From the IMG/VR virus record IMGVR_UViG_3300022924_000016, positions 62,001-126,000 of that record: a stretch of 64,000 nucleotides of DNA, one strand, 5' to 3'. Position 1 is the stretch's first letter. Every line of letters starts with the position of its first letter. Made by a program: the position numbers and the translations under genes. Origin of the DNA: a virus. The notes below the pieces were generated by a model that was not told the origin of the DNA, did no database searches, and was given only the letters and a program-made list of their open reading frames with translations. Below are positions 1-64,000 of this stretch, piece by piece.

Positions 1-1
1 C

Positions 2-916
2 AATATCTCTGAAGGAGTTACAAATAAATATTTCAGTAATACATTAGCTAGAAATGCTTTTAGTGCAGGGACAGGTTTAAATTATTCAGCAGGCATATAT
101 AGCTTAGATAGTGCAACGCAAGGGACTCTAGCATCTATTAACAATAAATTCAATACCCCAACAGGTACTGTTGTGCAGTATTTAAGGGGAGATGGCTCCA
201 TATCCAATTTTCCAACAATACCTTTAGCCCAAGTTAACAGTGATTGGAATTCAAATAGTGGTGTAAGTCAAATACTAAACAAACCAATATTATTTAGTGG
301 TTCTTATACTGATTTATCTAATAAACCAACAATACCAGTTAATACAAATCAATTAATCAATGGTTCTGGATTTATTACTGGATATACTGAAATAGATCCT
401 ACAGTTCCTTCTTATTCAAAAACACTAAGTTCTTTTAATATAATTAAAACTTCTACAGATGGGTTATATCAACCTTTAGGAAGCTATCTTACTAAAACTT
501 TAGCTGATACATATTATTATCCATCGACAGGCAACCCTAGTGGATTCTTAACAAGTCTACCGACAAAAAGTTTTAATAATTCGGCGGTAAAAACGATAAA
601 CGGAACAGGAGTTCAAATATCTACAACAAGAGATGCCTTTGTAACCTATACAGTAACTCACACTATAGCTTTGACATTGTTGTTAGCTTCAGGAAGTTCG
701 CAAGTATTTTTAGAAGTAAGTCCAAATAATTCAACTTGGACTACAATAAGTCAAGCAGGGTATTCAGACGGAGTAGCAGTAGCCGTGGCACTCACAAAAA
801 CAACTACGAACAACGTACAAGGAATGATTCCAGCAGGAAATTATGTCAGACTAAGAAGCGTGGTATCAGGTGGAGGGTCAACAACCTTCACAAACGGTCA
901 AGAAGTACTTAATTAA
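2..916 (+). CDS. Tail/head fibre-like protein, 5' end outside window
   Basis: The frame is open from base 2 to the stop at 916 (304 codons visible), so the true start lies upstream; a GTG at 173 is internal. The visible part contains the phage-fibre motif with paired 'NKP' turns: ILNKPILFSGSYTDLSNKP around residues 93-111 of the fragment, followed by SGFITG. Such repeats are common in fibres and tail-collar proteins of many tailed phages. The C-terminal third (ALTLLLASGSSQVFLEVSPN) looks like a beta-sandwich tip. Role inferred: virion fibre contacting the host surface. It heads the fibre/lysis gene group and is followed after 19 bases by a small gene. Confidence 0.7.
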   Translation, partial: NISEGVTNKYFSNTLARNAFSAGTGLNYSAGIYSLDSATQGTLASINNKFNTPTGTVVQYLRGDGSISNFPTIPLAQVNSDWNSNSGVSQILNKPILFSGSYTDLSNKPTIPVNTNQLINGSGFITGYTEIDPTVPSYSKTLSSFNIIKTSTDGLYQPLGSYLTKTLADTYYYPSTGNPSGFLTSLPTKSFNNSAVKTINGTGVQISTTRDAFVTYTVTHTIALTLLLASGSSQVFLEVSPNNSTWTTISQAGYSDGVAVAVALTKTTTNNVQGMIPAGNYVRLRSVVSGGGSTTFTNGQEVLN

Positions 917-935
917 AAACCAAATAAAAACAAAA

Positions 936-1142
936 ATGAAATTATTCCACGACAGTGCTTATTTTGTAAGCGGTTCAAATCCAAATGCAATTCCTGACGC
1001 TATTAATGCCCTTAGAGATTTAGGTATAACAGTGGATGAATACGATCCCTATGATTTTGAAGCTTTGGGCATATACCTTTCAGCTACTGAACAGCAAAGG
1101 TCGGGTTTGCCACTTCCCCAGAAACCTAAGAAAAGAATTTAA
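936..1142 (+). CDS. Small hypothetical protein of the fibre cluster (68 aa)
   Basis: I do not recognise the family. The start at 936 (MKLFHDSAYF) is preferred over an upstream ATG at 870 because 870 overlaps the fibre gene, while 936 follows an A-rich stretch typical of starts in this genome. The protein is acidic in the middle and ends in a Pro/Lys tail (LPLPQKPKKRI). No membrane segment is visible. Its place between fibre genes suggests a virion accessory or fibre chaperone, which is only inference. Confidence 0.6.
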   Translation: MKLFHDSAYFVSGSNPNAIPDAINALRDLGITVDEYDPYDFEALGIYLSATEQQRSGLPLPQKPKKRI

Positions 1143-1153
1143 CTACTAAAAAT

Positions 1154-1177
1154 CCTCCCAGAGTAAAATTTGGGAGG
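1154..1177 (+). terminator. GC-rich hairpin between fibre genes
   Basis: CCTCCCA (1154-1160) pairs perfectly with TGGGAGG (1171-1177) around a 10-base loop. The hairpin lies just after the stop at 1142 and before the gene at 1196. No long T-run follows, only TAATTAAAAATT, so it may be a weak terminator, a partial attenuator or an mRNA-stabilising end. Confidence 0.5.
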
Positions 1178-1195
1178 TAATTAAAAATTAAAAAC

Positions 1196-1561
1196 ATGTG
1201 TAAAGATATAAATTCCTGTGGTGACGTTACTTTTGCGCAGTGCGTGAGATACGAAGAAGATTTACCAGAATTTTCAAAAATAACAAAAGATTGTGTTAAT
1301 ATAGAAGATACCAACAAGGATATTTATGAGCTTATTGGAGAAATAAAAGAAGGGATTCCTGCAAATTTAACAACAAGATTAGAAGAATTAGAATCGCAGG
1401 TTTCAGAACTTCAAGAACAAGTAACAGCTTTACAGAATCAAAATGTTTGTTTAAAAGATATAACAGAATGTATTAATGTATCAACAATAGAAGATCCATG
1501 CGGGGAAGAAGTAACAAATTTAGGACAAGTTTTGAATTACATATTAAGCAGACTTCCCTAA
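1196..1561 (+). CDS. Cysteine-tagged fibre-associated protein with coiled coil (121 aa)
   Basis: The N-terminal half has spaced cysteines and a CVNIEDTNKDIYELIGEI stretch. Residues about 62-80 form a heptad coiled coil (LEELESQVSELQEQVTAL), and the C-terminus has a second module beginning DITECINV. The same T-E/D-C-I module occurs in the proteins at 4687 and 4891. This looks like a trimeric fibre connector or tip-binding protein, but the exact function is unknown. The start ATG at 1196 follows AAAAAC. Confidence 0.65.
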   Translation: MCKDINSCGDVTFAQCVRYEEDLPEFSKITKDCVNIEDTNKDIYELIGEIKEGIPANLTTRLEELESQVSELQEQVTALQNQNVCLKDITECINVSTIEDPCGEEVTNLGQVLNYILSRLP

Positions 1562-1893
1562 TAAGTAAAATAGCATATTTACCCGTAATACTAGCATTCA
1601 CATATTTGACTATATACAATTTCATTGATTTTAATTATTATATAAATCTGTATTCCAAGCTTGTGATAATAGACAATATAATGGTATTTTTTGCTATAAT
1701 AGGCTTTATTTTAGGAGGTTATAAAAAATGGAAATTGGAAGTCATAAGGTGTTTTTCTTTTGTTATAATACTTAACATTTTAACTGAATATGCAAGATAC
1801 TATGATGATATAGATTACTTCAAGTGTTACTTTGCGATACTTATTCTTTTCATAGTCTCTTTCACCATAACAAGCACACAAACTAATGATTGA
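1498..1893 (+). CDS. Four-helix membrane protein, holin-like
   Basis: Hydrophobic segments occur at about residues 24-44 (ISKIAYLPVILAFTYLTIYN), 56-74 (VIIDNIMVFFAIIGFILGG), 82-97 (VIRCFSFVIILNIL) and 110-126 (CYFAILILFIVSFTIT). This fits a small inner-membrane protein. The start is uncertain: ATG 1498 overlaps the previous gene by 64 bases, and the next ATG (1681) would remove the first two helices, so 1498 or a non-ATG codon near 1561 is likely. Its position directly before spanin- and holin-like genes and the endolysin suggests a part in lysis. The family was not recognised. Confidence 0.6.
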   Translation: MRGRSNKFRTSFELHIKQTSLISKIAYLPVILAFTYLTIYNFIDFNYYINLYSKLVIIDNIMVFFAIIGFILGGYKKWKLEVIRCFSFVIILNILTEYARYYDDIDYFKCYFAILILFIVSFTITSTQTND

Positions 1894-2221
1894 TAAAGCA
1901 CTAGAATTTCTAAAGACGCTTGTTACCCTCACCAATAGACAAATAATAATTTTACTTTTTTCAATAGTGGTGGCAGGTTTAGGAGTAGTTATATGGAAAC
2001 AGAATGAAATAATAAAGAGTAAAGATGAAGCTATTACTAATAATGATGTTAGATATAATAATAACATTGACGCTCTTCAAAATAAAATCAATGAACAAGA
2101 AAAGGAAAAATTTAAAATCAGCGACGATGCTCAAAAGTATTTCAGAGAAAGATTTGAAAAACTTGAAGAAGAGTCCCGTAGAAATTACAGAGAAGTAAGA
2201 CAAATAAAACCGAGTAAATAA
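1886..2221 (+). CDS. Inner-membrane coiled-coil protein, spanin-like (111 aa)
   Basis: One transmembrane helix at about residues 19-36 (QIIILLFSIVVAGLGVVIW) is followed by a long charged helix with coiled-coil character (residues 37-105, Lys/Glu/Asn rich). This is the architecture of Rz-type inner-membrane spanins, which link inner and outer membranes and disrupt the outer membrane at lysis. It overlaps the previous gene by 8 bases and shares one base with the next. No sequence match to a named spanin is claimed. Confidence 0.55.
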   Translation: MIDKALEFLKTLVTLTNRQIIILLFSIVVAGLGVVIWKQNEIIKSKDEAITNNDVRYNNNIDALQNKINEQEKEKFKISDDAQKYFRERFEKLEEESRRNYREVRQIKPSK

Positions 2222-2472
2222 TGAAGACATTAGGAGCATTAATTATAGGATTTTTTCTCGTACTATCAGTGAAGAACAATGAGAAAATTTACCCCGAAGT
2301 AGCGAAAATAAGTTTAGAAGAATCAAAAAGTTTTGAAGAAACAATGCAAGAAACCGATTTATATAAAAAGACAGTTATTGTAGAGGACACCATAATTCAG
2401 ACACAAAAAATATTAAGAGAAATAAAAGATGAAAAAACTCATAGACGATCTGCTGAAATCACCAAGTGGTAA
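2221..2472 (+). CDS. Small exported or membrane-anchored lysis-cluster protein (83 aa)
   Basis: It begins with a hydrophobic segment (residues 4-17, LGALIIGFFLVLSV), followed by an acidic helical region. There is no lipobox cysteine, so it is not a classical o-spanin lipoprotein. It overlaps the preceding spanin-like gene by one base (TAATG) and the following holin-like gene by 44 bases, which suggests translational coupling within a lysis cassette. Function not recognised. Confidence 0.5.
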   Translation: MKTLGALIIGFFLVLSVKNNEKIYPEVAKISLEESKSFEETMQETDLYKKTVIVEDTIIQTQKILREIKDEKTHRRSAEITKW

Positions 2473-2689
2473 GTATTCAAGAAAAAGTGTTATTATTATT
2501 ATAACATTTGCATTCACAATAATTTTAGGAAGTTATATAGTAGTAGCTGAAGTGTTGAATAGTTATGCCTCTGGAATATTTGATTCGTTATTAATATTTT
2601 TAAGTACCTTGCTTTCGATTTCGATTGCCGATAAGAAGATTTTAAATAAATCAGTACCGAATATAACTCAAGAAGAAACAGAAATATAA
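2429..2689 (+). CDS. Putative holin (86 aa, two membrane helices)
   Basis: Two hydrophobic helices (about residues 20-42, SVIIIITFAFTIILGSYIVV, and 48-66, IFDSLLIFLSTLLSISI) lie between a basic N-terminus (MKKLIDDLLKSPSGKYSRK) and a polar tail. Size, topology and position just before the endolysin are those of class II-type holins, which form membrane lesions that let the endolysin reach the cell wall. The 44-base overlap with the previous gene is large but the start ATG is clear. Confidence 0.6.
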   Translation: MKKLIDDLLKSPSGKYSRKSVIIIITFAFTIILGSYIVVAEVLNSYASGIFDSLLIFLSTLLSISIADKKILNKSVPNITQEETEI

Positions 2690-2701
2690 AACCAAGAAAT
2701 A

Positions 2702-3457
2702 ATGCCTAAAGCAAAAGAAACAAAAAATTTAGTATTTCATACCTCAGCAGGATTTTCATTAGTTCCAGGAATAGAAGATTTTTGGAGAAATAATTTAAAA
2801 TGGAAATCAAAAGGGTATGCCGTAATTATAGAACCTAAAGGTAAAATTTGGTACTTGAACGACAACACTGCCAAATATGGATATGTTGAGAAATACAACC
2901 AAGGTAAATGTTTTGAATTTATTACTAATGGAGTAGCAGGAAACAACTCAAATAATGTACATATTTGCTACATAGGAGGGATAGAAGTTGCAGGAAAAGA
3001 TTCAAAAGGACAAAATATCTACAAAGGAAAAGACACAAGAACACTTGAACAGAAAGCCTCATTTGAAGTAGTTATAAAACAGTTTTTAGATTGGTGCAAC
3101 GCTAATGGAAAAGATACCAACTTTGCGACTGGCTTTGTGGGGCATAGGGACTTTTCTAAGGATTCTAATAAAGACGGCATAATTGCAAGTTGGGAAAGAA
3201 TTAAAGAGTGCCCTTGCTTTGATGCGATAAAAGAGTACGAAAAATACGCTTCTCCCGATAGAAAAGGATTACTACCTACAGTTCAATCTACTAAACCACA
3301 AACAATAAAAGATAATAGCTTCAAGTTTTATTCTGTAGTTGCGGGAGATACACTTTCAAAAATCGCCATAAAGAATAAAACGACAGTTATAAAAATTAAA
3401 AAAGATAACTCTTTGAATACCGACTTAATACAAATAGGACAAAAACTTAAAGTATAA
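2702..3457 (+). CDS. Endolysin: N-acetylmuramoyl-L-alanine amidase with LysM domain
   Basis: The N-terminal amidase domain (about residues 8-178) carries the zinc ligand pattern of the T7-lysozyme/amidase_2 family: H13 (FHTSAG), H148 (GHRDF) and C170 (ECPCFD). VHICYIGG at 86-93 is a further conserved strand. A linker leads to a LysM peptidoglycan-binding domain at about 207-251 (YSVVAGDTLSKIA). The enzyme would cut the bond between muramic acid and L-alanine in host peptidoglycan during lysis. There is no signal peptide, in keeping with holin-dependent release. It follows the putative holin by 12 bases. Confidence 0.9.
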   Translation: MPKAKETKNLVFHTSAGFSLVPGIEDFWRNNLKWKSKGYAVIIEPKGKIWYLNDNTAKYGYVEKYNQGKCFEFITNGVAGNNSNNVHICYIGGIEVAGKDSKGQNIYKGKDTRTLEQKASFEVVIKQFLDWCNANGKDTNFATGFVGHRDFSKDSNKDGIIASWERIKECPCFDAIKEYEKYASPDRKGLLPTVQSTKPQTIKDNSFKFYSVVAGDTLSKIAIKNKTTVIKIKKDNSLNTDLIQIGQKLKV

Positions 3458-4101
3458 TGATAGCCTTAAAAACATATTGGAGAGAAATACTCATAGGATT
3501 GCTAGTAATTACAGTTATAGCTTTATTGAAAGATTGCAACCCTGAAACATCTACAGTCACTACTTATAAAGACGTAAAAGTAAAAGTCCCAGAAGTTGTC
3601 GGAACATTAATTCCTGAAACAAATACAGAATTACCAAGCAAAGGGACAGACTCAATAATCTACAAAGATAAGATTATATACTCGACTCATCCATTTGACA
3701 AGAATCTGGCAGAAAAATATTTAAAATCAACGGACAGCTTAAAGAACTTATTATTTATAAAATCAATTCAAGAAAAAGAAAATATAACTGATTTCTCAGA
3801 CAAAAATATAGAGTTAAAAGTAAGGACAACAGTACAAGGACAGCTTAAAGATATTAAGGCAGACTACAAGATAAAAGAAAGAGAAGTGATAGTTCAAGAA
3901 AAAACTATTACAAATACAGTATTAGTCGATAAGACTCCTAAAATTGGATTTCTGCTTGGAGGAGGTTATAACCATTCTTTAGATTTGAAAAATAATTCAA
4001 GTTTTGAAGTAAATGCAGGAATAAGAATAAAAAAAGTAACAGTATTAGGATCAGCCACAACAGAAAAAACAATAGGAGGAAAAATCCTCATAGAATTATG
4101 A
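3457..4101 (+). CDS. Membrane-anchored periplasmic protein, possible single-gene spanin
   Basis: One transmembrane helix (about residues 11-26, ILIGLLVITVIALLKD) precedes an extended polar region with coiled-coil tendency (about 85-150). A Gly-rich beta-strand tail follows (KIGFLLGGGYNHSLDL at about 161-176, ending KTIGGKILIEL), resembling an outer-membrane-interacting sheet. Bacteroidota phages often carry a protein of this layout beside the endolysin. Role proposed by inference: bridging the envelope layers at lysis. It shares one base with the endolysin gene and overlaps the next gene by 4 bases. The cysteine at 27 is not in a good lipobox. Confidence 0.5.
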   Translation: MIALKTYWREILIGLLVITVIALLKDCNPETSTVTTYKDVKVKVPEVVGTLIPETNTELPSKGTDSIIYKDKIIYSTHPFDKNLAEKYLKSTDSLKNLLFIKSIQEKENITDFSDKNIELKVRTTVQGQLKDIKADYKIKEREVIVQEKTITNTVLVDKTPKIGFLLGGGYNHSLDLKNNSSFEVNAGIRIKKVTVLGSATTEKTIGGKILIEL

Positions 4102-4679
4102 AAACAGTAAAACAACTAATACAAGAATTAAACTGGTTTGATTTTTTAAGAAAGATTAAAGAGATTTTATTCAGGACTTCAGATAATCCGCTAAATTCCA
4201 AAATACAGGCAGGGGATAATATAACCTTATCAGGAGAGGGGACTGAGGAATCTCCTCTAACAATAAATTCAACAGGTGGAGGCTCAAGTGAAGTGCCTAC
4301 TCTTCAAGATGTAGTACATTCAGGTAACGTTATAACTTCGGGAATAGTTTCACAAGGAGCCCCTATTGAAGTCAGAGGTGGTGGAATGGATGTTTATGAC
4401 GGGATTAGTTTTATAAATCAGGCAGGAGATACAGTATCTTCTAGATTGAGTGCTTCTAATTCTAGTGGAATAACTACTCTTTCGCTCCAAAATGGACTTC
4501 CCTTAGATATAATAGGGGGGGTTAGGTTAAGTTCAGTAACTAATCAACAGTACAACAGAGGACTGGCGTTGAATTCTGATAATGAAATAGTAAGCTATGC
4601 TAATTCTGAAATTTCAGGAACTTTCACAACACCTGTTTCAATTACAGTAGTAAACGGAATAATAACAGCAATAACTTAA
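4098..4679 (+). CDS. Fibre-like structural protein (193 aa)
   Basis: A short amphipathic N-terminus (ELNWFDFLRKIKEILF) precedes a motif often seen at the start of fibre domains, GDNITLSGEGTEESPLTINS (about residues 38-57), and then beta-rich Gly/Ser sequence. The N-terminal pattern W-F-x-x-L is also seen in the 51-aa protein at 38675, suggesting a shared virion docking tag. Role inferred: head or tail fibre. It overlaps the preceding gene by four bases. Confidence 0.6.
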   Translation: MKTVKQLIQELNWFDFLRKIKEILFRTSDNPLNSKIQAGDNITLSGEGTEESPLTINSTGGGSSEVPTLQDVVHSGNVITSGIVSQGAPIEVRGGGMDVYDGISFINQAGDTVSSRLSASNSSGITTLSLQNGLPLDIIGGVRLSSVTNQQYNRGLALNSDNEIVSYANSEISGTFTTPVSITVVNGIITAIT

Positions 4680-4686
4680 CTTAATT

Positions 4687-4887
4687 ATGACAGAGTGTAA
4701 TGATTGCATTGAATTAGAACAGGATTCGTGCCAAGGAGAAAAAAAATTTACAGAGTGCATAGTTTCAAAAAATGCTGTACCAATTTTAGGAATTGGTGTA
4801 AATGAGCCACTAGATATAACTATCATAAAATTATCAATAATAATACAAGGACTTGAAGCAAGAATTCAGGCTCTTGAAAACGCTTAA
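4687..4887 (+). CDS. Small cysteine-tagged fibre accessory protein (66 aa)
   Basis: It starts MTECNDCIELEQDSC, continues with KKFTECIVSKN and ends in a short coiled coil (IIQGLEARIQALENA). The T-E-C-I module is shared with the proteins at 1196 and 4891, so these three genes appear to be paralogous fibre or adaptor subunits. No enzyme motif is visible. Function unknown. Confidence 0.6.
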   Translation: MTECNDCIELEQDSCQGEKKFTECIVSKNAVPILGIGVNEPLDITIIKLSIIIQGLEARIQALENA

Positions 4888-4890
4888 AAA

Positions 4891-6678
4891 ATGTGTAAAA
4901 GTAATTGTGATTGCAAAAAATGCTTCTCGGACAATATATGCAACGAATGCCAAGTCAGAACAATGACTGACTGCATAACGGTGAATCCTGAATTACCTAA
5001 TATAGGAACAGAGGCAGGAGAAGTTTTGTCAACAGTTTTGGAGTTAATAGACGCACAGCTAAGTATAACACCGCCAGTACCTACGATATCCATAACAAAT
5101 GTAGGAGCAGGAGAAGAATTATATAAAGGCTTGAGTAATTTAGGCAATTATGAATTTAGAACCTTAGTTCCAGGGTCGGATACTGTAAGCATAGTTCAAA
5201 CCGCCGATACTATAATAATAGACTTCGAAGCACCTGTGGTAACACAGAGAACCTATAGTGCAGTAAATACAGGGACAACTGGCATAGGCGTATTTAGAGA
5301 CGCAACAGTAGGGTCTATAAACACACAGTTTAATTTTAAAAATATAAATTCTGTAAATACGGGCACAGGAACAGATCTCCTAAATGCAGTCGCACAAGTA
5401 GGGGATACTATAACAATCTCTGCAAAAAGAATTGCATCTGACAGTTTGATAATAACAGAGACTGACGGAACTATAAATATAGAGACTCCTACAATTGTAG
5501 ATATACCTAGATTTATAGTGAATTCAGCCTCACAGGCACCTACAGAAGACGGTACTATATCTAAGCCATTTAAAACGATACAGGGAGCACTAACTGCATT
5601 CGTAGGCACAGGCACAGCAATAGCTCCCCAATTTGCAGGAGCAGAAGTAGTAATTCAAAAAGGACTTGGATACTCATTTACAGGGAATTTTAATTACAAT
5701 TCACTTACCATAATATTAGAGGAGTCAACATCTATAGATTCAAATCCTGCTGTGGGAGATTTTATATGCGATTATGATGCACTTTCTGACACTTCATCTT
5801 CAATTAAGATTATAATAAAAGAAGATGCTTCCATCATACTTCAAAAATCAGGATTCAGGAATTCAGGAACAACCACAGCAACCAATAATTTTGCAAATAG
5901 TAAGAGTATTTCTATATCAGGAATGGGTAGCATTAGACAAGTAGTGAACAGCAACACCAATAGCTACAGAATTTTTGATTCTAATTATAATGCAACCAAT
6001 AGCTATAATAATGATGGAGCGTATCAGTTTACTGTATCAGGAATAATAATAGGTACAAATACACAGTCTATTTACAGAATAGGCGGTAATAGCAGGATAA
6101 TACTTGAAGAAGTCTTAATAAGCATTCAAGGTAGCAACACTCTACCAACTACAACTGAATTTTTTAACCAGGTGGGTGGTTCTGCGATATTTTCAAGGGC
6201 AAATCTCGAAATCATACCTGTATTTTCAATAACTTTAAACAGGTTGTTTCCTATATCTCAATCTGCTTCTGTAGCTACTACTTTAGTGTTTAATAATTGC
6301 AAACTTCGCGGAAAAGTACTAACACTTTTTGAAAATATAAGCGTACTTCAGCCTAGCCTGCAAGCATCTTCAAACACGACAGAATTTTTTAATTGTACCA
6401 ACATCATAAAATCTGGCTCTGTCTTCTGGACAAACTGTAGTATGTTTAATAATGTTTTTCAATCTGGTAGACCCGATTTTACACAAGTAGATCTGACAGG
6501 AGCTAATAACTATAGTACATATAATATATTTAACTCAAATGTGGTTGAAAATTTGAGATCTTTTTCAAGCAGGGCAGTGGCTGTAGCGTCAGGACTCAGA
6601 AAAGGGGAAAAATTTATAAATACCGCAGGAGTGGCATCTCCTACAACAGGTTGGATAATAGATACCGTAATGGAATAA
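4891..6678 (+). CDS. Tailspike/fibre with right-handed beta-helix (595 aa)
   Basis: The N-terminal 60 residues are cysteine-rich (CDCKKC, CNECQ) and include the TMTDCITV module shared with 1196 and 4687, probably the virion-docking part. At about residues 210-232 there is the pectin-lyase-fold entry motif FIVNSAS...EDGTISKPFKTIQGAL, followed by repeated short beta strands (through about residue 530) with many Asn/Ser turns. Beta-helix spikes bind and often cleave surface polysaccharide. No catalytic residues can be assigned by eye. A strong terminator follows directly. Confidence 0.75.
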   Translation: MCKSNCDCKKCFSDNICNECQVRTMTDCITVNPELPNIGTEAGEVLSTVLELIDAQLSITPPVPTISITNVGAGEELYKGLSNLGNYEFRTLVPGSDTVSIVQTADTIIIDFEAPVVTQRTYSAVNTGTTGIGVFRDATVGSINTQFNFKNINSVNTGTGTDLLNAVAQVGDTITISAKRIASDSLIITETDGTINIETPTIVDIPRFIVNSASQAPTEDGTISKPFKTIQGALTAFVGTGTAIAPQFAGAEVVIQKGLGYSFTGNFNYNSLTIILEESTSIDSNPAVGDFICDYDALSDTSSSIKIIIKEDASIILQKSGFRNSGTTTATNNFANSKSISISGMGSIRQVVNSNTNSYRIFDSNYNATNSYNNDGAYQFTVSGIIIGTNTQSIYRIGGNSRIILEEVLISIQGSNTLPTTTEFFNQVGGSAIFSRANLEIIPVFSITLNRLFPISQSASVATTLVFNNCKLRGKVLTLFENISVLQPSLQASSNTTEFFNCTNIIKSGSVFWTNCSMFNNVFQSGRPDFTQVDLTGANNYSTYNIFNSNVVENLRSFSSRAVAVASGLRKGEKFINTAGVASPTTGWIIDTVME

Positions 6679-6700
6679 AAATTTTGTTTTCTTTTTTCTT

Positions 6701-6740
6701 GGAAGGAGGGTGAGGGATAATACCTTTGCTCTCCTTTTTT
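6701..6740 (+). terminator. Strong rho-independent terminator
   Basis: A long stem runs from GGAAGGAGGG (6701-6710) through GAGGG, pairing with CCTTTGCTCTCC (6723-6734) with some G-U pairs around an AT-rich loop, and ends in TTTTTT (6735-6740). It closes the fibre/lysis transcript and insulates the virion operon promoter downstream. Confidence 0.85.
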
Positions 6741-6783
6741 AATAAATAATAAATTAATCAATTTTTTTAATCCAAAATTCTTT

Positions 6784-6791
6784 AGTAAATT
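6784..6791 (+). promoter_or_regulatory. Bacteroidota-type promoter for virion operon (-7 box TAAATTTG)
   Basis: TAAATTTG at 6784-6791 matches the TAnnTTTG -7 consensus of Bacteroidota sigma-A. It lies after the terminator and 22 bases before the TTG start at 6814. No clear -33 TTG is seen. Confidence 0.65.
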
Positions 6792-6813
6792 TGCAAATAA
6801 TAAAAACACAATT

Positions 6814-7470
6814 TTGAAAAATTCTGAATTTGTAGACTTGGTTATAAATCAGGCGAAAGATAACAATATAGACTCCGTGCCTCCAAGAAGATATATCTTA
6901 AGAATGGGCAGAGCCTCCTCTATAAACTTAATAGCCCAAAAGCTTTTAGAAAGAACACTTTTCAGAGAAGCTTCCTTATTCACTACTCTAGAATGTATTG
7001 AATTAGAGAGAAGTGACAGAGTAAACTGTCCTTTGGTAGATTTAAGACGATGTGAGACTTTAATGAAATCTAAAAAACCTCTTCCTAAACCTGTTTTTAG
7101 CCGATTAGGGAGCTCTATTAAGAATATAAGGAGCGTTGATGGAGGATTTGAATTTTCAATTGGTTATGACACTCAAATAAGGCGGGATAAGAAAAGAAAA
7201 TACAATTATAAATCAGACGTTACAGTTTATATTGGAAGTGATTTGCATATCTATATTCCAGATGAAGAGATATATCACTTATCTGTAGATTTGATAACTT
7301 TAGAGACTGAAAAATGCGGTTGTGGGGATGAGTGCAAAAGTGGATGGGATTACGAGTTTATAGTTCCTGACAGATTTGTAAAAATAGTAATAGACGAAAC
7401 AGTTCAAAAAATACTTCTAAGAAAGCAGACACCCGAAGATCAAAACCCAAACGGCATAAACGGAAATTAG
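6814..7470 (+). CDS. Connector/ring-like virion protein (218 aa)
   Basis: First gene of the virion operon. The start is the TTG at 6814 (then AAAAATTCTGAATTTG); no ATG is available near the N-terminus. The protein is mixed alpha/beta with a C-terminal GCGDECKSGWDYEF cysteine patch (about residues 169-182). In crAss-like phages the genes just upstream of the muzzle gene encode tail hub and ring proteins that build the short tail. By position, this protein is probably one of these. The family was not recognised from motifs alone. Confidence 0.6.
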   Translation: MKNSEFVDLVINQAKDNNIDSVPPRRYILRMGRASSINLIAQKLLERTLFREASLFTTLECIELERSDRVNCPLVDLRRCETLMKSKKPLPKPVFSRLGSSIKNIRSVDGGFEFSIGYDTQIRRDKKRKYNYKSDVTVYIGSDLHIYIPDEEIYHLSVDLITLETEKCGCGDECKSGWDYEFIVPDRFVKIVIDETVQKILLRKQTPEDQNPNGINGN

Positions 7471-7938
7471 ATGGATCACAAATTTTTATTCTTCAAGGAA
7501 ATAGACTCGCTAGGAAGAGAATCTTATGAGTATTTCAAAAAAAATAAAAGATTTACGCATAAAAGTTATGACGAGTTTAAAAAATGGCTTATAATTGCAA
7601 GGGCTTTAGTGACTGAAATGAACATAATGTATGGGGAATCGGATGGTGGTTTGTATCTTAAAGATTTAGGTTATTTTTTATACCTTCCAAAATATTTAGC
7701 AAGAGGTAGAAAAATATCGGTAGTGAGAAGAAAAAAAGACAAGTTTAAATATGAGCAAAGTTTTATACCTCTGTGTAACGAGCTTTTAAGTTTCAGAATT
7801 GAAGGTACGTACCTCACTGACAAAGTATTGATACCCAACCTTAAAAAACTAGATCAAGCAGATGAATTTCAAAAACAAATCATCTATTTAAGAGGCAGAA
7901 TAAAATTCTTGCAACCCACCAAATATATGGAAATTTAA
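7471..7938 (+). CDS. Connector/ring-like virion protein (155 aa)
   Basis: It abuts the preceding gene with no gap and shares a base with the next. A central stretch GGLYLKDLGYFLYLPKY (about residues 53-69) resembles the GGLYIKGxGYF pattern I associate with small tail-connector proteins of crAss-like phages. The rest is Lys-rich helical sequence. Proposed role: subunit of the ring stack between portal and tail muzzle. Assignment rests on position and recall. Confidence 0.6.
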   Translation: MDHKFLFFKEIDSLGRESYEYFKKNKRFTHKSYDEFKKWLIIARALVTEMNIMYGESDGGLYLKDLGYFLYLPKYLARGRKISVVRRKKDKFKYEQSFIPLCNELLSFRIEGTYLTDKVLIPNLKKLDQADEFQKQIIYLRGRIKFLQPTKYMEI

Positions 7939-8804
7939 TGGATACGATATCAATAAACGAATTTATAGCCGAGATAGAGGCAAAATATCCTATACTTGCA
8001 GAGAGCGGAGATATAGATAAGTCCTCTATTGTATTTACTGTGATAAATGCTTTGAGAAAATTCGGAGTAAATGTACAGAATCTAAAAAGTGAATTTTTAG
8101 ATATAGATAATTCCAGAGCAATGCTTCCACAAGACTTTAAATCTTTAAGATTAGCTTATATCTTAGAACCTCTCGGATTTACAATATACGGAGACAGGCA
8201 AAATCTTACAGATAACTATGTTTATAGAGAAAGGATAGAAAATCCCGCTAGATGGAATGAACTTACGAATGAATATATGAAAAGCTGTGACACCAAAATA
8301 GTCACGGAAAAAATAACAATTAAGAGTTCCCAAATTCACACCCATTACAAACACCGTTTTTTAGAAATAGAAGGGACAGTTGAAGCAAATTCCTTAGCGG
8401 CTGACTGCCTTAATAAAAAACTTAGAGTGGACAGTCCTTACAAAGCAAGCATCTCAAACTCTATATTAAATACTAATTTCGACAAAGGTAAAGTTTATAT
8501 TCAGTATTACTCCTTACAGACAGATGAGAACGGAGACATGGTAATCCCTATATTTTCTACAGGAGCTATTTACGACTATATAGAGAATCTTGTAAAAATT
8601 GACATAACAGAGTACCTGATAAATAATAATCTGAATCCGCAAGGCATTTCACAGCTATACCAGAAGCTAGTACAAGAAACAGTTGGATTGAAATCTTTGG
8701 CAATGAAAGAGTCAAAATTTAAGGGATTGGGTAAAAATTGGAGTAAAAGTTTTTCAGAGAACAACAAGAAACACTTCTCAGGATATTTTAGATTTCCAAA
8801 ATAA
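7938..8804 (+). CDS. Connector/ring-like virion protein (288 aa)
   Basis: The N-terminus (MDTISINEFIAEIEAKYP) is helical and is followed by the segment IVFTVINALRKFGVNV and a MLPQDFKSLRLAY stretch, a layout seen in a ring protein encoded just before the muzzle in crAss-like phages. It overlaps the previous gene by one base (TAATG) and precedes the giant muzzle-like gene by 11 bases. No enzymatic motif. Exact ring number cannot be assigned. Confidence 0.6.
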   Translation: MDTISINEFIAEIEAKYPILAESGDIDKSSIVFTVINALRKFGVNVQNLKSEFLDIDNSRAMLPQDFKSLRLAYILEPLGFTIYGDRQNLTDNYVYRERIENPARWNELTNEYMKSCDTKIVTEKITIKSSQIHTHYKHRFLEIEGTVEANSLAADCLNKKLRVDSPYKASISNSILNTNFDKGKVYIQYYSLQTDENGDMVIPIFSTGAIYDYIENLVKIDITEYLINNNLNPQGISQLYQKLVQETVGLKSLAMKESKFKGLGKNWSKSFSENNKKHFSGYFRFPK

Positions 8805-8815
8805 AATTAAAAACT

Positions 8816-11800
8816 GTGCAACAGAAAAAAGAAATAAGCTTACCGCTTCGCGGAATGAACAGGGAAAATAACATAGACAGACTCCAAGATGGAGAATTTG
8901 TTTTTGCTCTTAATTCTGACACTAACGGACAGGTAACTCACAATGAACCTTCAAATTACTTAAATGTAAACTTTCCAGAGGGTTATAAAGTCATAGGTTT
9001 TAAAAAGAACGCCTTAAAAAACGTAACTTACTATTTTCTAACCAATAGAGAAACAAGCAAGTCTTCGATAGGATATGTCGAAGACTTTTTGACTTTTCAC
9101 GAAAATGAAGACCCTCAAGAAAATTGTGTAGGCTGTGGAAATGCAAACGTATTATCTGAACCTTTGGAACAGACCACACAAACAGCAGAGAACATTTACG
9201 TAGAGCTTATAAATGATAATTGTCTAGATATAGGAAAAGGTCTGAATTTCAAAGATATCTATCCTATAAAACATATTGTAATAAAAAATGAACAGTCAGG
9301 TACTACTATCTATTGGGAAGATAACTTAAATCCTCCAAGATGGTTAAACGTATCAGATACAAGCTATCTTTTTGAAGTGGAGATTCCTTGCGAGGATAAT
9401 GATATTACAAATTGTATAGACATAAAAAAACTTCTGCAATTTCCTGAACATTCTCCTCTTTCAATCCAAGCAGTATCTAGAAATGTAGGAGGTAACTTAA
9501 GAATGGGAAGTTACGAATACTTTGCATGCTATTGTGACAAAAATGGTGCTGAAATGTCAGAGTACTCTTCAAGTTCAGGAGTGATAAAAATATTCAACGA
9601 AAATGATAGAATCTTAGATTCAACTGAATTAGATGACCTGACTTCATTTTCTATAAAGTTAAATATTTTAAACTTAGACCCTAAATACAGATATTACAAG
9701 GTAGTATGTGTAGAAAGAGGCGTATTAAATTCAGATATTTTTGCCTATGAAGAGGGGATTTTCTCTACTTCAAACGATACTGTTTTGTCAACTTCTTCGG
9801 GAAGAATTTACACAAATACCCAAAGAGACAGTCTTATATCTCCTAAAAAGGAAGTACAATTAAACGATATATTTTTTAGAAAGCCTAAAATAGAAAAGGC
9901 AGAAGGTGAAGCCGTTATAGGATCGAGAAAGTATATACACGGAGTAAAAAGAAGGGAAGAAGTGAATATACAGCCTGTGGTAAATCTGCTCTCATCTCTT
10001 ATGAAGTGGCAGACAGTAATCACTAACGAGGAGTTATATAAAGATGGAGTTATTTCAGCCGATTATATGGGATATATGAGAGATGAAGTACAGCCATTTT
10101 CTTTAAGGCTTCTTTTCAAGGATGGAGGCAAGAGCTATAATTTTCCTATCATATCCAGACCAGCAAATAGTGAAGATCTCGAAACAGGATTTTCAGACCT
10201 AATGGGGGATATCTCAGGATGTGATTCAACCGACAGAGATTATAAGTGGCAGTACATAAATACAGCAAAAGTAGAAAAAACTTGCAGTATAGCCACCAGC
10301 GGTACAGAGGTAATACAAGCTGAATCTAGAGTGTGTGTAGTTCGAGGAGTTGATGAAATTAGTGCAAACACAATAGAGATAGAGTTAAATACAGAGTTTG
10401 ACAACCTAAAGGATTACATAGCGGATAATCCTAGCGTAATCATTCCTGAAATAACACCTTATCTTTTAAACCCTTACCCTGAATCTCATTGCATCCCTGT
10501 TTTTGGAACAGTTTCCACTTCAGGAAATTTGACAGAAGGGAAAAATTACATTATCTACGATTTGCAACCAGGAGATGATTTCTCAAATGTAGGTTTTACC
10601 ACAGAAGGCACGGTCTTTACAGCTACTGGAAATACGCCAGTATCATGGTCTAATCAAACAGAGGTGGAAGAGACTGTATGCGATACACCTACTCTAGATG
10701 AATTTAAAGTTTCTATCAATACTGTTGAAGGAGAATTTGTCAATAGAGAAGAATCAGCATTTCCAGAAAGCTACGAAGATTTTCCTAGCAGTTCTTGTAA
10801 CTTTTATGAAGCCAGTTCGGCAGGAGGTTATGTAAGGGATACCACTTTTGAATATCTCTATATGATGCGTTTGGGAATACCTGACAACACAAGAAAGACT
10901 GTATTGAAAAGAAGCTATAATTCTACCAATGAAGGATGCTCTTCTGCCAGCGATATCATCAACATTTCCGCAATAAATAATAATGCTCAAAGATATTTTA
11001 TAAACTACAGAGGCGGAGAAACAAGAGCAGAATTAGAAACTGCTAAAGAGGCATACTTAACAGAACTTACAGGCGTAAATGGGTTTGGAGAAAAAATTCA
11101 GTCAGGGGCTTTGTGGTTTAAAGCAAATACCCTTAATAGAAATAAATTTATATTAGAAGTATCTAAGACTCAAGAGGCTCCCGCAAATGACGACATAATA
11201 GAAACAACAGTAAATCCTACTCAAAAAGTGAGGGTTTCCCTGTTTCACAAGTGTTCTGATACACAAGCCTTCTATGGTGAGATTATTCCCATAAGAACAC
11301 AAGGGTTAAAATATAGAATAGAAAGTTATAGAAATACGGATTCTAGATTGGTCATTACAGGAACTTCGGGTTCTGCAAGCGTCATAATAAACCTAGAGTC
11401 TTACCCTATGGTTTTTGACACAGATATAGACACTACCATTAACAATTTTATGCTCGAAAACGGGACAGAGCTGGAAGAAAATGGAATAAGAATATCGATA
11501 GAAGATGGGATTATAAGTTTAAGATCGGCTATAACCCTCACAGTTAATGTAGACAACCTGGCAGGAGACCTAGACGGTACTTCTCAGAACGATATAGTAA
11601 TAATTAATAATACTGTAATTCCTCTAGTAAATCCCTTTGCTTCGGGAGATATGTTTGTAGCTATAGATCCATGGGTAAATCAAACTTTGGGACTTCCAAA
11701 AGATGACACTCAAGAAAACGGATACGATCCAGAAGCAACGCCCGTAGTAAAGTTTAGAACAGCCCCACCAGACGGATGTTTTGCTGTAGTGACAAGAGAC

Positions 11801-14800
11801 GTAACCTATGATAGAGCAACAGTTTCATGGACTTCAATAATTCTTGACAAATCTGAGAAATACTCTACCTCATGTACTTATTTTCTACCCGATAATTTAG
11901 AATGCGAACCTATACCTTACCAACAAGGGGAATTTGCCTTTTGGGAAAGTACTAGGACATATCCTGACAATAAGGACTTATACGACAGTAGCGGATTAAA
12001 AATTGAGCCTTCCGACATACCTTCTGATTTAAGAAATAAGTTTGAACAGTATTATGCCGAAGGGTTAGACGACGACAACTACTATACGCTTAAAGAAGGT
12101 GCGGATTTCCGATGTGCAAAAATACGACACCCAAAAATGCCAGATAATAGAGTAGCGCCTTTTATTGCAAATCAAGAGATGCCGTCTTTTACGGACAGTT
12201 TTATATACCCTCTAGGAGTGCATTTGGATGCTAGAGTGGTTGAGGGCATGTTAAAAATCGCAGTCAGAAATAATCTTATGACTCAGAGGGAAGCCGACAA
12301 TGTTTTCGGATTTGAAATTTTGAGAGGGGATAACACTTACAGTAAGAGTGTTATTTCAAATGGACTAATGTTTGATATGTATCAATATGACAGGGATGAC
12401 AAACAGTATCTTTATTCTAATTTTCCTTATAATGATTTAGGAGGAGATTTGTATCATAAGCCTAATAGAAGTGCAAGTAATGTAATACAGCACCCTTATC
12501 AAGGAGAAAAAAATAATAAATTTACTTATATTTCTCCTGACCTGCTACATACAAAAACTCAGCTTGGTACAGAAATTTCTATACAGGGGTACTTAAAAGG
12601 AACGGCAAAAAGTAATTTTACTGAATTAGAAGACCATCCTAAATGGACAATATTAGGAAGAAAAGCCAGAAATACAGCAACCACTCTAGCAGTTACAGAG
12701 GTTGTATTAGAAACGGCTATCAGTGTAGCAGAACTTACGTCAAGCCAGTTCTTTATGGCAGGGTTTGTTGTAGGTACAAGTTTGGGACTTGTGGGTGCCA
12801 TACTAGCAGGAGTTGCCTACGCCACGAGCGGGTTTGTAAAGTCAGGACAATACAGATATGACTGGATTAAGTCTTTTAGAGATATCGGAGCTTCTTACAA
12901 CTTTGCTTATTATGGGTACAGTTTAGGAAAGTATAACAATATTATAGTAAACAGGGATGATGCAAATTATTTCAAACCTTTAAGTATATCAAGGTATCTG
13001 CCAGACGGGGATTTCTCTCTAGTCGATACAAAAGCGGGAGAGACTTACAACATAAACAATTTCCAAAGAGAGGGATCGGTATTTCTGGCTTTAGGTGATA
13101 ATTTTTTGGAGTACTCTCAACAATACCAAAGCATAGATAACTCCAATATAAAAAACACTTCTTCAAAAGCTACTTCTAGTACTATAGGCTGTGATAAGAG
13201 AGAATTTTCTCCTGATATTGCAAGTCCCTATGTAACTATGAAAAACTATGTTCCTGACCAATATGGAGATATCGATACGGTGAGATGGCTTACGACAGGG
13301 AAGATTTTTGAATTAGGAGTATCCAACAGCTGTGAACCCGTATTTGGCGGAAACATAAATATAACAAGATTCACCTACAAAAGAAAAATACCGTTTTTTA
13401 GAAGAACTGCTTTTGGAACTCCCGATAAGACAACTTACGAGTATTCGACAGCAAGTAACATAGGATTCCCAAGATTCTACTGTGATTATGAAACAGATAC
13501 CGAATTTGACGGATTTCTAATACCTATGCCAGACATTGATTCTGACTACGAGTTTGACTGTAAGCCAGGAGGGAATAAGTTTTATATCAGGCCTTCAAAA
13601 TTCTACACAGCCTATTATAGTGTGGTAGATTTTCTAGTAGAGTCGGAGATGAACTTGAATATGAGATATGCCAATAAAGATATAAATACGCACTTCTATC
13701 CAGTAGTGCCTAATTTGGAATTCCTCACTCAAGAAAAGAACATATCTATAAAAGAGCCTAATTCTATTCTATATAGCAATGTATTTTCTTTACCTAGAAT
13801 TTACACAAATACTGTAAATCTTCCCACAAGTTATGACAGAAAAAAATGGAATCAAATATCGCAAAACGTTAATGAAATTATATGGTCAGAACTGGATAAT
13901 AGCGAATATGACAACTTTTATGATCCATACTTAGTTTATAAGCCTTTGAACTCTTATGATTTCGATACCGATTCGGGTAAATTGAAAAGCCTAAAAGAGT
14001 CTACAAGAAATCAGGCAGTTGCAAGGTTCACAGATGGGATGCAAGTTTTCAATACTGTGGACAATCTCGCAGAAAGAATAACAGCTCAGACAAAAGAACT
14101 TGGAACAGGAGGAATATTCACAACAAAACCTGTGGAGTTTGTAAAGAGTTCTCTTGGATTTACAGGTACTCAGCACCATAATGTAATTGAGACTGAATTT
14201 GGAGACATCCATATAGATTCTGAAAGAGGACAGGTTATATTCCTAAGCAATGGGGCGGATAAGATAGAAGACATGGCTTACAGCTTTTCAGGAGAGATAT
14301 CCAATATGCAGAGGTGGTTTAAGAAACAGCTTCCATTTAAAATAAAAAGATTTTTCAAAGACGCTGACATAGACAATCCGTTTCTAAAATTAGGAATTTC
14401 AGGAGGGTATGATGCAGTAAACAAAAGATTCTTTTTGACAAAATTAGATGCTGTTCCGATATCAGACTGTATTGAGTATGATCCTGAGACAGGGTTTGTA
14501 TTAAACCTGACAAATTGTGAAGGAGAAGAACCACAGCCGACCTGTTCGCTAGGTTTTACTTACAATCCAGAAACTGAGTTATGTGAAAGAGTCAGTGAAG
14601 TTTCTGCTTGCCCTGCGGGATTCATTTATAATGAAACAACCCAAATGTGTGAAAAAACAGAAGCTTGTGGTGAAGGTCTTGACTTAGTTTTTATATTAGA
14701 TGCAACTTCATCTCAGCAAGGTGCAATAGACTCCATAAAAAATGCTATATCTACAGAAATAGTTCCTGCAATCATATCTCAATTTGGAACAAATTACAGA

Positions 14801-16192
14801 TTAGGGCTTGTGGCAATAAAGGATAGGAGATTTGTAGGTGCTGCATTATTTGACAACCTTGTACCTATGACTCTTTCCAATGAATCTGCAATAAGTTCTG
14901 GGCTAGCAGGAATAGTAAGCGAAGGAGGCGGGGCAAGTCAAGAGCCTAGTGATATGGCTTTAGAAGCTGTTCTTAACAACACAGGAGAAATTGATCCTTT
15001 GGGTACACCAATAGCAGGCTCTATAACAATAGGCACATTCCGACCTACTTCTTCAAAAGCTATCATACTTGTAACAGACAGCTTGCCATCAGGTTTAAAT
15101 GATAATTACAGATTAGAAGATTGGTTGCATGCTGATCAGTTGGCGGACGAAGCTTCAAATAAGCAAATACAGATATTTCCTTATCTCACTTCTCCAACTC
15201 AGGCAAATCCTATACCCCCAGGAGTTAATCCACCGAATGTAACTTATCTTATGCAAAACTATGCTAACAAAACGGGAGGAACTTACTATTTTGCACCAAA
15301 CGGCTTGAATATAAGTGACGGTGTAGTAGATGCAATTCAAAGTGTTGGATGCGAGGTAGAGGAGGTTCCACCTGAATGTTCTTCAAATTGCGAAATATTA
15401 GAAGGAATGTGCACTTGTATTTTCACGGAAACTCCTACTTATGAAGACATAAGAATACCTATTGAAGTTTCAAATCCTGAATACTTTGAAGATAGATCTT
15501 GGACTATAAGCTATAAATTTGAAAGAAAAGGATGGAACAGCTATTTTAGCTCAACTCCAAATTACTACAATTCCCATCAAGATTTTTTCCAAGCGGGATT
15601 TAATTCAAATCAGTCAAAACTGTGGTCACACACTTTGGAGAATACTTCCTTTCAAGTCTTTCAAGGAGAATTAAAACCTTTCTTAGTAGAGACAGTTTAT
15701 GCAAATAAAAATGCAAGCAAGCTTTTAGATAACTTAAGTATAAATTCAGAAGCTTTGAGATATCAAGACAACTGGTCATATTCAGAGTGGGCGAATAAAG
15801 GGTTTAATAAAGCCATTATTTATAATAATACAAATAACTCGGGAAAACTAAACTTGAAAGAGCAAAAAACAGTCTCTGATATAAGAAAATATCCGATAAC
15901 AAACCCTGATAACACTCAAGACATCTTATTTGTTCAACAAGATGAGAAACAGCACATAAACTATTTCTATAACCGCGTAAAAAAAGAGAACAGAAATATT
16001 CCGCAATGGACTTGGGATGATAACAATATCTACAGAGAGATTGACAGAAGAGCGGTAAATTTCGCAAATAAAAAACTTCTAGAAAGAATGAGAGGAGATT
16101 CATTCATAATAAGACTTGAAAATGATTTAGAGTCTAGATTTAAGATTAATTACAAAAACACAGAAAACGATGCCACCTATTACGACAATTAA
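8816..16192 (+). CDS. Giant muzzle-like tail protein with vWA domain (2458 aa)
   Basis: GTG start at 8816; no nearer ATG fits. The N-terminus (LPLRGMNRENNIDRLQDGEF, then NEPSNYL and a YKVIGFKK strand) resembles the crAss-like stabilisation/muzzle protein that plugs the short tail. Residues about 1300-1342 form a hydrophobic Gly/Ala-rich stretch that could enter a membrane. Residues about 1905-1950 have two CxxGFxYNxxTxxCE repeats. At about 1955-2178 there is a vWA fold: metal-site DATSS at D1962, GGGASQEPSDMALEA, and KAIILVTDS. The tail (about 2180-2458) resumes virion-type sequence. The vWA part probably is an inserted adhesion module. It overlaps the next gene by 23 bases. Confidence 0.75.
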   Translation: MQQKKEISLPLRGMNRENNIDRLQDGEFVFALNSDTNGQVTHNEPSNYLNVNFPEGYKVIGFKKNALKNVTYYFLTNRETSKSSIGYVEDFLTFHENEDPQENCVGCGNANVLSEPLEQTTQTAENIYVELINDNCLDIGKGLNFKDIYPIKHIVIKNEQSGTTIYWEDNLNPPRWLNVSDTSYLFEVEIPCEDNDITNCIDIKKLLQFPEHSPLSIQAVSRNVGGNLRMGSYEYFACYCDKNGAEMSEYSSSSGVIKIFNENDRILDSTELDDLTSFSIKLNILNLDPKYRYYKVVCVERGVLNSDIFAYEEGIFSTSNDTVLSTSSGRIYTNTQRDSLISPKKEVQLNDIFFRKPKIEKAEGEAVIGSRKYIHGVKRREEVNIQPVVNLLSSLMKWQTVITNEELYKDGVISADYMGYMRDEVQPFSLRLLFKDGGKSYNFPIISRPANSEDLETGFSDLMGDISGCDSTDRDYKWQYINTAKVEKTCSIATSGTEVIQAESRVCVVRGVDEISANTIEIELNTEFDNLKDYIADNPSVIIPEITPYLLNPYPESHCIPVFGTVSTSGNLTEGKNYIIYDLQPGDDFSNVGFTTEGTVFTATGNTPVSWSNQTEVEETVCDTPTLDEFKVSINTVEGEFVNREESAFPESYEDFPSSSCNFYEASSAGGYVRDTTFEYLYMMRLGIPDNTRKTVLKRSYNSTNEGCSSASDIINISAINNNAQRYFINYRGGETRAELETAKEAYLTELTGVNGFGEKIQSGALWFKANTLNRNKFILEVSKTQEAPANDDIIETTVNPTQKVRVSLFHKCSDTQAFYGEIIPIRTQGLKYRIESYRNTDSRLVITGTSGSASVIINLESYPMVFDTDIDTTINNFMLENGTELEENGIRISIEDGIISLRSAITLTVNVDNLAGDLDGTSQNDIVIINNTVIPLVNPFASGDMFVAIDPWVNQTLGLPKDDTQENGYDPEATPVVKFRTAPPDGCFAVVTRDVTYDRATVSWTSIILDKSEKYSTSCTYFLPDNLECEPIPYQQGEFAFWESTRTYPDNKDLYDSSGLKIEPSDIPSDLRNKFEQYYAEGLDDDNYYTLKEGADFRCAKIRHPKMPDNRVAPFIANQEMPSFTDSFIYPLGVHLDARVVEGMLKIAVRNNLMTQREADNVFGFEILRGDNTYSKSVISNGLMFDMYQYDRDDKQYLYSNFPYNDLGGDLYHKPNRSASNVIQHPYQGEKNNKFTYISPDLLHTKTQLGTEISIQGYLKGTAKSNFTELEDHPKWTILGRKARNTATTLAVTEVVLETAISVAELTSSQFFMAGFVVGTSLGLVGAILAGVAYATSGFVKSGQYRYDWIKSFRDIGASYNFAYYGYSLGKYNNIIVNRDDANYFKPLSISRYLPDGDFSLVDTKAGETYNINNFQREGSVFLALGDNFLEYSQQYQSIDNSNIKNTSSKATSSTIGCDKREFSPDIASPYVTMKNYVPDQYGDIDTVRWLTTGKIFELGVSNSCEPVFGGNINITRFTYKRKIPFFRRTAFGTPDKTTYEYSTASNIGFPRFYCDYETDTEFDGFLIPMPDIDSDYEFDCKPGGNKFYIRPSKFYTAYYSVVDFLVESEMNLNMRYANKDINTHFYPVVPNLEFLTQEKNISIKEPNSILYSNVFSLPRIYTNTVNLPTSYDRKKWNQISQNVNEIIWSELDNSEYDNFYDPYLVYKPLNSYDFDTDSGKLKSLKESTRNQAVARFTDGMQVFNTVDNLAERITAQTKELGTGGIFTTKPVEFVKSSLGFTGTQHHNVIETEFGDIHIDSERGQVIFLSNGADKIEDMAYSFSGEISNMQRWFKKQLPFKIKRFFKDADIDNPFLKLGISGGYDAVNKRFFLTKLDAVPISDCIEYDPETGFVLNLTNCEGEEPQPTCSLGFTYNPETELCERVSEVSACPAGFIYNETTQMCEKTEACGEGLDLVFILDATSSQQGAIDSIKNAISTEIVPAIISQFGTNYRLGLVAIKDRRFVGAALFDNLVPMTLSNESAISSGLAGIVSEGGGASQEPSDMALEAVLNNTGEIDPLGTPIAGSITIGTFRPTSSKAIILVTDSLPSGLNDNYRLEDWLHADQLADEASNKQIQIFPYLTSPTQANPIPPGVNPPNVTYLMQNYANKTGGTYYFAPNGLNISDGVVDAIQSVGCEVEEVPPECSSNCEILEGMCTCIFTETPTYEDIRIPIEVSNPEYFEDRSWTISYKFERKGWNSYFSSTPNYYNSHQDFFQAGFNSNQSKLWSHTLENTSFQVFQGELKPFLVETVYANKNASKLLDNLSINSEALRYQDNWSYSEWANKGFNKAIIYNNTNNSGKLNLKEQKTVSDIRKYPITNPDNTQDILFVQQDEKQHINYFYNRVKKENRNIPQWTWDDNNIYREIDRRAVNFANKKLLERMRGDSFIIRLENDLESRFKINYKNTENDATYYDN

Positions 16193-17942
16193 GTCTTTTC
16201 AGAATGACCCTTATGAGCAGTATACCCGAAAAGTGGCATCGGCAGAAAGTGGAGAAAAAACAACCGCCAAAAATCCTTTCGGTGCGGCGGGACTTTTCCA
16301 ATTTGTACCTTCTACTTGGAGAAATCTTACTCAAAAATATAATCTGAATTACTCTCAAGATGACAGGCTAGACCCCGAAAAATCTAAGCAGGTAATGAAA
16401 CTGTTCACGGAAGAGAATAAAAAACAGCTTTCTAAAAGATTAGGTAGGCAACCTGATGACTACGAACTTTATCTGGCACATGGGTTTGGAGCGGCAGGAG
16501 CGGGAAGATTAATCGAAGGTGTAAATAAGAACCCAAACATAAGAACAGATCAATTTTTCTCTCCCATAATTTTAAAGCAGAACAGAACCCTTTTATATAA
16601 CAAAGACGGTTCTGCAAAAACTTTAGGAGATATAAGCAACCACTTCAAGGCAAAGATGAGTGCGCCTGTAACAAGGTATACAAATAGTGAAAAACAAATA
16701 ACACCACAAGAAACAGTCCAAAACCTTCAAGAAGTTAATAACAGATTAACAGATTTGGTATTTACCAAAGAACTCCCTAATTTTGCAGGAACTTCCTATA
16801 TTCCCGACGAGGATGAAAATATACAAAAACTTGAACAAAAACAGGCGGAAAAAGAAATAATAAGAGAAAAGGAAGTCGTAGTACAACAAGCACCTCAAGA
16901 AGAGTCTCAACCTATTCAAGAAGATACTACAGAATACTATATAGATCCCAATCAAACTTACGCTGAAATAGACAGTTTCTTACAAATGCAAAAAGGGGGA
17001 ACTCTATACGTAGATAATACTAATGACCCAAGATATCAAGCGTACCAAGATAGTTTATATCTATATGAAGAGAACAGACAGACTAAAGAAGATATGCAGA
17101 AAAGACCTTTAGTGTATATGGGAAGCTTGAGAGACGTTGATAATAGTAATAACGGAAGAGTTTTTGATATGAGCGTTACTGAGGATGATAACGGAAGACA
17201 AATCACAGGCATAAACCCAATTTCCCGTACAACTTTTAAGAACACCATAAAAAATCCGATACAAGGTAGACCTGATATAAACACTCAAATTTCAATAGGT
17301 AATTACAAAAAGCCAGAACAAACAGTTACTATAAAAAATAAAGCAGGTTATCAACCAAAAGCCGAAATTTACAAACAACAAAGAGAAATACAAAGTACAG
17401 TCTCAAAAGTAGAGGAGCAAGGAGTAGCCCAAGTTTATAATAACATTGTACCTCAAGCAAGTTTAGAAGTATTACCAAATGCTCAAATACCAAACAGTTT
17501 CAGCCTATCAGAATACAATGAGAGAATGAATAATGCTCAAGGCTATGGTTCGGGTAGGTATGATGAAAACGCAGACATTCTGAAAGCTGAGAGAGCTTTG
17601 GATTATCAAGAGAAATACAACCAAGATATAGAAAGGCGTTACAACAATCCCGAAGCTCAAAATAACCCAAAGGCTCAAGAAAGGTATAATACTTTGAGAA
17701 ATTACCTGAATATAACTCCAAACTATCAAATAGGAGGAGAAATACCGACCTCACCTTTGGGTATGTGGCAATATCCAAATCAAACAGTAAGAGTACCGAG
17801 CGGGAACATAACAATGAATTTTATGAAACACCCTATAGAGGCAATTTCAGAACAAACAGGTGAAAGAGTAGTGTTAAGACCCAATGAAAACTACTCTTTC
17901 AAAAATACAACATCCGTAATAGAAAAACCCATAAGACTATGA
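16170..17942 (+). CDS. Virion protein with lytic transglycosylase domain (590 aa)
   Basis: The N-terminal 130 residues form a soluble lytic transglycosylase (SLT, lysozyme-like) domain: catalytic Glu in VASAESGE (E26), GAAGLFQFVPSTWR (39-52), and YELYLAHGFGAAGAGRLI. It would open peptidoglycan locally during DNA entry. The rest is Gln/Asn-rich and has MQKGGTLYVD (about residue 273), followed by NDPRYQAYQDSL, and YQIGGE (about 519), related to motifs in the next protein. It overlaps both neighbours (23 and 4 bases), which suggests coupled translation. Confidence 0.8.
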   Translation: MPPITTIKSFQNDPYEQYTRKVASAESGEKTTAKNPFGAAGLFQFVPSTWRNLTQKYNLNYSQDDRLDPEKSKQVMKLFTEENKKQLSKRLGRQPDDYELYLAHGFGAAGAGRLIEGVNKNPNIRTDQFFSPIILKQNRTLLYNKDGSAKTLGDISNHFKAKMSAPVTRYTNSEKQITPQETVQNLQEVNNRLTDLVFTKELPNFAGTSYIPDEDENIQKLEQKQAEKEIIREKEVVVQQAPQEESQPIQEDTTEYYIDPNQTYAEIDSFLQMQKGGTLYVDNTNDPRYQAYQDSLYLYEENRQTKEDMQKRPLVYMGSLRDVDNSNNGRVFDMSVTEDDNGRQITGINPISRTTFKNTIKNPIQGRPDINTQISIGNYKKPEQTVTIKNKAGYQPKAEIYKQQREIQSTVSKVEEQGVAQVYNNIVPQASLEVLPNAQIPNSFSLSEYNERMNNAQGYGSGRYDENADILKAERALDYQEKYNQDIERRYNNPEAQNNPKAQERYNTLRNYLNITPNYQIGGEIPTSPLGMWQYPNQTVRVPSGNITMNFMKHPIEAISEQTGERVVLRPNENYSFKNTTSVIEKPIRL

Positions 17943-20900
17943 GCTTCGATAATTTAAAAAAATTCCTTACATTACCAAAAATGCAATTTGGCGGAGGATT
18001 TGATCCAAATAATCCTATGTCAAGATATGATTATACTTCACCATTTCAATTTCCGCAAAGCCAGCAAAATCCGAATTCGGGAATGTCAGTCTATAGTGGG
18101 TATAATCCCGATTTGCAATATCAGCAGGCAAATCCTTATTATGGGATGAGTGTGAATAGCGGATATGCACCAGCCCAAGCTCCCGCACCTGACATAAACT
18201 GGCTTTCGGATTTGACTAAAACCATGAGTCAAAATATCCAATCCGCACAAAACCCAGTAACTCCAATAGCACAAAATACATCAACAGTCCAGACACCCCC
18301 ACTGACGGCATATGATGATGGGTCAGCTCCTCAGCTAGGGGCAATCAGTTCAAATTATAAATCACCCCAAACAAACATATCGAATTTGAATACCCAAGGA
18401 GGTTACCAATTTAATACTTCGGGTAATAACGTAACAGCAGGGCAAGCTTTAGACGCACAAACAAATTATAATAAACAACAGGCAGAACAACCTCTCAAGT
18501 TATTCAATCCGTTTGGAGGAGTAGATGTATCAGCAGCATTACAATACGGTTTCTATAACGCTGGACAAGGGAACGGAGGTCAAGCCACACTAGGTTTTGG
18601 AAAAGGACTATTAGGCTTAGCTAGGCAGGGATTTAGTGCATACGGAGCAGGGAAGGAACAGAGAAACCTTATGAATCAGCAGAATAATCAACCTATTTAC
18701 AACTCAACACCTCTAGAAAAAGGGGGATTTGTAGATTATATGCAAAAAGGAGGGTCGGTAAGTGTAGGGAAGTTTCTAAGTGGTAAATATATTACTGACT
18801 CATCGGATCAAAATGTTGAAATAGAAAAAAATGAATTTGTGTTGAATGCAAAAGATGGCCAAGTACAAAAAGCTATCGGAGAAACTCACGAAAAAGGAGG
18901 AATTAAAACTAATCTGCCCGAAGGTTCGCAAGTTTTATCAGACCATACAAAAATCGGTGCAAAAAATGCTAAAGAGTTATCTAAAGAATTAGATATTAAA
19001 GTGAAGGCTAAAAATACTTTTGCAGATGTTTTAGACAAATATTCAAAGAAAATTGGCGTAGAAAAAAATATAGAAGAGGGAGAAAAATTAGTAAACCAAA
19101 CAGAAGAAACTCTAAAACTTGAAGAAACAGACACTAAACAAATAAATTTAGATTTCATTCAACAAGAAACAGCTAGAATAGAACAAGAAAAAGAAGAATT
19201 GAACACGCAACAACAAGAAGCTTTTAAGACAATTTTCGATAAGCAGGAATCTCAGAAAGGGAACTTTTTACAGGAGGGAGGAGAAACTGTAGCGACAGCT
19301 ACTCAGGAAGAAGAAATAAATCCAAATGATATAGTAGTCCAAGTTCAGCAAGCAGTTGCTCAGGGAGCACCTATTGAAGAAATAGTGAACAATCTTTTGT
19401 CGATGGGATACTCAGAAGACGAAGCATCTCAAATCATACAAGCTTCACAATCAGAACAGCAACCTCAGATGCAAGAGGGAGGCGTAGCAGGAGAGCCAGG
19501 AGCAAGAATAGGTGACTTTTTAAAATCTGCTAATTTAATAGCACAATCAAAAGGGGTAGAGCCTCCAAAACTTGATTTAGAGAAAGGAGATATCACAAAA
19601 AATTGGACAGAGCTTCAAAATTGGTTTGTAAAAAACGCGCCAGAAGAAGTAATAAGCTACTTTGACGAGCAACCTATTACTAACAAAGGTATGGAAATAC
19701 TTTTAAAGAATAATAAGACAGCTCTTAAAAACTTAGGTATTGACACCAATAGAAAACCTAACAGTTTTAGCCTAGAAGAAAAAAGAGCAATCCAAGAAGC
19801 TATTCCTTTAGATGATAAATTTATTTTAGATCAATTTGCAGACGGTAAAGTAGACTACAGATTTCCACAAGTAAGTGCGAATTCACTTTCTTCAATCACT
19901 CCTCAAAATCAAGCAATAAACGCTTCTATGGTTTCGCCAAGTGGTAATGGATTTCAAGAGCAAGAAATGACTGCTCAAGCTACTGATAATAATACTCAAC
20001 AGAATTCCGCGCAGAGAGGAAGAAATGTAATCCCGATGTTACCTGTCCTTGAAGGACTTACCCCTAGTGCCGCGCTTATTCCAAGAGCAGACCAAGTAAG
20101 ATTCAATAGGCTAGAACCTACTTTAAGAACACCAGAGGCTTCAATAGCCGCAATAAATAATCAGACTAATTTTGTAAACCAGCAGGCATTTCAGTCAAAT
20201 CCAAATCTTGCACCTTTCTTAACGGCAACAAATTTAGGAACAACACAACAGTCTGTAAATAAAGCAATAGCAGAAACAGACGCTTATAATGCCGAGGCAG
20301 TTAATAGAGCCAATACTTACAATGCAAATGTAGGCGATAAAGAACAGTTGATGAATATAAATCTCGGTCAAAACTATGAGCAAAGGTTATTCAAGACTAT
20401 TGATAATCAAGAGCAGGCTTGGAGCAGATATCTGGTAAACAAGCAATTGCAAAACAAGCAGAATTGGATGGACGTAAATAATTTGAATTTGACAAATGCA
20501 ATGACGCCTAATTATCAAACTGACGGATCAAATGTGTATTTTTCAAATCCAAGAGATTATTCAACTAGAAGTGAACAGGACATACAGTTTGATAATTGGT
20601 ATAGAAATGCAACACCACAAGAACAGATAGCGTACAGAAATAGCGTAATTTCTAAAAAACAAGATGGTGGGTATATTTATGAGTTTGAAGATGGTGCTCA
20701 GCCTATGACTGACCAGCAAGCTAGAGAAGTGGCACAAGCAACAGGTTTCACAGAAGATTTTGCAAGAGAGTATTTCAGACAGCAAGGGGCAAATCAAACA
20801 CCTCAATATCAGCAAGCTCCTCAAAGACCAAGAGTCAATCTTGAGACGGATATGATTGCAGATATAACTTCGGGAACTAATAGATATACACCTAATGGTG

Positions 20901-21091
20901 GAGTTATCGTAGGAGACTATAAAAAAGTATGGCTCAATAACAGACCTGAGACTTTCACAGCAAGAACCCAGCCACAGGAGGGAAGGGATTTTACATACCT
21001 TTCACCGCAAGATTTTGTTAAATTTCAGCAAAGTCAGAATTACAAGCAGTATAAGTCTGGATACAAGACTTCAAACATAGCTTCTCGATAA
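17939..21091 (+). CDS. Large Gln-rich virion (cargo-type) protein (1050 aa)
   Basis: Low-complexity N-terminus with two GMSVxSGY repeats. About residues 268-345 contain a module common in Bacteroidota phage virion proteins (GKFLSGKYI, IEKNEFVLNAKDG, HEKGGIKTNLPEGSQVLSDH), then a coiled coil (about 345-430). A glycine-pair motif recurs: MQFGGG (15), MQKGGS (268), LQEGGE (444), MQEGGV (511), KQDGGY (907). A UBA-like sequence, IVNNLLSMGYSEDEASQII, is at about 482-500. Likely a capsid-internal, ejected protein. Function unknown. The operon may end here, since a hairpin follows. Confidence 0.6.
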   Translation: MSFDNLKKFLTLPKMQFGGGFDPNNPMSRYDYTSPFQFPQSQQNPNSGMSVYSGYNPDLQYQQANPYYGMSVNSGYAPAQAPAPDINWLSDLTKTMSQNIQSAQNPVTPIAQNTSTVQTPPLTAYDDGSAPQLGAISSNYKSPQTNISNLNTQGGYQFNTSGNNVTAGQALDAQTNYNKQQAEQPLKLFNPFGGVDVSAALQYGFYNAGQGNGGQATLGFGKGLLGLARQGFSAYGAGKEQRNLMNQQNNQPIYNSTPLEKGGFVDYMQKGGSVSVGKFLSGKYITDSSDQNVEIEKNEFVLNAKDGQVQKAIGETHEKGGIKTNLPEGSQVLSDHTKIGAKNAKELSKELDIKVKAKNTFADVLDKYSKKIGVEKNIEEGEKLVNQTEETLKLEETDTKQINLDFIQQETARIEQEKEELNTQQQEAFKTIFDKQESQKGNFLQEGGETVATATQEEEINPNDIVVQVQQAVAQGAPIEEIVNNLLSMGYSEDEASQIIQASQSEQQPQMQEGGVAGEPGARIGDFLKSANLIAQSKGVEPPKLDLEKGDITKNWTELQNWFVKNAPEEVISYFDEQPITNKGMEILLKNNKTALKNLGIDTNRKPNSFSLEEKRAIQEAIPLDDKFILDQFADGKVDYRFPQVSANSLSSITPQNQAINASMVSPSGNGFQEQEMTAQATDNNTQQNSAQRGRNVIPMLPVLEGLTPSAALIPRADQVRFNRLEPTLRTPEASIAAINNQTNFVNQQAFQSNPNLAPFLTATNLGTTQQSVNKAIAETDAYNAEAVNRANTYNANVGDKEQLMNINLGQNYEQRLFKTIDNQEQAWSRYLVNKQLQNKQNWMDVNNLNLTNAMTPNYQTDGSNVYFSNPRDYSTRSEQDIQFDNWYRNATPQEQIAYRNSVISKKQDGGYIYEFEDGAQPMTDQQAREVAQATGFTEDFAREYFRQQGANQTPQYQQAPQRPRVNLETDMIADITSGTNRYTPNGGVIVGDYKKVWLNNRPETFTARTQPQEGRDFTYLSPQDFVKFQQSQNYKQYKSGYKTSNIASR

Positions 21092-21131
21092 ATTTTCAAT
21101 TAACGAATTTGTATAACTCAAATTAAATCAT

Positions 21132-21139
21132 TAAATTTG
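21132..21139 (+). promoter_or_regulatory. Promoter -7 box TAAATTTG upstream of 882-aa gene
   Basis: TAAATTTG at 21132-21139 matches TAnnTTTG. It is 39 bases before the ATG at 21179 and its last bases overlap the 5' arm of the terminator hairpin. Transcripts from it would begin inside the stem, so they would escape termination. Confidence 0.55.
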
Positions 21140-21169
21140 CCTGCTTTACATCAAGAAGTGGGCATTTTT
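21138..21169 (+). terminator. Terminator overlapping a promoter
   Basis: GCCTGCTT (21139-21146) pairs with AAGTGGGC (21156-21163), including two G-U pairs, around a 9-base loop. An outer T-A pair and TTTTT (21165-21169) follow. It probably stops or reduces read-through from the gene ending at 21091. Confidence 0.65.
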
Positions 21170-21178
21170 ATTTAAAAT

Positions 21179-23827
21179 ATGGCAAACTATACTTCCAAGG
21201 ACATAACCCTAGCTCCCGTAACAACGAGCATTAATCTGCCTCTGATACAGCAAGTATTGCAGGTAAAACAGGGTACGTACAATCAGGCGGATGCACAAGT
21301 CCAAGCAGGATTATCTTCTCTTGAAAACTTAAAACTTTTAAGACCGCAAGACACAGAATACCTAAACTCTAAGATTAGAGGTATGACGGCTTCTTTGGAT
21401 AATATGCAGGATAAGGATTTATCTAATCCAAATGTAGCTTCAAATTTCTATTCCACTATAAAATCAGTAGCGAGAGACCCATTTGTAGTAGAGGCCGCAT
21501 CAAATACAGTGAAGTATCAACAGTTTCAAGCACAGATGCAAGACATACAGAAGAAAAATCCTGATAAGTTCCATCAGATAAACTATCAGTTTGCTTTAGA
21601 TAAGGCAGGATTAAACCAGTATATGGAAGGAGCTACAAACTCTTTGGGCAGTTTCTCTTATCATAATTATTCCGATTATAATAAAAATCTTTTGGATAGG
21701 ATGAAGACTTTGAAAGATGTCAGAGGCGACAGGGAAGTCCAAATACAAGGAAATGGAGTAAATGGCTATCCTGAAGGAACACTGATAACTAAAAAATTAA
21801 GTGGTTTAACACCTCAAGAAATTGTAGATTATGTTCCAGGCATGATGACTTCAGAAGATGATATGCAGATGAGGATAGAGGGTTGGTGGACAGGTAAGCA
21901 AAATCCGCAACAACTAGACTCAGAATTTTCGCAATACACGGAAAATAAAAAAGAACAGCTTGATTCAAGTATAAATCTATTAGAGACTAAGGTAAATAAT
22001 AAGCAGAATACGGAAGAAGAAAGAGAAACAGCCAGACAGCAATTAAGGGCTTTCAGAGCGGAAAAAGAGAATTTCTTGAAAAATAGCGCAACGGCAACTT
22101 TAGAAGAGAAGGGATATTTTGTCAAAAAGAATGATTATGTAAAAGCATTGGCAACAAGTGCAGGAGCATCTGAGAGTGTAAGTATATCCGAAGACAAAGC
22201 TTACTTTGCACGTCAAAATCTACAGTTAAAAACAGAAGAGCTAGATATAAAAAGAGCAGAGTTAGCACTAAAACAACAAAAAGCTGGAACTACAGGAGGT
22301 CTCTATGGCATGGAAGGTATTAGTGAATCGCCACTCACAGCAGAAACAGCCCCTAATATTGACCCGATAGAACAAGTTACAGAAAACTATAAATTAACAC
22401 AAGGACAGCTTACAGAAAATATCTTAGATATATACAAATCTAACGCTACAGCAAGTGAAATAAAAGACCAATACTCGGCATCTATGAATGCTATGGGATA
22501 CACGCCAGAGGGGAACTTGTTAAATGCAAATAAACAGCCAACTATAGATAAGGCAACGGCTATGTCTAAAGCTTTTGAAGACTCAAAAATGTATTTATCT
22601 AATCCTGATAAAGCAGCGGAGATTGTAAGATTGAAAACATTAGCTGATAATTCAGCCTTAGATTATAATAACACTATAGGCTCCGCTTCCAAAGAACTTT
22701 TTAACAGTGCTCCCCAAAAATACATTAGTGAATTTGTTGAAAAAATAAAAGCTTTGGAGATGGAAGATGACGGATTTATAACAGGATTATTCGGTATTGG
22801 AGGAGGTTCGGAAAGAGTACAGAATTTAACAGCTGAAGCAAGAAAGTTCATAAATGAAGTAGGGGGAGAGAGAAATTTAAAGAGTATAGGAAGCAATAAT
22901 GCGAGACTAGAAAAATTTAGAGACCTTTATGGTAAACTTTCGCAAGAAAAAGAATATAATCTGAATTTTAGATTAGGGAATATGACGTTCGCTAGAGATG
23001 TGGAGGCAAAAGCAGGAGAACTTCTTAAATCTACAGGAGTGATGACTTCTTATGGAAGTGCCAATCAAGCAACTCTTAGTAATGAAAGTCAAAATCAAAG
23101 ACTTATATCAATGATTCCTACAACGGAAGAGAGTAGACCATTTGACCCAAAGAAAAAAATAACAGTATATCAAAGAATTGTAGATGGAAGCCCTTCATTT
23201 GTAGTAGAGCAAAATGTCGGTTTTAATGAGAAAATGGGACAGATTAAAAAAGCAACAGCTGTACTGACTCCTAAAATGGCAGGATATGAATTCCTAAGAC
23301 AAAGCTTAGATATGAATGAATCTTCAAGAGGACTCAGTGCAGAAGTAGCAAAAGAAAAAATAAGTATTGCGAAAAATCCAGCATATATAAAAGATGACGG
23401 AAAGTACGCACCTAAAATTGCAGATTACCTGTTAAAAAACACTCCTCCTAACTATATAGGAAAAGCATTTTTCGCAAACCCAGCAAATTATTTGACTAAA
23501 ACTAATACGGAAGAGGCTTATTCAAATGTTTTAAGGAATAACTTTACTCCCGAACAAATACAGCAAGTTACAGAGCATATTTCAAGCCGTCTATCCCAAT
23601 ATAAAATTGATCTAGAACCCTTGGATGGAGAATGGTATATGTCTCTGGAAGATAAAGAAACAGGTGCAGATTATAGAGGTGGAAAATTAGGACAGAAAAA
23701 TTTAGAAACTCAATTTTTAAACATTGCTCAAAATTATCCTCATACAATAGTCTTAGACTTCTTTTTAAGAGACCTAGCTACAAACAATAAAAATGCATTT
23801 AATAGAATTATGAATAATGGCAGATAA
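21179..23827 (+). CDS. Large virion (cargo-type) protein, 882 aa
   Basis: Starts MANYTSKDITLAPVTTSINL, a short N-terminus typical of internal virion proteins of uncultured Bacteroidota phages. It is mostly helical with several coiled-coil runs (about residues 255-310 and 345-370). No membrane segment or enzyme motif was identified. It has its own promoter and terminator-type hairpin upstream and overlaps the next gene by 11 bases. Inferred to be packaged and possibly ejected with DNA. Confidence 0.55.
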   Translation: MANYTSKDITLAPVTTSINLPLIQQVLQVKQGTYNQADAQVQAGLSSLENLKLLRPQDTEYLNSKIRGMTASLDNMQDKDLSNPNVASNFYSTIKSVARDPFVVEAASNTVKYQQFQAQMQDIQKKNPDKFHQINYQFALDKAGLNQYMEGATNSLGSFSYHNYSDYNKNLLDRMKTLKDVRGDREVQIQGNGVNGYPEGTLITKKLSGLTPQEIVDYVPGMMTSEDDMQMRIEGWWTGKQNPQQLDSEFSQYTENKKEQLDSSINLLETKVNNKQNTEEERETARQQLRAFRAEKENFLKNSATATLEEKGYFVKKNDYVKALATSAGASESVSISEDKAYFARQNLQLKTEELDIKRAELALKQQKAGTTGGLYGMEGISESPLTAETAPNIDPIEQVTENYKLTQGQLTENILDIYKSNATASEIKDQYSASMNAMGYTPEGNLLNANKQPTIDKATAMSKAFEDSKMYLSNPDKAAEIVRLKTLADNSALDYNNTIGSASKELFNSAPQKYISEFVEKIKALEMEDDGFITGLFGIGGGSERVQNLTAEARKFINEVGGERNLKSIGSNNARLEKFRDLYGKLSQEKEYNLNFRLGNMTFARDVEAKAGELLKSTGVMTSYGSANQATLSNESQNQRLISMIPTTEESRPFDPKKKITVYQRIVDGSPSFVVEQNVGFNEKMGQIKKATAVLTPKMAGYEFLRQSLDMNESSRGLSAEVAKEKISIAKNPAYIKDDGKYAPKIADYLLKNTPPNYIGKAFFANPANYLTKTNTEEAYSNVLRNNFTPEQIQQVTEHISSRLSQYKIDLEPLDGEWYMSLEDKETGADYRGGKLGQKNLETQFLNIAQNYPHTIVLDFFLRDLATNNKNAFNRIMNNGR

Positions 23828-26800
23828 CAACTTAAATGCGCTTATAGATAATAAAACTATTTCGCCAGAACTTCAGGCAGTTGAACAGGATATTAGAACT
23901 AGAGCAAGTACTCCTCAAATAGACCCTTCTAAAACTAACGGAATTATAAGCAATATTAAAACCGATAATGACTATTTTTACAAGGCTCCTATTAACAGTC
24001 CTCAAAAGATAGCATTAGAGTCGAAAAATTACAATATAAATGATGCTTATGCTCAACTTAATGATGGTACCTACATAGCAAAATATGATACTTATAAAGA
24101 AGGAGCAAACAATAATGAGATTCATGCACAAAATCAAGGAACAGGAGAAAAGTGGCTTAATGGCTTAGCTAAATTTGGAGGCAAAACTCTAAACGCAGTT
24201 ATAGGCGGAACAGCAGGAGTTGTTTATGGAGCAGGGGCGGGAATAGCAGATTGGAAATTTGACTCTGTTTACGATAATAATTTTTCAAACTGGCTAGGAG
24301 ATTTAGATACCAAAATGAACTACAATCTTCCTAACTACTACACGCAACAGGAAACACAAAAAGGATTGGGAGGACAATTATTCACTTCTAATTTTTGGGC
24401 GGATAAAGTTCTAGGAGGATTGTCTTTTACAGCAGGAGCAATTGTATCAGAGGGTATATGGGCTTATGCAACAGGAGGAACTTCTCTAGCAACCACTACC
24501 GCAAGATGGTCTACAAGAACAGCGGGTATGGCAAGAATAGCTAGCGGGACTTCAAAGTTTTCAAGACTTTTAAAAAATTCACTCACAGTAGGAGAGGATG
24601 TAGCAAGAGTAGGTACGGGATTGGTAGATGATTCTATAAACGTGGGAAGAGCCGTAGCTTTTGGTAAGGCGGGAGATGCTTTAAACACTTTAAGATTTAC
24701 AATGACTTCGGCAGGATATGAAGCCTCCGTTGAAGCCTTGCAGTATAAAAAAGAACAAGAGGAAAACTTTTATAGAAATTTTCAAGAAAAAAACGGAAGA
24801 CAGCCCGATCAAGAAGAGATAACAGCTTTTCAAGAAAATCTAAGTTCCTCTGCAAATGCAGTTTTTGGAGTGAATATGGCTTTGGTGGGAAGTTCTAATT
24901 TGGTAACTCTAGGAAGAGTATTCAATCTAAAATCACCTGTAAAAACAGGTTTTGGAGAGATGTACAACAGAGCCTTGTATGGAATAGGAAAAGCAACGCC
25001 TTCAAGACTCCAATCCATTAATAGAAGAATATTACCCTTTGTTCAAAATGCAGTAACTGAGGGACTTTATGAAGAAGGTGGTCAATCGATTACTTCAGCT
25101 ACGGCAGGAAAATGGCTAGAACATGCTTACGATACAAACAACACAAAAGACTCTTTTGATTTAGCAGGGGCTTTATATGAAAACATTTCTCACCAATATG
25201 GTTCAAAAGAAGGATGGGTTGAGAATGGAGTAGGTATAATCATTGGTCTTTTAGGAGAGGCTGGGACAGGAAATACAAGAGGAGGAATAAGCAGGCAAGT
25301 TCAAGAATTTGAGAACCGTTCAAAATTAAATGAAACTTATACTTCAAAAGCATTATCGGAGCATTTCTTGATGATGAACCGTATTAACGGGTTTAATAAA
25401 CAATCAGAAGATGCGCAAAAAAGAGGCAATCTTACAGAAGCTAGAATAGCACAAGACGGAGTAATATTTTCACTTTTAAACAATCGTTACCAATTAGGAG
25501 ATTCTGTTTCAGATGTAGGCTTAGATATTGAAAAAGCTTTGGGAACAGTTACGCAAGACCAGCTAACAGAAATGGGAGTAGAAACTGATTTAGACACTTG
25601 GAAACAAGAACAGTCAACAGCGTTCTCAGAAGTTGCAAAATCTTTCAAAAAGAACAGACAGTTTGCAGAATATATAATAGGAAGAAATCCTGTTGCGGGA
25701 ATACAGGAATTAGAGTCAGTTAACCAACTCAATGGAATTACGGACGAAAATGGAAACTCTCGAATAAATAATCAAGAAGCTCTTATACAAAGTCTAGCTT
25801 TTACAATGATGGGTGGTCAAAGATCGCATACCACCATGAAGGAAGCTGTTCAAGAGATGTCTGAGATTTTAGATTATGAAAAAGTAAAGGCTTTAGATAC
25901 AATATCTAGCTTAGAAACAGTAACTCAAGAAAAAAGAAATCAAGTAAATATTGCTATAAACAGAAGCAATTCTTTAGAGGAGCAAAGAGGAAGACTTGTA
26001 GAACAGTTAAGAAATATTCAGGAAACCACGCAAGGGGATACTGACACAGGAACTAAAGTTTTGAGGTTATCTGACAGGCTTGCAAAACTTACAAACCTGA
26101 TTGATTCTAATAATACAGAATTACAGCAACTTGCAGATGAAGTAAATCTAAATAACAAAACTTTAGAACAGACCACAGGCGTAAACCTAAATCAAGGTTT
26201 AGATATTCAGAGTATCAGTGTAGAGGACTTAAAAAACCTTGATTCAAATATCAAAAATTTAGGGTCTGTAATGGATGCTATAAAAGCTTCTAATCCTGAA
26301 AATTCTGCCAGACTTGAAGCAATTTTAGAAGAGTACAAGAACTCTAGAAAAACATTTGGAGCTTATCAGTCAACTGTATTAGCTTTCAGGGATGGAAAAG
26401 TAAACATTGATAACATCAATACTTTAGTTGGGCGCAAAGTCTTAAAAAAGAACAAAAACTTAGATTCGGCAACAAAAGAGTGGCTGTCAGAAATTTTAGG
26501 AAATTACTCAAAACAAGCTGTAGACGCTTTAGATGAGTTAACTAAAATTAACAACAGAACCACTGTTATTTCAAACGAGTCTATAGTAGATAAGAGAAGA
26601 AGAGGTGATACTTTATCAGAAGAGGAACAAACGTACTACAACGAAAATAAGACGGAGATAGATACTTTTATGAAAAGAGAGCCTATACTTCCAGTTGTAC
26701 CCTTACCAACAGCTAAAACTAAACTTCAATACCTGAGAGAAAGACTTGCTAATTTAGTTTCTAGGTCTAATAACTCCTTGACTTTTATTGGGACTTCAAC

Positions 26801-29069
26801 AGACGAATTTCTTTTAGAAAAACCAACACAAGCGGAAGTAGCAGAATACCAAAATCTATTAAGAGGAGAAACGGGGGAAAAAGCACAACTTTATCAAAAA
26901 CTTGACAATTTATATGAAACACTTTTATCCAATGGGAACAGTGAATCAGAAGCAGAAAGACTAGCTTTAGAATCGCTAACAGAGCAAGAAAGAAATCTTT
27001 TAAGACAGAGAAGTCCGAAAAGAAGAGAAGTGGAAAACTCTTCTGAATTAATAGTAGGCCAAAGGGTAAGCACTCTGACCGACCAAGGAACGGTTACTTC
27101 AATTGATGGAGAATTGGTAACTATTGACTTAGACCAAAAAGGAACATTGACCGCAAACCCAAGACTTGTAGAAATTTTTACCGAGCCTTCAGTAGTAAAC
27201 GTAGATAGATTAGAGCTGTTAAGGGAAAAATTATCAAATTGGAAAGTTTTAGACAGTTTCATAAATGAGGAAGGACTAACAATGGCTGACCTTGCAGAAT
27301 TGATTCAACAGCAACAGCAGAACATTTCAGAGCAAGAAACCATAACTGAAATCACAGAAGATGATTCTTATGCTATGACTCAAGAATCTCAAGCAGGAGA
27401 AAAACTTGATGATTATACTCTGGCACAAAATGTCACAGGAAATGCCACAATAAAGAGAAATAAAGACGGCTCTGTGACTTTGCATCACATATCAGCACAA
27501 TCTCTGGTAAATATCATAGGGGAGCCTTTCCAAGCTACAAGAAAAGGCAAGCCTATTGATATATCGGAAATCGCAATAGGCGATATAGTTACGACAGAAA
27601 GTGGATTAATGTTTTCAGTAGAGTCAGGAAACATCTTGAAAACGAGGAGTGAAGCATTTGATAACATCCCTCTTTTAGTAGTAAGAAGTGCCTCTACAAG
27701 CTGGACTTATGCAGATTTATACTATTTTAACGGTTCGGAGTATGTAAAGAAACCTTCAGACTTTTTTGAAGATATCCAAGCAGATGAGATTTATAATCTT
27801 GAACAAGGCGCGCCTATAAGATTTGAAATTGACAGGCAGGACAGTTACACAAAACAGCTTTTAGATAAATACAAAAAATCACCCACGGAAGAAAATCGAA
27901 AAGCTTTAACAGACGGTATTAAAATTTATTTAGTTTCAAAGGGTAGAAGAATTTCAACTTTAAAAGGAGAAAGAGGCGCATCACCTGATAATTTCAAGCT
28001 TTTAAGAGAAAAGGCTTTTGAATTAGCTATACAGGACAGCTATGAAGCAGACCTCCAAGCAACTTCAACAGTTTCGGCAGTATTTTTAGGGAGCCCTCAA
28101 TTTTTCATTTCAGAAGACGGGCAGTTAGAATCAAGACCATTCACAGAAACTTCATTAGATAAAGTTTTGACTAAAGGGTATATTTTAAATGGTGAAGTCG
28201 TAACATCAGAAGACCTACCACAAGTAAATACTTCCTACGTATCTAAGATTTCAAGAAAATACCCTCAAAGAAAAATGCCCTTGGTGGTTGTAAAAAGAGG
28301 TGAAAATTACGTAGCTTTGCCAATATTTTTGAATAAATCACCTTTAGGGCAAAGAGGATTAGACATGGTGGAGAATGCCATAGAAACAGCCACGAGTCCA
28401 ATAGAAGTTGCAAAGAACTTGAATGCACTGATTAACCAAGAAGGTATCAGAACTGAAAAGGTACTACCGCAAGAAGTTACAGATGAAAATCTTGAAAGAA
28501 TCAGAACAGCTTTTCAAGAACATTTAATTTTCACAACAGCAGATGAAATAGCTTCACAAGATTATAACAAATCTAATCTTTTAGTGGATGCTCAGATGTA
28601 TATTGACGCAGATAATCTAGAACAGGTAATCAATGCTCCAAAAGTAAGAATAGATATTCAAAATATGCTTTTCAATCAAGAAGCAACCTTTGATACATCT
28701 GATGTCAAAACTTCGGTGGAAAATGAATTAGATACTTTAGCAAAAGACCTTTATAACGATTTCATAAGAAATGCTTCCGCAACTTACGTAAATTCCAAAG
28801 GAGATATCATAGAAAATTCCTATACGGATGCCTTTGACGAAGAAAGTATGATGGAAGGGAGTTCACACCTTGATAAACTTCACAACATACGAATTTTAAG
28901 AGAAGCTTTCAAAGTGGATTTCTCTAAAAATAAGATTTTGAGGGATGCTGTAGGAAACGACAAGATTGAAAGAATAAAAATTCTTTTCGGTATTTTAGAT
29001 AACATCAACAAACAAGTAAAGCCTAAAGAAGATATTCTGAAATCGGGCAATAACAACACTAAATGTTAA
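23817..29069 (+). CDS. Giant virion (cargo-type) protein, 1750 aa
   Basis: The first 300 residues contain two Gly/Ala-rich hydrophobic stretches (about 115-142, GKTLNAVIGGTAGVVYGAGA; about 199-230, VLGGLSFTAGAIVSEGIWAY) that could form membrane-active helices. The rest is charged, helical and coiled-coil rich (about 690-790), with a small beta domain around residue 1085 (LIVGQRVSTLTDQGTVTSID) resembling a Tudor/SH3-like barrel. I looked for the DFDGD motif of crAss-like virion RNA polymerase and did not find it. Likely an ejected internal protein; function unknown. Confidence 0.55.
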   Translation: MADNNLNALIDNKTISPELQAVEQDIRTRASTPQIDPSKTNGIISNIKTDNDYFYKAPINSPQKIALESKNYNINDAYAQLNDGTYIAKYDTYKEGANNNEIHAQNQGTGEKWLNGLAKFGGKTLNAVIGGTAGVVYGAGAGIADWKFDSVYDNNFSNWLGDLDTKMNYNLPNYYTQQETQKGLGGQLFTSNFWADKVLGGLSFTAGAIVSEGIWAYATGGTSLATTTARWSTRTAGMARIASGTSKFSRLLKNSLTVGEDVARVGTGLVDDSINVGRAVAFGKAGDALNTLRFTMTSAGYEASVEALQYKKEQEENFYRNFQEKNGRQPDQEEITAFQENLSSSANAVFGVNMALVGSSNLVTLGRVFNLKSPVKTGFGEMYNRALYGIGKATPSRLQSINRRILPFVQNAVTEGLYEEGGQSITSATAGKWLEHAYDTNNTKDSFDLAGALYENISHQYGSKEGWVENGVGIIIGLLGEAGTGNTRGGISRQVQEFENRSKLNETYTSKALSEHFLMMNRINGFNKQSEDAQKRGNLTEARIAQDGVIFSLLNNRYQLGDSVSDVGLDIEKALGTVTQDQLTEMGVETDLDTWKQEQSTAFSEVAKSFKKNRQFAEYIIGRNPVAGIQELESVNQLNGITDENGNSRINNQEALIQSLAFTMMGGQRSHTTMKEAVQEMSEILDYEKVKALDTISSLETVTQEKRNQVNIAINRSNSLEEQRGRLVEQLRNIQETTQGDTDTGTKVLRLSDRLAKLTNLIDSNNTELQQLADEVNLNNKTLEQTTGVNLNQGLDIQSISVEDLKNLDSNIKNLGSVMDAIKASNPENSARLEAILEEYKNSRKTFGAYQSTVLAFRDGKVNIDNINTLVGRKVLKKNKNLDSATKEWLSEILGNYSKQAVDALDELTKINNRTTVISNESIVDKRRRGDTLSEEEQTYYNENKTEIDTFMKREPILPVVPLPTAKTKLQYLRERLANLVSRSNNSLTFIGTSTDEFLLEKPTQAEVAEYQNLLRGETGEKAQLYQKLDNLYETLLSNGNSESEAERLALESLTEQERNLLRQRSPKRREVENSSELIVGQRVSTLTDQGTVTSIDGELVTIDLDQKGTLTANPRLVEIFTEPSVVNVDRLELLREKLSNWKVLDSFINEEGLTMADLAELIQQQQQNISEQETITEITEDDSYAMTQESQAGEKLDDYTLAQNVTGNATIKRNKDGSVTLHHISAQSLVNIIGEPFQATRKGKPIDISEIAIGDIVTTESGLMFSVESGNILKTRSEAFDNIPLLVVRSASTSWTYADLYYFNGSEYVKKPSDFFEDIQADEIYNLEQGAPIRFEIDRQDSYTKQLLDKYKKSPTEENRKALTDGIKIYLVSKGRRISTLKGERGASPDNFKLLREKAFELAIQDSYEADLQATSTVSAVFLGSPQFFISEDGQLESRPFTETSLDKVLTKGYILNGEVVTSEDLPQVNTSYVSKISRKYPQRKMPLVVVKRGENYVALPIFLNKSPLGQRGLDMVENAIETATSPIEVAKNLNALINQEGIRTEKVLPQEVTDENLERIRTAFQEHLIFTTADEIASQDYNKSNLLVDAQMYIDADNLEQVINAPKVRIDIQNMLFNQEATFDTSDVKTSVENELDTLAKDLYNDFIRNASATYVNSKGDIIENSYTDAFDEESMMEGSSHLDKLHNIRILREAFKVDFSKNKILRDAVGNDKIERIKILFGILDNINKQVKPKEDILKSGNNNTKC

Positions 29070-29073
29070 TAAA

Positions 29074-31371
29074 TTGAGCTGTAATATAATAAGAGAAAAT
29101 GGAGAAATAAGAGTAGTGACGGATCAAGATACTCCGTCATTGCTTTTCCAGGAGCTAAAAGAAAAATTCACCCAAGAAGAAGCTTTAGAAATCTATAAGG
29201 CTTCTAAATCAGAGGCTTTTGAAACTGTCAACAGAGCTAAGAATGCTTTATTATACTCAGTGAACCAAACTGATGTAAGACTTTCTAGGCAAATCAATGG
29301 AAACTCAATCTCCTATATTCCGACAATCAGAGGAAAAAGAATAGGAACTTTGAGGATAAAAGGGGACAGGGTAGATATGATAACTATTTATGACGCTTTC
29401 AAAGGCAAAGGATACGGAAAGAGTCTTTACAAGCAAGTGGCTAAAGATTTATTTCAGAGAGGAGTACAGCTAAAAAGCGATAATGCTTCAAGTCAAGATG
29501 ATTTGAATGTGTGGGAGTCCCTTGTGAGAGATAATCTTGCCGAGCAGACACCGGACGGCAGATATCAGTTCCTACTCCAAAACAGCTACCCAAACGGCGA
29601 ACCCTCAATGCAAAGCGTCTTAGAATTCCTAAGAAATCAAAACCGCACACAAAGGGAACTTGACACAGAGGAAAGAATAGAACTTAAAAATTTATCTTTA
29701 GGATTTCAAGGAGATTTAAAAGCGGAGATGAACAGGGTATTTTATGACCAAGAAAATTTTTTTACAATAGTCCCGCAAAAAATGCAATCTTTATATTCGC
29801 AATATGAAATTGACAGGATTTTGAAATCACCAAGCCTGCAAAATCAAATAAAAGAAAGTTTAGAAGCATTTCAAAATACGGAATTTGATTTAGTTACAGA
29901 ACAAGAGGTGCCACAAGAACAGTTAGTAAAATCAAGCACAATAGGAAAGTTTGGAAAAGCCCTTTATGAGAATCCAAACCGTCTAAAACAAGATTTGATG
30001 GAGGAAATTGCTGGCGTAGAGGAAGACATGTTTGAAGAAAATCCTTTTATAACTTTAGAAGAATCACAAGAATTTGTAAAAGCAAGAGTTTTAGCAGATG
30101 TAGACGGAACGATAGTAGAGCCTAATCTAGGAGACCGTTTAGCGATTTCGGCTACAATCTTAAAGAATCCTTATAAGGCTGTTTCTGCAATTGTCAAAAT
30201 TACAAATATCTCAGATGAAACTCTTCTAGAAAATCCACAAGAAACTTATAAAGCTCTGAGCAACATTGAAAACGAAGCCTTGAAAATGGGGATAGATGTC
30301 ATAGGAATAAAAGACCAAGCAGATAATCCAACTCTGAAACCTTTCTTAAATGCTTTAGGGGGTGTTATGGAAAATCCCATAGAAGAAAACTTGGCAACAT
30401 TTTCTAAACTCTACTCAGAATTCTTTCCAAGGCAAATCCAAGAAACAAAAGCAATAAGACAGCCTAATGACAGAGATTATATCTACCTAAGAACAGCTTT
30501 GAGTGAGGGTGAAGTTTTCAATCAAATAGGGGCGATAAAAAAAGCGGAAAACGTTTATGTTCAAGTTAATGATAAAACTTTAGAAGAACTCTATGAAATA
30601 GCTTCATATTACAACCCAAGCCTCACACAACAGGAGAACCAAAGACAGGCTCTGAGAATAGAATCGCCCGAAAGAGAAACAGCAGAAAAAATAAATTTAT
30701 TTAAAACTATTTTAGGTTTCGAGGGTGTAAATGAGGGAATTAGTGAGGGTATGAACGAAACTGCTTTCACAGGAAACTACGAATACCTTACAAATGATTT
30801 CGTGGCAGAATTCAATATAAAATCCCTAAGAGAAAAGAAAAAGAATTCTCCAATGTGGCTCAATTTCTATTCAAATTTTGAAATTAATGAGCAAGGTATA
30901 AATTTAAAATATACAGACGACTCAACACTGTCAACAGTAGAAGAGTTAGCTGATGAAAATTTAAGGCAGTACTCTTTGATTTCAAAACAAATGCCGAATC
31001 TGAACCAAACTACTTTAGATGAGAATCCAGATATATCTCAAAAAGAAAGAGATTTTTACGTGAACAATCCACAGATGGCACCTCTGATGCAAAGTCCCAC
31101 AATAGTAGATTCAGAAACCCTAATATCGGATAGTCAAGAAAGGTTCACTAAAAGACAAGATGGAAGTTTATGGGAAAATGTGTTCACTCAAAATGGCAAA
31201 AGCTTATTTAAAAGACAAATGGTAAACAGATCGCAATACAATACCTTTGGAAACCCAAAACCACAATTTAATGAATATGACTTTGACTTGAAAGCAAGCA
31301 TGTCAGATAATTCAAATGTTAAAGATTCCCTAAAAGCAAAAAATATATTAAAAGAAAGTTTTGATTGTTAA
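29074..31371 (+). CDS. Virion (cargo-type) protein with GNAT-like domain (765 aa)
   Basis: The best start is TTG at 29074, five bases after the previous stop; the N-terminus then reads MSCNIIRENGEIRVV and parallels MACEIIYKNGRQVGV of the 1854-aa protein at 32328. Residues about 73-165 look like a GNAT acetyltransferase fold: GKRIGTLRIKGDRVDMITIY, then the acetyl-CoA loop FKGKGYGKSLY (about 109-119). The remainder is helical and Gln/Glu-rich. If virion-borne, it could be an ejected enzyme that modifies host targets (inference). The next gene has its own promoter. Confidence 0.55.
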   Translation: MSCNIIRENGEIRVVTDQDTPSLLFQELKEKFTQEEALEIYKASKSEAFETVNRAKNALLYSVNQTDVRLSRQINGNSISYIPTIRGKRIGTLRIKGDRVDMITIYDAFKGKGYGKSLYKQVAKDLFQRGVQLKSDNASSQDDLNVWESLVRDNLAEQTPDGRYQFLLQNSYPNGEPSMQSVLEFLRNQNRTQRELDTEERIELKNLSLGFQGDLKAEMNRVFYDQENFFTIVPQKMQSLYSQYEIDRILKSPSLQNQIKESLEAFQNTEFDLVTEQEVPQEQLVKSSTIGKFGKALYENPNRLKQDLMEEIAGVEEDMFEENPFITLEESQEFVKARVLADVDGTIVEPNLGDRLAISATILKNPYKAVSAIVKITNISDETLLENPQETYKALSNIENEALKMGIDVIGIKDQADNPTLKPFLNALGGVMENPIEENLATFSKLYSEFFPRQIQETKAIRQPNDRDYIYLRTALSEGEVFNQIGAIKKAENVYVQVNDKTLEELYEIASYYNPSLTQQENQRQALRIESPERETAEKINLFKTILGFEGVNEGISEGMNETAFTGNYEYLTNDFVAEFNIKSLREKKKNSPMWLNFYSNFEINEQGINLKYTDDSTLSTVEELADENLRQYSLISKQMPNLNQTTLDENPDISQKERDFYVNNPQMAPLMQSPTIVDSETLISDSQERFTKRQDGSLWENVFTQNGKSLFKRQMVNRSQYNTFGNPKPQFNEYDFDLKASMSDNSNVKDSLKAKNILKESFDC

Positions 31372-31381
31372 TAAAGTTTAC

Positions 31382-31389
31382 TATATTTG
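31382..31389 (+). promoter_or_regulatory. Promoter for cytosine methyltransferase
   Basis: TATATTTG at 31382-31389 matches TAnnTTTG. A TTG at 31361-31363, 18 bases upstream, can serve as the -33 element. The ATG is 17 bases downstream. This gives the methyltransferase expression independent of the surrounding virion operon. Confidence 0.7.
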
Positions 31390-31405
31390 CTGAAAATATA
31401 AAAAT

Positions 31406-32326
31406 ATGGATAGAGGAATAAATGTTTTTGGAGCTTTTGATGGAATGAGTAATGGTCAAATAGCTTTAGAAAAACAAGGAATTAAAGTAAATAAATATTA
31501 TGCTTCTGAAATTGAAAAAGAGCCTATAGTTATAACGCAAAAAAATTATCCAAACACAATTCAATTAGGAAGTATTACCGAAATAGAGAATATTGATTGG
31601 CCAGCAAGGAAGATTGATCTATTTATAGGAGGAAGCCCTTGTCAAAATTTCAGTTTTGCAGGCTCTGCACAAGGATTGAGACAAGATAATATAGAAATTA
31701 CAAATCTAGAAAAGTATAATAAATTAAAACAAGAGAATTTTGTCTTTGAGGGACAATCTTATTTGTTTTGGGAATATGTTAGACTTTTAAAAGAGGTTCA
31801 AAAAGTGAATCCTCAAGTAAAGTTCCTCTTAGAAAATGTCAAGATGGCAAAAAAATGGGAGAATGTAATTACAGAAGCTTTGGGTGTAAAACCAAAAGAA
31901 ATAAATTCAAAACACTTTTGTGCCCAAAATCGACCTAGACTATATTGGACTAACATACAAATAGACAGTTTACCAAATAATGGCGATGTTATAAAAGACA
32001 TACTAGAAAAAGATGCAGATTTTAATTTCAACTATGCAGGATGGATGCTAAATAAATGGGGTGAAAAAAGAAGATTGGATCAATTCTTTAATGTAGATAA
32101 TAAAGCTAGTTGTTTAACTGCAAACATGGCAAAAGGTCAAAAACCAAGCTACTGTGTAAATGACGAAAAAGCAATACATAAATTTACAGTTAATGAATGC
32201 GAAAGGCTCCAAACAGTACCCTTTGATTACACGAAAGGTGTTTCTAATGGAGCAAGATATAAAATGCTCGGTAACGGTTGGACAGTAGATGTCATAGCCC
32301 ATATATTTAAAAACTTAAAACAATAA
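31406..32326 (+). CDS. DNA (cytosine-5) methyltransferase
   Basis: All main C5-methyltransferase motifs are present in order: motif I GINVFGAFDGMSNG (4-17), motif IV GGSPCQNFSFAG with catalytic C79, motif VI LLENVK, motif VIII QNRPRLYWTNI, and motifs IX-X (LTANMAKG, ECERLQTVP, MLGNGW). At 306 aa it is short but complete, with a small target-recognition region before motif IX. It methylates C5 of cytosine in a short DNA site using SAM; the site cannot be read from the sequence. It sits between two cargo genes with its own promoter, so it looks like an inserted gene. Likely role: protection from host restriction or regulation. Confidence 0.93.
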   Translation: MDRGINVFGAFDGMSNGQIALEKQGIKVNKYYASEIEKEPIVITQKNYPNTIQLGSITEIENIDWPARKIDLFIGGSPCQNFSFAGSAQGLRQDNIEITNLEKYNKLKQENFVFEGQSYLFWEYVRLLKEVQKVNPQVKFLLENVKMAKKWENVITEALGVKPKEINSKHFCAQNRPRLYWTNIQIDSLPNNGDVIKDILEKDADFNFNYAGWMLNKWGEKRRLDQFFNVDNKASCLTANMAKGQKPSYCVNDEKAIHKFTVNECERLQTVPFDYTKGVSNGARYKMLGNGWTVDVIAHIFKNLKQ

Positions 32327-32327
32327 A

Positions 32328-35300
32328 ATGGCTTGTGAAATAATTTATAAGAATGGTAGACAAGTTGGAGTAAACGCTCCTGATGGCAGACCTTCTTTAG
32401 TTTTCAATCAAATACTCAATATCCCACATATCCAAGACTTTCAAGAAGCTCTAAAAGGGTATACAAATCTTTTAGCGGATAATAACAATGAAGAATCTCC
32501 AATCAGCTTTCAAAACCAAGGTCAAGAATTTCAAACTTTAAAAGAGGCTCTTAAAAACAGCCAACCAAATTCTGAAATCCAAGTAGTTACAAACGGAAAG
32601 TCTTTTATGACAATTGACACTACAATAAATCCTCAGACTCGTTCAGGACTTTTAAATTCCCTAATCAAAGAAGACATTCTGACGGGAAATTCTTTTTTAG
32701 ACGTTGACGGCGCAAAAGTCTTAGAAGTAACAGGAAACAACGAACAGGAAAAAGCGGTCTACGCCGATGTAGCCAGAACAGTTTCAAAACGATATAAAGG
32801 TGCATTTTCAGCCTTAGTTGGACAGGATAATAATATTACTTTCAGAGAAAGACAGGAAGTTCCCAAATCAGAAACTTTTACCCAGCTTACTCAAAGATTT
32901 GATGAACCAACAGCAGTTTTTATCAAGACTTTAGAAGAAATAAGTTTGGAGACTAATGCAAATAATTCTGCTTTAGAAGAGATTCAAATCATTCCTGAGA
33001 ATCAGCTACAAGAAAAACTATTACAGCTACTAAACAAGTTAGGCGTAAAGACTACATCCATTGAAAAGTGGGCGGAAAAATACGCTCAAAAGAATGGTTA
33101 TGAACCATCGGCAAAAGCTCTAGCAGATTTGGCAAATAACATCGTAGCCTTTAAAGATGGTATTATCACGCAAGCAGATTTAACAGAGGAAGTGAGTCAC
33201 TTTATTATTGCAACTTTAGATGAGGAGCAGATAGCAAACCAAAAAAGAAATGTACATAGAACTAAAGAGTGGGCGGAATTTGCAGAACAATACTTCGAAA
33301 TCTACTCAGAGACTTTAGAGGGAGAAGGCTTAGAAGATGCTGTCAGAGAAGAAATTTTAGGAAAGGTTTTAGCTAATTCACTTTTAGATAATTTTGCAAG
33401 AGAAGGTGAAACTACTTTGGAAGGCGGTATTGTTGCAACTTTAAGAAACTTCTTCCAAGACTTCTTTAATAGAGTTTATGACTTCTTTCAGCCAAACTAT
33501 CAAACCCAACTAGAAACATTCACAGAACAAGTTTATAGAGACCTTATGAATGACTCCTTGGACGTAGATGTAAGAAACAAGGAGAACAAGTCTTATACGC
33601 TCTATAATTCAGCAGGACGTACAGCTTTAGCCCAAACTATTCAGAAGTCTTATGAAACACTTTTGAATCAGCAATATGCTCTAAGAAATTCTTCGGCGAA
33701 TAAAAATACCTTAAACAAATTAAAGCAGACAATTGCACTTACAGATGAAGCTTCCTTGAAAAATTCAACTCTACAATTAGTAGCAGTTGCAAATTCTCAA
33801 GCAAATTCACTTTTGAAATCTTTAGAAACCGCCGATAAAAATTCAAGACACTTCACGTCAGAAGAAAATGGAGTATTTCAATCAACAGTTTCAAGACTTG
33901 CTCCGATGCTAAGACAAATCAGAGAAAGCATAAATGACAAGGCTATTGCAAAACAGATCGATGATGTCCTGCAAAAGATTTCTACAATTGAAGGAAGAGT
34001 TCCCGCAACAAATACAAAGGCAAGAGATTTGATTGTTGAGAGAGTTATTAGAAAGAACAATATGACTCCTGAACAGGCTAATAAATACCGTGAGTATATA
34101 GACAACATTTCAAGAACAGCAGAAGCAGATACAGGCTGGTTGCATGCCCACTTGGGAGGATTAATCAATTCAAGAGACGGACTTTTAAATTTGGCGGGAG
34201 AAATTATAGAGAGAACACAATATCAAGAAAGAACAACACATCAAAACCAAACTAAGCCTTTTTTAAACCGTTTAGAAGCTTTAGGACTGACAGAAAGCCA
34301 AATTCCCACAACACTAAAAAAGCTTATCTATAATGGCGGAATAATAAACGAAACAGATCCTCAAAAAGTATTGGAAGTCGATAATACAGAAAAAGCTAGA
34401 ATTTTGTCTGTAATTTTAAGAGAGCCTCTAACAAAAGAAACAGTTCAAGAAAAGATTGATTCTATGCAAAGCGAATATGACTCCTTGCAAAGAGAACTCA
34501 CAGCAAATAAAGAATTAAGCCAAGAAGATATTGACAAGAAAACGCAAAACAGGGACGAGATATCAGGACAGCTTGCTAACTTGGAAAAAGAGTTTAGAAA
34601 GACTTTTACTCAAAGATTCGAGTCTTATTTTGATCCAAAATACTTAGAGAAACTTCAAAACTTCTCTATTGTGACAAACGGCGTAACAATTGACAGAACT
34701 TCTATTCCAGATGATGTCTTACAGTTGGATAAATTGTATCGTTCTCAAATCGGGGAAATAAAAAAACAAGGAGAACTTACTTCAAGTGAAATCGCGGAAA
34801 TAAAAAATTTAACAAAACAAAAACTCCAAGAGGCAAATCCAAGGTATTCTGATGGAAAATTGAAAAAAGGAGTTTTGGAAGTCTATGATAGAGAGTTAAA
34901 AAAGTTTACTTATTTCTTAGATGCCTCGGAAGACTTATCAGATTTAGATTTTTCAGAAGCTCAAAAAGTCGTAGGATTGCAAAACCTGATGCTTCTAAAT
35001 TCAGAATTCTATAAAGGCAATTCAAACTCACAAGGAATCACTCAGAAGTTTTTAGATGAATTAAACAGCTTGAGTACAGAGCAAGAAAAATTTGACTTCT
35101 TGAACAATAATGCAACAACAGCTTTCACTCAAGATTTCTGGGACAATTTCGATCCTAACAACTCTTTGGTGGCAAGACTTTTGGAGGTGGGTTCGCCCGA
35201 AGCTTTAGAATTCGCGCAAAACATCAGAGAACAGCAGTCAATAATCTCTACAATAATTCGCGGGAATAAAAGTATGTCAAATCCTTCGGAGGTAGACGTA

Positions 35301-37892
35301 TTTGATATGAATGACATAGAAATGTCAGCTGTCAGGGATGCCCAATCTATTTTGGAAGTTCAGACCGCCGAGGCAAGAAACATTCTAGAAGAACAAGAAA
35401 CAACAGAAATTCAATCAGTTTCAACAGTTAATGAAAGCTACAGAAAAGATTTACAATCTAATGGAATCACTTCAAACAGTCCGCAAGAAATTGATTTTAT
35501 ATTAAAACACGTAACTTCAAACGGTAGAAGCAGTATAGAATCTTTAAGAAGAAACTTGCAGAGATTGCAAAAAGGAGAGTCTGTCATTATGACTGATTTT
35601 TTAAGGAACTTAACTGATGGAAGAACAGACTATGACAATGTCTTATCAGAATTTGCGAGAAGAAAACTTTTACCATATTATAAAAGAACAGAACCGCAAG
35701 GATTTACGGAAGCCTATGAAGAACTAAAAAGAAATGTCTCTGAAAACCAATCGGGAGCAGTTTTAGATTTTATTGAAAGCGGTATAGTAGAAGTAAAACC
35801 AAGTTGGAGCTATTATGACGCAATGGCAAATGTAAACCCTAAATGGATTGAAAATCGTGACGCGCAAAGAGACCAATACACAGAAGCCTATAAAAACTCT
35901 GTAAGGAATGATGAATACTACCAAAGATATGGAATAGACGAGCAAGGAAACGCCACACAAAACATTCAAGAGTTCGAAGCCAGAAAAATACTTCTAGAAT
36001 ATAACGACCAAAGTTTGGAAAATTATGGTATCCAAGCAACACATGACAGATACCAATTACCGCAGTTTTTAAGGAGCGCGACAAGAAGATTAACAGACGG
36101 CTCAAATAAACTAAAATCCCTAAAAGAAATCGCCTCAGATATGACAGGTATCAGAGAGGATGAAGCAGATTTAGGACAGGATGTATCAGGAAATCTCGCC
36201 AAAAAAGGAGACAGCCTATTATCGGTTCCAACTTACGGGGTAAGAAAATTGAAAGACCAAACAGATGTAACAGACGAACTTTTATTGTCTTATGCAATGT
36301 TCAACCAACAGTCAGCATTATACAAAGCAAGAAGAGAAAACATCTCAGATATGCTGGTATTGGAAGATTTCATATTGTCAAAAGAAAGAGATTATCCAGG
36401 CAAAAAAGCGGAAGCAACAAACACCTATAAAATGTTCAATTCATTTCTAAAATCAAATTTCTATGGCGTAAAAGAAACATTCAGCCAAGAAGTAACAGTT
36501 TTAGGGAAAAAAGTGGATTTAGGAAAACTGGCAAGAACTTTCAACAGCTGGGTAAGATTCTCAAATTTAGCGGGTGTGACAGTACCATTGACTTCGGCTC
36601 TGCAAGGAAAAACTCAAGAATTTTTAGAGGTGGCTGTAGGTGAAGTTTTAGATAGAACGGCTTACAAGGAGGCGCAGAAAGAATTTGCAAGGAAAGGAAG
36701 TCAGCAGGCGGGAGAAATTTTAAAATATAATGGGAAAGCTGAGATTTCAGTCTATGGTGAGCGTTTTGGATTATACAATCTGACAGAAAGATTTGAAAAC
36801 TCTTACATTGGAAGAGCGGGGAGAGGTATTTTGAAATCATCGTCACTTTTGCATAGTTTGGGCAACTTTCCTGTAACAACGACCGTGATGCTTTCTGTAA
36901 TTTACGACTATAGAGTTTATGGAAACGAAGTTATTACATATAGACAGTTTAAGGAGATTAATAATGGAAAAGACGACAGATTACTTTGGGAAAAACAACC
37001 TCTATTCAAAGATTTAATCCCTGTAAAAGATGGTGTTATTGCGCCTAATTACAAAGGTATCTCTGAACAGTTAAACATAAGTGAAGAGGAAGCTGTTGAA
37101 AAAACAGACTTGATTTTAGAAGCAATTAATGCTAGAACGGCTTCGGCGGTTCAGAGAGTCGATTCTCAGATAAAAGAAAGTGACAAGTCAATTGCGGCTA
37201 GGGACAGTCGATCTAACTTTTTCTTACTTCATCAAGGATGGTTTTTGGTTGCGCTACAAAATAAGACAAAAAACTATCACTATAACATTTCGGAGGGGAC
37301 ATATCAGGAAGGGAACCTAAGAACTACCTTAAATTTAATAAACAATCTTGCCCAAAATGTTTTAAAACCAAAAGAATTAAAAAGAATTTGGCAAGAAAAT
37401 ATGGCAGATGAGTTATCAAGAAGAAATCTTAGACGTACGGCATATGAGATAGCTTTAGCCAATATATTAGCAATTGCGGCAATACTTTTAGCCAACATGG
37501 CAGATGAACCCGACGATCCAGCATACCTACTGACAATGAGTGATTACTTTCTTACAAGAGTAGCGGTTGAGCAGATTTCAGGAACAGTTGCTCTACCATT
37601 AAATGTTGACCAAATGCTTTCAGACCCTTTGATTATTAAAACTAAATTTGAAGACTTGATGAAAATAGATGAACTATTTAGTTCTGACTTGGTATCAACA
37701 GGAAGTTTCGCAAATGAGACAAAAAGATACCGTTGGCTATCTAAAAACTTACCTTTTGTTAAAGACTATCACAGGTTTTCTGACCTATCCAAAGCCCGTG
37801 ATACCTATGCGTACTTTTCAGTGGAAAAACCAAATTTGTTTAGGAATTGGGCTTGGTTATCAAATTTAGCAGAAAACGAATCAGAAGAATAA
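32328..37892 (+). CDS. Giant virion (cargo-type) protein, 1854 aa
   Basis: N-terminus MACEIIYKNGRQVGV is shared in pattern with the protein at 29074. At about residues 285-296 there is DLTEEVSHFIIA followed by REEILGKVLA, resembling a metallopeptidase helix in which HExxH has become EExxH, so activity is doubtful. Long helical and coiled-coil regions follow. Around 1297-1330, KKGDSLLSVPTYGVRKLKDQ and, at about 1625-1645, RDSRSNFFLLHQGWFLVALQ match patterns I associate with conserved crAss-like internal proteins. A hydrophobic helix (about 1707-1725) is near the C-terminus. Probably packaged and ejected. The final gene overlaps the HNH gene by one base. Confidence 0.55.
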   Translation: MACEIIYKNGRQVGVNAPDGRPSLVFNQILNIPHIQDFQEALKGYTNLLADNNNEESPISFQNQGQEFQTLKEALKNSQPNSEIQVVTNGKSFMTIDTTINPQTRSGLLNSLIKEDILTGNSFLDVDGAKVLEVTGNNEQEKAVYADVARTVSKRYKGAFSALVGQDNNITFRERQEVPKSETFTQLTQRFDEPTAVFIKTLEEISLETNANNSALEEIQIIPENQLQEKLLQLLNKLGVKTTSIEKWAEKYAQKNGYEPSAKALADLANNIVAFKDGIITQADLTEEVSHFIIATLDEEQIANQKRNVHRTKEWAEFAEQYFEIYSETLEGEGLEDAVREEILGKVLANSLLDNFAREGETTLEGGIVATLRNFFQDFFNRVYDFFQPNYQTQLETFTEQVYRDLMNDSLDVDVRNKENKSYTLYNSAGRTALAQTIQKSYETLLNQQYALRNSSANKNTLNKLKQTIALTDEASLKNSTLQLVAVANSQANSLLKSLETADKNSRHFTSEENGVFQSTVSRLAPMLRQIRESINDKAIAKQIDDVLQKISTIEGRVPATNTKARDLIVERVIRKNNMTPEQANKYREYIDNISRTAEADTGWLHAHLGGLINSRDGLLNLAGEIIERTQYQERTTHQNQTKPFLNRLEALGLTESQIPTTLKKLIYNGGIINETDPQKVLEVDNTEKARILSVILREPLTKETVQEKIDSMQSEYDSLQRELTANKELSQEDIDKKTQNRDEISGQLANLEKEFRKTFTQRFESYFDPKYLEKLQNFSIVTNGVTIDRTSIPDDVLQLDKLYRSQIGEIKKQGELTSSEIAEIKNLTKQKLQEANPRYSDGKLKKGVLEVYDRELKKFTYFLDASEDLSDLDFSEAQKVVGLQNLMLLNSEFYKGNSNSQGITQKFLDELNSLSTEQEKFDFLNNNATTAFTQDFWDNFDPNNSLVARLLEVGSPEALEFAQNIREQQSIISTIIRGNKSMSNPSEVDVFDMNDIEMSAVRDAQSILEVQTAEARNILEEQETTEIQSVSTVNESYRKDLQSNGITSNSPQEIDFILKHVTSNGRSSIESLRRNLQRLQKGESVIMTDFLRNLTDGRTDYDNVLSEFARRKLLPYYKRTEPQGFTEAYEELKRNVSENQSGAVLDFIESGIVEVKPSWSYYDAMANVNPKWIENRDAQRDQYTEAYKNSVRNDEYYQRYGIDEQGNATQNIQEFEARKILLEYNDQSLENYGIQATHDRYQLPQFLRSATRRLTDGSNKLKSLKEIASDMTGIREDEADLGQDVSGNLAKKGDSLLSVPTYGVRKLKDQTDVTDELLLSYAMFNQQSALYKARRENISDMLVLEDFILSKERDYPGKKAEATNTYKMFNSFLKSNFYGVKETFSQEVTVLGKKVDLGKLARTFNSWVRFSNLAGVTVPLTSALQGKTQEFLEVAVGEVLDRTAYKEAQKEFARKGSQQAGEILKYNGKAEISVYGERFGLYNLTERFENSYIGRAGRGILKSSSLLHSLGNFPVTTTVMLSVIYDYRVYGNEVITYRQFKEINNGKDDRLLWEKQPLFKDLIPVKDGVIAPNYKGISEQLNISEEEAVEKTDLILEAINARTASAVQRVDSQIKESDKSIAARDSRSNFFLLHQGWFLVALQNKTKNYHYNISEGTYQEGNLRTTLNLINNLAQNVLKPKELKRIWQENMADELSRRNLRRTAYEIALANILAIAAILLANMADEPDDPAYLLTMSDYFLTRVAVEQISGTVALPLNVDQMLSDPLIIKTKFEDLMKIDELFSSDLVSTGSFANETKRYRWLSKNLPFVKDYHRFSDLSKARDTYAYFSVEKPNLFRNWAWLSNLAENESEE

Positions 37893-38650
37893 TGGCAATA
37901 AAAAGATCAGATAGAGTAGGAGAAAAATTCATAACTAGGCAGGGATACTCAGGCGAAATAGTAAGTTATACAAATTCTTATGTTTCAACAGTTAAGTTAT
38001 CAGATGGCACTTTTATTGATAATGTAGCCTATGAGAGAATAAGTGACGGATGTCTTAAAAACCCTAATCATAGAAATGCTTTAGGTATTGGGTTCCAAGG
38101 ACAGGGTAAATATACTTTTACACAATATCCTGAAATAGAACAAAAATGGAGATCAATGATATCTAGATGTTATTCAGAAGCAGTTCATAAAAGACAACCT
38201 GCTTATATTGGGTGTTCTGTCTCAGAAGAATGGCATAATTTCCAAGTTTTTGCCGAATGGTATGAAAATAACTATAATCCTGAGTATATGAATTCAAGTT
38301 GGCATTTAGATAAGGATATTATTTGCAAAGATTGTAAAACTTACTCATCAGAAAATTGTGCTTTCATACCTCGTGAAATCAACAACTTATTTTTAAAATC
38401 TGCCAAAGTAGATAATAATTGCCCAAGAGGAGTGTCTAAGAAAAAACAAGGAGGGAAGTATCACATTAATTTATCTCTAAAGGTAACTAAAGGTTTCAAA
38501 GGATATTTCATTACACCCGAAGAAGCTTTTAAAGTATTCAAAGACATGAAAGAGCAACATATAAAAGAAGTCGCCGACAAATGGAAAGACCTAATCGATC
38601 CAAGAGTTTACGAAGCACTCTATAATTATAGAGTAGAAATAACAGATTAA
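37892..38650 (+). CDS. HNH-like (homing-type) endonuclease, 252 aa
   Basis: The start chosen is ATG 37892, which overlaps the upstream stop (TAATG). The N-terminal 55 residues form a small beta domain (GEIVSYTNSYVSTVKLSDGT). The core, WRSMISRCYSE...RQPAYIGCSVSEEWHNFQVF...WHLDKDIICKDCKTYSSENCAFIP (about residues 86-160), matches the phage HNH-like family with LDKD and xxENCxFxP signatures. These are usually free-standing mobile endonucleases that nick DNA. A C-terminal DNA-binding region follows (about 180-230, RGVSKKKQGGKYH). Its position at the end of the virion operon suits a mobile gene. Confidence 0.75.
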   Translation: MAIKRSDRVGEKFITRQGYSGEIVSYTNSYVSTVKLSDGTFIDNVAYERISDGCLKNPNHRNALGIGFQGQGKYTFTQYPEIEQKWRSMISRCYSEAVHKRQPAYIGCSVSEEWHNFQVFAEWYENNYNPEYMNSSWHLDKDIICKDCKTYSSENCAFIPREINNLFLKSAKVDNNCPRGVSKKKQGGKYHINLSLKVTKGFKGYFITPEEAFKVFKDMKEQHIKEVADKWKDLIDPRVYEALYNYRVEITD

Positions 38651-38674
38651 AAATTAACCCAAACACAAATAAAA

Positions 38675-38830
38675 ATGAACAGATTCAGATTAAGCTGGTT
38701 TAACCTTTTCACAACCCTTAACGCATTAATCCTGCCAAAAGATGTAGTAGTTGAAAAAGTAGAAGATGGGGATGACATCCTCACAGCAATAGCAAAATTA
38801 CAAGCCCAAATTGATGAATTAAACGCCTAA
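38675..38830 (+). CDS. Small structural-type protein (51 aa)
   Basis: Reads MNRFRLSWFNLFTTLNALIL, then PKDVVVEKVEDGDDILTAIA and KLQAQIDELNA. The W-F-x-x-F/L amphipathic start resembles the start of the fibre protein at 4098, and the end is a short coiled coil. This fits a small trimeric virion or fibre-base protein. A terminator follows 5 bases after the stop. Confidence 0.65.
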   Translation: MNRFRLSWFNLFTTLNALILPKDVVVEKVEDGDDILTAIAKLQAQIDELNA

Positions 38831-38834
38831 AACG

Positions 38835-38869
38835 AAAATCCCTGAGACTAAATATCAAAGGGATTTTTT
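38835..38869 (+). terminator. Rho-independent terminator at end of virion operon
   Basis: AAAATCCCT (38835-38843) pairs perfectly with AGGGATTTT (38859-38867) around a 15-base loop, and the 3' arm runs into TTTTTT (38864-38869). It separates the late virion block from the small-gene region. Confidence 0.85.
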
Positions 38870-38910
38870 AATTTAACAAACCTTTGGCTTTTATTTTGAA
38901 TTAAACTTCC

Positions 38911-38918
38911 TATATTTG
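38911..38918 (+). promoter_or_regulatory. Promoter for the small-gene region (TATATTTG)
   Basis: TATATTTG at 38911-38918 matches TAnnTTTG and is followed by GCAGAAGAAAAATAAATAAA before the ATG at 38940. The leader resembles those at 51242 and 63259 (TTTGnAGAAGAAA, and AAATAAAAT before the ATG). Confidence 0.7.
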
Positions 38919-38939
38919 CAGAAGAAAAATAAATAAAAT

Positions 38940-39167
38940 ATGGAAGATTTTAAATGGAAAACTTACGCACCTCATTCAAATAACAATGAAACTATGGATG
39001 ATTTCTTGACCAATTACCTCGATAACCATTGCGGGATAGACTTCACCATTGTTTATGAAGATGGATCGTATGCTGAGATAATTAATTCAGAAAAAGAGCA
39101 TTATGCAATCCATGCCTCGGGAGATGGGGATTTCTTTAACCATAAAATTAGATTTGAAAAACTATGA
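38940..39167 (+). CDS. Hypothetical acidic protein (75 aa)
   Basis: First gene after the promoter at 38911. Acidic protein with a central GIDFTIVYEDGSYAEI strand region and ASGDGDFF near the end. No recognised domain. It overlaps the next gene by four bases (ATGA). By position probably an early host-takeover or regulatory gene, function unknown. Confidence 0.55.
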   Translation: MEDFKWKTYAPHSNNNETMDDFLTNYLDNHCGIDFTIVYEDGSYAEIINSEKEHYAIHASGDGDFFNHKIRFEKL

Positions 39168-39376
39168 AAACAGCAATGCAAGATATGATACAGTTTTTAG
39201 AAGAAAACTGCATGGATGGAGCAACAGAACCAAAAGAAATTCTTTTTAAAGCTTTTGAACTCCAAGACAAAGAAAAAAAGCAAATTTCTGATGCTTGGGA
39301 ATTTGGAAAGTCGGCTGGGTACGCTAATGCCGATTATACAGTAGGAGATTATTTTAACGAAATATTTAATTCATAG
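39164..39376 (+). CDS. Hypothetical protein, EENCxDG family copy 1 (70 aa)
   Basis: Helical protein with EENCMDGATEPKEILFKAFEL in its first half and an acidic/aromatic C-terminus (VGDYFNEIFNS). A clear paralogue is encoded at 43397 with the same EENC-DG-TEPKEILFKA core and matching length. No enzyme motif. Function unknown. Confidence 0.6.
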   Translation: MKTAMQDMIQFLEENCMDGATEPKEILFKAFELQDKEKKQISDAWEFGKSAGYANADYTVGDYFNEIFNS

Positions 39377-39379
39377 CTT

Positions 39380-39784
39380 ATGAAAACACAAGAAAACAAA
39401 CAAAAAGCTATTGAGTTGGCTTATGGGGATTATTATTTAGAAGGTAGTTCAATTGATGAAAACGGATGGACTGATTCTATTAGTTCTGAAATGTTAAATA
39501 CAATACCTTGTGATTATAAATCATTAGAAATAGAATATAAAAGAACTAGTCATTTTTATAGACCAAAATCACTTTCAGCAATCGAACACAACAACAATTG
39601 GATTTCCATACGTTCAAAAGAAGATTTGCCAAATAATAATGGTCATTATTTAGTATTTAATAAACACAACAATACCATTGATATTGATTATATACATTCT
39701 GACTATGATTCTCATTCAGAAAGATGGATGGAATTTAATTCACATTACCAACCTATCGAAAAACCATCAAAACCACTGTACTAA
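39380..39784 (+). CDS. Hypothetical protein (134 aa)
   Basis: No recognised family. The first half contains SIDENGWTDSISSEMLNT; the second half has WISIRSKEDLPNNNGHYLVF and a DIDYIHSDYDSHSERWMEF stretch that resembles small phage proteins ending in a DUF551-like beta domain (LPxxxGxYLVxx). That similarity is weak. Overlaps the next gene by one base. Confidence 0.55.
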   Translation: MKTQENKQKAIELAYGDYYLEGSSIDENGWTDSISSEMLNTIPCDYKSLEIEYKRTSHFYRPKSLSAIEHNNNWISIRSKEDLPNNNGHYLVFNKHNNTIDIDYIHSDYDSHSERWMEFNSHYQPIEKPSKPLY

Positions 39785-39951
39785 TGAACACAAAAATTAA
39801 AATTTTTAGAAATGGAAATAGTGATAGTTTACTAGAATCACAAGTTAACCAATTTTTAAACAAGTGCAAAAGCATTCTATCAGTAACGGCTTTAAGCACT
39901 TCAAAAGTAGGGGATATCGCAATAGTTGTGGTATTTATCGATAATTTATAA
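39784..39951 (+). CDS. Small hypothetical protein, Cse60-like pattern (55 aa)
   Basis: Begins MNTKIKIFRNGNSDSLLESQ, then VNQFLNKC and a final beta strand GDIAIVVVFI. The layout K-x-F...LE..VN.FL....-strand resembles the small Cse60-type proteins found widely in phages and bacteria. Function unknown. Starts within the previous stop codon. Confidence 0.5.
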   Translation: MNTKIKIFRNGNSDSLLESQVNQFLNKCKSILSVTALSTSKVGDIAIVVVFIDNL

Positions 39952-40016
39952 AAAGCAATATACTATAAAACAGCAAAAGGAATTTAAAATATAAATTCAA
40001 CCACTAAATAAAATAA

Positions 40017-42068
40017 ATGAAAACATTATTAACAGCATTACTTATTACAACATTATCTTTCGGGCAATTTAATCCCCAAACACAGCAAAACACTGTAAAC
40101 CAACCAACAACAGCTTCAAACACTTACTCACACCCTAGTGAGCTTAAATTAGACAACACACTAACCTTAGTAGAAGGAGCAAACCTTACAATAAACGGCA
40201 ATTTGTCTAGGCTAGGTAATAATGGTAGAATCATTATGATGGGTAATAACAAGCTCATAGTAAATGGAAACATAAACAGTAACATTAAGTTTGAAATGAA
40301 TGGAAATTGCTGTATCTATTCTTCTTCCAATATCAATATCCAATCAGGCGATGTTACTTCAAATAACTCTGGAAACTATATCAGCAGTGGGGGAAATATT
40401 AACGGGCTAAGCAACATCCCACAATCAATTTGTGCCAACCAGCAAATCTCTAATCCTTGCGCCAATCCTAATACGATTAACTGCGGAAACCAATGTTCAA
40501 CCGATCCGAATAACACCGCCACTTGGAAGACAGTGAATGGAGTTTTAGGCTGGTATAACGGACAGAACCCTACTACACCGGCAGACAAGACAGCTATCAT
40601 AGCGGAGGACTTTTCAGGTTTTGGATTCAGATGTTGCTCTCTTACAATCAATACAGGAAAATCATTAACCGTTAATACAGGCATTACAGTTTCAGTTACA
40701 AACTCTGTTAAAAACTACGGCAACCTAACAGTCAATAACGGAGGAAATCTTATTCAAGTGAACGACTATTCCATTAATTTAGGCAACGCCATAGTAAAAA
40801 GAACAGCAAAACCTATGACAAGATATGACTACACTTATTGGTCTTCTCCTGTTGCAAATCAGACTCTTTTTAATCTATCACCTCTAACTCTATCAGATAA
40901 GTATTTTAAATGGAACTCAACCAATCAAAGCTGGCAGGTAATTCCATCAGGGAATGAAGTGATGCAGAAAGCCTTGGGGTATATTGTTAGAGCACCTCAG
41001 ACATTTACAATCTCAGGAACGCCTGAAGTATTTTCAGCCACTTTCTCAGGAGTCTTAAATAACGGCTTAGCAAAAGTAACAACATCTACAGGCTTGGCAC
41101 TTTTAGGAAATCTTTATCCGAGTTCTCTAGACGCTAGAAAATTTATCTTGCAAAATTCTGTAGGAACACTATATTTTTGGACGCACAACACAAAGGTAAG
41201 CAGTATTCCTAATTCAGAGGGTCATTACAGCTACAATAGTGCAGACTACGCATGTTTTAATCTAACAGGCGGAACAGCCACAGGAGTAGGAGAAACGCCT
41301 AATGGATATATTGGTTCGGGACAGGGATTCTTTGTGGAGACTTCTACAAGCTCAGAGATAGTTTTTAATAATTCAATGAGAACTTTAGGCAGTACCAATA
41401 CGCAGTTTTTTAGGAATGGTCAAGAAGGCAGATTATGGCTAAATCTTGTAAATTCTGAAAATACTAGATTCTCTCAAATTCTTTTGGGGTATTTAGCAGA
41501 AGCAAATGATGGGTTTGATAACTTATATGACGGAAAAACAAAAAGTTCAGGAAGTTATTTATATTCTATTTTAGATGATAAAGAATTGGCAATCCAAGGA
41601 AAGGCTGTTTTTCAAGATACAGACGAAGTTAAATTAGGATATTCGGCGACAACACAGGGAAGCTTTAATATTTCTTTGGATAGCTTTGAAGGAGTTTTTG
41701 ATAATCAAGATATTTACTTAGAGGACAAGCTTTTAAACTTAGTTCATAACTTAAAAAACTCTGCTTATTCTTTCAGTACTTCGGCGGGAAACTTTAAAGA
41801 GAGATTTGTTTTAAAATATAGACAGGCGAATTTAGGGGTAAAAGAAAGTAAACTAGAATGTAATATCTATGCTTCAAATAACATAATTAGAGTAAATAGC
41901 AAAGAAACAGTAAAATCAATAGAAGTTTATGATTTATCAGGGAAATTACTATATAAACAAACGGTTAACAACACTAATTTCAAAACAGAAAGAATTGAAG
42001 CTGATTGTGTAATAGTGAAATTGAATATTGAAGTAAAGACATTTTCAAAAAAGATTCTGCTAAAGTAA
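40017..42068 (+). CDS. Predicted T9SS-secreted surface protein (683 aa)
   Basis: Residues 1-17 form a signal peptide (MKTLLTALLITTLSFGQ) with the FGQ-type cleavage region usual in flavobacteria. A Ser/Asn/Gly-rich beta-helix-like part follows (about 40-260). A flavobacterial surface-protein segment then has YWSSPV (about 277), GYIVRAP (323), GNLYPSSLDARKFI (361) and GQGFFVET (424). The C-terminal 75 residues fit a type A T9SS sorting domain: VKSIEVYDLSGKLLYKQTV, then IVKLNI and KKILLK at the end. It would cross the inner membrane by Sec and the outer membrane by host T9SS. It is unlike its phage neighbours and probably host-derived. Role unknown; surface masking or exclusion of other phages is inference. 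Confidence 0.8.
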   Translation: MKTLLTALLITTLSFGQFNPQTQQNTVNQPTTASNTYSHPSELKLDNTLTLVEGANLTINGNLSRLGNNGRIIMMGNNKLIVNGNINSNIKFEMNGNCCIYSSSNINIQSGDVTSNNSGNYISSGGNINGLSNIPQSICANQQISNPCANPNTINCGNQCSTDPNNTATWKTVNGVLGWYNGQNPTTPADKTAIIAEDFSGFGFRCCSLTINTGKSLTVNTGITVSVTNSVKNYGNLTVNNGGNLIQVNDYSINLGNAIVKRTAKPMTRYDYTYWSSPVANQTLFNLSPLTLSDKYFKWNSTNQSWQVIPSGNEVMQKALGYIVRAPQTFTISGTPEVFSATFSGVLNNGLAKVTTSTGLALLGNLYPSSLDARKFILQNSVGTLYFWTHNTKVSSIPNSEGHYSYNSADYACFNLTGGTATGVGETPNGYIGSGQGFFVETSTSSEIVFNNSMRTLGSTNTQFFRNGQEGRLWLNLVNSENTRFSQILLGYLAEANDGFDNLYDGKTKSSGSYLYSILDDKELAIQGKAVFQDTDEVKLGYSATTQGSFNISLDSFEGVFDNQDIYLEDKLLNLVHNLKNSAYSFSTSAGNFKERFVLKYRQANLGVKESKLECNIYASNNIIRVNSKETVKSIEVYDLSGKLLYKQTVNNTNFKTERIEADCVIVKLNIEVKTFSKKILLK

Positions 42069-42096
42069 AGTTAAAAAATAATTGGAAAATATTGCG

Positions 42097-42104
42097 TAGA
42101 TTTG
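42097..42104 (+). promoter_or_regulatory. Promoter -7 box TAGATTTG
   Basis: TAGATTTG at 42097-42104 matches TAnnTTTG, 18 bases before the ATG at 42123. It shows that a TTG at 42102 lies inside the promoter and is not a usable start. Confidence 0.6.
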
Positions 42105-42122
42105 AAGAATAAAATAAAAGAT

Positions 42123-42614
42123 ATGGACAAGATTAAACAACTACAAAAACAACTTGATGTTGAAAGAGCCAAAGAAAAAAGTAAAGAGCTTGAAAAAATT
42201 AATAAATTGACGGGTATTAGAATTGGGGATGTTGTTGAATTTACTTATGAAGATGGATCAGGTGGTTATGACAGTGAATACTACTGGTCAAAGGGAGAAG
42301 TATACGATATTCATAAATCCTTTGAATCTATTTTTCTCTATATAAAAGGACGACACACTTCTATAAATTTAAAAGATGCTAAATTATTCAATGAAAATGA
42401 CTATGAGATGCGTCACTCTATCTATGAAAGAGAGTTAGACTTAGAAGATGAGTTTCAATTGATTGTTGAAAAACCAAAATCTACAAAAGGAAAAGTGTAT
42501 AAGGTATATAAAATATTAAAGGAAGTAGGTGAAAATATTCAATATTTTTATTGGAATGATTATAATAAATCGCAATCCTTATACGAAGGAGAGTTTTACG
42601 TAACAAAACCTTGA
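42123..42614 (+). CDS. Hypothetical charged protein (163 aa)
   Basis: Start at ATG 42123 (MDKIKQLQKQLDVERAKEKS), because the in-frame TTG at 42102 is part of the promoter box. A basic/acidic coiled coil (1-35) precedes a beta-rich part (IGDVVEFTYEDGSGGYD, then YIKGRHTSINLKDA) that resembles an SH3-like barrel. No enzyme motif is seen. Function unknown; first gene of a run of overlapping small genes. Confidence 0.55.
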   Translation: MDKIKQLQKQLDVERAKEKSKELEKINKLTGIRIGDVVEFTYEDGSGGYDSEYYWSKGEVYDIHKSFESIFLYIKGRHTSINLKDAKLFNENDYEMRHSIYERELDLEDEFQLIVEKPKSTKGKVYKVYKILKEVGENIQYFYWNDYNKSQSLYEGEFYVTKP

Positions 42615-42615
42615 A

Positions 42616-42780
42616 ATGGACAAACATCTAAAAGAGCTGTATAACGTGTCAATGGGATTACTTTTAAAAGATACTCAAAATAAATCTTTTTTCACGCAAA
42701 AAGAGTTTGAGAAGAACAGAGCTAAAATTGGAATTATCCATAACGCAAAAGATAAATTAGAAGAAAAATTAAAAGTATGA
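42616..42780 (+). CDS. Small hypothetical protein (54 aa)
   Basis: Reads MDKHLKELYNVSMGLLLKDT, then a Lys-rich helix to EEKLKV. It starts one base after the previous stop and overlaps the next start (ATGA). No known family. Coding is supported by the tight overlaps on both sides. Confidence 0.5.
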   Translation: MDKHLKELYNVSMGLLLKDTQNKSFFTQKEFEKNRAKIGIIHNAKDKLEEKLKV

Positions 42781-42923
42781 GATATTACTATCATCACTTT
42801 GGAGACGATGAGCCTGTAGAAGTTTTCATTATACAGGAATCAAAAGGCTTAGTTGAAATTAACCGAGACCCAAAAGCAAGAGCAGGGCATTGGAAAAGTA
42901 AAACACAATTAATCATAAAATAA
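42777..42923 (+). CDS. Small hypothetical protein (48 aa)
   Basis: Reads MRYYYHHFGDDEPVEVFIIQ, followed by a basic tail (HWKSKTQLIIK). Overlaps its neighbours at both ends (ATGA and TAATG). Not recognised. Confidence 0.5.
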   Translation: MRYYYHHFGDDEPVEVFIIQESKGLVEINRDPKARAGHWKSKTQLIIK

Positions 42924-43084
42924 TGGAAAAATCTTTCAAAGAGTTTATTGATATAGTTTTTGGAACGACTATGTTTTTTCTCCTTTTGGTAAATTTTCAA
43001 GAGGATTTAGGAAGTGCTAAACTACTATCGATATGTGCAGTTTTATCTATATTTTATAGAAAGTATGACAACAGAACTAACTAA
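42923..43084 (+). CDS. Small membrane protein (53 aa)
   Basis: Two short hydrophobic stretches (about residues 9-25, DIVFGTTMFFLLLVNF, and 32-47, AKLLSICAVLSIFY) suggest a hairpin in the inner membrane. Start ATG overlaps the previous stop. The 3' end overlaps the next gene by 20 bases. Function unknown; could act on the host membrane. Confidence 0.5.
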   Translation: MEKSFKEFIDIVFGTTMFFLLLVNFQEDLGSAKLLSICAVLSIFYRKYDNRTN

Positions 43085-43400
43085 AGACATTTGGAATAAC
43101 TTCATAGCAATTCCATTCAACAAAAACAAGTCACACAACTTTTCGGTAAAAGATTTGAAAACAATCATAGAAAAGCATTTAGGTAAGGAAGAAGTAAAGA
43201 AACAGTTTAAACCTTTTAAAGTTGGAGAAGTTTACCAAACCAAAGGGCAAGTTTCAGAACCGTTCAAAATCGCGGAAATAAAAACTAAAATAAAAGAAGG
43301 CAAAACAGTTCCATATTACTTTAACGGATTTTATTTAAACAGAGAACACTTAGGAATTTGTCCAATAAACGCAGAACAATTAATACAGAAAATAAGATGA
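43065..43400 (+). CDS. Hypothetical protein (111 aa)
   Basis: Start at ATG 43065 (MTTELTKDIWNNFIAIPFNK). An in-frame start 51 bases upstream would overlap the membrane protein almost fully and is less likely. Mixed helix/strand protein with a FKVGEVYQTKGQVSEPFKIA beta segment (about residues 49-68). No recognised motif. Confidence 0.55.
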   Translation: MTTELTKDIWNNFIAIPFNKNKSHNFSVKDLKTIIEKHLGKEEVKKQFKPFKVGEVYQTKGQVSEPFKIAEIKTKIKEGKTVPYYFNGFYLNREHLGICPINAEQLIQKIR

Positions 43401-43606
43401 AAACAATAATTCAAGAATTAATTGAGTGGATTGAAGAAAATTGCATAGATGGTGTGACAGAACCTAAAGAAATTCTTTTCAAGGCTATTGAACTTAAAGA
43501 AAAAGAAAAACAACAAATTATGGACGCTTATCAATATGCAGAAGACGTTTGCTATGCAGAATCTGATTTTACCGCAGAGGAATACTATAATAAATACTTC
43601 AAATAA
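43397..43606 (+). CDS. Hypothetical protein, EENCxDG family copy 2 (69 aa)
   Basis: Start ATG 43397 overlaps the previous stop (ATGA); an upstream start adds an unmatched extension. Core IEENCIDGVTEPKEILFKAI matches the paralogue at 39164, which supports the start. C-terminus is acidic with paired tyrosines. Function unknown. Confidence 0.6.
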   Translation: MKTIIQELIEWIEENCIDGVTEPKEILFKAIELKEKEKQQIMDAYQYAEDVCYAESDFTAEEYYNKYFK

Positions 43607-43608
43607 GA

Positions 43609-43959
43609 ATGAATATATTTACTCTAACCGAATATGACTACGATGGAAACAGCTGGTCATTATGGATGCACAAGACTAAAGAAAAAGAACAGTTTGTTGA
43701 AGATTGTCAATGGATTGTAAAAACTCATTTGGAATTGTTATTTAAAGCCGAAGAAGAGGGATTTTACAAGAGAATTGGAAGTGAAGAAGTAATAAATTTA
43801 ATAAGAGAGTATTTACCTAAGCTAGGCTATGAAAACACCAGAGCCTGGGATTATGGTTTTAGATGGCAAATCCGTGCTGAGGAAATCTTAGAAGAAATTG
43901 TAGATGAAAGTACTCTATCTAAGTTAAAGCAACACAATAAAAAAGCATTTAAGAAATGA
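43609..43959 (+). CDS. Hypothetical protein (116 aa)
   Basis: Acidic N-terminus (LTEYDYDGNSWSLWMHKTKE), helical middle and a basic C-terminus (LSKLKQHNKKAFKK). No family recognised. Overlaps the following secreted-protein gene by four bases (ATGA). Confidence 0.55.
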   Translation: MNIFTLTEYDYDGNSWSLWMHKTKEKEQFVEDCQWIVKTHLELLFKAEEEGFYKRIGSEEVINLIREYLPKLGYENTRAWDYGFRWQIRAEEILEEIVDESTLSKLKQHNKKAFKK

Positions 43960-44213
43960 AAAACTTAATATTATTTTTACTCTTTCCAATTTTAATTTTG
44001 GCGCAAGAAAAAGAATTAGAAGTATTCCAAACAAACGAAATAGGGTTACAACAGTTAGTACCAAGCCAAATAGTTATAGAAACAGAGTACAAAACAGAAA
44101 TCTATAAAACTAATGAGTTAGGTATTAGAAACCTAATACCCGAAGTAATTATAGAAAAGAAAAACGAACAAGATTTAGAACCAATTAATTATATAGATGG
44201 AAACAAGAATTAA
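43956..44213 (+). CDS. Small secreted protein with internal duplication (85 aa)
   Basis: A signal peptide is clear (MKNLILFLLFPILILAQ, cleavage near A16-Q17, flavobacterial style). The mature part holds two related copies: VFQTNEIGLQQLVPSQIVIE and IYKTNELGIRNLIPEVIIEK. No lipobox, so it should be periplasmic or released. It lies in a run of phage early genes, so it may act in the host envelope. The protein family is not recognised. Confidence 0.6.
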   Translation: MKNLILFLLFPILILAQEKELEVFQTNEIGLQQLVPSQIVIETEYKTEIYKTNELGIRNLIPEVIIEKKNEQDLEPINYIDGNKN

Positions 44214-44457
44214 ACTTACATTTGGAAGCTTCAACAATAATCAAGGAGAAGTAGAGGTTACAAATAATATCCACAATCAAACTTATGAATTATCAGAAGA
44301 ATTTTTAGGAGAGATGGAAAAAGTTCTAAGGTTAGACAGCTCTTTTAAAATCGGCGGGAAAAGTATTGAAACACAAGAAATTGAAATTCATGGATTCAGA
44401 TTCCTAGACAGAAAAGAGATAGAACAGTTTTTAAATTGGTTTGACAAAAATGTTTAG
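44197..44457 (+). CDS. Hypothetical protein (86 aa)
   Basis: Beta-rich first half (IKLTFGSFNNNQGEVEVTNN) and helical C-terminus (DRKEIEQFLNWFDKNV). Overlaps the previous gene by 17 bases and the next by 8. No motif recognised. Confidence 0.5.
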   Translation: METRIKLTFGSFNNNQGEVEVTNNIHNQTYELSEEFLGEMEKVLRLDSSFKIGGKSIETQEIEIHGFRFLDRKEIEQFLNWFDKNV

Positions 44458-44845
44458 CTTCAACAACAATATCGCCGAAAAACAAGTAAGAGATAAAATC
44501 ACGTCAACTTGTAAAAAGATTAAGGTAAAGGTAGGTAAAATCTCATGGACGTACAAATGCCATTTGAATTCTGTTGATAGCGCCATAAAAAAGAAAGATA
44601 AAGAGATTGCTATGGTTATGGCTTATAAAAACGGCTATGGGTTCATTCATTTCATAAATCTAAGAAAAGGTAAATACACAGACAATACTTGGGGAGTTTG
44701 GTCAGCAGAGTATGATTACTATTTAATCAAGAAAATACCAAGAGAAGACTTTTATAAGGTTGGAGATATTTTTGACAGCTACCGTGCGGAGTTAAGAAAC
44801 AGTCTACGATGGTATTTGAGGATTACTTCTACAGAAACTTGGTAA
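44450..44845 (+). CDS. Hypothetical basic protein (131 aa)
   Basis: Start ATG 44450 (MFSFNNNIAEKQV) is preferred over TTG 44441. Lys-rich, with aromatic beta-type stretches (NTWGVWSAEYDYYLIKKI). A net positive charge could suit nucleic-acid binding, but there is no known domain. A promoter lies between this gene and the next. Confidence 0.5.
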   Translation: MFSFNNNIAEKQVRDKITSTCKKIKVKVGKISWTYKCHLNSVDSAIKKKDKEIAMVMAYKNGYGFIHFINLRKGKYTDNTWGVWSAEYDYYLIKKIPREDFYKVGDIFDSYRAELRNSLRWYLRITSTETW

Positions 44846-44883
44846 TAAAACGTTAAAAACAAAAAACTAATTAAATTTTTAAG

Positions 44884-44891
44884 TATCTTTG
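44884..44891 (+). promoter_or_regulatory. Promoter -7 box TATCTTTG with almost no leader
   Basis: TATCTTTG at 44884-44891 matches TAnnTTTG. The ATG at 44896 is only four bases further on, about where transcription should begin, so the mRNA may be leaderless. Confidence 0.6.
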
Positions 44892-44895
44892 AATT

Positions 44896-45342
44896 ATGGA
44901 AAATAAAACTTTAGAATTCGTAAGGGAGTTCAACACAGCATTAGGAGAAACAGATGAATATCTTTGCTTAAATTATAATCAAGATGGATTTTCAGAATCA
45001 ATTACATTTCCAAAGCAGATTTTATGGGATGATAATAATGACAATGAAGATTTTCAGAAACAGCATACACTGTCAAGGCTGTATAGAATCTTGATTCATA
45101 CAGAAGAAGTGGTTCAGCAATTTATAGTAGATGAAGTAGATAAGTTTTTTGCGGAAAAAGTAAGACAGAGTGAAGAAAAGTTTTCAAATATAAAATTAAA
45201 TTTAGACAGACAAACAAAATGCTTATATAAATTATCTGTAGAAGGTAATTATAATGAGGATAGAATGGAAGAATTTGTAGATATTTTTAAAGAAGATTTT
45301 CAATACCTTTTTGAAGGTTTTAAATTAGAATATGAGTACTAA
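44896..45342 (+). CDS. Hypothetical acidic protein (148 aa)
   Basis: Glu/Asp-rich protein: ETDEYLCLNYNQDGFSESIT near the start, a central helical section (SRLYRILIHTEEVVQQFIVD), and an acidic C-terminus. No motif recognised. First gene after the promoter at 44884. Confidence 0.55.
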   Translation: MENKTLEFVREFNTALGETDEYLCLNYNQDGFSESITFPKQILWDDNNDNEDFQKQHTLSRLYRILIHTEEVVQQFIVDEVDKFFAEKVRQSEEKFSNIKLNLDRQTKCLYKLSVEGNYNEDRMEEFVDIFKEDFQYLFEGFKLEYEY

Positions 45343-45374
45343 AACTGTATCACAATTCATTCAATAAATAAAAA

Positions 45375-45590
45375 ATGAGACAAATAGGTAAACAAAAACT
45401 TTCATACTTACAAATTATAGATAGATGCAATTTTAATTTTATGCCTTGCGTAATTTATACATCGAATGAAGAAAAATCAAAGAATAATTTCTTAAGTTTT
45501 CTAGATTATTTAAAAAAGGATTATAAGGTAGTAGACAATATAGTTGAGTTAAATTTAAGGGAAGTAGAATTTAAAAACGTAAAAGGATGA
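45375..45590 (+). CDS. Hypothetical protein (71 aa)
   Basis: Basic N-terminus (MRQIGKQKLSYLQII), a FLSFLDYLKKDYKVVDNIVE helix-strand, and a four-base overlap with the next gene. No family recognised. Confidence 0.5.
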   Translation: MRQIGKQKLSYLQIIDRCNFNFMPCVIYTSNEEKSKNNFLSFLDYLKKDYKVVDNIVELNLREVEFKNVKG

Positions 45591-46093
45591 TAACAGAAGG
45601 ACAATTTATAATAGGGGTAACATTAATTTATTGGATAACATTTATAATTTTATGGAGAAAAGCTTGCGATGAAGCTATAGATTGGGTTTTTAATATTTTT
45701 CTTAATTTACTTTTATCAGTTTTTCTAATGTTTGGTACTTTATCTTTGGACGTAAAAGAACAGAGGATAAATTACGAGTATTATTGTAAGATACAATCTC
45801 TCAAAAATTCCAATGATATACAAGGCAGTTTTGTTTTGGGGACAGGTTCAGTGGAGCAAGTCGAATACTACTATTATTATTTTAAAGATATCAATGGTTA
45901 TTTCAGGCGCGGCAAAAAACAAGTAGAAAACACAGTTATTGAAGAAAGAGGAGGAACGCCACACATAGAAAGAAAATACATAAAAAGGGTATCAATAACA
46001 GGTATTGTAAAATCTTATAAAGACCAACCTTCAGAAGAATATAAAATAGTAGTGCCTAAAGGAACAGTTATTAACAAATTTGAAGTATATTAG
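45587..46093 (+). CDS. Membrane protein with two helices and soluble domain (168 aa)
   Basis: Transmembrane helices at about residues 6-24 (FIIGVTLIYWITFIILW) and 34-54 (VFNIFLNLLLSVFLMFGTLS). A polar domain of about 110 residues follows, with a basic patch (YFRRGKKQV). The layout resembles a membrane-anchored accessory protein; direction of the soluble part cannot be told. Function unknown. Confidence 0.55.
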   Translation: MITEGQFIIGVTLIYWITFIILWRKACDEAIDWVFNIFLNLLLSVFLMFGTLSLDVKEQRINYEYYCKIQSLKNSNDIQGSFVLGTGSVEQVEYYYYYFKDINGYFRRGKKQVENTVIEERGGTPHIERKYIKRVSITGIVKSYKDQPSEEYKIVVPKGTVINKFEVY

Positions 46094-46095
46094 AT

Positions 46096-47034
46096 ATGAA
46101 AGTAAAAGGCTACACAATAGAAGATAAAGGAGTAAATGTATTGATTTTTCCAAGCACAACTTTAGTAAAGAGTAAAGTAAACGGCAAGACATTTGAAGCA
46201 AGTGGAGAAGTTACAGTAGACAATTTCAATGATTTAGTGAGGCTTAATACTAAGACAAGAGTTAAGTCAATCCAGCACAAAGAAACCAAAGAAGAAATAA
46301 GTGAAGTTGAATACTTAGATCGCGAGAAAAAACTTCTAGAAAAAAGAAAATATGATAAAGACGAATACACGCATTATTGGGAAAACCTAGACGATGAATT
46401 CAACTACAGAAAATTCATAGCTTCCTATGATAACGTTTTAGAAACAGTTTATGAAGAAGAGGAAGTCATTGTGGAAGAACAAAAGAAAGTACTCTTAGAC
46501 ACAAACCATCCTTTCATAAAATCTAAATTTCAAAATTCAGGAGAGATTTCAGATGTGTGCGTGTACAATAAATTTTCTGCTTATAAAGAAATTCTAAAAG
46601 AAAAGATGGATGAAATCGGAGCAGTAGAACTTCCAGGAGGAGGTTTTAGTGACCCGACAGAGGGAAAATTGTCTTGGGCAAATTCCACACATTCTTGTAT
46701 CAGATATGCTAAATTTGCGGGAGGCTATTTATTCGATGATTCTTATGATGTAAAGAGTGTCAGAGTCGGAACATTTGAAGCTTTGAAAGAGGAGTATGAA
46801 AATGATAAATTGCGCATAAGAAAAATTATACAAGACAAATATCTTTTAAAATTTGGAAAATTCAATGAAGAAAAGACACCTTTAGTTTTAGAAGCCTTAA
46901 ATAAAATTGAAGTGGCTTACAGAACCTTGCAAAATCTAAAACCTATGAAGTCAAGTTATAATGACAAATCCTCGGCGATGAAAAGCATAAGGGAAGCAAA
47001 AGAATTATTAAACAGTAGTTTTAAAGTAGAGTAA
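46096..47034 (+). CDS. Hypothetical protein (312 aa)
   Basis: The largest unknown in this block. An N-terminal beta part (KVNGKTFEASGEVTVDNF) precedes a charged linker with an acidic run (about 105-130, ETVYEEEEVIVEEQKK). A conserved-looking core follows (VELPGGGFSDPTEGKLSWAN, then STHSCIRYAKFAGGYLF), with a helical C-terminus. No motif I can name. Start ATG lies two bases after the previous stop. Confidence 0.55.
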   Translation: MKVKGYTIEDKGVNVLIFPSTTLVKSKVNGKTFEASGEVTVDNFNDLVRLNTKTRVKSIQHKETKEEISEVEYLDREKKLLEKRKYDKDEYTHYWENLDDEFNYRKFIASYDNVLETVYEEEEVIVEEQKKVLLDTNHPFIKSKFQNSGEISDVCVYNKFSAYKEILKEKMDEIGAVELPGGGFSDPTEGKLSWANSTHSCIRYAKFAGGYLFDDSYDVKSVRVGTFEALKEEYENDKLRIRKIIQDKYLLKFGKFNEEKTPLVLEALNKIEVAYRTLQNLKPMKSSYNDKSSAMKSIREAKELLNSSFKVE

Positions 47035-47036
47035 AT

Positions 47037-47198
47037 ATGGAATTAGAATTTTACAAGTGGTTAGATGAAGCTCTTGAAGAATTTTGTAGAGAAAGATACA
47101 TAAGACCAGGGGAGGTATTACCTACCATAAACATAACCAAGGCAAAACTTTCTTTTATTAAAGGTATTTCGGCGAAAGAATATTTAAAAACAGTTTAG
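47037..47198 (+). CDS. Small hypothetical protein (53 aa)
   Basis: Reads MELEFYKWLDEALEEFCRER, then IRPGEVLPTINI and ends ISAKEYLKTV. Fits exactly between two neighbours (two bases on each side), which supports coding. Not recognised. Confidence 0.5.
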   Translation: MELEFYKWLDEALEEFCRERYIRPGEVLPTINITKAKLSFIKGISAKEYLKTV

Positions 47199-47200
47199 TT

Positions 47201-47746
47201 ATGAACACAGAAAAAAGAACAACAGTAGACTTTAGCAAACACATCATCCTAGAAAGTCACTACCAAGACGGGGAATATAATTTAGATGTGTGGGATTTCA
47301 AACTACCTGATAGTAATTATAGACATAGAATAACATTCATAAACAGTTGTGGTATTTTAGCCGTAAAAGGAGATTTTGGAAATTGGATATTTTGCAGAGA
47401 ATTTCATCCTTCTAAAAATGGATTTGTTTCGGGTGGATATTGGGATGAGAAACTAGCAATAAGTTCTCAGCAAGAGTCTTCTAAATATTCAGCAGAAGCT
47501 ACAAGAAAAGCTATTGAAGAGTTTGAAAAGAAGCATGAGGATTCACAAGAAGATATAAAAGATTGGATTGGATCCTTAAAAGACTCAGTTGAGGATGAAG
47601 AAGAATATATATTCAAAGCTTATAGAGAAACTCCAAGAGATATTGATTATGAAGATGTACCTTTTGAAAAAGAGAGACATTACTATCTGAATGTAATTTA
47701 TGATGCTTTTGATGAAATGTGTAGAAAAATCGCGGAAAAAGACTAA
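47201..47746 (+). CDS. Hypothetical acidic protein (181 aa)
   Basis: Beta-rich first 90 residues (ILESHYQDGEYNLDVWDFKL, then YRHRITFINSCG) and a long acidic helical C-terminal half (about 110-165). No signal peptide or known domain. Its 3' end contains the motif CGCGGAAAAA discussed in the findings. Confidence 0.55.
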   Translation: MNTEKRTTVDFSKHIILESHYQDGEYNLDVWDFKLPDSNYRHRITFINSCGILAVKGDFGNWIFCREFHPSKNGFVSGGYWDEKLAISSQQESSKYSAEATRKAIEEFEKKHEDSQEDIKDWIGSLKDSVEDEEEYIFKAYRETPRDIDYEDVPFEKERHYYLNVIYDAFDEMCRKIAEKD

Positions 47747-47758
47747 AAACAGCAAAAA

Positions 47759-47932
47759 ATGACCTACATTTACAAACAAAAACAATACGAAATCCTAGAC
47801 AAAGAACTAGAGCTTAAAAACCCAGAAACAAGAGAATGGCATAAAGCAGTTTTATATAGGCAAATAGAAACAGGACTTTGGTTTTGTAGGGATAAGAATG
47901 AATTTTTTAAATTATTTAGGGAGGTAGAGTAG
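47759..47932 (+). CDS. Small hypothetical protein before DNA polymerase (57 aa)
   Basis: Reads MTYIYKQKQYEILDKELELK and continues with WHKAVLYRQIETGLWFCRDK; charged, probably a beta-hairpin domain. It ends one base before the polymerase start, so it is likely co-translated with it. Function unknown. Confidence 0.5.
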   Translation: MTYIYKQKQYEILDKELELKNPETREWHKAVLYRQIETGLWFCRDKNEFFKLFREVE

Positions 47933-47933
47933 T

Positions 47934-49937
47934 ATGAATTTAGATAGTGCAATAGTCTGTGACATAGAATCGGTGGGATTTCTTGATAGTTTAAAGAGCT
48001 TTGAAGATTTACACGTATTCTCTTGCTGTTTTAAATCTGAGGGCACTTGGAAAATAAAGAGCACAAAATCTAAAGAAGACATACAAAAAGTTGTAGGTAA
48101 TAAGAATAATACACTGATATTTCATAACGGAATTTCATATGATAAGCCAGCACTTGAAATTATGGGTTTAGATTTTAAGGCTGAAATAATTGACACATTA
48201 CCACTAAGCTACTATTTATATAGTGAAAGAGATAAGCACGGATTAGCCCAATGGGGAGAATTTTTCGGCGTGAAAAAGCCCGAAATAGAGTCGTGGACTG
48301 GTCTATCGTATGACGAATATCGAGTAAGATGTGAAGAGGATTGTAAGATAAATACAAACCTATGGATTATGATTTTAGATTATATGAGAGTGCTGTACGA
48401 CAATGATGACGAGCTCATAATCAAAACAATAAGGTATTTGAATCATAAGGCTAATATGCTTTATATTCAAGACCAAAATCCCATATTAATAGATGTAGAG
48501 CAGTGCAAGAAGAATTTACAATACTTAGAAGGGATAATTTCGGAGAAAGAATTGGAATTAAATGCCATAATGCCTAAAATCCCTATAACTTCTCGAAGAA
48601 GTAAGCCCAAGGTAATGTACAAAAAGACAGGCGACTTATCAGAGGCGGGGATAAAGTGGCAAGAACTGCTTAAAAACTGCAACTTAGAAGAAGATTATGA
48701 AGGACAGATAGATGTGGTTACAGGTTATACGGAGCCTAATTGCCAAAGTTCTGCACAAATGAAAAAATTTCTTATGCAGGAAGGTTGGGTTCCCACAATA
48801 TTTAAAGATGGGGCAAATGGTAAAGTTCCTCAGCTAAGGGACGATGAGAAAAATTTATGCCCTAACATACAGAAATTGATAGAAAAAGTTCCAAAACTTC
48901 AATCACTTGATGGACTATCTGTTGCACAACACCGCTCAGGCTATTTAAAGGCTTTCTTAGCTCATATAAATGATAAAGGGTACGCCAAGGCTTGGGCACA
49001 CTCTTTTACCCGCACATTGCGTTTAAAACACAGTAATCCATTTGTAAATCTCCCAAAACCTAAGTCTAAATATGGAAACCTAGTTAGAGCCGTTATGATT
49101 GCCCCTAAAGGGTATGTTTGTATAGGTGCAGATTTATCAAGTATAGAAGATAAGTGCAAGCAGATTTCCATATTTTCTCTAGACAGAGAGTATGTAGAGT
49201 CTATGAACAGTAAGGGTTGGGATGCACACTTAGCTCTGGGGCTAAAAGCAGGAATGTTTACAGAAGAGGAGGTTCAATTTTATAAATGGTTTAACTCTAA
49301 GGATAAAAAAGAAAATGATTACACTTGCCCTAAGAGTTTTTCTCACCTTTCAGAGGAAGAGCAAGAAGTACTTTTTGACGTATTAAGTAAGAAAAGGGCT
49401 ACAAGTAAGACAGGAAATTACGGATTGACTTATGGATGTGGTGTGGCTAAACTTATGGAATCCACGGGATTAAGTAAAAAGGAGTCTGAAAACCTACATA
49501 AAGGATACCACGCCATAAATTGGGCGGTTAAAAAATTCGCCCAGGATAGAGTGGTTAAAACTGTCAAGGGTAGGAACTGGTTAAGGCTTAATAAAAAGGC
49601 AGGGGGGTTGTCAGAAGTAAATGAAACAACTTGGATATGGAACGAGTACTCTAATATGTGGCTATTTTTAAAAAATGATAAGGATAGGTTTTCTAGCTGT
49701 AATCAGAATTTTGGAGTGAAGGTTTTTGATGTTTGGAGTTGGTATTTGATTCAAGGAGGTATCACTCCCTCATATCAAGCGCACGACGAACAGCTCTGGT
49801 ACTGTAAAGAGGAAGAAGTAGGAAAACATATCAAAATTATAGAGGAAAGTATTACAAAGGTTAATGAAATATTTAATCCTCCTATTCCTTTGGAGTGCGA
49901 TTATAAGATAGGAAAGACATACGCGGACGTCCATTAA
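47934..49937 (+). CDS. DNA polymerase, family A, T7-like with 3'-5' exonuclease
   Basis: Replicative phage DNA polymerase, 667 aa (T7 gp5 is 704). The N-terminal proofreading domain has Exo I DIE (D10, E12), HNGISYD and EEDCKINTNLW. The polymerase domain has motif A GADLSSIED (D400, E405), motif B RATSKTGNYGLTYG (R488, K492, Y496) and motif C AHDE (H617, D618, E619). The C-terminus (GKTYADVH) matches the short His-ended tail of T7 gp5, so the gene is complete. About 40 extra residues lie between motifs A and B compared with T7. A LAGLIDADG endonuclease gene follows, a typical neighbour for polymerases. Confidence 0.95.
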   Translation: MNLDSAIVCDIESVGFLDSLKSFEDLHVFSCCFKSEGTWKIKSTKSKEDIQKVVGNKNNTLIFHNGISYDKPALEIMGLDFKAEIIDTLPLSYYLYSERDKHGLAQWGEFFGVKKPEIESWTGLSYDEYRVRCEEDCKINTNLWIMILDYMRVLYDNDDELIIKTIRYLNHKANMLYIQDQNPILIDVEQCKKNLQYLEGIISEKELELNAIMPKIPITSRRSKPKVMYKKTGDLSEAGIKWQELLKNCNLEEDYEGQIDVVTGYTEPNCQSSAQMKKFLMQEGWVPTIFKDGANGKVPQLRDDEKNLCPNIQKLIEKVPKLQSLDGLSVAQHRSGYLKAFLAHINDKGYAKAWAHSFTRTLRLKHSNPFVNLPKPKSKYGNLVRAVMIAPKGYVCIGADLSSIEDKCKQISIFSLDREYVESMNSKGWDAHLALGLKAGMFTEEEVQFYKWFNSKDKKENDYTCPKSFSHLSEEEQEVLFDVLSKKRATSKTGNYGLTYGCGVAKLMESTGLSKKESENLHKGYHAINWAVKKFAQDRVVKTVKGRNWLRLNKKAGGLSEVNETTWIWNEYSNMWLFLKNDKDRFSSCNQNFGVKVFDVWSWYLIQGGITPSYQAHDEQLWYCKEEEVGKHIKIIEESITKVNEIFNPPIPLECDYKIGKTYADVH

Positions 49938-49954
49938 AGTTAATCTTTACTTAA

Positions 49955-49990
49955 TATATTTGCTTTTCTGAAATACTTTTTGTAAGTTTG
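49955..49990 (+). promoter_or_regulatory. Tandem promoter boxes after the polymerase gene
   Basis: TATATTTG at 49955-49962 and TAAGTTTG at 49983-49990 both fit TAnnTTTG. The TTTG of the first lies 20 bases before the second and could act as its -33 element. They would drive the structured RNA and/or the endonuclease gene. Confidence 0.55.
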
Positions 49991-50004
49991 CAATGTTGAA
50001 AATA

Positions 50005-50130
50005 GAGAGGGCAAGTCTTTATGAGTAGACAAATTAAAAATAATAAGAATAGCAATAAAATATTTCAAAAAGCTTTCATAGATTGTTTTCACTTGCCCTG
50101 AATACAGTCCTTGGGAGCTTTTTGTATTTA
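50005..50130 (+). ncRNA. Candidate structured RNA / leader upstream of LAGLIDADG gene
   Basis: AGGGCAAGT (50008-50016) is the perfect complement of ACTTGCCCT (50091-50099), 74 bases apart. AAAAAGCT (50067-50074) complements AGCTTTTT (50116-50123), and AATACA (50101-50106) complements TGTATT (50123-50128). Tandem promoter boxes lie just upstream. The long stem encloses a 26-codon ORF starting at 50021 (MSRQIKNNKNSNKIFQKAFI). It might be a small RNA, an attenuator, or an intron remnant linked to the endonuclease. No known RNA family was recognised. Confidence 0.35.
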
Positions 50131-50137
50131 AGATAGT

Positions 50138-50866
50138 ATGGAAAAATTAACAAACGAACAAAGGCAAGTACTCTTAAGCGGTATTTTGGGAGATGGGCAC
50201 TTAAAGAATGGAAGAGCAATTTTTAGTTGTATACACAAGGAGTATATGGAATTAAAAAAGAAGTTATTGGGGGATTTATCTCTACTTGTAGAAAGAAAAC
50301 AAAACAGCGGTTTTAAAAAAGATGCTTTCATCTATAAATTAGGTACTTTGGCACACCCTGAGATAAAAGAGATGGAAAAATACTCTACAAAACGAATTCT
50401 TGAAGAGATTGACGAGTTAGGTATTGCGCTATGGATTGCAGATGATGGCTCAAGGCACAAGAAGAATAACTTTTATAATATAAATACACACGCATTGCCA
50501 AGATATGAAGAGGAGCAACACTTACTACCATTCTTTAACAGCATCGGCATATTTCCTAGAATTACCACAGAAACTAAAAAAGATGGTAGATGCTTTTCTT
50601 ACCTATATATCCCTAAGTGGGAGGGAGCTATGGAACTTTCGAGAATTCTAAGAAAACTAGAGTTAAATTGCTATGATTATAAGCTTATGCCTATTGAAAT
50701 GGAGGAGGCATATTTTAGAAACAAAGATTTAGAAGAGTTCAAAATGGCAAATAGTTATGGGAGAACTAAAATAATTAAGAATGGAATGGGGCTGACATAT
50801 AAGGACATACTTCATAAGAATGTCACATCAACAGAAATGAGAATTACTAATAGCGCAAACATATAA
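50138..50866 (+). CDS. LAGLIDADG-type homing endonuclease (242 aa)
   Basis: Two LAGLIDADG-like motifs are visible: LSGILGDGHL at 13-22 (catalytic acid D19) and ALWIADDGSR at 97-106 (D102 or D103), giving a single-chain enzyme with two pseudo-symmetric halves. Typical family positions such as the IFSCIHKEYMELK and YINTHAL-like segments are also present. Such enzymes cut long DNA sites to spread their own gene. The polymerase upstream is intact, so the gene is free-standing or in an unrecognised intron. Confidence 0.85.
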   Translation: MEKLTNEQRQVLLSGILGDGHLKNGRAIFSCIHKEYMELKKKLLGDLSLLVERKQNSGFKKDAFIYKLGTLAHPEIKEMEKYSTKRILEEIDELGIALWIADDGSRHKKNNFYNINTHALPRYEEEQHLLPFFNSIGIFPRITTETKKDGRCFSYLYIPKWEGAMELSRILRKLELNCYDYKLMPIEMEEAYFRNKDLEEFKMANSYGRTKIIKNGMGLTYKDILHKNVTSTEMRITNSANI

Positions 50867-50891
50867 AAATGAAAAATTTGAATGGTCTGAA

Positions 50892-51197
50892 TTGGATAAG
50901 TTGTGGGAAAATACATTTCCTAATACTAAAATTATATTTTCAATGTTTGACTTCGATGAAAATGATTCAGAAAATGTTGTAATACCCACAGTAGATTTTA
51001 CTTCCGAAATTCCAATTATAAAAGGAAAGTTTAGTGTAGGGTTTCACACTTGGAAAGGATTGATAACACAATCAGGCACAGATTTGACTTGGAAGAAGCT
51101 TATAAAAATTTTAGATAAACATAATGATGGAAGCCACATATTCCTAGAGGTTGTAGATGTTATAGGTGATAAGGCTTTTGTATTCTTAGGGTCTTAA
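50892..51197 (+). CDS. Hypothetical protein with missing or unusual start (101 aa visible)
   Basis: The annotated start would be TTG 50892, but the frame is open back to 50841 and reads sensibly there (QTYKNEKFEWSELDKLW). No ATG or GTG lies in that extension. The visible protein has a beta-rich part (VIPTVDFTSEIPIIKGKFSV) and a C-terminal strand (DKAFVFLGS). The endonuclease gene ends inside the upstream extension at 50866, so the original 5' end may have been lost when that gene arrived. Function unknown. Confidence 0.45.
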   Translation: MDKLWENTFPNTKIIFSMFDFDENDSENVVIPTVDFTSEIPIIKGKFSVGFHTWKGLITQSGTDLTWKKLIKILDKHNDGSHIFLEVVDVIGDKAFVFLGS

Positions 51198-51241
51198 GTT
51201 AAAAAATTCATAAAAAGAATTTACTAAAGAAAACTATTAAG

Positions 51242-51306
51242 TATATTTGTAGAAGAAATGCTGAAAAATCTGTTTTTTAAATCTTTTTCGGCGAAAATTA
51301 AATAAA
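51242..51306 (+). promoter_or_regulatory. Promoter plus conserved leader, copy 1
   Basis: TATATTTG (51242-51249) is followed by TAGAAGAAAT, a T-rich segment, a small hairpin TTTTC-GGC-GAAAA (about 51285-51297) and ATTAAATAAAATGG at the start codon. The same layout occurs at 63259-63324, so this is a duplicated expression cassette. Confidence 0.65.
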
Positions 51307-51462
51307 ATGGAGAAATTAATACTGAATAATCAACTAATACTAATGCAGATTCAGCTAGATAAAAGTCGAATTGGGGTTAGCTATATATCAGATGAAACCA
51401 AGAACAGATTAAAGGATCAAATTTTAATAAGTAAAAAAGCTTTAGAAAAATGCTCGAAATAG
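51307..51462 (+). CDS. Small hypothetical protein (51 aa)
   Basis: Reads MEKLILNNQLILMQIQLDKS, then a helical C-terminus ending KALEKCSK. Directly follows the conserved promoter-leader and overlaps the next gene by 13 bases. No known family. Confidence 0.55.
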   Translation: MEKLILNNQLILMQIQLDKSRIGVSYISDETKNRLKDQILISKKALEKCSK

Positions 51463-51746
51463 GACAAACAATCGTATGTATAAACTCGTCTATGCAAACA
51501 CACACAAAAGACGAAATTGAAAAAGACATGCCAAATTGGATCAAAAAGGATAAGAAATACACAATTAGAGCCTTGCACGATTTCGATTTTGTTTTAGGAA
51601 TTCTTTTAGAAGAGGTTAGAAACGATTTAAAGTATTTTAAGGTGGTAAACAAAACTATAGAGCCTGCTTTTGCTTCTTGGAGGTTCAGGGCATTAAAAGA
51701 GAGTGAAAAAGAAGTAGAAGTTGAACAATTAGAAACAGTAATATAA
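51450..51746 (+). CDS. Conserved phage protein of unknown function (98 aa)
   Basis: Contains KKYTIRALHDFDFVLGILLEE and FASWRFRALKE, a pattern (IRxIxx...LLEEVRN...FAxWRFR) I have seen in small proteins of Bacteroidota phages, with no known function. Probably a small beta-barrel. It overlaps the next gene by one base (TAATG). Confidence 0.6.
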   Translation: MLEIGQTIVCINSSMQTHTKDEIEKDMPNWIKKDKKYTIRALHDFDFVLGILLEEVRNDLKYFKVVNKTIEPAFASWRFRALKESEKEVEVEQLETVI

Positions 51747-51916
51747 TGAAAAAATATGAGTATGCTAAATTAGTTGAAGAGTATGAATCTATGGGCTCTG
51801 TAGAAATAGGGGATATTAATAAACCTTACTTTTTCCCGAAATTATCAGAAGAAGAAAAGAAAATATATTCAAAACAGTTTAAGTTATTATGGGGTGATAA
51901 ATATTTAAAAAAATAA
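51746..51916 (+). CDS. Small hypothetical protein (56 aa)
   Basis: Acidic and helical (MKKYEYAKLVEEYESMGSVE, then FPKLSEEEKKIYSKQFKLLW). Start overlaps the preceding stop. Not recognised. Confidence 0.5.
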   Translation: MKKYEYAKLVEEYESMGSVEIGDINKPYFFPKLSEEEKKIYSKQFKLLWGDKYLKK

Positions 51917-51921
51917 ATAAA

Positions 51922-52152
51922 ATGGAGAATCAAGTATTAAATTACAATTATAGAAAAGGAGTAAGGGAAGTAAAACCAGCTCATCCAATGGTTCAGAATT
52001 GGTTATTTTCAGAAGAAACAGAAGACCAAGCAGTTTTGGCTAATTCTTTAGCTATAGTGGCTGAGAAGAACGGGTTAACGGCTAATGATTTGATTCATCT
52101 TTTTCCCGCGATTTTAAGAATGCTTAAAGATAACTCAAACTGGTCGAAATAA
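51922..52152 (+). CDS. Hypothetical helical protein (76 aa)
   Basis: Contains EETEDQAVLANSLAIVAEKN and LTANDLIHLFPAILRML, a helix-turn-helix-like arrangement without a clear recognition helix. Start ATG follows AAATAAA. Overlaps the next gene by one base. Function unknown. Confidence 0.55.
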   Translation: MENQVLNYNYRKGVREVKPAHPMVQNWLFSEETEDQAVLANSLAIVAEKNGLTANDLIHLFPAILRMLKDNSNWSK

Positions 52153-52415
52153 TGGCAAAGATACTAAAACTATATAATGGAGGACAGATTTATACAGGAG
52201 ATTTTAAAAGGTGTTACTTTTATGTCGCCGCGTATAGTTTCAAACACTGTATAGAACTTTTAAATGAAGCTACAGGAACCAATTCAATACCTTCTCAAAT
52301 GAATCCTTATTGGAATAAAGATTGTTGGGGAAATGCTATGCAAGGAATTGAGCCTACTGAACCCTGTGTTTATTACACTAATATTTCGGAAAAAGGACCT
52401 AAAAGATTATTATGA
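52152..52415 (+). CDS. Hypothetical protein (87 aa)
   Basis: First half FKRCYFYVAAYSFKHCIELL; second half is rich in Trp, Asn and Cys (NPYWNKDCWGNAMQGIEPTE). No family recognised. Overlaps both neighbours. Confidence 0.5.
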   Translation: MAKILKLYNGGQIYTGDFKRCYFYVAAYSFKHCIELLNEATGTNSIPSQMNPYWNKDCWGNAMQGIEPTEPCVYYTNISEKGPKRLL

Positions 52416-52567
52416 CACTAATTATTTTAATACTTCTGTTCATAGCCTATAAATATTTTAAGCCTGACATTGAATGGATTGAAGAGAGTGAGATTTTGAT
52501 TATGCACTATCGTAAAGGGTTAAGTAGGGATTATATGATTTTGTGGAGAAAGAACCGTTCGTTTTAA
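52412..52567 (+). CDS. Small single-pass membrane protein (51 aa)
   Basis: Hydrophobic start MTLIILILLFIAYKYF (one membrane helix or uncleaved signal) followed by a polar basic tail (RDYMILWRKNRSF). ATGA overlap with the previous gene supports coding. Function unknown. Confidence 0.5.
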   Translation: MTLIILILLFIAYKYFKPDIEWIEESEILIMHYRKGLSRDYMILWRKNRSF

Positions 52568-52597
52568 TTCTTTTTTTCCGCGCTAAAAACTAAATAA

Positions 52598-52996
52598 ATG
52601 ACAGATTGGCAACCCCACCCCGACTATAAGAATATGTTCTTTAAGATCAAGGATTTCAATGACTTTACATACTCTGTACAAATCACTTTATTAGAGAACA
52701 AAAGGTCTCAAAAGTTCTATGTCACAGCTTCTTCGGGTAAAAAGAGAAAAGATATGGAAGTATTTGAACAAAAAGCTGATAAATCCCTAGGCGGGATGAA
52801 AGCTTTACTGTGGATAAAAGAAACAGCTTTAAGTTTTACAGAGTGGTTTAATTTTCTGTATAAGGTAAAAGAAAATCAATATCTTTGTATAGGTTGGGCA
52901 GATAGCCGTAGAAGAAATATTTACGAGAGGCTTAAAAAAGACGGTTTTATCTTTATGATGGATGAGGGACAGAAAATATTAATGAAGAAATTATGA
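52598..52996 (+). CDS. Hypothetical protein, possibly acetyltransferase-like (132 aa)
   Basis: The C-terminal part IGWADSRRRNIYERLKKDGF (about residues 99-118) resembles the end of small GNAT-type acetyltransferases (xxRRxxYxRLxxxGF), but the acetyl-CoA loop is not clear. The first half is beta/helical (YSVQITLLENKRSQKFYVTA). The upstream gap of 30 bases contains a GC-rich CCGCGC within A/T sequence. Confidence 0.5.
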   Translation: MTDWQPHPDYKNMFFKIKDFNDFTYSVQITLLENKRSQKFYVTASSGKKRKDMEVFEQKADKSLGGMKALLWIKETALSFTEWFNFLYKVKENQYLCIGWADSRRRNIYERLKKDGFIFMMDEGQKILMKKL

Positions 52997-53202
52997 TAGG
53001 AGAGTGGTATAAGTGGGAAGAAGACTTCAATAAAGTAAGAACAGCTTTGAAATTAGAAATAAAAAAGTTTAATAAAGAAAATCAGTTATGTTACTATGAT
53101 TCGATTGATTTGACAGGTAAAGGACTAGATGAAGAAACCGCCGAAGAAATTGAGGGGATAAGATTCGGAGTTTCTAAAGGAACGGAAATAACACCGATAT
53201 AA
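52993..53202 (+). CDS. Hypothetical protein (69 aa)
   Basis: Charged helical start (WYKWEEDFNKVRTALKLEIK) and an acidic second half (GLDEETAEEIEGIRFGVSKG). ATGA overlap with the previous gene. Not recognised. Confidence 0.5.
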   Translation: MIGEWYKWEEDFNKVRTALKLEIKKFNKENQLCYYDSIDLTGKGLDEETAEEIEGIRFGVSKGTEITPI

Positions 53203-53204
53203 TT

Positions 53205-53426
53205 ATGATAAAAGAAAATTTTGAAAAATTAACAGAAGAAGATTTAATATTTGACTCACTCAGTATCCCGCAATGCTGGGAAGAATTCGAGAGAACAGGA
53301 GACTTAAAACCTCTAGAGAACGCTTCAATAGCTCTAAATAAAGTCCTAAGAGAAAGCGTTGAAATTTTAAAAACAACAAATCCTGAGAATGTATATTTAA
53401 TTAACCGCTTAAAACAGTTTATATAA
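53205..53426 (+). CDS. Hypothetical acidic helical protein (73 aa)
   Basis: Mostly helix: LTEEDLIFDSLSIPQCWEEF, then SIALNKVLRESVEILK. Shares one base with the next gene. No known domain. Confidence 0.5.
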   Translation: MIKENFEKLTEEDLIFDSLSIPQCWEEFERTGDLKPLENASIALNKVLRESVEILKTTNPENVYLINRLKQFI

Positions 53427-53896
53427 TGAAAAAATATTCAGATAATCAATACCGAGGAATTTTTAGAAATAATAATCTTACAGATTTAGCATTAATAAAG
53501 AACAAAAAGAAAAAAGGATTAGGTGCAAACTTAGTCTCTTTGGAAGCATTGACTTATATTCTAGAAGATTTCGGAATTAGTGTTTTTGGGGCAACAAAAG
53601 TAGAAAACACAGAATTAGAATTTTACTATGCTTGGGTGGATTTAGAAGTGCCTTTAGAGAATGAAGAACTACTTAGACAGCTTTATGGGTATGAAGATAT
53701 AACAGTTGATGTCGGAATAACCCAAAATTTTGTTGAGAATTGTCAAATTTCTTTTGGATATAACACTAAGAATTTTACTTGCCAGCTTAGAAAAAATATT
53801 TTTGGAACAATTGAAGAAAGAAAACTTTTCACTAGCTTTACAGAAATGATGGAAAAGATTAACTCTACTGAAGATGTAGAAAAATGGTTTGAATAA
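53426..53896 (+). CDS. Hypothetical protein (156 aa)
   Basis: Contains KGLGANLVSLEALTYILEDF (about residues 34-53) and a beta-rich middle (ELEFYYAWVDLEVPLENEEL). The C-terminus is helical and acidic. No enzyme motif. Overlaps both neighbours by one base. Confidence 0.55.
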   Translation: MKKYSDNQYRGIFRNNNLTDLALIKNKKKKGLGANLVSLEALTYILEDFGISVFGATKVENTELEFYYAWVDLEVPLENEELLRQLYGYEDITVDVGITQNFVENCQISFGYNTKNFTCQLRKNIFGTIEERKLFTSFTEMMEKINSTEDVEKWFE

Positions 53897-54102
53897 TGCA
53901 AGAATATAAAAAATACAATACATTCAAAGAGTGGAGCAATGAACACTTGATGCTGGCATTATATCAAGTAGAAGAAAGCTTTGATTATTTCTTAGAGCTA
54001 AGAATTTCAGAACTTGAATCTCTACAAGAAAAGTGCGAGACAGAATGTGAGAAGCAAGCCAACATTAGAGTTATTAACGAGTTAAAAAGATTGGGGAAAT
54101 AG
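53896..54102 (+). CDS. Small helical protein before primase (68 aa)
   Basis: Charged helical protein (LRISELESLQEKCETECEKQ is coiled-coil-like). It ends directly at the primase start, so likely co-translated. Function unknown. Confidence 0.5.
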   Translation: MQEYKKYNTFKEWSNEHLMLALYQVEESFDYFLELRISELESLQEKCETECEKQANIRVINELKRLGK

Positions 54103-55023
54103 ATGGATGAAAGTTTTATTGACAGTATATCTTTTCCTTGGTATGAGGCCGATATCAGAAAAATAAGACCGAAAGGAAACATTACTCTCAGGCAAATGAT
54201 TAACTCTACCATAGCTCCAAAAGAAGTACTAAAGCAAACTTTTAGAGAAATTGAAAAAGCTTCTTTGGCGGGAGATAAAACTTTGAAAGCAGAATTAAAA
54301 AAAGGTCTTTTTGCAATGACTCCATGTGTTCAAATAGAGGGTTCGAGAAATTATGAAAGTGTTAAATCATTCAACAATATTTTAGTAATCGAGTATGATG
54401 GAATTGAACATTCTAATATCTTGAGAGACTATGTTTTTGAGAAATTTGACAGTTGTTTTTTTGCCTTTTTGTCACCGAGTAAAAGTGGTTGTAAATTTTT
54501 ATTCAGAATCAGTCCAGTAACGACAGTTTTGGAATTCAAAAGGCTTTTTTGGGGACTTGCTTATGAGTTAGATAAGTTTATAAATTTGGATTATTCGGGA
54601 GCCAACCCTGTATTACCTTTGTTTATAAGCTGGGATGAAGAGGCCAAAGTGAGAGAAAACCCAACAGAATGGTCAAGAGGCGGGTATAAGGAAGGAAGTT
54701 TTGTTGCGTATGAAGGAGATTTCGAAACCCCAGAAGATGTAAATGAAGAGGATAAAAAAGAAGTTATAAATAAGATAACGTACTTATTCAATAAGATTGA
54801 AGATAATGGCCATCCACAATGCCTTAAAGCTTCCTGCCTCCTTTCAGGTTATGTAGCAAGCAATTATATCTCATTTGATGAAGCGCAAGATCTACTGATA
54901 GAACTTATTGACAATAATGACTATCTTTCAAAAGACCTGAATAACTACAAAACGACTGCTAAAACAATGCTATTGAAATGTCTCGGAAGCCCTGTTCTTT
55001 TAAAACGCCACCAAAATGACTAG
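54103..55023 (+). CDS. Primase-like protein, BT4734/VirE N-terminal type (306 aa)
   Basis: Residues about 65-220 match the BT4734-like domain: FAMTPCVQIEGSR, the acidic site LVIEYDG (E97, D99 in place of the usual DxD), the loop SPSKSGCKFLFRI (124-136), and LFISWDEEA (about 207-215). These domains belong to the archaeo-eukaryotic primase group. It would prime DNA synthesis for the polymerase at 47934. The usual C-terminal helicase part is missing; the last 80 residues are a small helical domain. It overlaps the next gene by 8 bases. Confidence 0.75.
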   Translation: MDESFIDSISFPWYEADIRKIRPKGNITLRQMINSTIAPKEVLKQTFREIEKASLAGDKTLKAELKKGLFAMTPCVQIEGSRNYESVKSFNNILVIEYDGIEHSNILRDYVFEKFDSCFFAFLSPSKSGCKFLFRISPVTTVLEFKRLFWGLAYELDKFINLDYSGANPVLPLFISWDEEAKVRENPTEWSRGGYKEGSFVAYEGDFETPEDVNEEDKKEVINKITYLFNKIEDNGHPQCLKASCLLSGYVASNYISFDEAQDLLIELIDNNDYLSKDLNNYKTTAKTMLLKCLGSPVLLKRHQND

Positions 55024-55177
55024 AGAAGAAAAACTGATTAGTTTATTACAACCTAAAGATTATGTTTCAAAATTAAAATTGTATTGTAGAGACAGCGTTT
55101 TTAAAATAGAAAAATTCCGCGAAAAAGAGAAACACACTAAAAGAGTAAAAATAACAAAATGGACAGAAGAAGGGTAG
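55016..55177 (+). CDS. Small basic protein (53 aa)
   Basis: Reads MTREEKLISLLQPKDYVSKL, then a strongly basic end (REKEKHTKRVKITKW). It overlaps the primase gene by 8 bases and the next by 19. Possibly nucleic-acid binding, by charge only. Confidence 0.5.
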   Translation: MTREEKLISLLQPKDYVSKLKLYCRDSVFKIEKFREKEKHTKRVKITKWTEEG

Positions 55178-55404
55178 AAATAGAAGGTAGGTATGTAGAT
55201 CAAGAGGGGGGTGTAACAGTAATTTCAGTGCCTATTAGAGAGCTAATTGAAACATTGGACTATAATGGCTACACTGTAGTTCAAGATAGCGAAGTTAACC
55301 TGGATTATTCAGATAAGATAAAATTTGAAGAACTGGTAGAGAAGTACTTAAAAGCCTCTTGGAGTGAAAGAGAAGAAATTTACAAAAATGCCACGAAACA
55401 ATAA
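55159..55404 (+). CDS. Hypothetical protein (81 aa)
   Basis: Beta-rich first half (VEIEGRYVDQEGGVTVISVP) and helical second half. Start ATG is inside the preceding gene. No known family. Confidence 0.5.
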   Translation: MDRRRVEIEGRYVDQEGGVTVISVPIRELIETLDYNGYTVVQDSEVNLDYSDKIKFEELVEKYLKASWSEREEIYKNATKQ

Positions 55405-55621
55405 AGAGTATTGCCGTAATTGGCACGCTAAGAATAGAGAAAGAAGTAGAGAACTAGCCAAAGAATATTACCAAAGAATCTCAAAGCCAATAGAGCCTTT
55501 AAAATCACAAAAAGAAGTGAATAAAATACTTAAACATAATTCTGAGTGTTTTTTATACGATTTAGAAGTTGAGAAATGGTCTTTAAGGCATTGGAGAATA
55601 TTTGAAAAATTAACAGATTAA
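55388..55621 (+). CDS. Small basic protein (77 aa)
   Basis: Start ATG 55388 (MPRNNKEYCRNWHAKNRERS) is preferred over an upstream GTG. The C-x3-H pattern and Arg/Lys-rich helix resemble small phage HNH-associated or DNA-binding proteins, but no second metal pair is visible. C-terminus has W/R-rich sequence (KWSLRHWRIFEKL). Confidence 0.5.
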   Translation: MPRNNKEYCRNWHAKNRERSRELAKEYYQRISKPIEPLKSQKEVNKILKHNSECFLYDLEVEKWSLRHWRIFEKLTD

Positions 55622-55630
55622 AAATACTAT

Positions 55631-55891
55631 ATGAAAGACAAAACCCTAGAATTAGACGAAAATTACTCGATAGAAATTACAACAAACGATTTCTACTTGA
55701 AGTATGAGAACAAGTACCTGAAAGACGGCAAAGAAGTAAACTCCAAAAACGGATGGTCTTATCCAAACCTAAAACTGAGCCTAAAAAAGTATCTAGAGGA
55801 AAGCCAAAAACAAGATAGTTTAAATGGTATTTTAGAAGCAACAAATAGAGTAGAACAAACAATTGAAGCATTATGCAAAACTTTAAAGTAG
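55631..55891 (+). CDS. Hypothetical protein, tandem pair member 1 (86 aa)
   Basis: Beta start YSIEITTNDFYLKYENKYLK, then YPNLKLSLKKYLEES and a helical C-terminus (NRVEQTIEALCKTLK). Its neighbour at 55873 has the same plan (YTIEVAEEAFTL, YPHKTLKDVLQQYI, AETVETKIK), so these are likely tandem duplicates. Overlap is 19 bases. Confidence 0.55.
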   Translation: MKDKTLELDENYSIEITTNDFYLKYENKYLKDGKEVNSKNGWSYPNLKLSLKKYLEESQKQDSLNGILEATNRVEQTIEALCKTLK

Positions 55892-56088
55892 ATACAAATT
55901 ACACAATTGAAGTAGCAGAGGAAGCATTTACTTTAAATCATAAAGATAAAACTTATCCCCATAAAACCTTAAAAGACGTACTACAGCAGTACATAAGCTT
56001 GGCTTTGGACGAGGATAATTTTGAATTGGTTTTTAAAAACGCCGAGACAGTAGAAACAAAGATAAAAAGACAGTTTAAAAAGAGATGA
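55873..56088 (+). CDS. Hypothetical protein, tandem pair member 2 (71 aa)
   Basis: Shorter paralogue of the protein at 55631: NYTIEVAEEAFTLNHKDKTY, then TLKDVLQQYISLAL and a basic helical end (ETKIKRQFKKR). Overlaps its neighbours on both sides. Function unknown. Confidence 0.55.
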   Translation: MQNFKVDTNYTIEVAEEAFTLNHKDKTYPHKTLKDVLQQYISLALDEDNFELVFKNAETVETKIKRQFKKR

Positions 56089-56288
56089 AAGAACTTAGAA
56101 AAAATGAGTACGTTGAGCTACTTGAAATAAATGAACTAATTTTTGAAGAAAAAGAACATTCAATAGTAGCGGACATACCAAAAATAGGTAAAACAACCTA
56201 TTATCCAAAATCGAACAAAGTTCTAATCCACAAAGAAAATAAGTGGGAAGAAGATGGATTTTACTACATTAAAAACAAACTAAAATGA
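56085..56288 (+). CDS. Hypothetical protein (67 aa)
   Basis: Acidic start and a beta/basic second half (KIGKTTYYPKSNKVLIHKEN). ATGA overlaps on both ends. Not recognised. Confidence 0.5.
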   Translation: MKELRKNEYVELLEINELIFEEKEHSIVADIPKIGKTTYYPKSNKVLIHKENKWEEDGFYYIKNKLK

Positions 56289-56515
56289 AATATCAAGAAT
56301 TAGAGGATAACAAAAATTTCCAAAAAGGGGATCGTGTGATTATTCCCGTAGGCTTCGGATATAAGATACTTGATGTATTGGAAGATGATTTAGGATTATA
56401 CTGTGTAGATCCCTGCGGAGGAAAATCAAGCAAAAGACATATTTTCATATCCGAGCATGATAAGTGGGATACTTCGTTAATAAAAGAATTAGGATTTAGA
56501 AAAATAAAACAATAG
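56285..56515 (+). CDS. Hypothetical small beta protein (76 aa)
   Basis: FQKGDRVIIPVGFGYKILDV (about residues 11-30) looks like an SH3-like barrel, followed by YCVDPCGGKSSKRHIFI. No named family. Directly precedes the MazG-like gene. Confidence 0.5.
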   Translation: MKYQELEDNKNFQKGDRVIIPVGFGYKILDVLEDDLGLYCVDPCGGKSSKRHIFISEHDKWDTSLIKELGFRKIKQ

Positions 56516-56878
56516 ATGCAAAAAGAAATTAATACGTTAAGAGATATCTGCTATAAAAACTCATTTAATGCAGGCTGGCATACAAATTTAGCAACAGGGG
56601 AGATATTGAAAAGAAATAAAGGCGAAATGCTGATGTTAGTAGTCACTGAAATAGCTGAGGCGATGGAAGGGGAAAGGAAAGACTTAATGGATGACCACTT
56701 ACCAAACAGACCGATGGCAGAAGTAGAAATGGCGGATGCTGTAATCAGGATTATGGATTATTGTGGTAGATGGGGATATGATATTGGTGGAGCGATTGAA
56801 GAGAAGTTGCAATACAACAAAAGTCGTTTAGATCACAAAGTAGAAAACAGAATAAAAGATGGAGGTAAAAAGTTCTAA
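56516..56878 (+). CDS. MazG-like nucleotide pyrophosphohydrolase (120 aa)
   Basis: All-alpha NTP-PPase of the MazG/iMazG group: metal-binding EIAEAMEGERKD (E45, E48) and AEVEMADAVIRIMDY (E71, D74), then the conserved LQYNKSRLDHK and C-terminal GGKKF. It would hydrolyse nucleoside triphosphates to monophosphates, for example to clear altered nucleotides or influence the host alarmone pool. Common among phage replication genes. It follows the previous stop directly and shares one base with the next gene. Confidence 0.88.
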   Translation: MQKEINTLRDICYKNSFNAGWHTNLATGEILKRNKGEMLMLVVTEIAEAMEGERKDLMDDHLPNRPMAEVEMADAVIRIMDYCGRWGYDIGGAIEEKLQYNKSRLDHKVENRIKDGGKKF

Positions 56879-57120
56879 TGTCTAACCGACAAAAAGCATT
56901 AGAGGCACTAAATTCAAAAACATTGCCTCTAAATTTAATTTGGAATTGCTACCTAGAAGAATGCCATGAAAGAAAATTCAGAGCACATCCAATAAGCACA
57001 TTCCAAACAGCAATCAACCAATGGATAAGGTTTACAGATACTGACTTAAATTTGTATTTGGTTAAGAAGTTCAAAATAAACAGTCTAGAGAAAGACGGAG
57101 AAATCATAAAATATTATTAG
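56878..57120 (+). CDS. Hypothetical protein (80 aa)
   Basis: Contains KTLPLNLIWNCYLEECHERK and HPISTFQTAINQWIRF. No motif recognised. Overlaps the MazG-like gene by one base. Confidence 0.5.
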   Translation: MSNRQKALEALNSKTLPLNLIWNCYLEECHERKFRAHPISTFQTAINQWIRFTDTDLNLYLVKKFKINSLEKDGEIIKYY

Positions 57121-57121
57121 A

Positions 57122-57739
57122 ATGTTCGTCAATTTTAAAGTTGTAGATAAGTTCTTAAAAGAATTTAAGATAGAAGATTTATTTTTTATTCTCGCCGTAA
57201 AACAGCAAGACCGAGAAAACATACAAGAGTATTGTAATTTAAGTTCAAGCCAAAAACTTTTAGATTCAGGCTATTTAAAACGAATCAAAAACGGTGAATT
57301 AAGGCTTGATAAAAAAGGTACAGAGTTTTTAAGGGATTTGGGTAAGTCAGACAAGATTAGCGAGGATACAGAGAAACTATGTTCTTGGCTGGTTGAATTG
57401 TATCGAGGTAGAGAAGATGGAATCGTGAAAAATAAACAAGAAATTCGTAGAAAGGCTCAGTGGTATTCGGACGAGACAGGGATCTTTAAAAATCGTTTAG
57501 CTGTATTGTTGCAATGTTTTATGCAAGACTGCTACACAAAGGAATCTGGCTTGACAATACAAGAGTTTAAAGAACAGAATCCAAGAATGTGCATGAACAA
57601 TATGTTGGACAATTTATTCTATAAGCCCGAATCAATGTTCGACAAGCACTACACACTTGCCAAATCTCCTTTGAATAACTACTTTGAAGATAACCAACAG
57701 TACATTGAAGAGGTTTGGCGAAAAAACAATTTAGAATAG
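57122..57739 (+). CDS. Hypothetical protein with winged-helix-like N-terminus (205 aa)
   Basis: The first 75 residues (FKIEDLFFILAVKQQDRENI, then LLDSGYLKRIKNGELRLDKK and TEFLRDL) resemble a winged-helix DNA-binding domain. The rest is helical. Its position among replication genes suggests a regulator or replication accessory factor, which is inference. Confidence 0.5.
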   Translation: MFVNFKVVDKFLKEFKIEDLFFILAVKQQDRENIQEYCNLSSSQKLLDSGYLKRIKNGELRLDKKGTEFLRDLGKSDKISEDTEKLCSWLVELYRGREDGIVKNKQEIRRKAQWYSDETGIFKNRLAVLLQCFMQDCYTKESGLTIQEFKEQNPRMCMNNMLDNLFYKPESMFDKHYTLAKSPLNNYFEDNQQYIEEVWRKNNLE

Positions 57740-57741
57740 AA

Positions 57742-58395
57742 ATGAGAAAGAAAAAATTAGTTGAATTATTTGCAGGCTCAAGATGTATGAGTAAAGAAGG
57801 TGAAAAATTGGGAATGGAGACATTTTCTATTGATTGGACACCTTATGAAGATATTGATTTATCTATTGATATTGAATATTTACTTTTAAGTGATATTCCT
57901 TTTATACCCGATCACGTTCACGCATCTTTCGACTGCACTACTTACACCATTGCCGCTATCTCGCATCATAGAAATGGCACAGAACCAAAATCAGACTATG
58001 CAAAAAAATGTGATAGAGTGAATCAAAGAGTGATTTTTTTAATTAAAGAATGGATGAAAGTAAACCCAAACTTAACTTTTACTTTTGAAAATCCAAGAGG
58101 AATGTTGAGGCATATGCGATGGATGCAAGAATTTAAAAGATACACGGTTTGGTATTGCCAGTATGGAGATGAAAGAGCTAAACCAACAGATATTTGGACT
58201 AACTTGCAGAATTGGAAACCTAGACCTATGTGCAGAAATTACAAATATGACAAAGAGGGTAATATAATAGATAAGCATTGTCATCACGAAAGTGCAAGAC
58301 GTGGAGCAAAAACAGGAACTCAGGGTAAAAAAGGAAGTTATGAACGATCTAAAATACCAGTAGAACTCTGTCAAGAAATCTTAAAATCAATTTAG
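57742..58395 (+). CDS. Short cytosine-5 methyltransferase-like protein (217 aa)
   Basis: Start ATG 57742 (MRKKKLVELF) gives the usual N-terminus; an upstream start adds a few basic residues. Motif I is LVELFAGSR (6-14), the catalytic-loop equivalent is SFDCTTYT with C65 (the common PCQ becomes DCT), and motif VI is FENPRG (115-120). The C-terminus RSKIPVELCQEIL fits a phage family with IPxxLxxxI ends. The long target-recognition domain is absent. It may methylate or otherwise modify cytosine, or be a divergent enzyme. Confidence 0.75.
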   Translation: MRKKKLVELFAGSRCMSKEGEKLGMETFSIDWTPYEDIDLSIDIEYLLLSDIPFIPDHVHASFDCTTYTIAAISHHRNGTEPKSDYAKKCDRVNQRVIFLIKEWMKVNPNLTFTFENPRGMLRHMRWMQEFKRYTVWYCQYGDERAKPTDIWTNLQNWKPRPMCRNYKYDKEGNIIDKHCHHESARRGAKTGTQGKKGSYERSKIPVELCQEILKSI

Positions 58396-58397
58396 AT

Positions 58398-58693
58398 ATG
58401 AAAATGGAGTATAAGGGTAGATGGGGGATTGCAGTATGAAAGGGGAGGAGGTAAAAACTTAAACTTAATCATGCCAAATCATTTATACACAGACTCCACA
58501 CGAACAGATCAGAAAAGTATTAAGAAGAAACGGTACAACCATCTTGAAAGATATTTCAGATGAGTGGTTAGATAACATTATTATTTATGAAGAAGACCAA
58601 AGACCTGATAATCCTTTTTTACCTATTTATCACGCGGAAAAAGAGTTTAGAAAAATGAATGATATTTCAAACAAAACTGACGATAATGATTGA
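58398..58693 (+). pseudogene. Frameshifted small gene
   Basis: From 58475 to the stop at 58693 one frame reads like a real protein (IIYTQTPHEQIRKVLRRNGT, then LKDISDEWLDNIIIYEEDQR, PDNPFLPIYHAEKEF), but it has no ATG or GTG near its start. An ATG at 58471 is in another frame and ends at 58561. Removing one A in the AAA at 58476-58478 would join ATG-CCA to that frame. The upstream 60 bases are unusually G-rich and hold only tiny ORFs, one beginning at 58398. Likely a decaying gene, a sequencing slip, or a programmed shift. Confidence 0.5.
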
Positions 58694-58711
58694 AATAACG
58701 GACAATAAAAA

Positions 58712-58930
58712 ATGAAAAATGAATTAAAACCACTCAAAAACCGTCTAAATAAAATAGGAATCGAAATGTCAGGAAACGTTCCTTGGATATATTTAGATAA
58801 AGTAAACGGCAAAAGAGTCCAAGAAAAACTACATTCCGAACATTATTTTACAGTAGCTTTTTATAGTAGTAAAGGTTACATCTTGACAGACCTAAAAGAA
58901 ATATTTAAAATTATTAGAAAATATAGATGA
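58712..58930 (+). CDS. Hypothetical basic protein (72 aa)
   Basis: Reads MKNELKPLKNRLNKIGIEMS, then NVPWIYLDKVNGKRVQEKLH, and FYSSKGYILTDLKEIFKII. A small alpha/beta domain of a type common in phage genomes (PWIYLxxVNGxRV). Function not known. Confidence 0.55.
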   Translation: MKNELKPLKNRLNKIGIEMSGNVPWIYLDKVNGKRVQEKLHSEHYFTVAFYSSKGYILTDLKEIFKIIRKYR

Positions 58931-59139
58931 CAACAAGACACGAACTATACTCAGAACTTGAAATTTGGGTGAAAGATAAAATAGAAGATTTAGAAATCGA
59001 AAGGGATGAAGAATCAATGATGTGGCAAGAGGGCGCAGAAAACCCAAGCCACGAAGATTATGAAATCTGTATACAAGCTTTAAATCAAATCAATAAAGAC
59101 TATCACGAATCAATGGAATTTTTAGAGAATTTATTATGA
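58927..59139 (+). CDS. Hypothetical acidic protein (70 aa)
   Basis: Glu/Asp-rich helical sequence (EIWVKDKIEDLEIERDEESM), then EDYEICIQALNQINKDY. ATGA overlaps at both ends. No motif recognised. Confidence 0.5.
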   Translation: MTTRHELYSELEIWVKDKIEDLEIERDEESMMWQEGAENPSHEDYEICIQALNQINKDYHESMEFLENLL

Positions 59140-59402
59140 AAGTACAAGAGTTTTTAAAAGAAATTTCAATGAACATAGGAGTAGTTGACAATCATTCTTA
59201 CTTAACAAAGGCAATGGAAGATTTTGCCGAATATAAATTAAAAGAGTATCAAAAAAGTCTTGCAAGTATGTGTGAAGAAGAAATCAAAAATTGTTGGGAT
59301 TTTGGAGAAATGTCTGAAACAGAAGAAGATGCAGTGATGTGGATGCACAGAAGAAACACATTTGAAGAACTACAATCTAAGTTTGAAAATGAAACTACTT
59401 AA
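59136..59402 (+). CDS. Hypothetical helical protein (88 aa)
   Basis: Helical, with MEDFAEYKLKEYQKSLASMC and CWDFGEMSETEEDAVMWMHR. It overlaps the next gene by 14 bases. Not recognised. Confidence 0.5.
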   Translation: MKVQEFLKEISMNIGVVDNHSYLTKAMEDFAEYKLKEYQKSLASMCEEEIKNCWDFGEMSETEEDAVMWMHRRNTFEELQSKFENETT

Positions 59403-59544
59403 AGACCGTTTAAACCATTTAAAATCAGATTTGGCGGGAGAAGAAAATCCAAAACTAGATAAATTTCTAAATAAAGAAAAAATAAACAGTTTAAAAATAA
59501 GAATCCGAGAATTAGAGTATTTAATATTTAAAAGCGAAAAATAA
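59389..59544 (+). CDS. Small basic helical protein (51 aa)
   Basis: Start ATG 59389 (MKLLKDRLNHLKSDLAGEEN), preferred over a TTG 27 bases upstream. Lys-rich helix (INSLKIRIRELEYLIFK) suggests a coiled coil. Function unknown. Confidence 0.5.
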   Translation: MKLLKDRLNHLKSDLAGEENPKLDKFLNKEKINSLKIRIRELEYLIFKSEK

Positions 59545-59546
59545 TT

Positions 59547-59930
59547 ATGTCATATCAAGAATTACACTACGGAAAATTAAAAAAGATTCAGCAATTACCA
59601 CTACAAGAACTTGTAACTTGGGTAGAAACAAAACCAAATTTAGAAATTGAGGATTTTGAAGAGAAAATGGAAGATGAGTATGACTACTTTGAAATCCGCG
59701 ATAAAACTAAAAGATACAAAGAACCGTTTTATATAAAATATATCTGGAATAAAGGTAATTTATACGAAATGGTAGAACACTCAGGAGAATTAGAATCAGA
59801 TGATTTATATTTGACAACAGAAAACTCTGATGGTACAATCAGTTTCACATATTCATTCTATAACGGTGGGACTTGTCTTTCAGAGCTTTTGGAAGAAGGC
59901 CTTGATAAAATCCCGAAAAAAAGAAACTAA
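59547..59930 (+). CDS. Hypothetical acidic protein (127 aa)
   Basis: An N-terminal helix (LHYGKLKKIQQLPLQELVTW) precedes an acidic middle and a beta-rich end (DGTISFTYSFYNGGTCLSEL). No recognised family. Directly followed by the Ser/Gly/Asp-rich gene. Confidence 0.55.
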   Translation: MSYQELHYGKLKKIQQLPLQELVTWVETKPNLEIEDFEEKMEDEYDYFEIRDKTKRYKEPFYIKYIWNKGNLYEMVEHSGELESDDLYLTTENSDGTISFTYSFYNGGTCLSELLEEGLDKIPKKRN

Positions 59931-60209
59931 ATGAACATATTCAAAAGATTATTCGGCAAAAAGAAATTGGAACAGGAAAGAATAATTCCAAGACCATATT
60001 CCTCATTTTATGCTAGCAGAACAGCAAGTACTAGCACAACATATACTGACATCAACAGTATAATTTTTACAACCTCAGATTATTCTAACGACTCTAGTAG
60101 TTTTGATTCAGGATTTGGAGGAGGAGATTTTAGCGGAGGCGGTGCAGGAGGAAGTTGGGATTCGGATAGCAGTTCCTATGATTCAAGTAATTCAAGTGGA
60201 GATTATTAA
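59931..60209 (+). CDS. Low-complexity Ser/Gly/Asp-rich protein (92 aa)
   Basis: A basic start (MNIFKRLFGKKKLEQERIIP) is followed by a Ser/Thr-rich linker and a C-terminal run of Asp, Ser and Gly (GGGDFSGGGAGGSWDSDSSS). The amphipathic N-terminus could lie on a membrane or bind nucleic acid. A similar tail occurs in disordered ssDNA-binding proteins, but no OB fold is visible. Function unknown. Confidence 0.5.
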   Translation: MNIFKRLFGKKKLEQERIIPRPYSSFYASRTASTSTTYTDINSIIFTTSDYSNDSSSFDSGFGGGDFSGGGAGGSWDSDSSSYDSSNSSGDY

Positions 60210-60257
60210 AATAATGTTAAAGCAGTGCAAATCGGCGCAAAAAACAGTTAAAAACAA

Positions 60258-60320
60258 ATGAACATAAACAGAATCAAAGAACTTTTCCAAGAGGAAGACA
60301 ACATTACAAAAACGACTTAA
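60258..60320 (+). CDS. Possible 20-codon mini ORF before the A1-like gene
   Basis: Reads MNINRIKELFQEEDNITKTT. It overlaps the TGA of a still smaller ORF (60214-60261) and stops six bases before the next start. Coding is uncertain; the GC-rich CGGCGC at 60233 lies in this gap. Confidence 0.2.
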   Translation: MNINRIKELFQEEDNITKTT

Positions 60321-60325
60321 ACTAA

Positions 60326-61915
60326 ATGGGAAAAAAGAGATATTCACAAGAGCAGATAGACTTCGTAGTAAATCTAGTAGGTAATGGAGATACTGTTACA
60401 GGAGCTACTAGAAAAATGTGCGAGCATTTCGAGATAAAATACGATGAAACTGCGGGCAGAAGATTCCGAGATATTTTACAAAAGAAAGGAGTCACAAGCA
60501 ATACAGTAACTGTTGAAGACACTGATGTATTTAAAGAAGCTCAGCAGAAGCAGCATGACTCCACAAAGAAACGGTTTTTAATTTCGTGGGCGCAGTCAGA
60601 AACACCTGTACATAAGAGATTTCTTAAAAATATGGAAGCTTACGCAAATCATATTGATGGAGATATACTTATCTGTGCTGGGCGCTATCGTAACCCATCA
60701 TCCCTGTCTTCAAGTAAGCAATTAAAGAAAAAAGAAAAGGATGTTAAAAATACATGGGATGCTTCGATAATACCTTATCTAGATGCTAACAGGCACAATT
60801 TACACCCTTTGTTGTGTGTCCTTTCTAATTTGAAAACGCAACCTACCAGCTCGATGCCTCTGAATGGTTTGAATGGAATTACAGGATTAGAGTCTTGTAT
60901 AATTGGTCATCCTAGAGTACACATGAAGTCTTTGCCTGTTGTAGAGGGGTATCCACATAAGATTTTGATGACAACGGGAGCAGTAACAGTTGAAAATTAT
61001 ACAGATACAGCAGTGGGTGTTAAGGGAGCTTTCCACCATCAGATAGCTTGTGTTATCGTAGAAATTGATGGTGAGAATTTTCACCTCAGACATATTATAG
61101 CAGATAAAAAAGGCGATTTTCAAGATTTAATGTATTGTGTCACTAATTCTGAAGTCACAGTGTGTAGTAAACCTGTGGAAGCTCTGATATTTGGAGATCT
61201 CCACATAGGGGAAACAAATCCTATTGCGGAAGAGGTTTCTTTTAAAATGGCGGAATTGTTGAAACCTAAAAAAATTATAATTCACGATGCTGTAAATTCT
61301 CACTCTGTAAGTCACCACGAACAGAAAAATCCATTCCAACTATTAGAGAGAGAAGAAAATGGCAGTTGGTCGTTACAGAGGGAATTAGACGAAGCTGTTT
61401 CTTGGTTTAATAAGTATCCTCAGTACCAATTTGTAACTGTCCGTTCGAACCACTGTGAGCATATAGATGGTTGGGTAAAAAATACAGACTGGAGAAAATC
61501 TACAAATAAGAAATTATACTTAAAATTTGCTAACATTTTGGCAGAAGGATTAGCTCCAAAAGGTATAGTGCCGTATGTATTTTCTACTGAATTGAACAAC
61601 GTTTATCCGTTAGGTTTAGATGAGGCATATAATGTAAAAGGTATTGAATTAAGTATCCATTCTCACGTTGGTGTCCATGGTTCGAGATCGAGCCCAACAC
61701 AACTTAAAAATTTACCAGTGCGTACTATAGTCGGCCACAGTCATGTACCAAGTAGAATAGATGGAACAATATCGGTGGGGACTCTGACACATCTAAGAAT
61801 CTCTTATAACTCTGGAGCATCAGGGTGGTTAAACTCTAATGCGGTCATTTACCCTAACGGAAGAGTAGCACAACTTAATATCATTAATGGTAGATTTACA
61901 ACGTTATTAGATTAA
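60326..61915 (+). CDS. T5 A1-like DNA transfer / calcineurin-type phosphoesterase (529 aa)
   Basis: The C-terminal half is a metallophosphoesterase: LIFGDLHIGETNP (D291, H293), VTVRSNHCEHIDGW (about 369-383), SIHSHVGVHGS and IVGHSHVPSRIDGT (about 468-481). The end NSGASGWLNSNAVIY is conserved in proteins related to phage T5 A1, which is required for second-step DNA transfer and host DNA breakdown. The N-terminal 60 residues (SQEQIDFVVNLVGNGDTVTG, then AGRRFRDILQKKG) look like a helix-turn-helix. Likely an early nuclease or phosphoesterase acting on host DNA. Confidence 0.8.
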   Translation: MGKKRYSQEQIDFVVNLVGNGDTVTGATRKMCEHFEIKYDETAGRRFRDILQKKGVTSNTVTVEDTDVFKEAQQKQHDSTKKRFLISWAQSETPVHKRFLKNMEAYANHIDGDILICAGRYRNPSSLSSSKQLKKKEKDVKNTWDASIIPYLDANRHNLHPLLCVLSNLKTQPTSSMPLNGLNGITGLESCIIGHPRVHMKSLPVVEGYPHKILMTTGAVTVENYTDTAVGVKGAFHHQIACVIVEIDGENFHLRHIIADKKGDFQDLMYCVTNSEVTVCSKPVEALIFGDLHIGETNPIAEEVSFKMAELLKPKKIIIHDAVNSHSVSHHEQKNPFQLLEREENGSWSLQRELDEAVSWFNKYPQYQFVTVRSNHCEHIDGWVKNTDWRKSTNKKLYLKFANILAEGLAPKGIVPYVFSTELNNVYPLGLDEAYNVKGIELSIHSHVGVHGSRSSPTQLKNLPVRTIVGHSHVPSRIDGTISVGTLTHLRISYNSGASGWLNSNAVIYPNGRVAQLNIINGRFTTLLD

Positions 61916-62080
61916 TATAAAATTTACACATTTTGTAAACCAATTATAGTTTCGTATTTTTTTTTTCAGATTCTTACTGGCATATTTATCTGATATAAAC
62001 GAATTATTTATTGAGAGACTCTTTTCATTAACTGTGCCAGCGGTTTTTGATTGGGGTTTTCTTGTTTTTAAGCCGAAGTA

Positions 62081-63187
62081 ATGGAGCATTCAGAGTTTTT
62101 AAAAAGATTAGAAAAAAATGAACACTTTGTAAGTGGGTATTTTAAAGTTATAAGTAAATATCAATGTGATAAATGTAAAGTACTGGTTGAAACACCTTAT
62201 GGGGTTTGTGCATGTGATCCTAGAAATTTATATGAGCATAATACAAGACCCACAATTATGACAGCGGTTGATAAAAATAGTTACTATTCAAATTATATTA
62301 AAGAACACAATGAAAACTATAAAAATAATAACTTTGAAATTGTTTCAGACTTCATAGGTTTTAATAAGGAGATATTTGTTAAAACAGAATATGGAGTTCA
62401 TAAAACAACTGCCAATAGCTTAAAACGAGGAGAGATGCCTGGAATAAACAGTGCTGTTAATAAGGTAGATTATGTTCATAACCAATTAATTGAAACAAAC
62501 GAATATTACAGAAAAGGACTATTTAAAGTAATAAGTTATAAAAGAGGAAAAGTCACTTTAGAAGACAGTTTTGGGTTGTGTACTATGTTATTAAATGATT
62601 TGGTTAACAACTGTCAACCCACTATTTTAAGTGCTGTGGACAAGACAGATTATATTAAAAATAAATTTAAGGATTTAATACACTATGGTAATTATGACTA
62701 TTCTAAATTTGTATATGATTGTGCTAGATGTAAATCTATAATAATCTGTAGAGAACATGGTGAATTTTATCAAACCCCCTCAAAACATTTAGGTAACCAA
62801 GGGTGTCCTAAATGTGGTAGTATAAGAACTGGAAAATATATGCTTGAAAACCCAAATGGTTGGAATTATACGAATTGGCAAAATGCAGGAGATAGAAGTG
62901 ATAATTTTGACTCATTTAAAGTATACATAATCAGGTGTTGGAATGAGCAGGAGGAGTTTTATAAGATAGGAAAGACTTTTGTAACTGTAGAAAGTAGATT
63001 TAGGTTAAAACTATTGATGCCGTATAATTATGAAATTATTGAACAGTTTATTTTTAATAGCTCAAAAGAAGCATCCAGGTATGAGTTACACTTACAAAAA
63101 TTGAATAAAAAGTCTACCTATAAACCTTTTATTTTATTTAATGGGTCAAATGAATGCTTTAATAAATATTCTTTAACAGTCCTATAG
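62081..63187 (+). CDS. GIY-YIG homing endonuclease with triplicated DNA-binding region (368 aa)
   Basis: The catalytic GIY-YIG domain is C-terminal: VYIIRCWN (281-288), YKIGKTF (about 295-301), R307, and E336 in SRYELHL. Before it lies a zinc-finger-like section (CARCK, CREHGEFYQTPS, GCPKCG at about 210-250). The N-terminal 200 residues contain three copies of a 60-residue unit, each ending P-x-I-x-x-AVxKxxY. The upstream 165 bases (61916-62080) are A/T-rich and appear non-coding; TTTACA-N5-TGTAAA is the only clear small hairpin. It is a mobile nuclease, probably free-standing. Confidence 0.85.
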   Translation: MEHSEFLKRLEKNEHFVSGYFKVISKYQCDKCKVLVETPYGVCACDPRNLYEHNTRPTIMTAVDKNSYYSNYIKEHNENYKNNNFEIVSDFIGFNKEIFVKTEYGVHKTTANSLKRGEMPGINSAVNKVDYVHNQLIETNEYYRKGLFKVISYKRGKVTLEDSFGLCTMLLNDLVNNCQPTILSAVDKTDYIKNKFKDLIHYGNYDYSKFVYDCARCKSIIICREHGEFYQTPSKHLGNQGCPKCGSIRTGKYMLENPNGWNYTNWQNAGDRSDNFDSFKVYIIRCWNEQEEFYKIGKTFVTVESRFRLKLLMPYNYEIIEQFIFNSSKEASRYELHLQKLNKKSTYKPFILFNGSNECFNKYSLTVL

Positions 63188-63258
63188 GTACAACTGATAC
63201 CTCATACTATCAAACCTAATCTTTTGTTAAATAAAATTTGCAGTTAAAACTAATTGTA

Positions 63259-63324
63259 TATCTTTGTAGAAGAAATCAGGAAAATGATTATTTTTAAGTC
63301 TTTTTCCGCCGAAAATTAAATAAA
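63259..63324 (+). promoter_or_regulatory. Promoter plus conserved leader, copy 2
   Basis: TATCTTTG (63259-63266) is followed by TAGAAGAAAT, a T-rich segment, a small hairpin TTTTC-CGCC-GAAAA (about 63302-63314) and ATTAAATAAAATGA. It parallels the element at 51242-51306, with the hairpin loop changed and the stem kept. Confidence 0.65.
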
Positions 63325-63744
63325 ATGACACTAAATGTAAAAACACTCGCTCAAGAACTTGAAGATTTTCGCAATCCAGAAGAAGGTAAAGCAGTCTTGA
63401 AAGAGTGGGGAGAAAAGCTAATTAGAGAGCATGCTCACAAAAACCGCTGGCAAGAAAAGACTGCCAAACTTCTAGAGTCAAAAACAGATGAAGAATTGGA
63501 CTCGCTTTACGCTAAGTATTTAAAACATGCACAAAAAAGAAGTGATATTCTTTATGAGCAAAATATTGATGGAGAGAGTAGTCTAAACGCAATAATTCTA
63601 GAAGCTTTTTCAAAGGCAGGTAAAGTTTCCAAAAAGAAAAAAGATTACGGCATGTTCACTTCTATTGTTTATCGTTATAGGGGATTTAAAGCTGAGTTAA
63701 TTTGTGGTCAAGGCTGTTTTATATCAATTGATAAAATTAAATAA
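63325..63744 (+). CDS. Hypothetical helical protein (139 aa)
   Basis: Helical N-terminal two thirds (LVKTLAQELEDF-type start, EEGKAVLKEWGEKLIREHAH) and a beta C-terminus (YRGFKAELICGQGCFISI). No family recognised. Driven by the conserved promoter-leader. Confidence 0.55.
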   Translation: MTLNVKTLAQELEDFRNPEEGKAVLKEWGEKLIREHAHKNRWQEKTAKLLESKTDEELDSLYAKYLKHAQKRSDILYEQNIDGESSLNAIILEAFSKAGKVSKKKKDYGMFTSIVYRYRGFKAELICGQGCFISIDKIK

Positions 63745-63746
63745 TT

Positions 63747-63941
63747 ATGGATATATTAGCATTTATGACACCATTTTTTAAGAGTAAGCAAGATGTAATG
63801 GCTGAAAAGAAAAGAGAATTATTTAAAGCTTACAAGTGGATTAGAGAAAACAACAATACTATATCAGATGAAATTTTAGATTTGATGTATAATTCAGCGA
63901 AAGAAAAGATTGAGACAAACCCTGAAATGTTTAAATTATGA
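63747..63941 (+). CDS. Small helical protein (64 aa)
   Basis: Reads MDILAFMTPFFKSKQDVMAE, then KAYKWIRENNNTISDEILDL. The first 12 residues are hydrophobic but short for a membrane helix. ATGA overlap with the next gene. Function unknown. Confidence 0.5.
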   Translation: MDILAFMTPFFKSKQDVMAEKKRELFKAYKWIRENNNTISDEILDLMYNSAKEKIETNPEMFKL

Positions 63942-64000
63942 AAAATAAATCATATTGGTATTATTTGAAACAACAGATTAAGAAAGATAGCACTGAATTA
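63938..64000 (+). CDS. Start of a gene cut by the window end
   Basis: ATG 63938 overlaps the previous stop; the 21 visible codons read MKNKSYWYYLKQQIKKDSTE then L. Basic and aromatic, no family can be called. Confidence 0.5.
   Translation, partial: MKNKSYWYYLKQQIKKDSTEL

Follow-up and report, generated by a model that had tools for sequence, protein, structure and literature searches.

A phage gene encoding a 683-residue protein was found at positions 40017-42068 of the window, that is, of the whole stretch of 64,000 nucleotides analysed here, which corresponds to positions 62001-126000 of a 141,323-base IMG/VR virus record. The gliding adhesins RemA and RemZ are homologous to the protein in their C-terminal halves and, as judged from sequence and structural models, its export by the type IX secretion system (T9SS) of the host is likely. 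Such export had been predicted in an earlier sequence-only reading; it is considered likely because of the homology to RemA and RemZ, the predicted fold of the C-terminal sorting domain (CTD), the conserved phage context and the purifying selection acting on the gene. With regard to its role, a captured T9SS cargo that remodels the surface of the infected cell, most likely by masking or displacing receptors, is somewhat favoured. The gene and its parts are as follows:

40017..42068, + strand: coding sequence of the predicted RemA/RemZ-like T9SS cargo of the phage, 683 aa (open reading frame call; homology; 93.6% identity in sister contig L002; dN/dS 0.094)
40017..40064, + strand: predicted Sec signal peptide, residues 1-16 (MKTLLTALLITTLSFG), followed by Q17 (heuristic scan; pattern shared by phage and bacterial relatives)
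40065..40499, + strand: N-terminal passenger, residues ~17-161, beta-rich and without family (no Pfam domain; predicted structure; the RemA match begins at residue 162)
40500..42065, + strand: RemA/RemZ-like C-terminal module, residues 162-683 (phmmer matches to RemA 898-1434 and RemZ 579-1103; at the extreme C-terminus in relatives)
41844..42065, + strand: predicted type A T9SS C-terminal sorting domain, residues ~610-683 (Foldseek ranks 1-2; TIGR04183 match below cut-off)
42051..42053, + strand: codon of Lys679, counterpart of an almost invariant CTD lysine (RemZ Lys1110; conserved alignment columns)

The signal peptide was called by a simple heuristic scan of all open reading frames in the record, combined with comparison with relatives. 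The N-terminus, MKTLLTALLITTLSFG followed by QFNP, contains a Lys, a hydrophobic core and an end of the (S/G)-Q type, like that of bacterial RemA-like relatives, and by scan and comparison with phage and bacterial relatives it fits the flavobacterial signal peptide proposed earlier. A flavobacterial signal-peptide-like start was also seen in P0002 (L012:1789-2916; record 61789-62916; ending at window position 916), a tail-fibre-like protein of the same phage, 375 aa long (phrog_9729), so that a signal-peptide-like N-terminus alone is no proof of a non-virion protein. The motifs YWSSPV, GN(L/P)YPSSLDA and GQGFFV, previously taken as typical of flavobacterial surface proteins, were recovered by alignment as conserved columns of a large flavobacterial family. 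The beta-helix-like body fared less well: residues 36-129 were predicted to be all-beta with moderate confidence, and the beta-helix itself found partial support. No lectin, enzyme or other Pfam domain scored above its cut-off in the protein, and no lectin/adhesin passenger like that of the RemA/RemZ family was recognised in it. A Pfam G8 match at residues 212-255 lay far below cut-off, and weak PHROG matches to tail proteins and proteins of unknown function were disregarded. When the N-terminal region was used as the query, the sister phage was the sole match.

A phmmer search of PDB sequences returned two matches only, RemZ (query residues 177-673, E 2.9e-93) and RemA (query residues 162-681, E 4.3e-93) of Flavobacterium johnsoniae. 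In the adhesins it is the C-terminal half, some 500-520 aa, that is homologous, and in nearly every relative this region reaches the last residues of the protein. Of 150 genomes sampled from the genus to which Flavobacterium cellulosilyticum belongs, 136 carry the module, frequently in many copies, and among the matches listed the window protein shares at most 47% identity with bacterial copies. Both RemA and RemZ belong to the cargo proteins that cryo-EM has revealed in T9SS translocons with bound substrate (PMC10994853).

The sorting domain itself was examined with family profiles and by structure prediction. TIGR04183 and NF033708 both matched the extreme C-terminus of the window protein below their cut-offs (18-20.5 bits against 23, and 21.8 bits against 40, respectively), and PF18962 gave no match in this protein; the copy of the sister phage reached 22.0 bits with TIGR04183 by hmmscan and 26.1 by genome search. 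The type B profile TIGR04131 gave no match by hmmscan or genome search, and likewise none in the control genomes. The sorting-domain pattern noted earlier was thus found in the right place, with the predicted fold and with homology to RemA and RemZ, and the proposed profile check yielded a TIGR04183 match at the expected end; the cut-offs of TIGR04183, NF033708 and PF18962 were not reached in the window copy. Since that copy lies under the profile cut-offs, the assignment rests on RemA/RemZ homology and fold.

A model of residues 511-683 (mean pLDDT 85.7) was compared by Foldseek with 350,542 PDB chains. The CTD of RemA (8gl6) ranked first (TM 0.84, rmsd 1.2 A over 74 columns) and that of RemZ (8gl8) second (TM 0.83), followed by the RgpB CTD. 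With the weaker model of the whole protein (pLDDT 63.5), the RemA and RemZ CTDs again came first, and the NucA CTD gave a TM of 0.75. An Ig-like beta-sandwich CTD fold is accordingly predicted at the extreme C-terminus. Lys679 is placed four residues from the end, as is Lys1110 in RemZ (1114 residues), and the lysine column was invariant in one alignment (K479) and nearly invariant in another (K679); the role of the CTD lysine has been described (PMC10994853). The phmmer homology to RemA and RemZ together with the predicted CTD fold is the deciding evidence for the sorting domain.

The neighbours of the gene encode virion proteins, a family A DNA polymerase, an endolysin and an HNH endonuclease; on one side stand the last virion-type gene and this endonuclease, on the other the replication genes. 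Among named phages, the Cellulophaga phages phi4:1 and phi17:2 (Lightbulbvirus) have the closest relatives of two large virion proteins (25-38% identity), and by these sequences the phage belongs near them. No tyrosine integrase was found in the 141-kb record, which is compatible with a lytic life style without proving it. In a sister contig of 146,648 bases (L002), the gene occupies the same position and is 93.6% identical; the T9SS-labelled gene is thus found at the same place in two related phage contigs, flanked on both sides by phage genes. Counterparts of the four genes directly upstream and the six directly downstream are missing from L002. The dN/dS ratio between the two copies was 0.094; the body had the smallest value, and those of the signal peptide and the CTD were larger. 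The identity to L002 amid swapped neighbours, together with this ratio, indicates that the gene is kept by selection where its neighbours come and go.

Several further features of this region were recorded. An 85-aa protein with signal peptide MKNLILFLLFPILILAQ is encoded at window positions 43956-44213 (+); it is 93% identical in the sister phage despite the exchange of the genes that separate it from the T9SS gene, and has no relative among isolate phages. The family A polymerase of the window (47934-49937, 667 aa) has an 803-aa open reading frame in the equivalent position of the sister contig (L002:15065-17476), and no blastp match between the two was obtained at 1e-4, as if the polymerase gene had been exchanged. 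Directly after the T9SS gene, in both phages, stands the string TATTGCGTAGATTTG (window 42090-42104, +), which has a TAnnTTTG-like end and might act as promoter of the genes that follow; the window contains no second exact copy, and near-matches were barely above chance.

A profile scan of IMG/VR located the module in eight contigs, L002 included, and a second scan added none. L018-L024 all encode a signal peptide plus the module, L020 and L024 being near-identical. The copies in L018, L019, L020, L022, L023 and L024 exceed the cut-offs of TIGR04183 and PF18962, and that in L021 falls below the TIGR04183 cut-off. In L018 the gene lies near those for tail sheath, tube and baseplate, in L019 among virion genes, and in L022 next to virion-type genes; in L021, a 177-kb record, a UvsX-like gene flanks it, and L023 is a 294-kb record with a terminase gene. 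The Pfam search for terminases matched in the 294-kb record only and so provided no phage test for the other contigs. L020 and L024 are short contigs; because the two L024 neighbours tested matched no phage family, the phage identity of both rests on IMG/VR. Cargo with DUF4874 and DUF4832 ahead of the module is encoded by L018:6492-9551 and L023:6507-9527. In L019-L022 there is practically nothing between signal peptide and module (555-573 aa). In two listings of bacterial carriers, the median length of the open frames was 1308 and 1147 aa, with 616 aa or less in 3 of 112 listed, so that passenger-free copies are unusual, though not unheard of. Among isolate phages, no relative was found in a collection of 50,697 records; tblastn matches in Mycobacterium phages (E=9) and matches of Synechococcus phages to L020 (E>=0.7) were attributed to chance. 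Small open reading frames with signal-peptide-like N-termini were also observed near the T9SS genes (L018:6244-6495, L022:9540-9761 and L023:809-1198), adjacent to them in L018 and L022, and the 294-kb contig carries a further one (L023:16942-17412) with a signal peptide and an outer-membrane-barrel-like start, cut by the end of the locus.

In a maximum-likelihood tree, the window/L002 pair was placed inside a Flavobacterium clade, beside one bacterial copy (92/86), and the remaining phage copies formed one clade elsewhere (100/100). A single phage origin was rejected (AU p 0.0009 with all phage copies held together), which, with the placements in the tree, implies at least two acquisitions from Flavobacteriaceae. 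The phages of this second clade differ widely in their backbones, which suggests that the module has also moved between phages.

According to published work, the CTD of RemA suffices to send a reporter through the T9SS, and type A CTDs use PorV, the outcome being static anchoring at the surface or release (PMC10994853, PMC12618676). Possible receptors of flavobacterial phages include the gliding proteins SprB and RemA, and resistance to phage is reported for gliding mutants (PMC13288928, PMC7345892). In the mechanism proposed, the cargo gene would have been captured by the phage from a Flavobacterium-type host. The protein would be made during infection and cross the inner membrane by Sec via its signal peptide; its type A CTD would then dock in the SprA-PorV translocon of the host, like the domains of RemA and RemZ, and PorV would deliver it to the cell surface, where RemA-type cargo gets anchored or released. 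There the truncated adhesin look-alike (the module without a lectin-type passenger) may remodel the infected-cell surface, the benefit being that gliding adhesins or other receptors would be masked or displaced, with superinfection exclusion, or fewer progeny lost to infected cells and debris, as the result. The gene, its homology, the predicted CTD fold, the phage context and the selection are computational results; we infer secretion in infected cells, the surface location of the protein and, above all, its purpose. Receptor masking and superinfection exclusion are proposed because gliding adhesins are suspected phage receptors, and receptor masking or surface remodelling is ranked first among the possible functions, which in the earlier reading were coating of cells, blocking of receptors and altered gliding. 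A wider hypothesis, that unrelated flavobacterial phages have repeatedly captured the module and use a passenger-stripped, T9SS-exported decoy replacing, masking or blocking receptor adhesins in a Bacteroidota-specific superinfection exclusion, is put forward as a tentative possibility.

An exported cargo might instead alter the adhesion, gliding or aggregation of the infected cells, as a public good, for the spread of progeny or in a biofilm, and would then have no part in receptor masking. RemA is itself a gliding adhesin and lectin, and the DUF4874 and DUF4832 cargo of L018 and L023 as well as the glycoside hydrolases of Cryophage (PMC7468147) would suit modification of surfaces or polysaccharides; the window protein, however, is without a recognisable enzyme or lectin domain and four other phage copies are practically passenger-free, and this reading is considered unlikely. 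A further reading is a decoy that would jam the SprA-PorV translocon, or compete for it, and so reduce the export of host adhesins serving as receptors: L019-L022 consist of little beyond signal peptide and module, almost all listed bacterial carriers are longer, and CTDs bind SprA-PorV tightly (PMC10994853). Yet PorV is apparently in excess or recycled and copes with overproduced CTD fusions (PMC12618676), and the window copy does have an N-terminal passenger, so that jamming of the translocon appears improbable.

It is slightly less probable still that the gene encodes a virion protein (in a fibre or for receptor binding) in which an adhesin-like domain has been reused and the signal peptide is fortuitous. 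Virion-type genes border the L018, L019 and L022 copies and the tail-fibre-like P0002 starts similarly, but signal peptide and sorting domain occur at the exact ends of every phage copy, the gene lies outside any tail gene block in the window, L021 and L023, and sequenced phi4:1-type phages have no homologue. A passively hitch-hiking host gene or an assembly artefact can hardly be credited: the family is indeed very common in Flavobacterium (136/150 genomes), but the same position in two independent phage assemblies contradicts this explanation, and purifying selection and the identity of no more than 47% to bacterial copies among the matches listed also speak against it. Surface remodelling with receptor masking by an exported cargo remains the preferred reading.

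To our knowledge, phages seldom use a protein-secretion system of the host to bring a non-virion protein out of the cell. Provided that the export is real, the module ties phage infection to gliding adhesins, which are suspected flavobacterial phage receptors, and offers a molecular route, open to testing, by which superinfection exclusion could arise in Bacteroidota. Three points appear to be new: the predicted cargo is a gliding-adhesin module, sometimes passenger-free, several phage lineages carry it, and purifying selection retains it; none of the three was found in the literature searched, which covered few subscription journals. With one earlier report now extended to several phage lineages, exploitation of the T9SS by phages may be common in the phylum.

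Phage-encoded T9SS cargo as such is already known, as follows from the Cryophage report, the crAss-BACON open reading frames and annotated viral structure entries. The sequence-only reading had called such cargo in a phage unusual, which must be qualified: it has been published before (PMC7468147), and the module occurs on further phage contigs. Bellas et al. (2020) described three T9SS cargo proteins in Cryophage (MT820023) as a unique occurrence and named superinfection exclusion as possible (PMC7468147). Cryophage resembles the window phage in encoding proteins with type A sorting domains and in the proposed use of the host system; by its description it differs in its 76-kb size and its endoglucanase, GH39 and PA14 cargo, whereas here a gliding-adhesin module is found in a phi4:1-like phage and in others. 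Open reading frames with T9SS sorting domains adjacent to crAss-BACON, also on phage contigs, were mentioned in passing in a BACON-domain context (de Jonge et al. 2019, PMC6949934). Structural similarity to the window model was obtained for BFVD/UniProt A0A8D9C8P8 (uncultured marine phage, E 3e-22) and A0A6J5L910 (Secretion system C-terminal sorting domain, uncultured Caudovirales phage, E 5e-4), both of which are predicted database entries for which no study was found in the literature. The Cellulophaga phages phi4:1 and phi17:2, closest by their two large virion proteins, have no homologue of the cargo gene. RemA and RemZ (Fjoh_0803), type A cargo and gliding adhesins of F. johnsoniae, share with the phage protein the C-terminal homology over ~500 aa, the predicted CTD fold and the CTD lysine; they differ in their length (1436 and 1114 aa, respectively) and large passengers, a lectin in the case of RemA, and in their bacterial origin, whereas the virus-encoded protein has 683 aa, with an N-terminal part that is short and unclassified.
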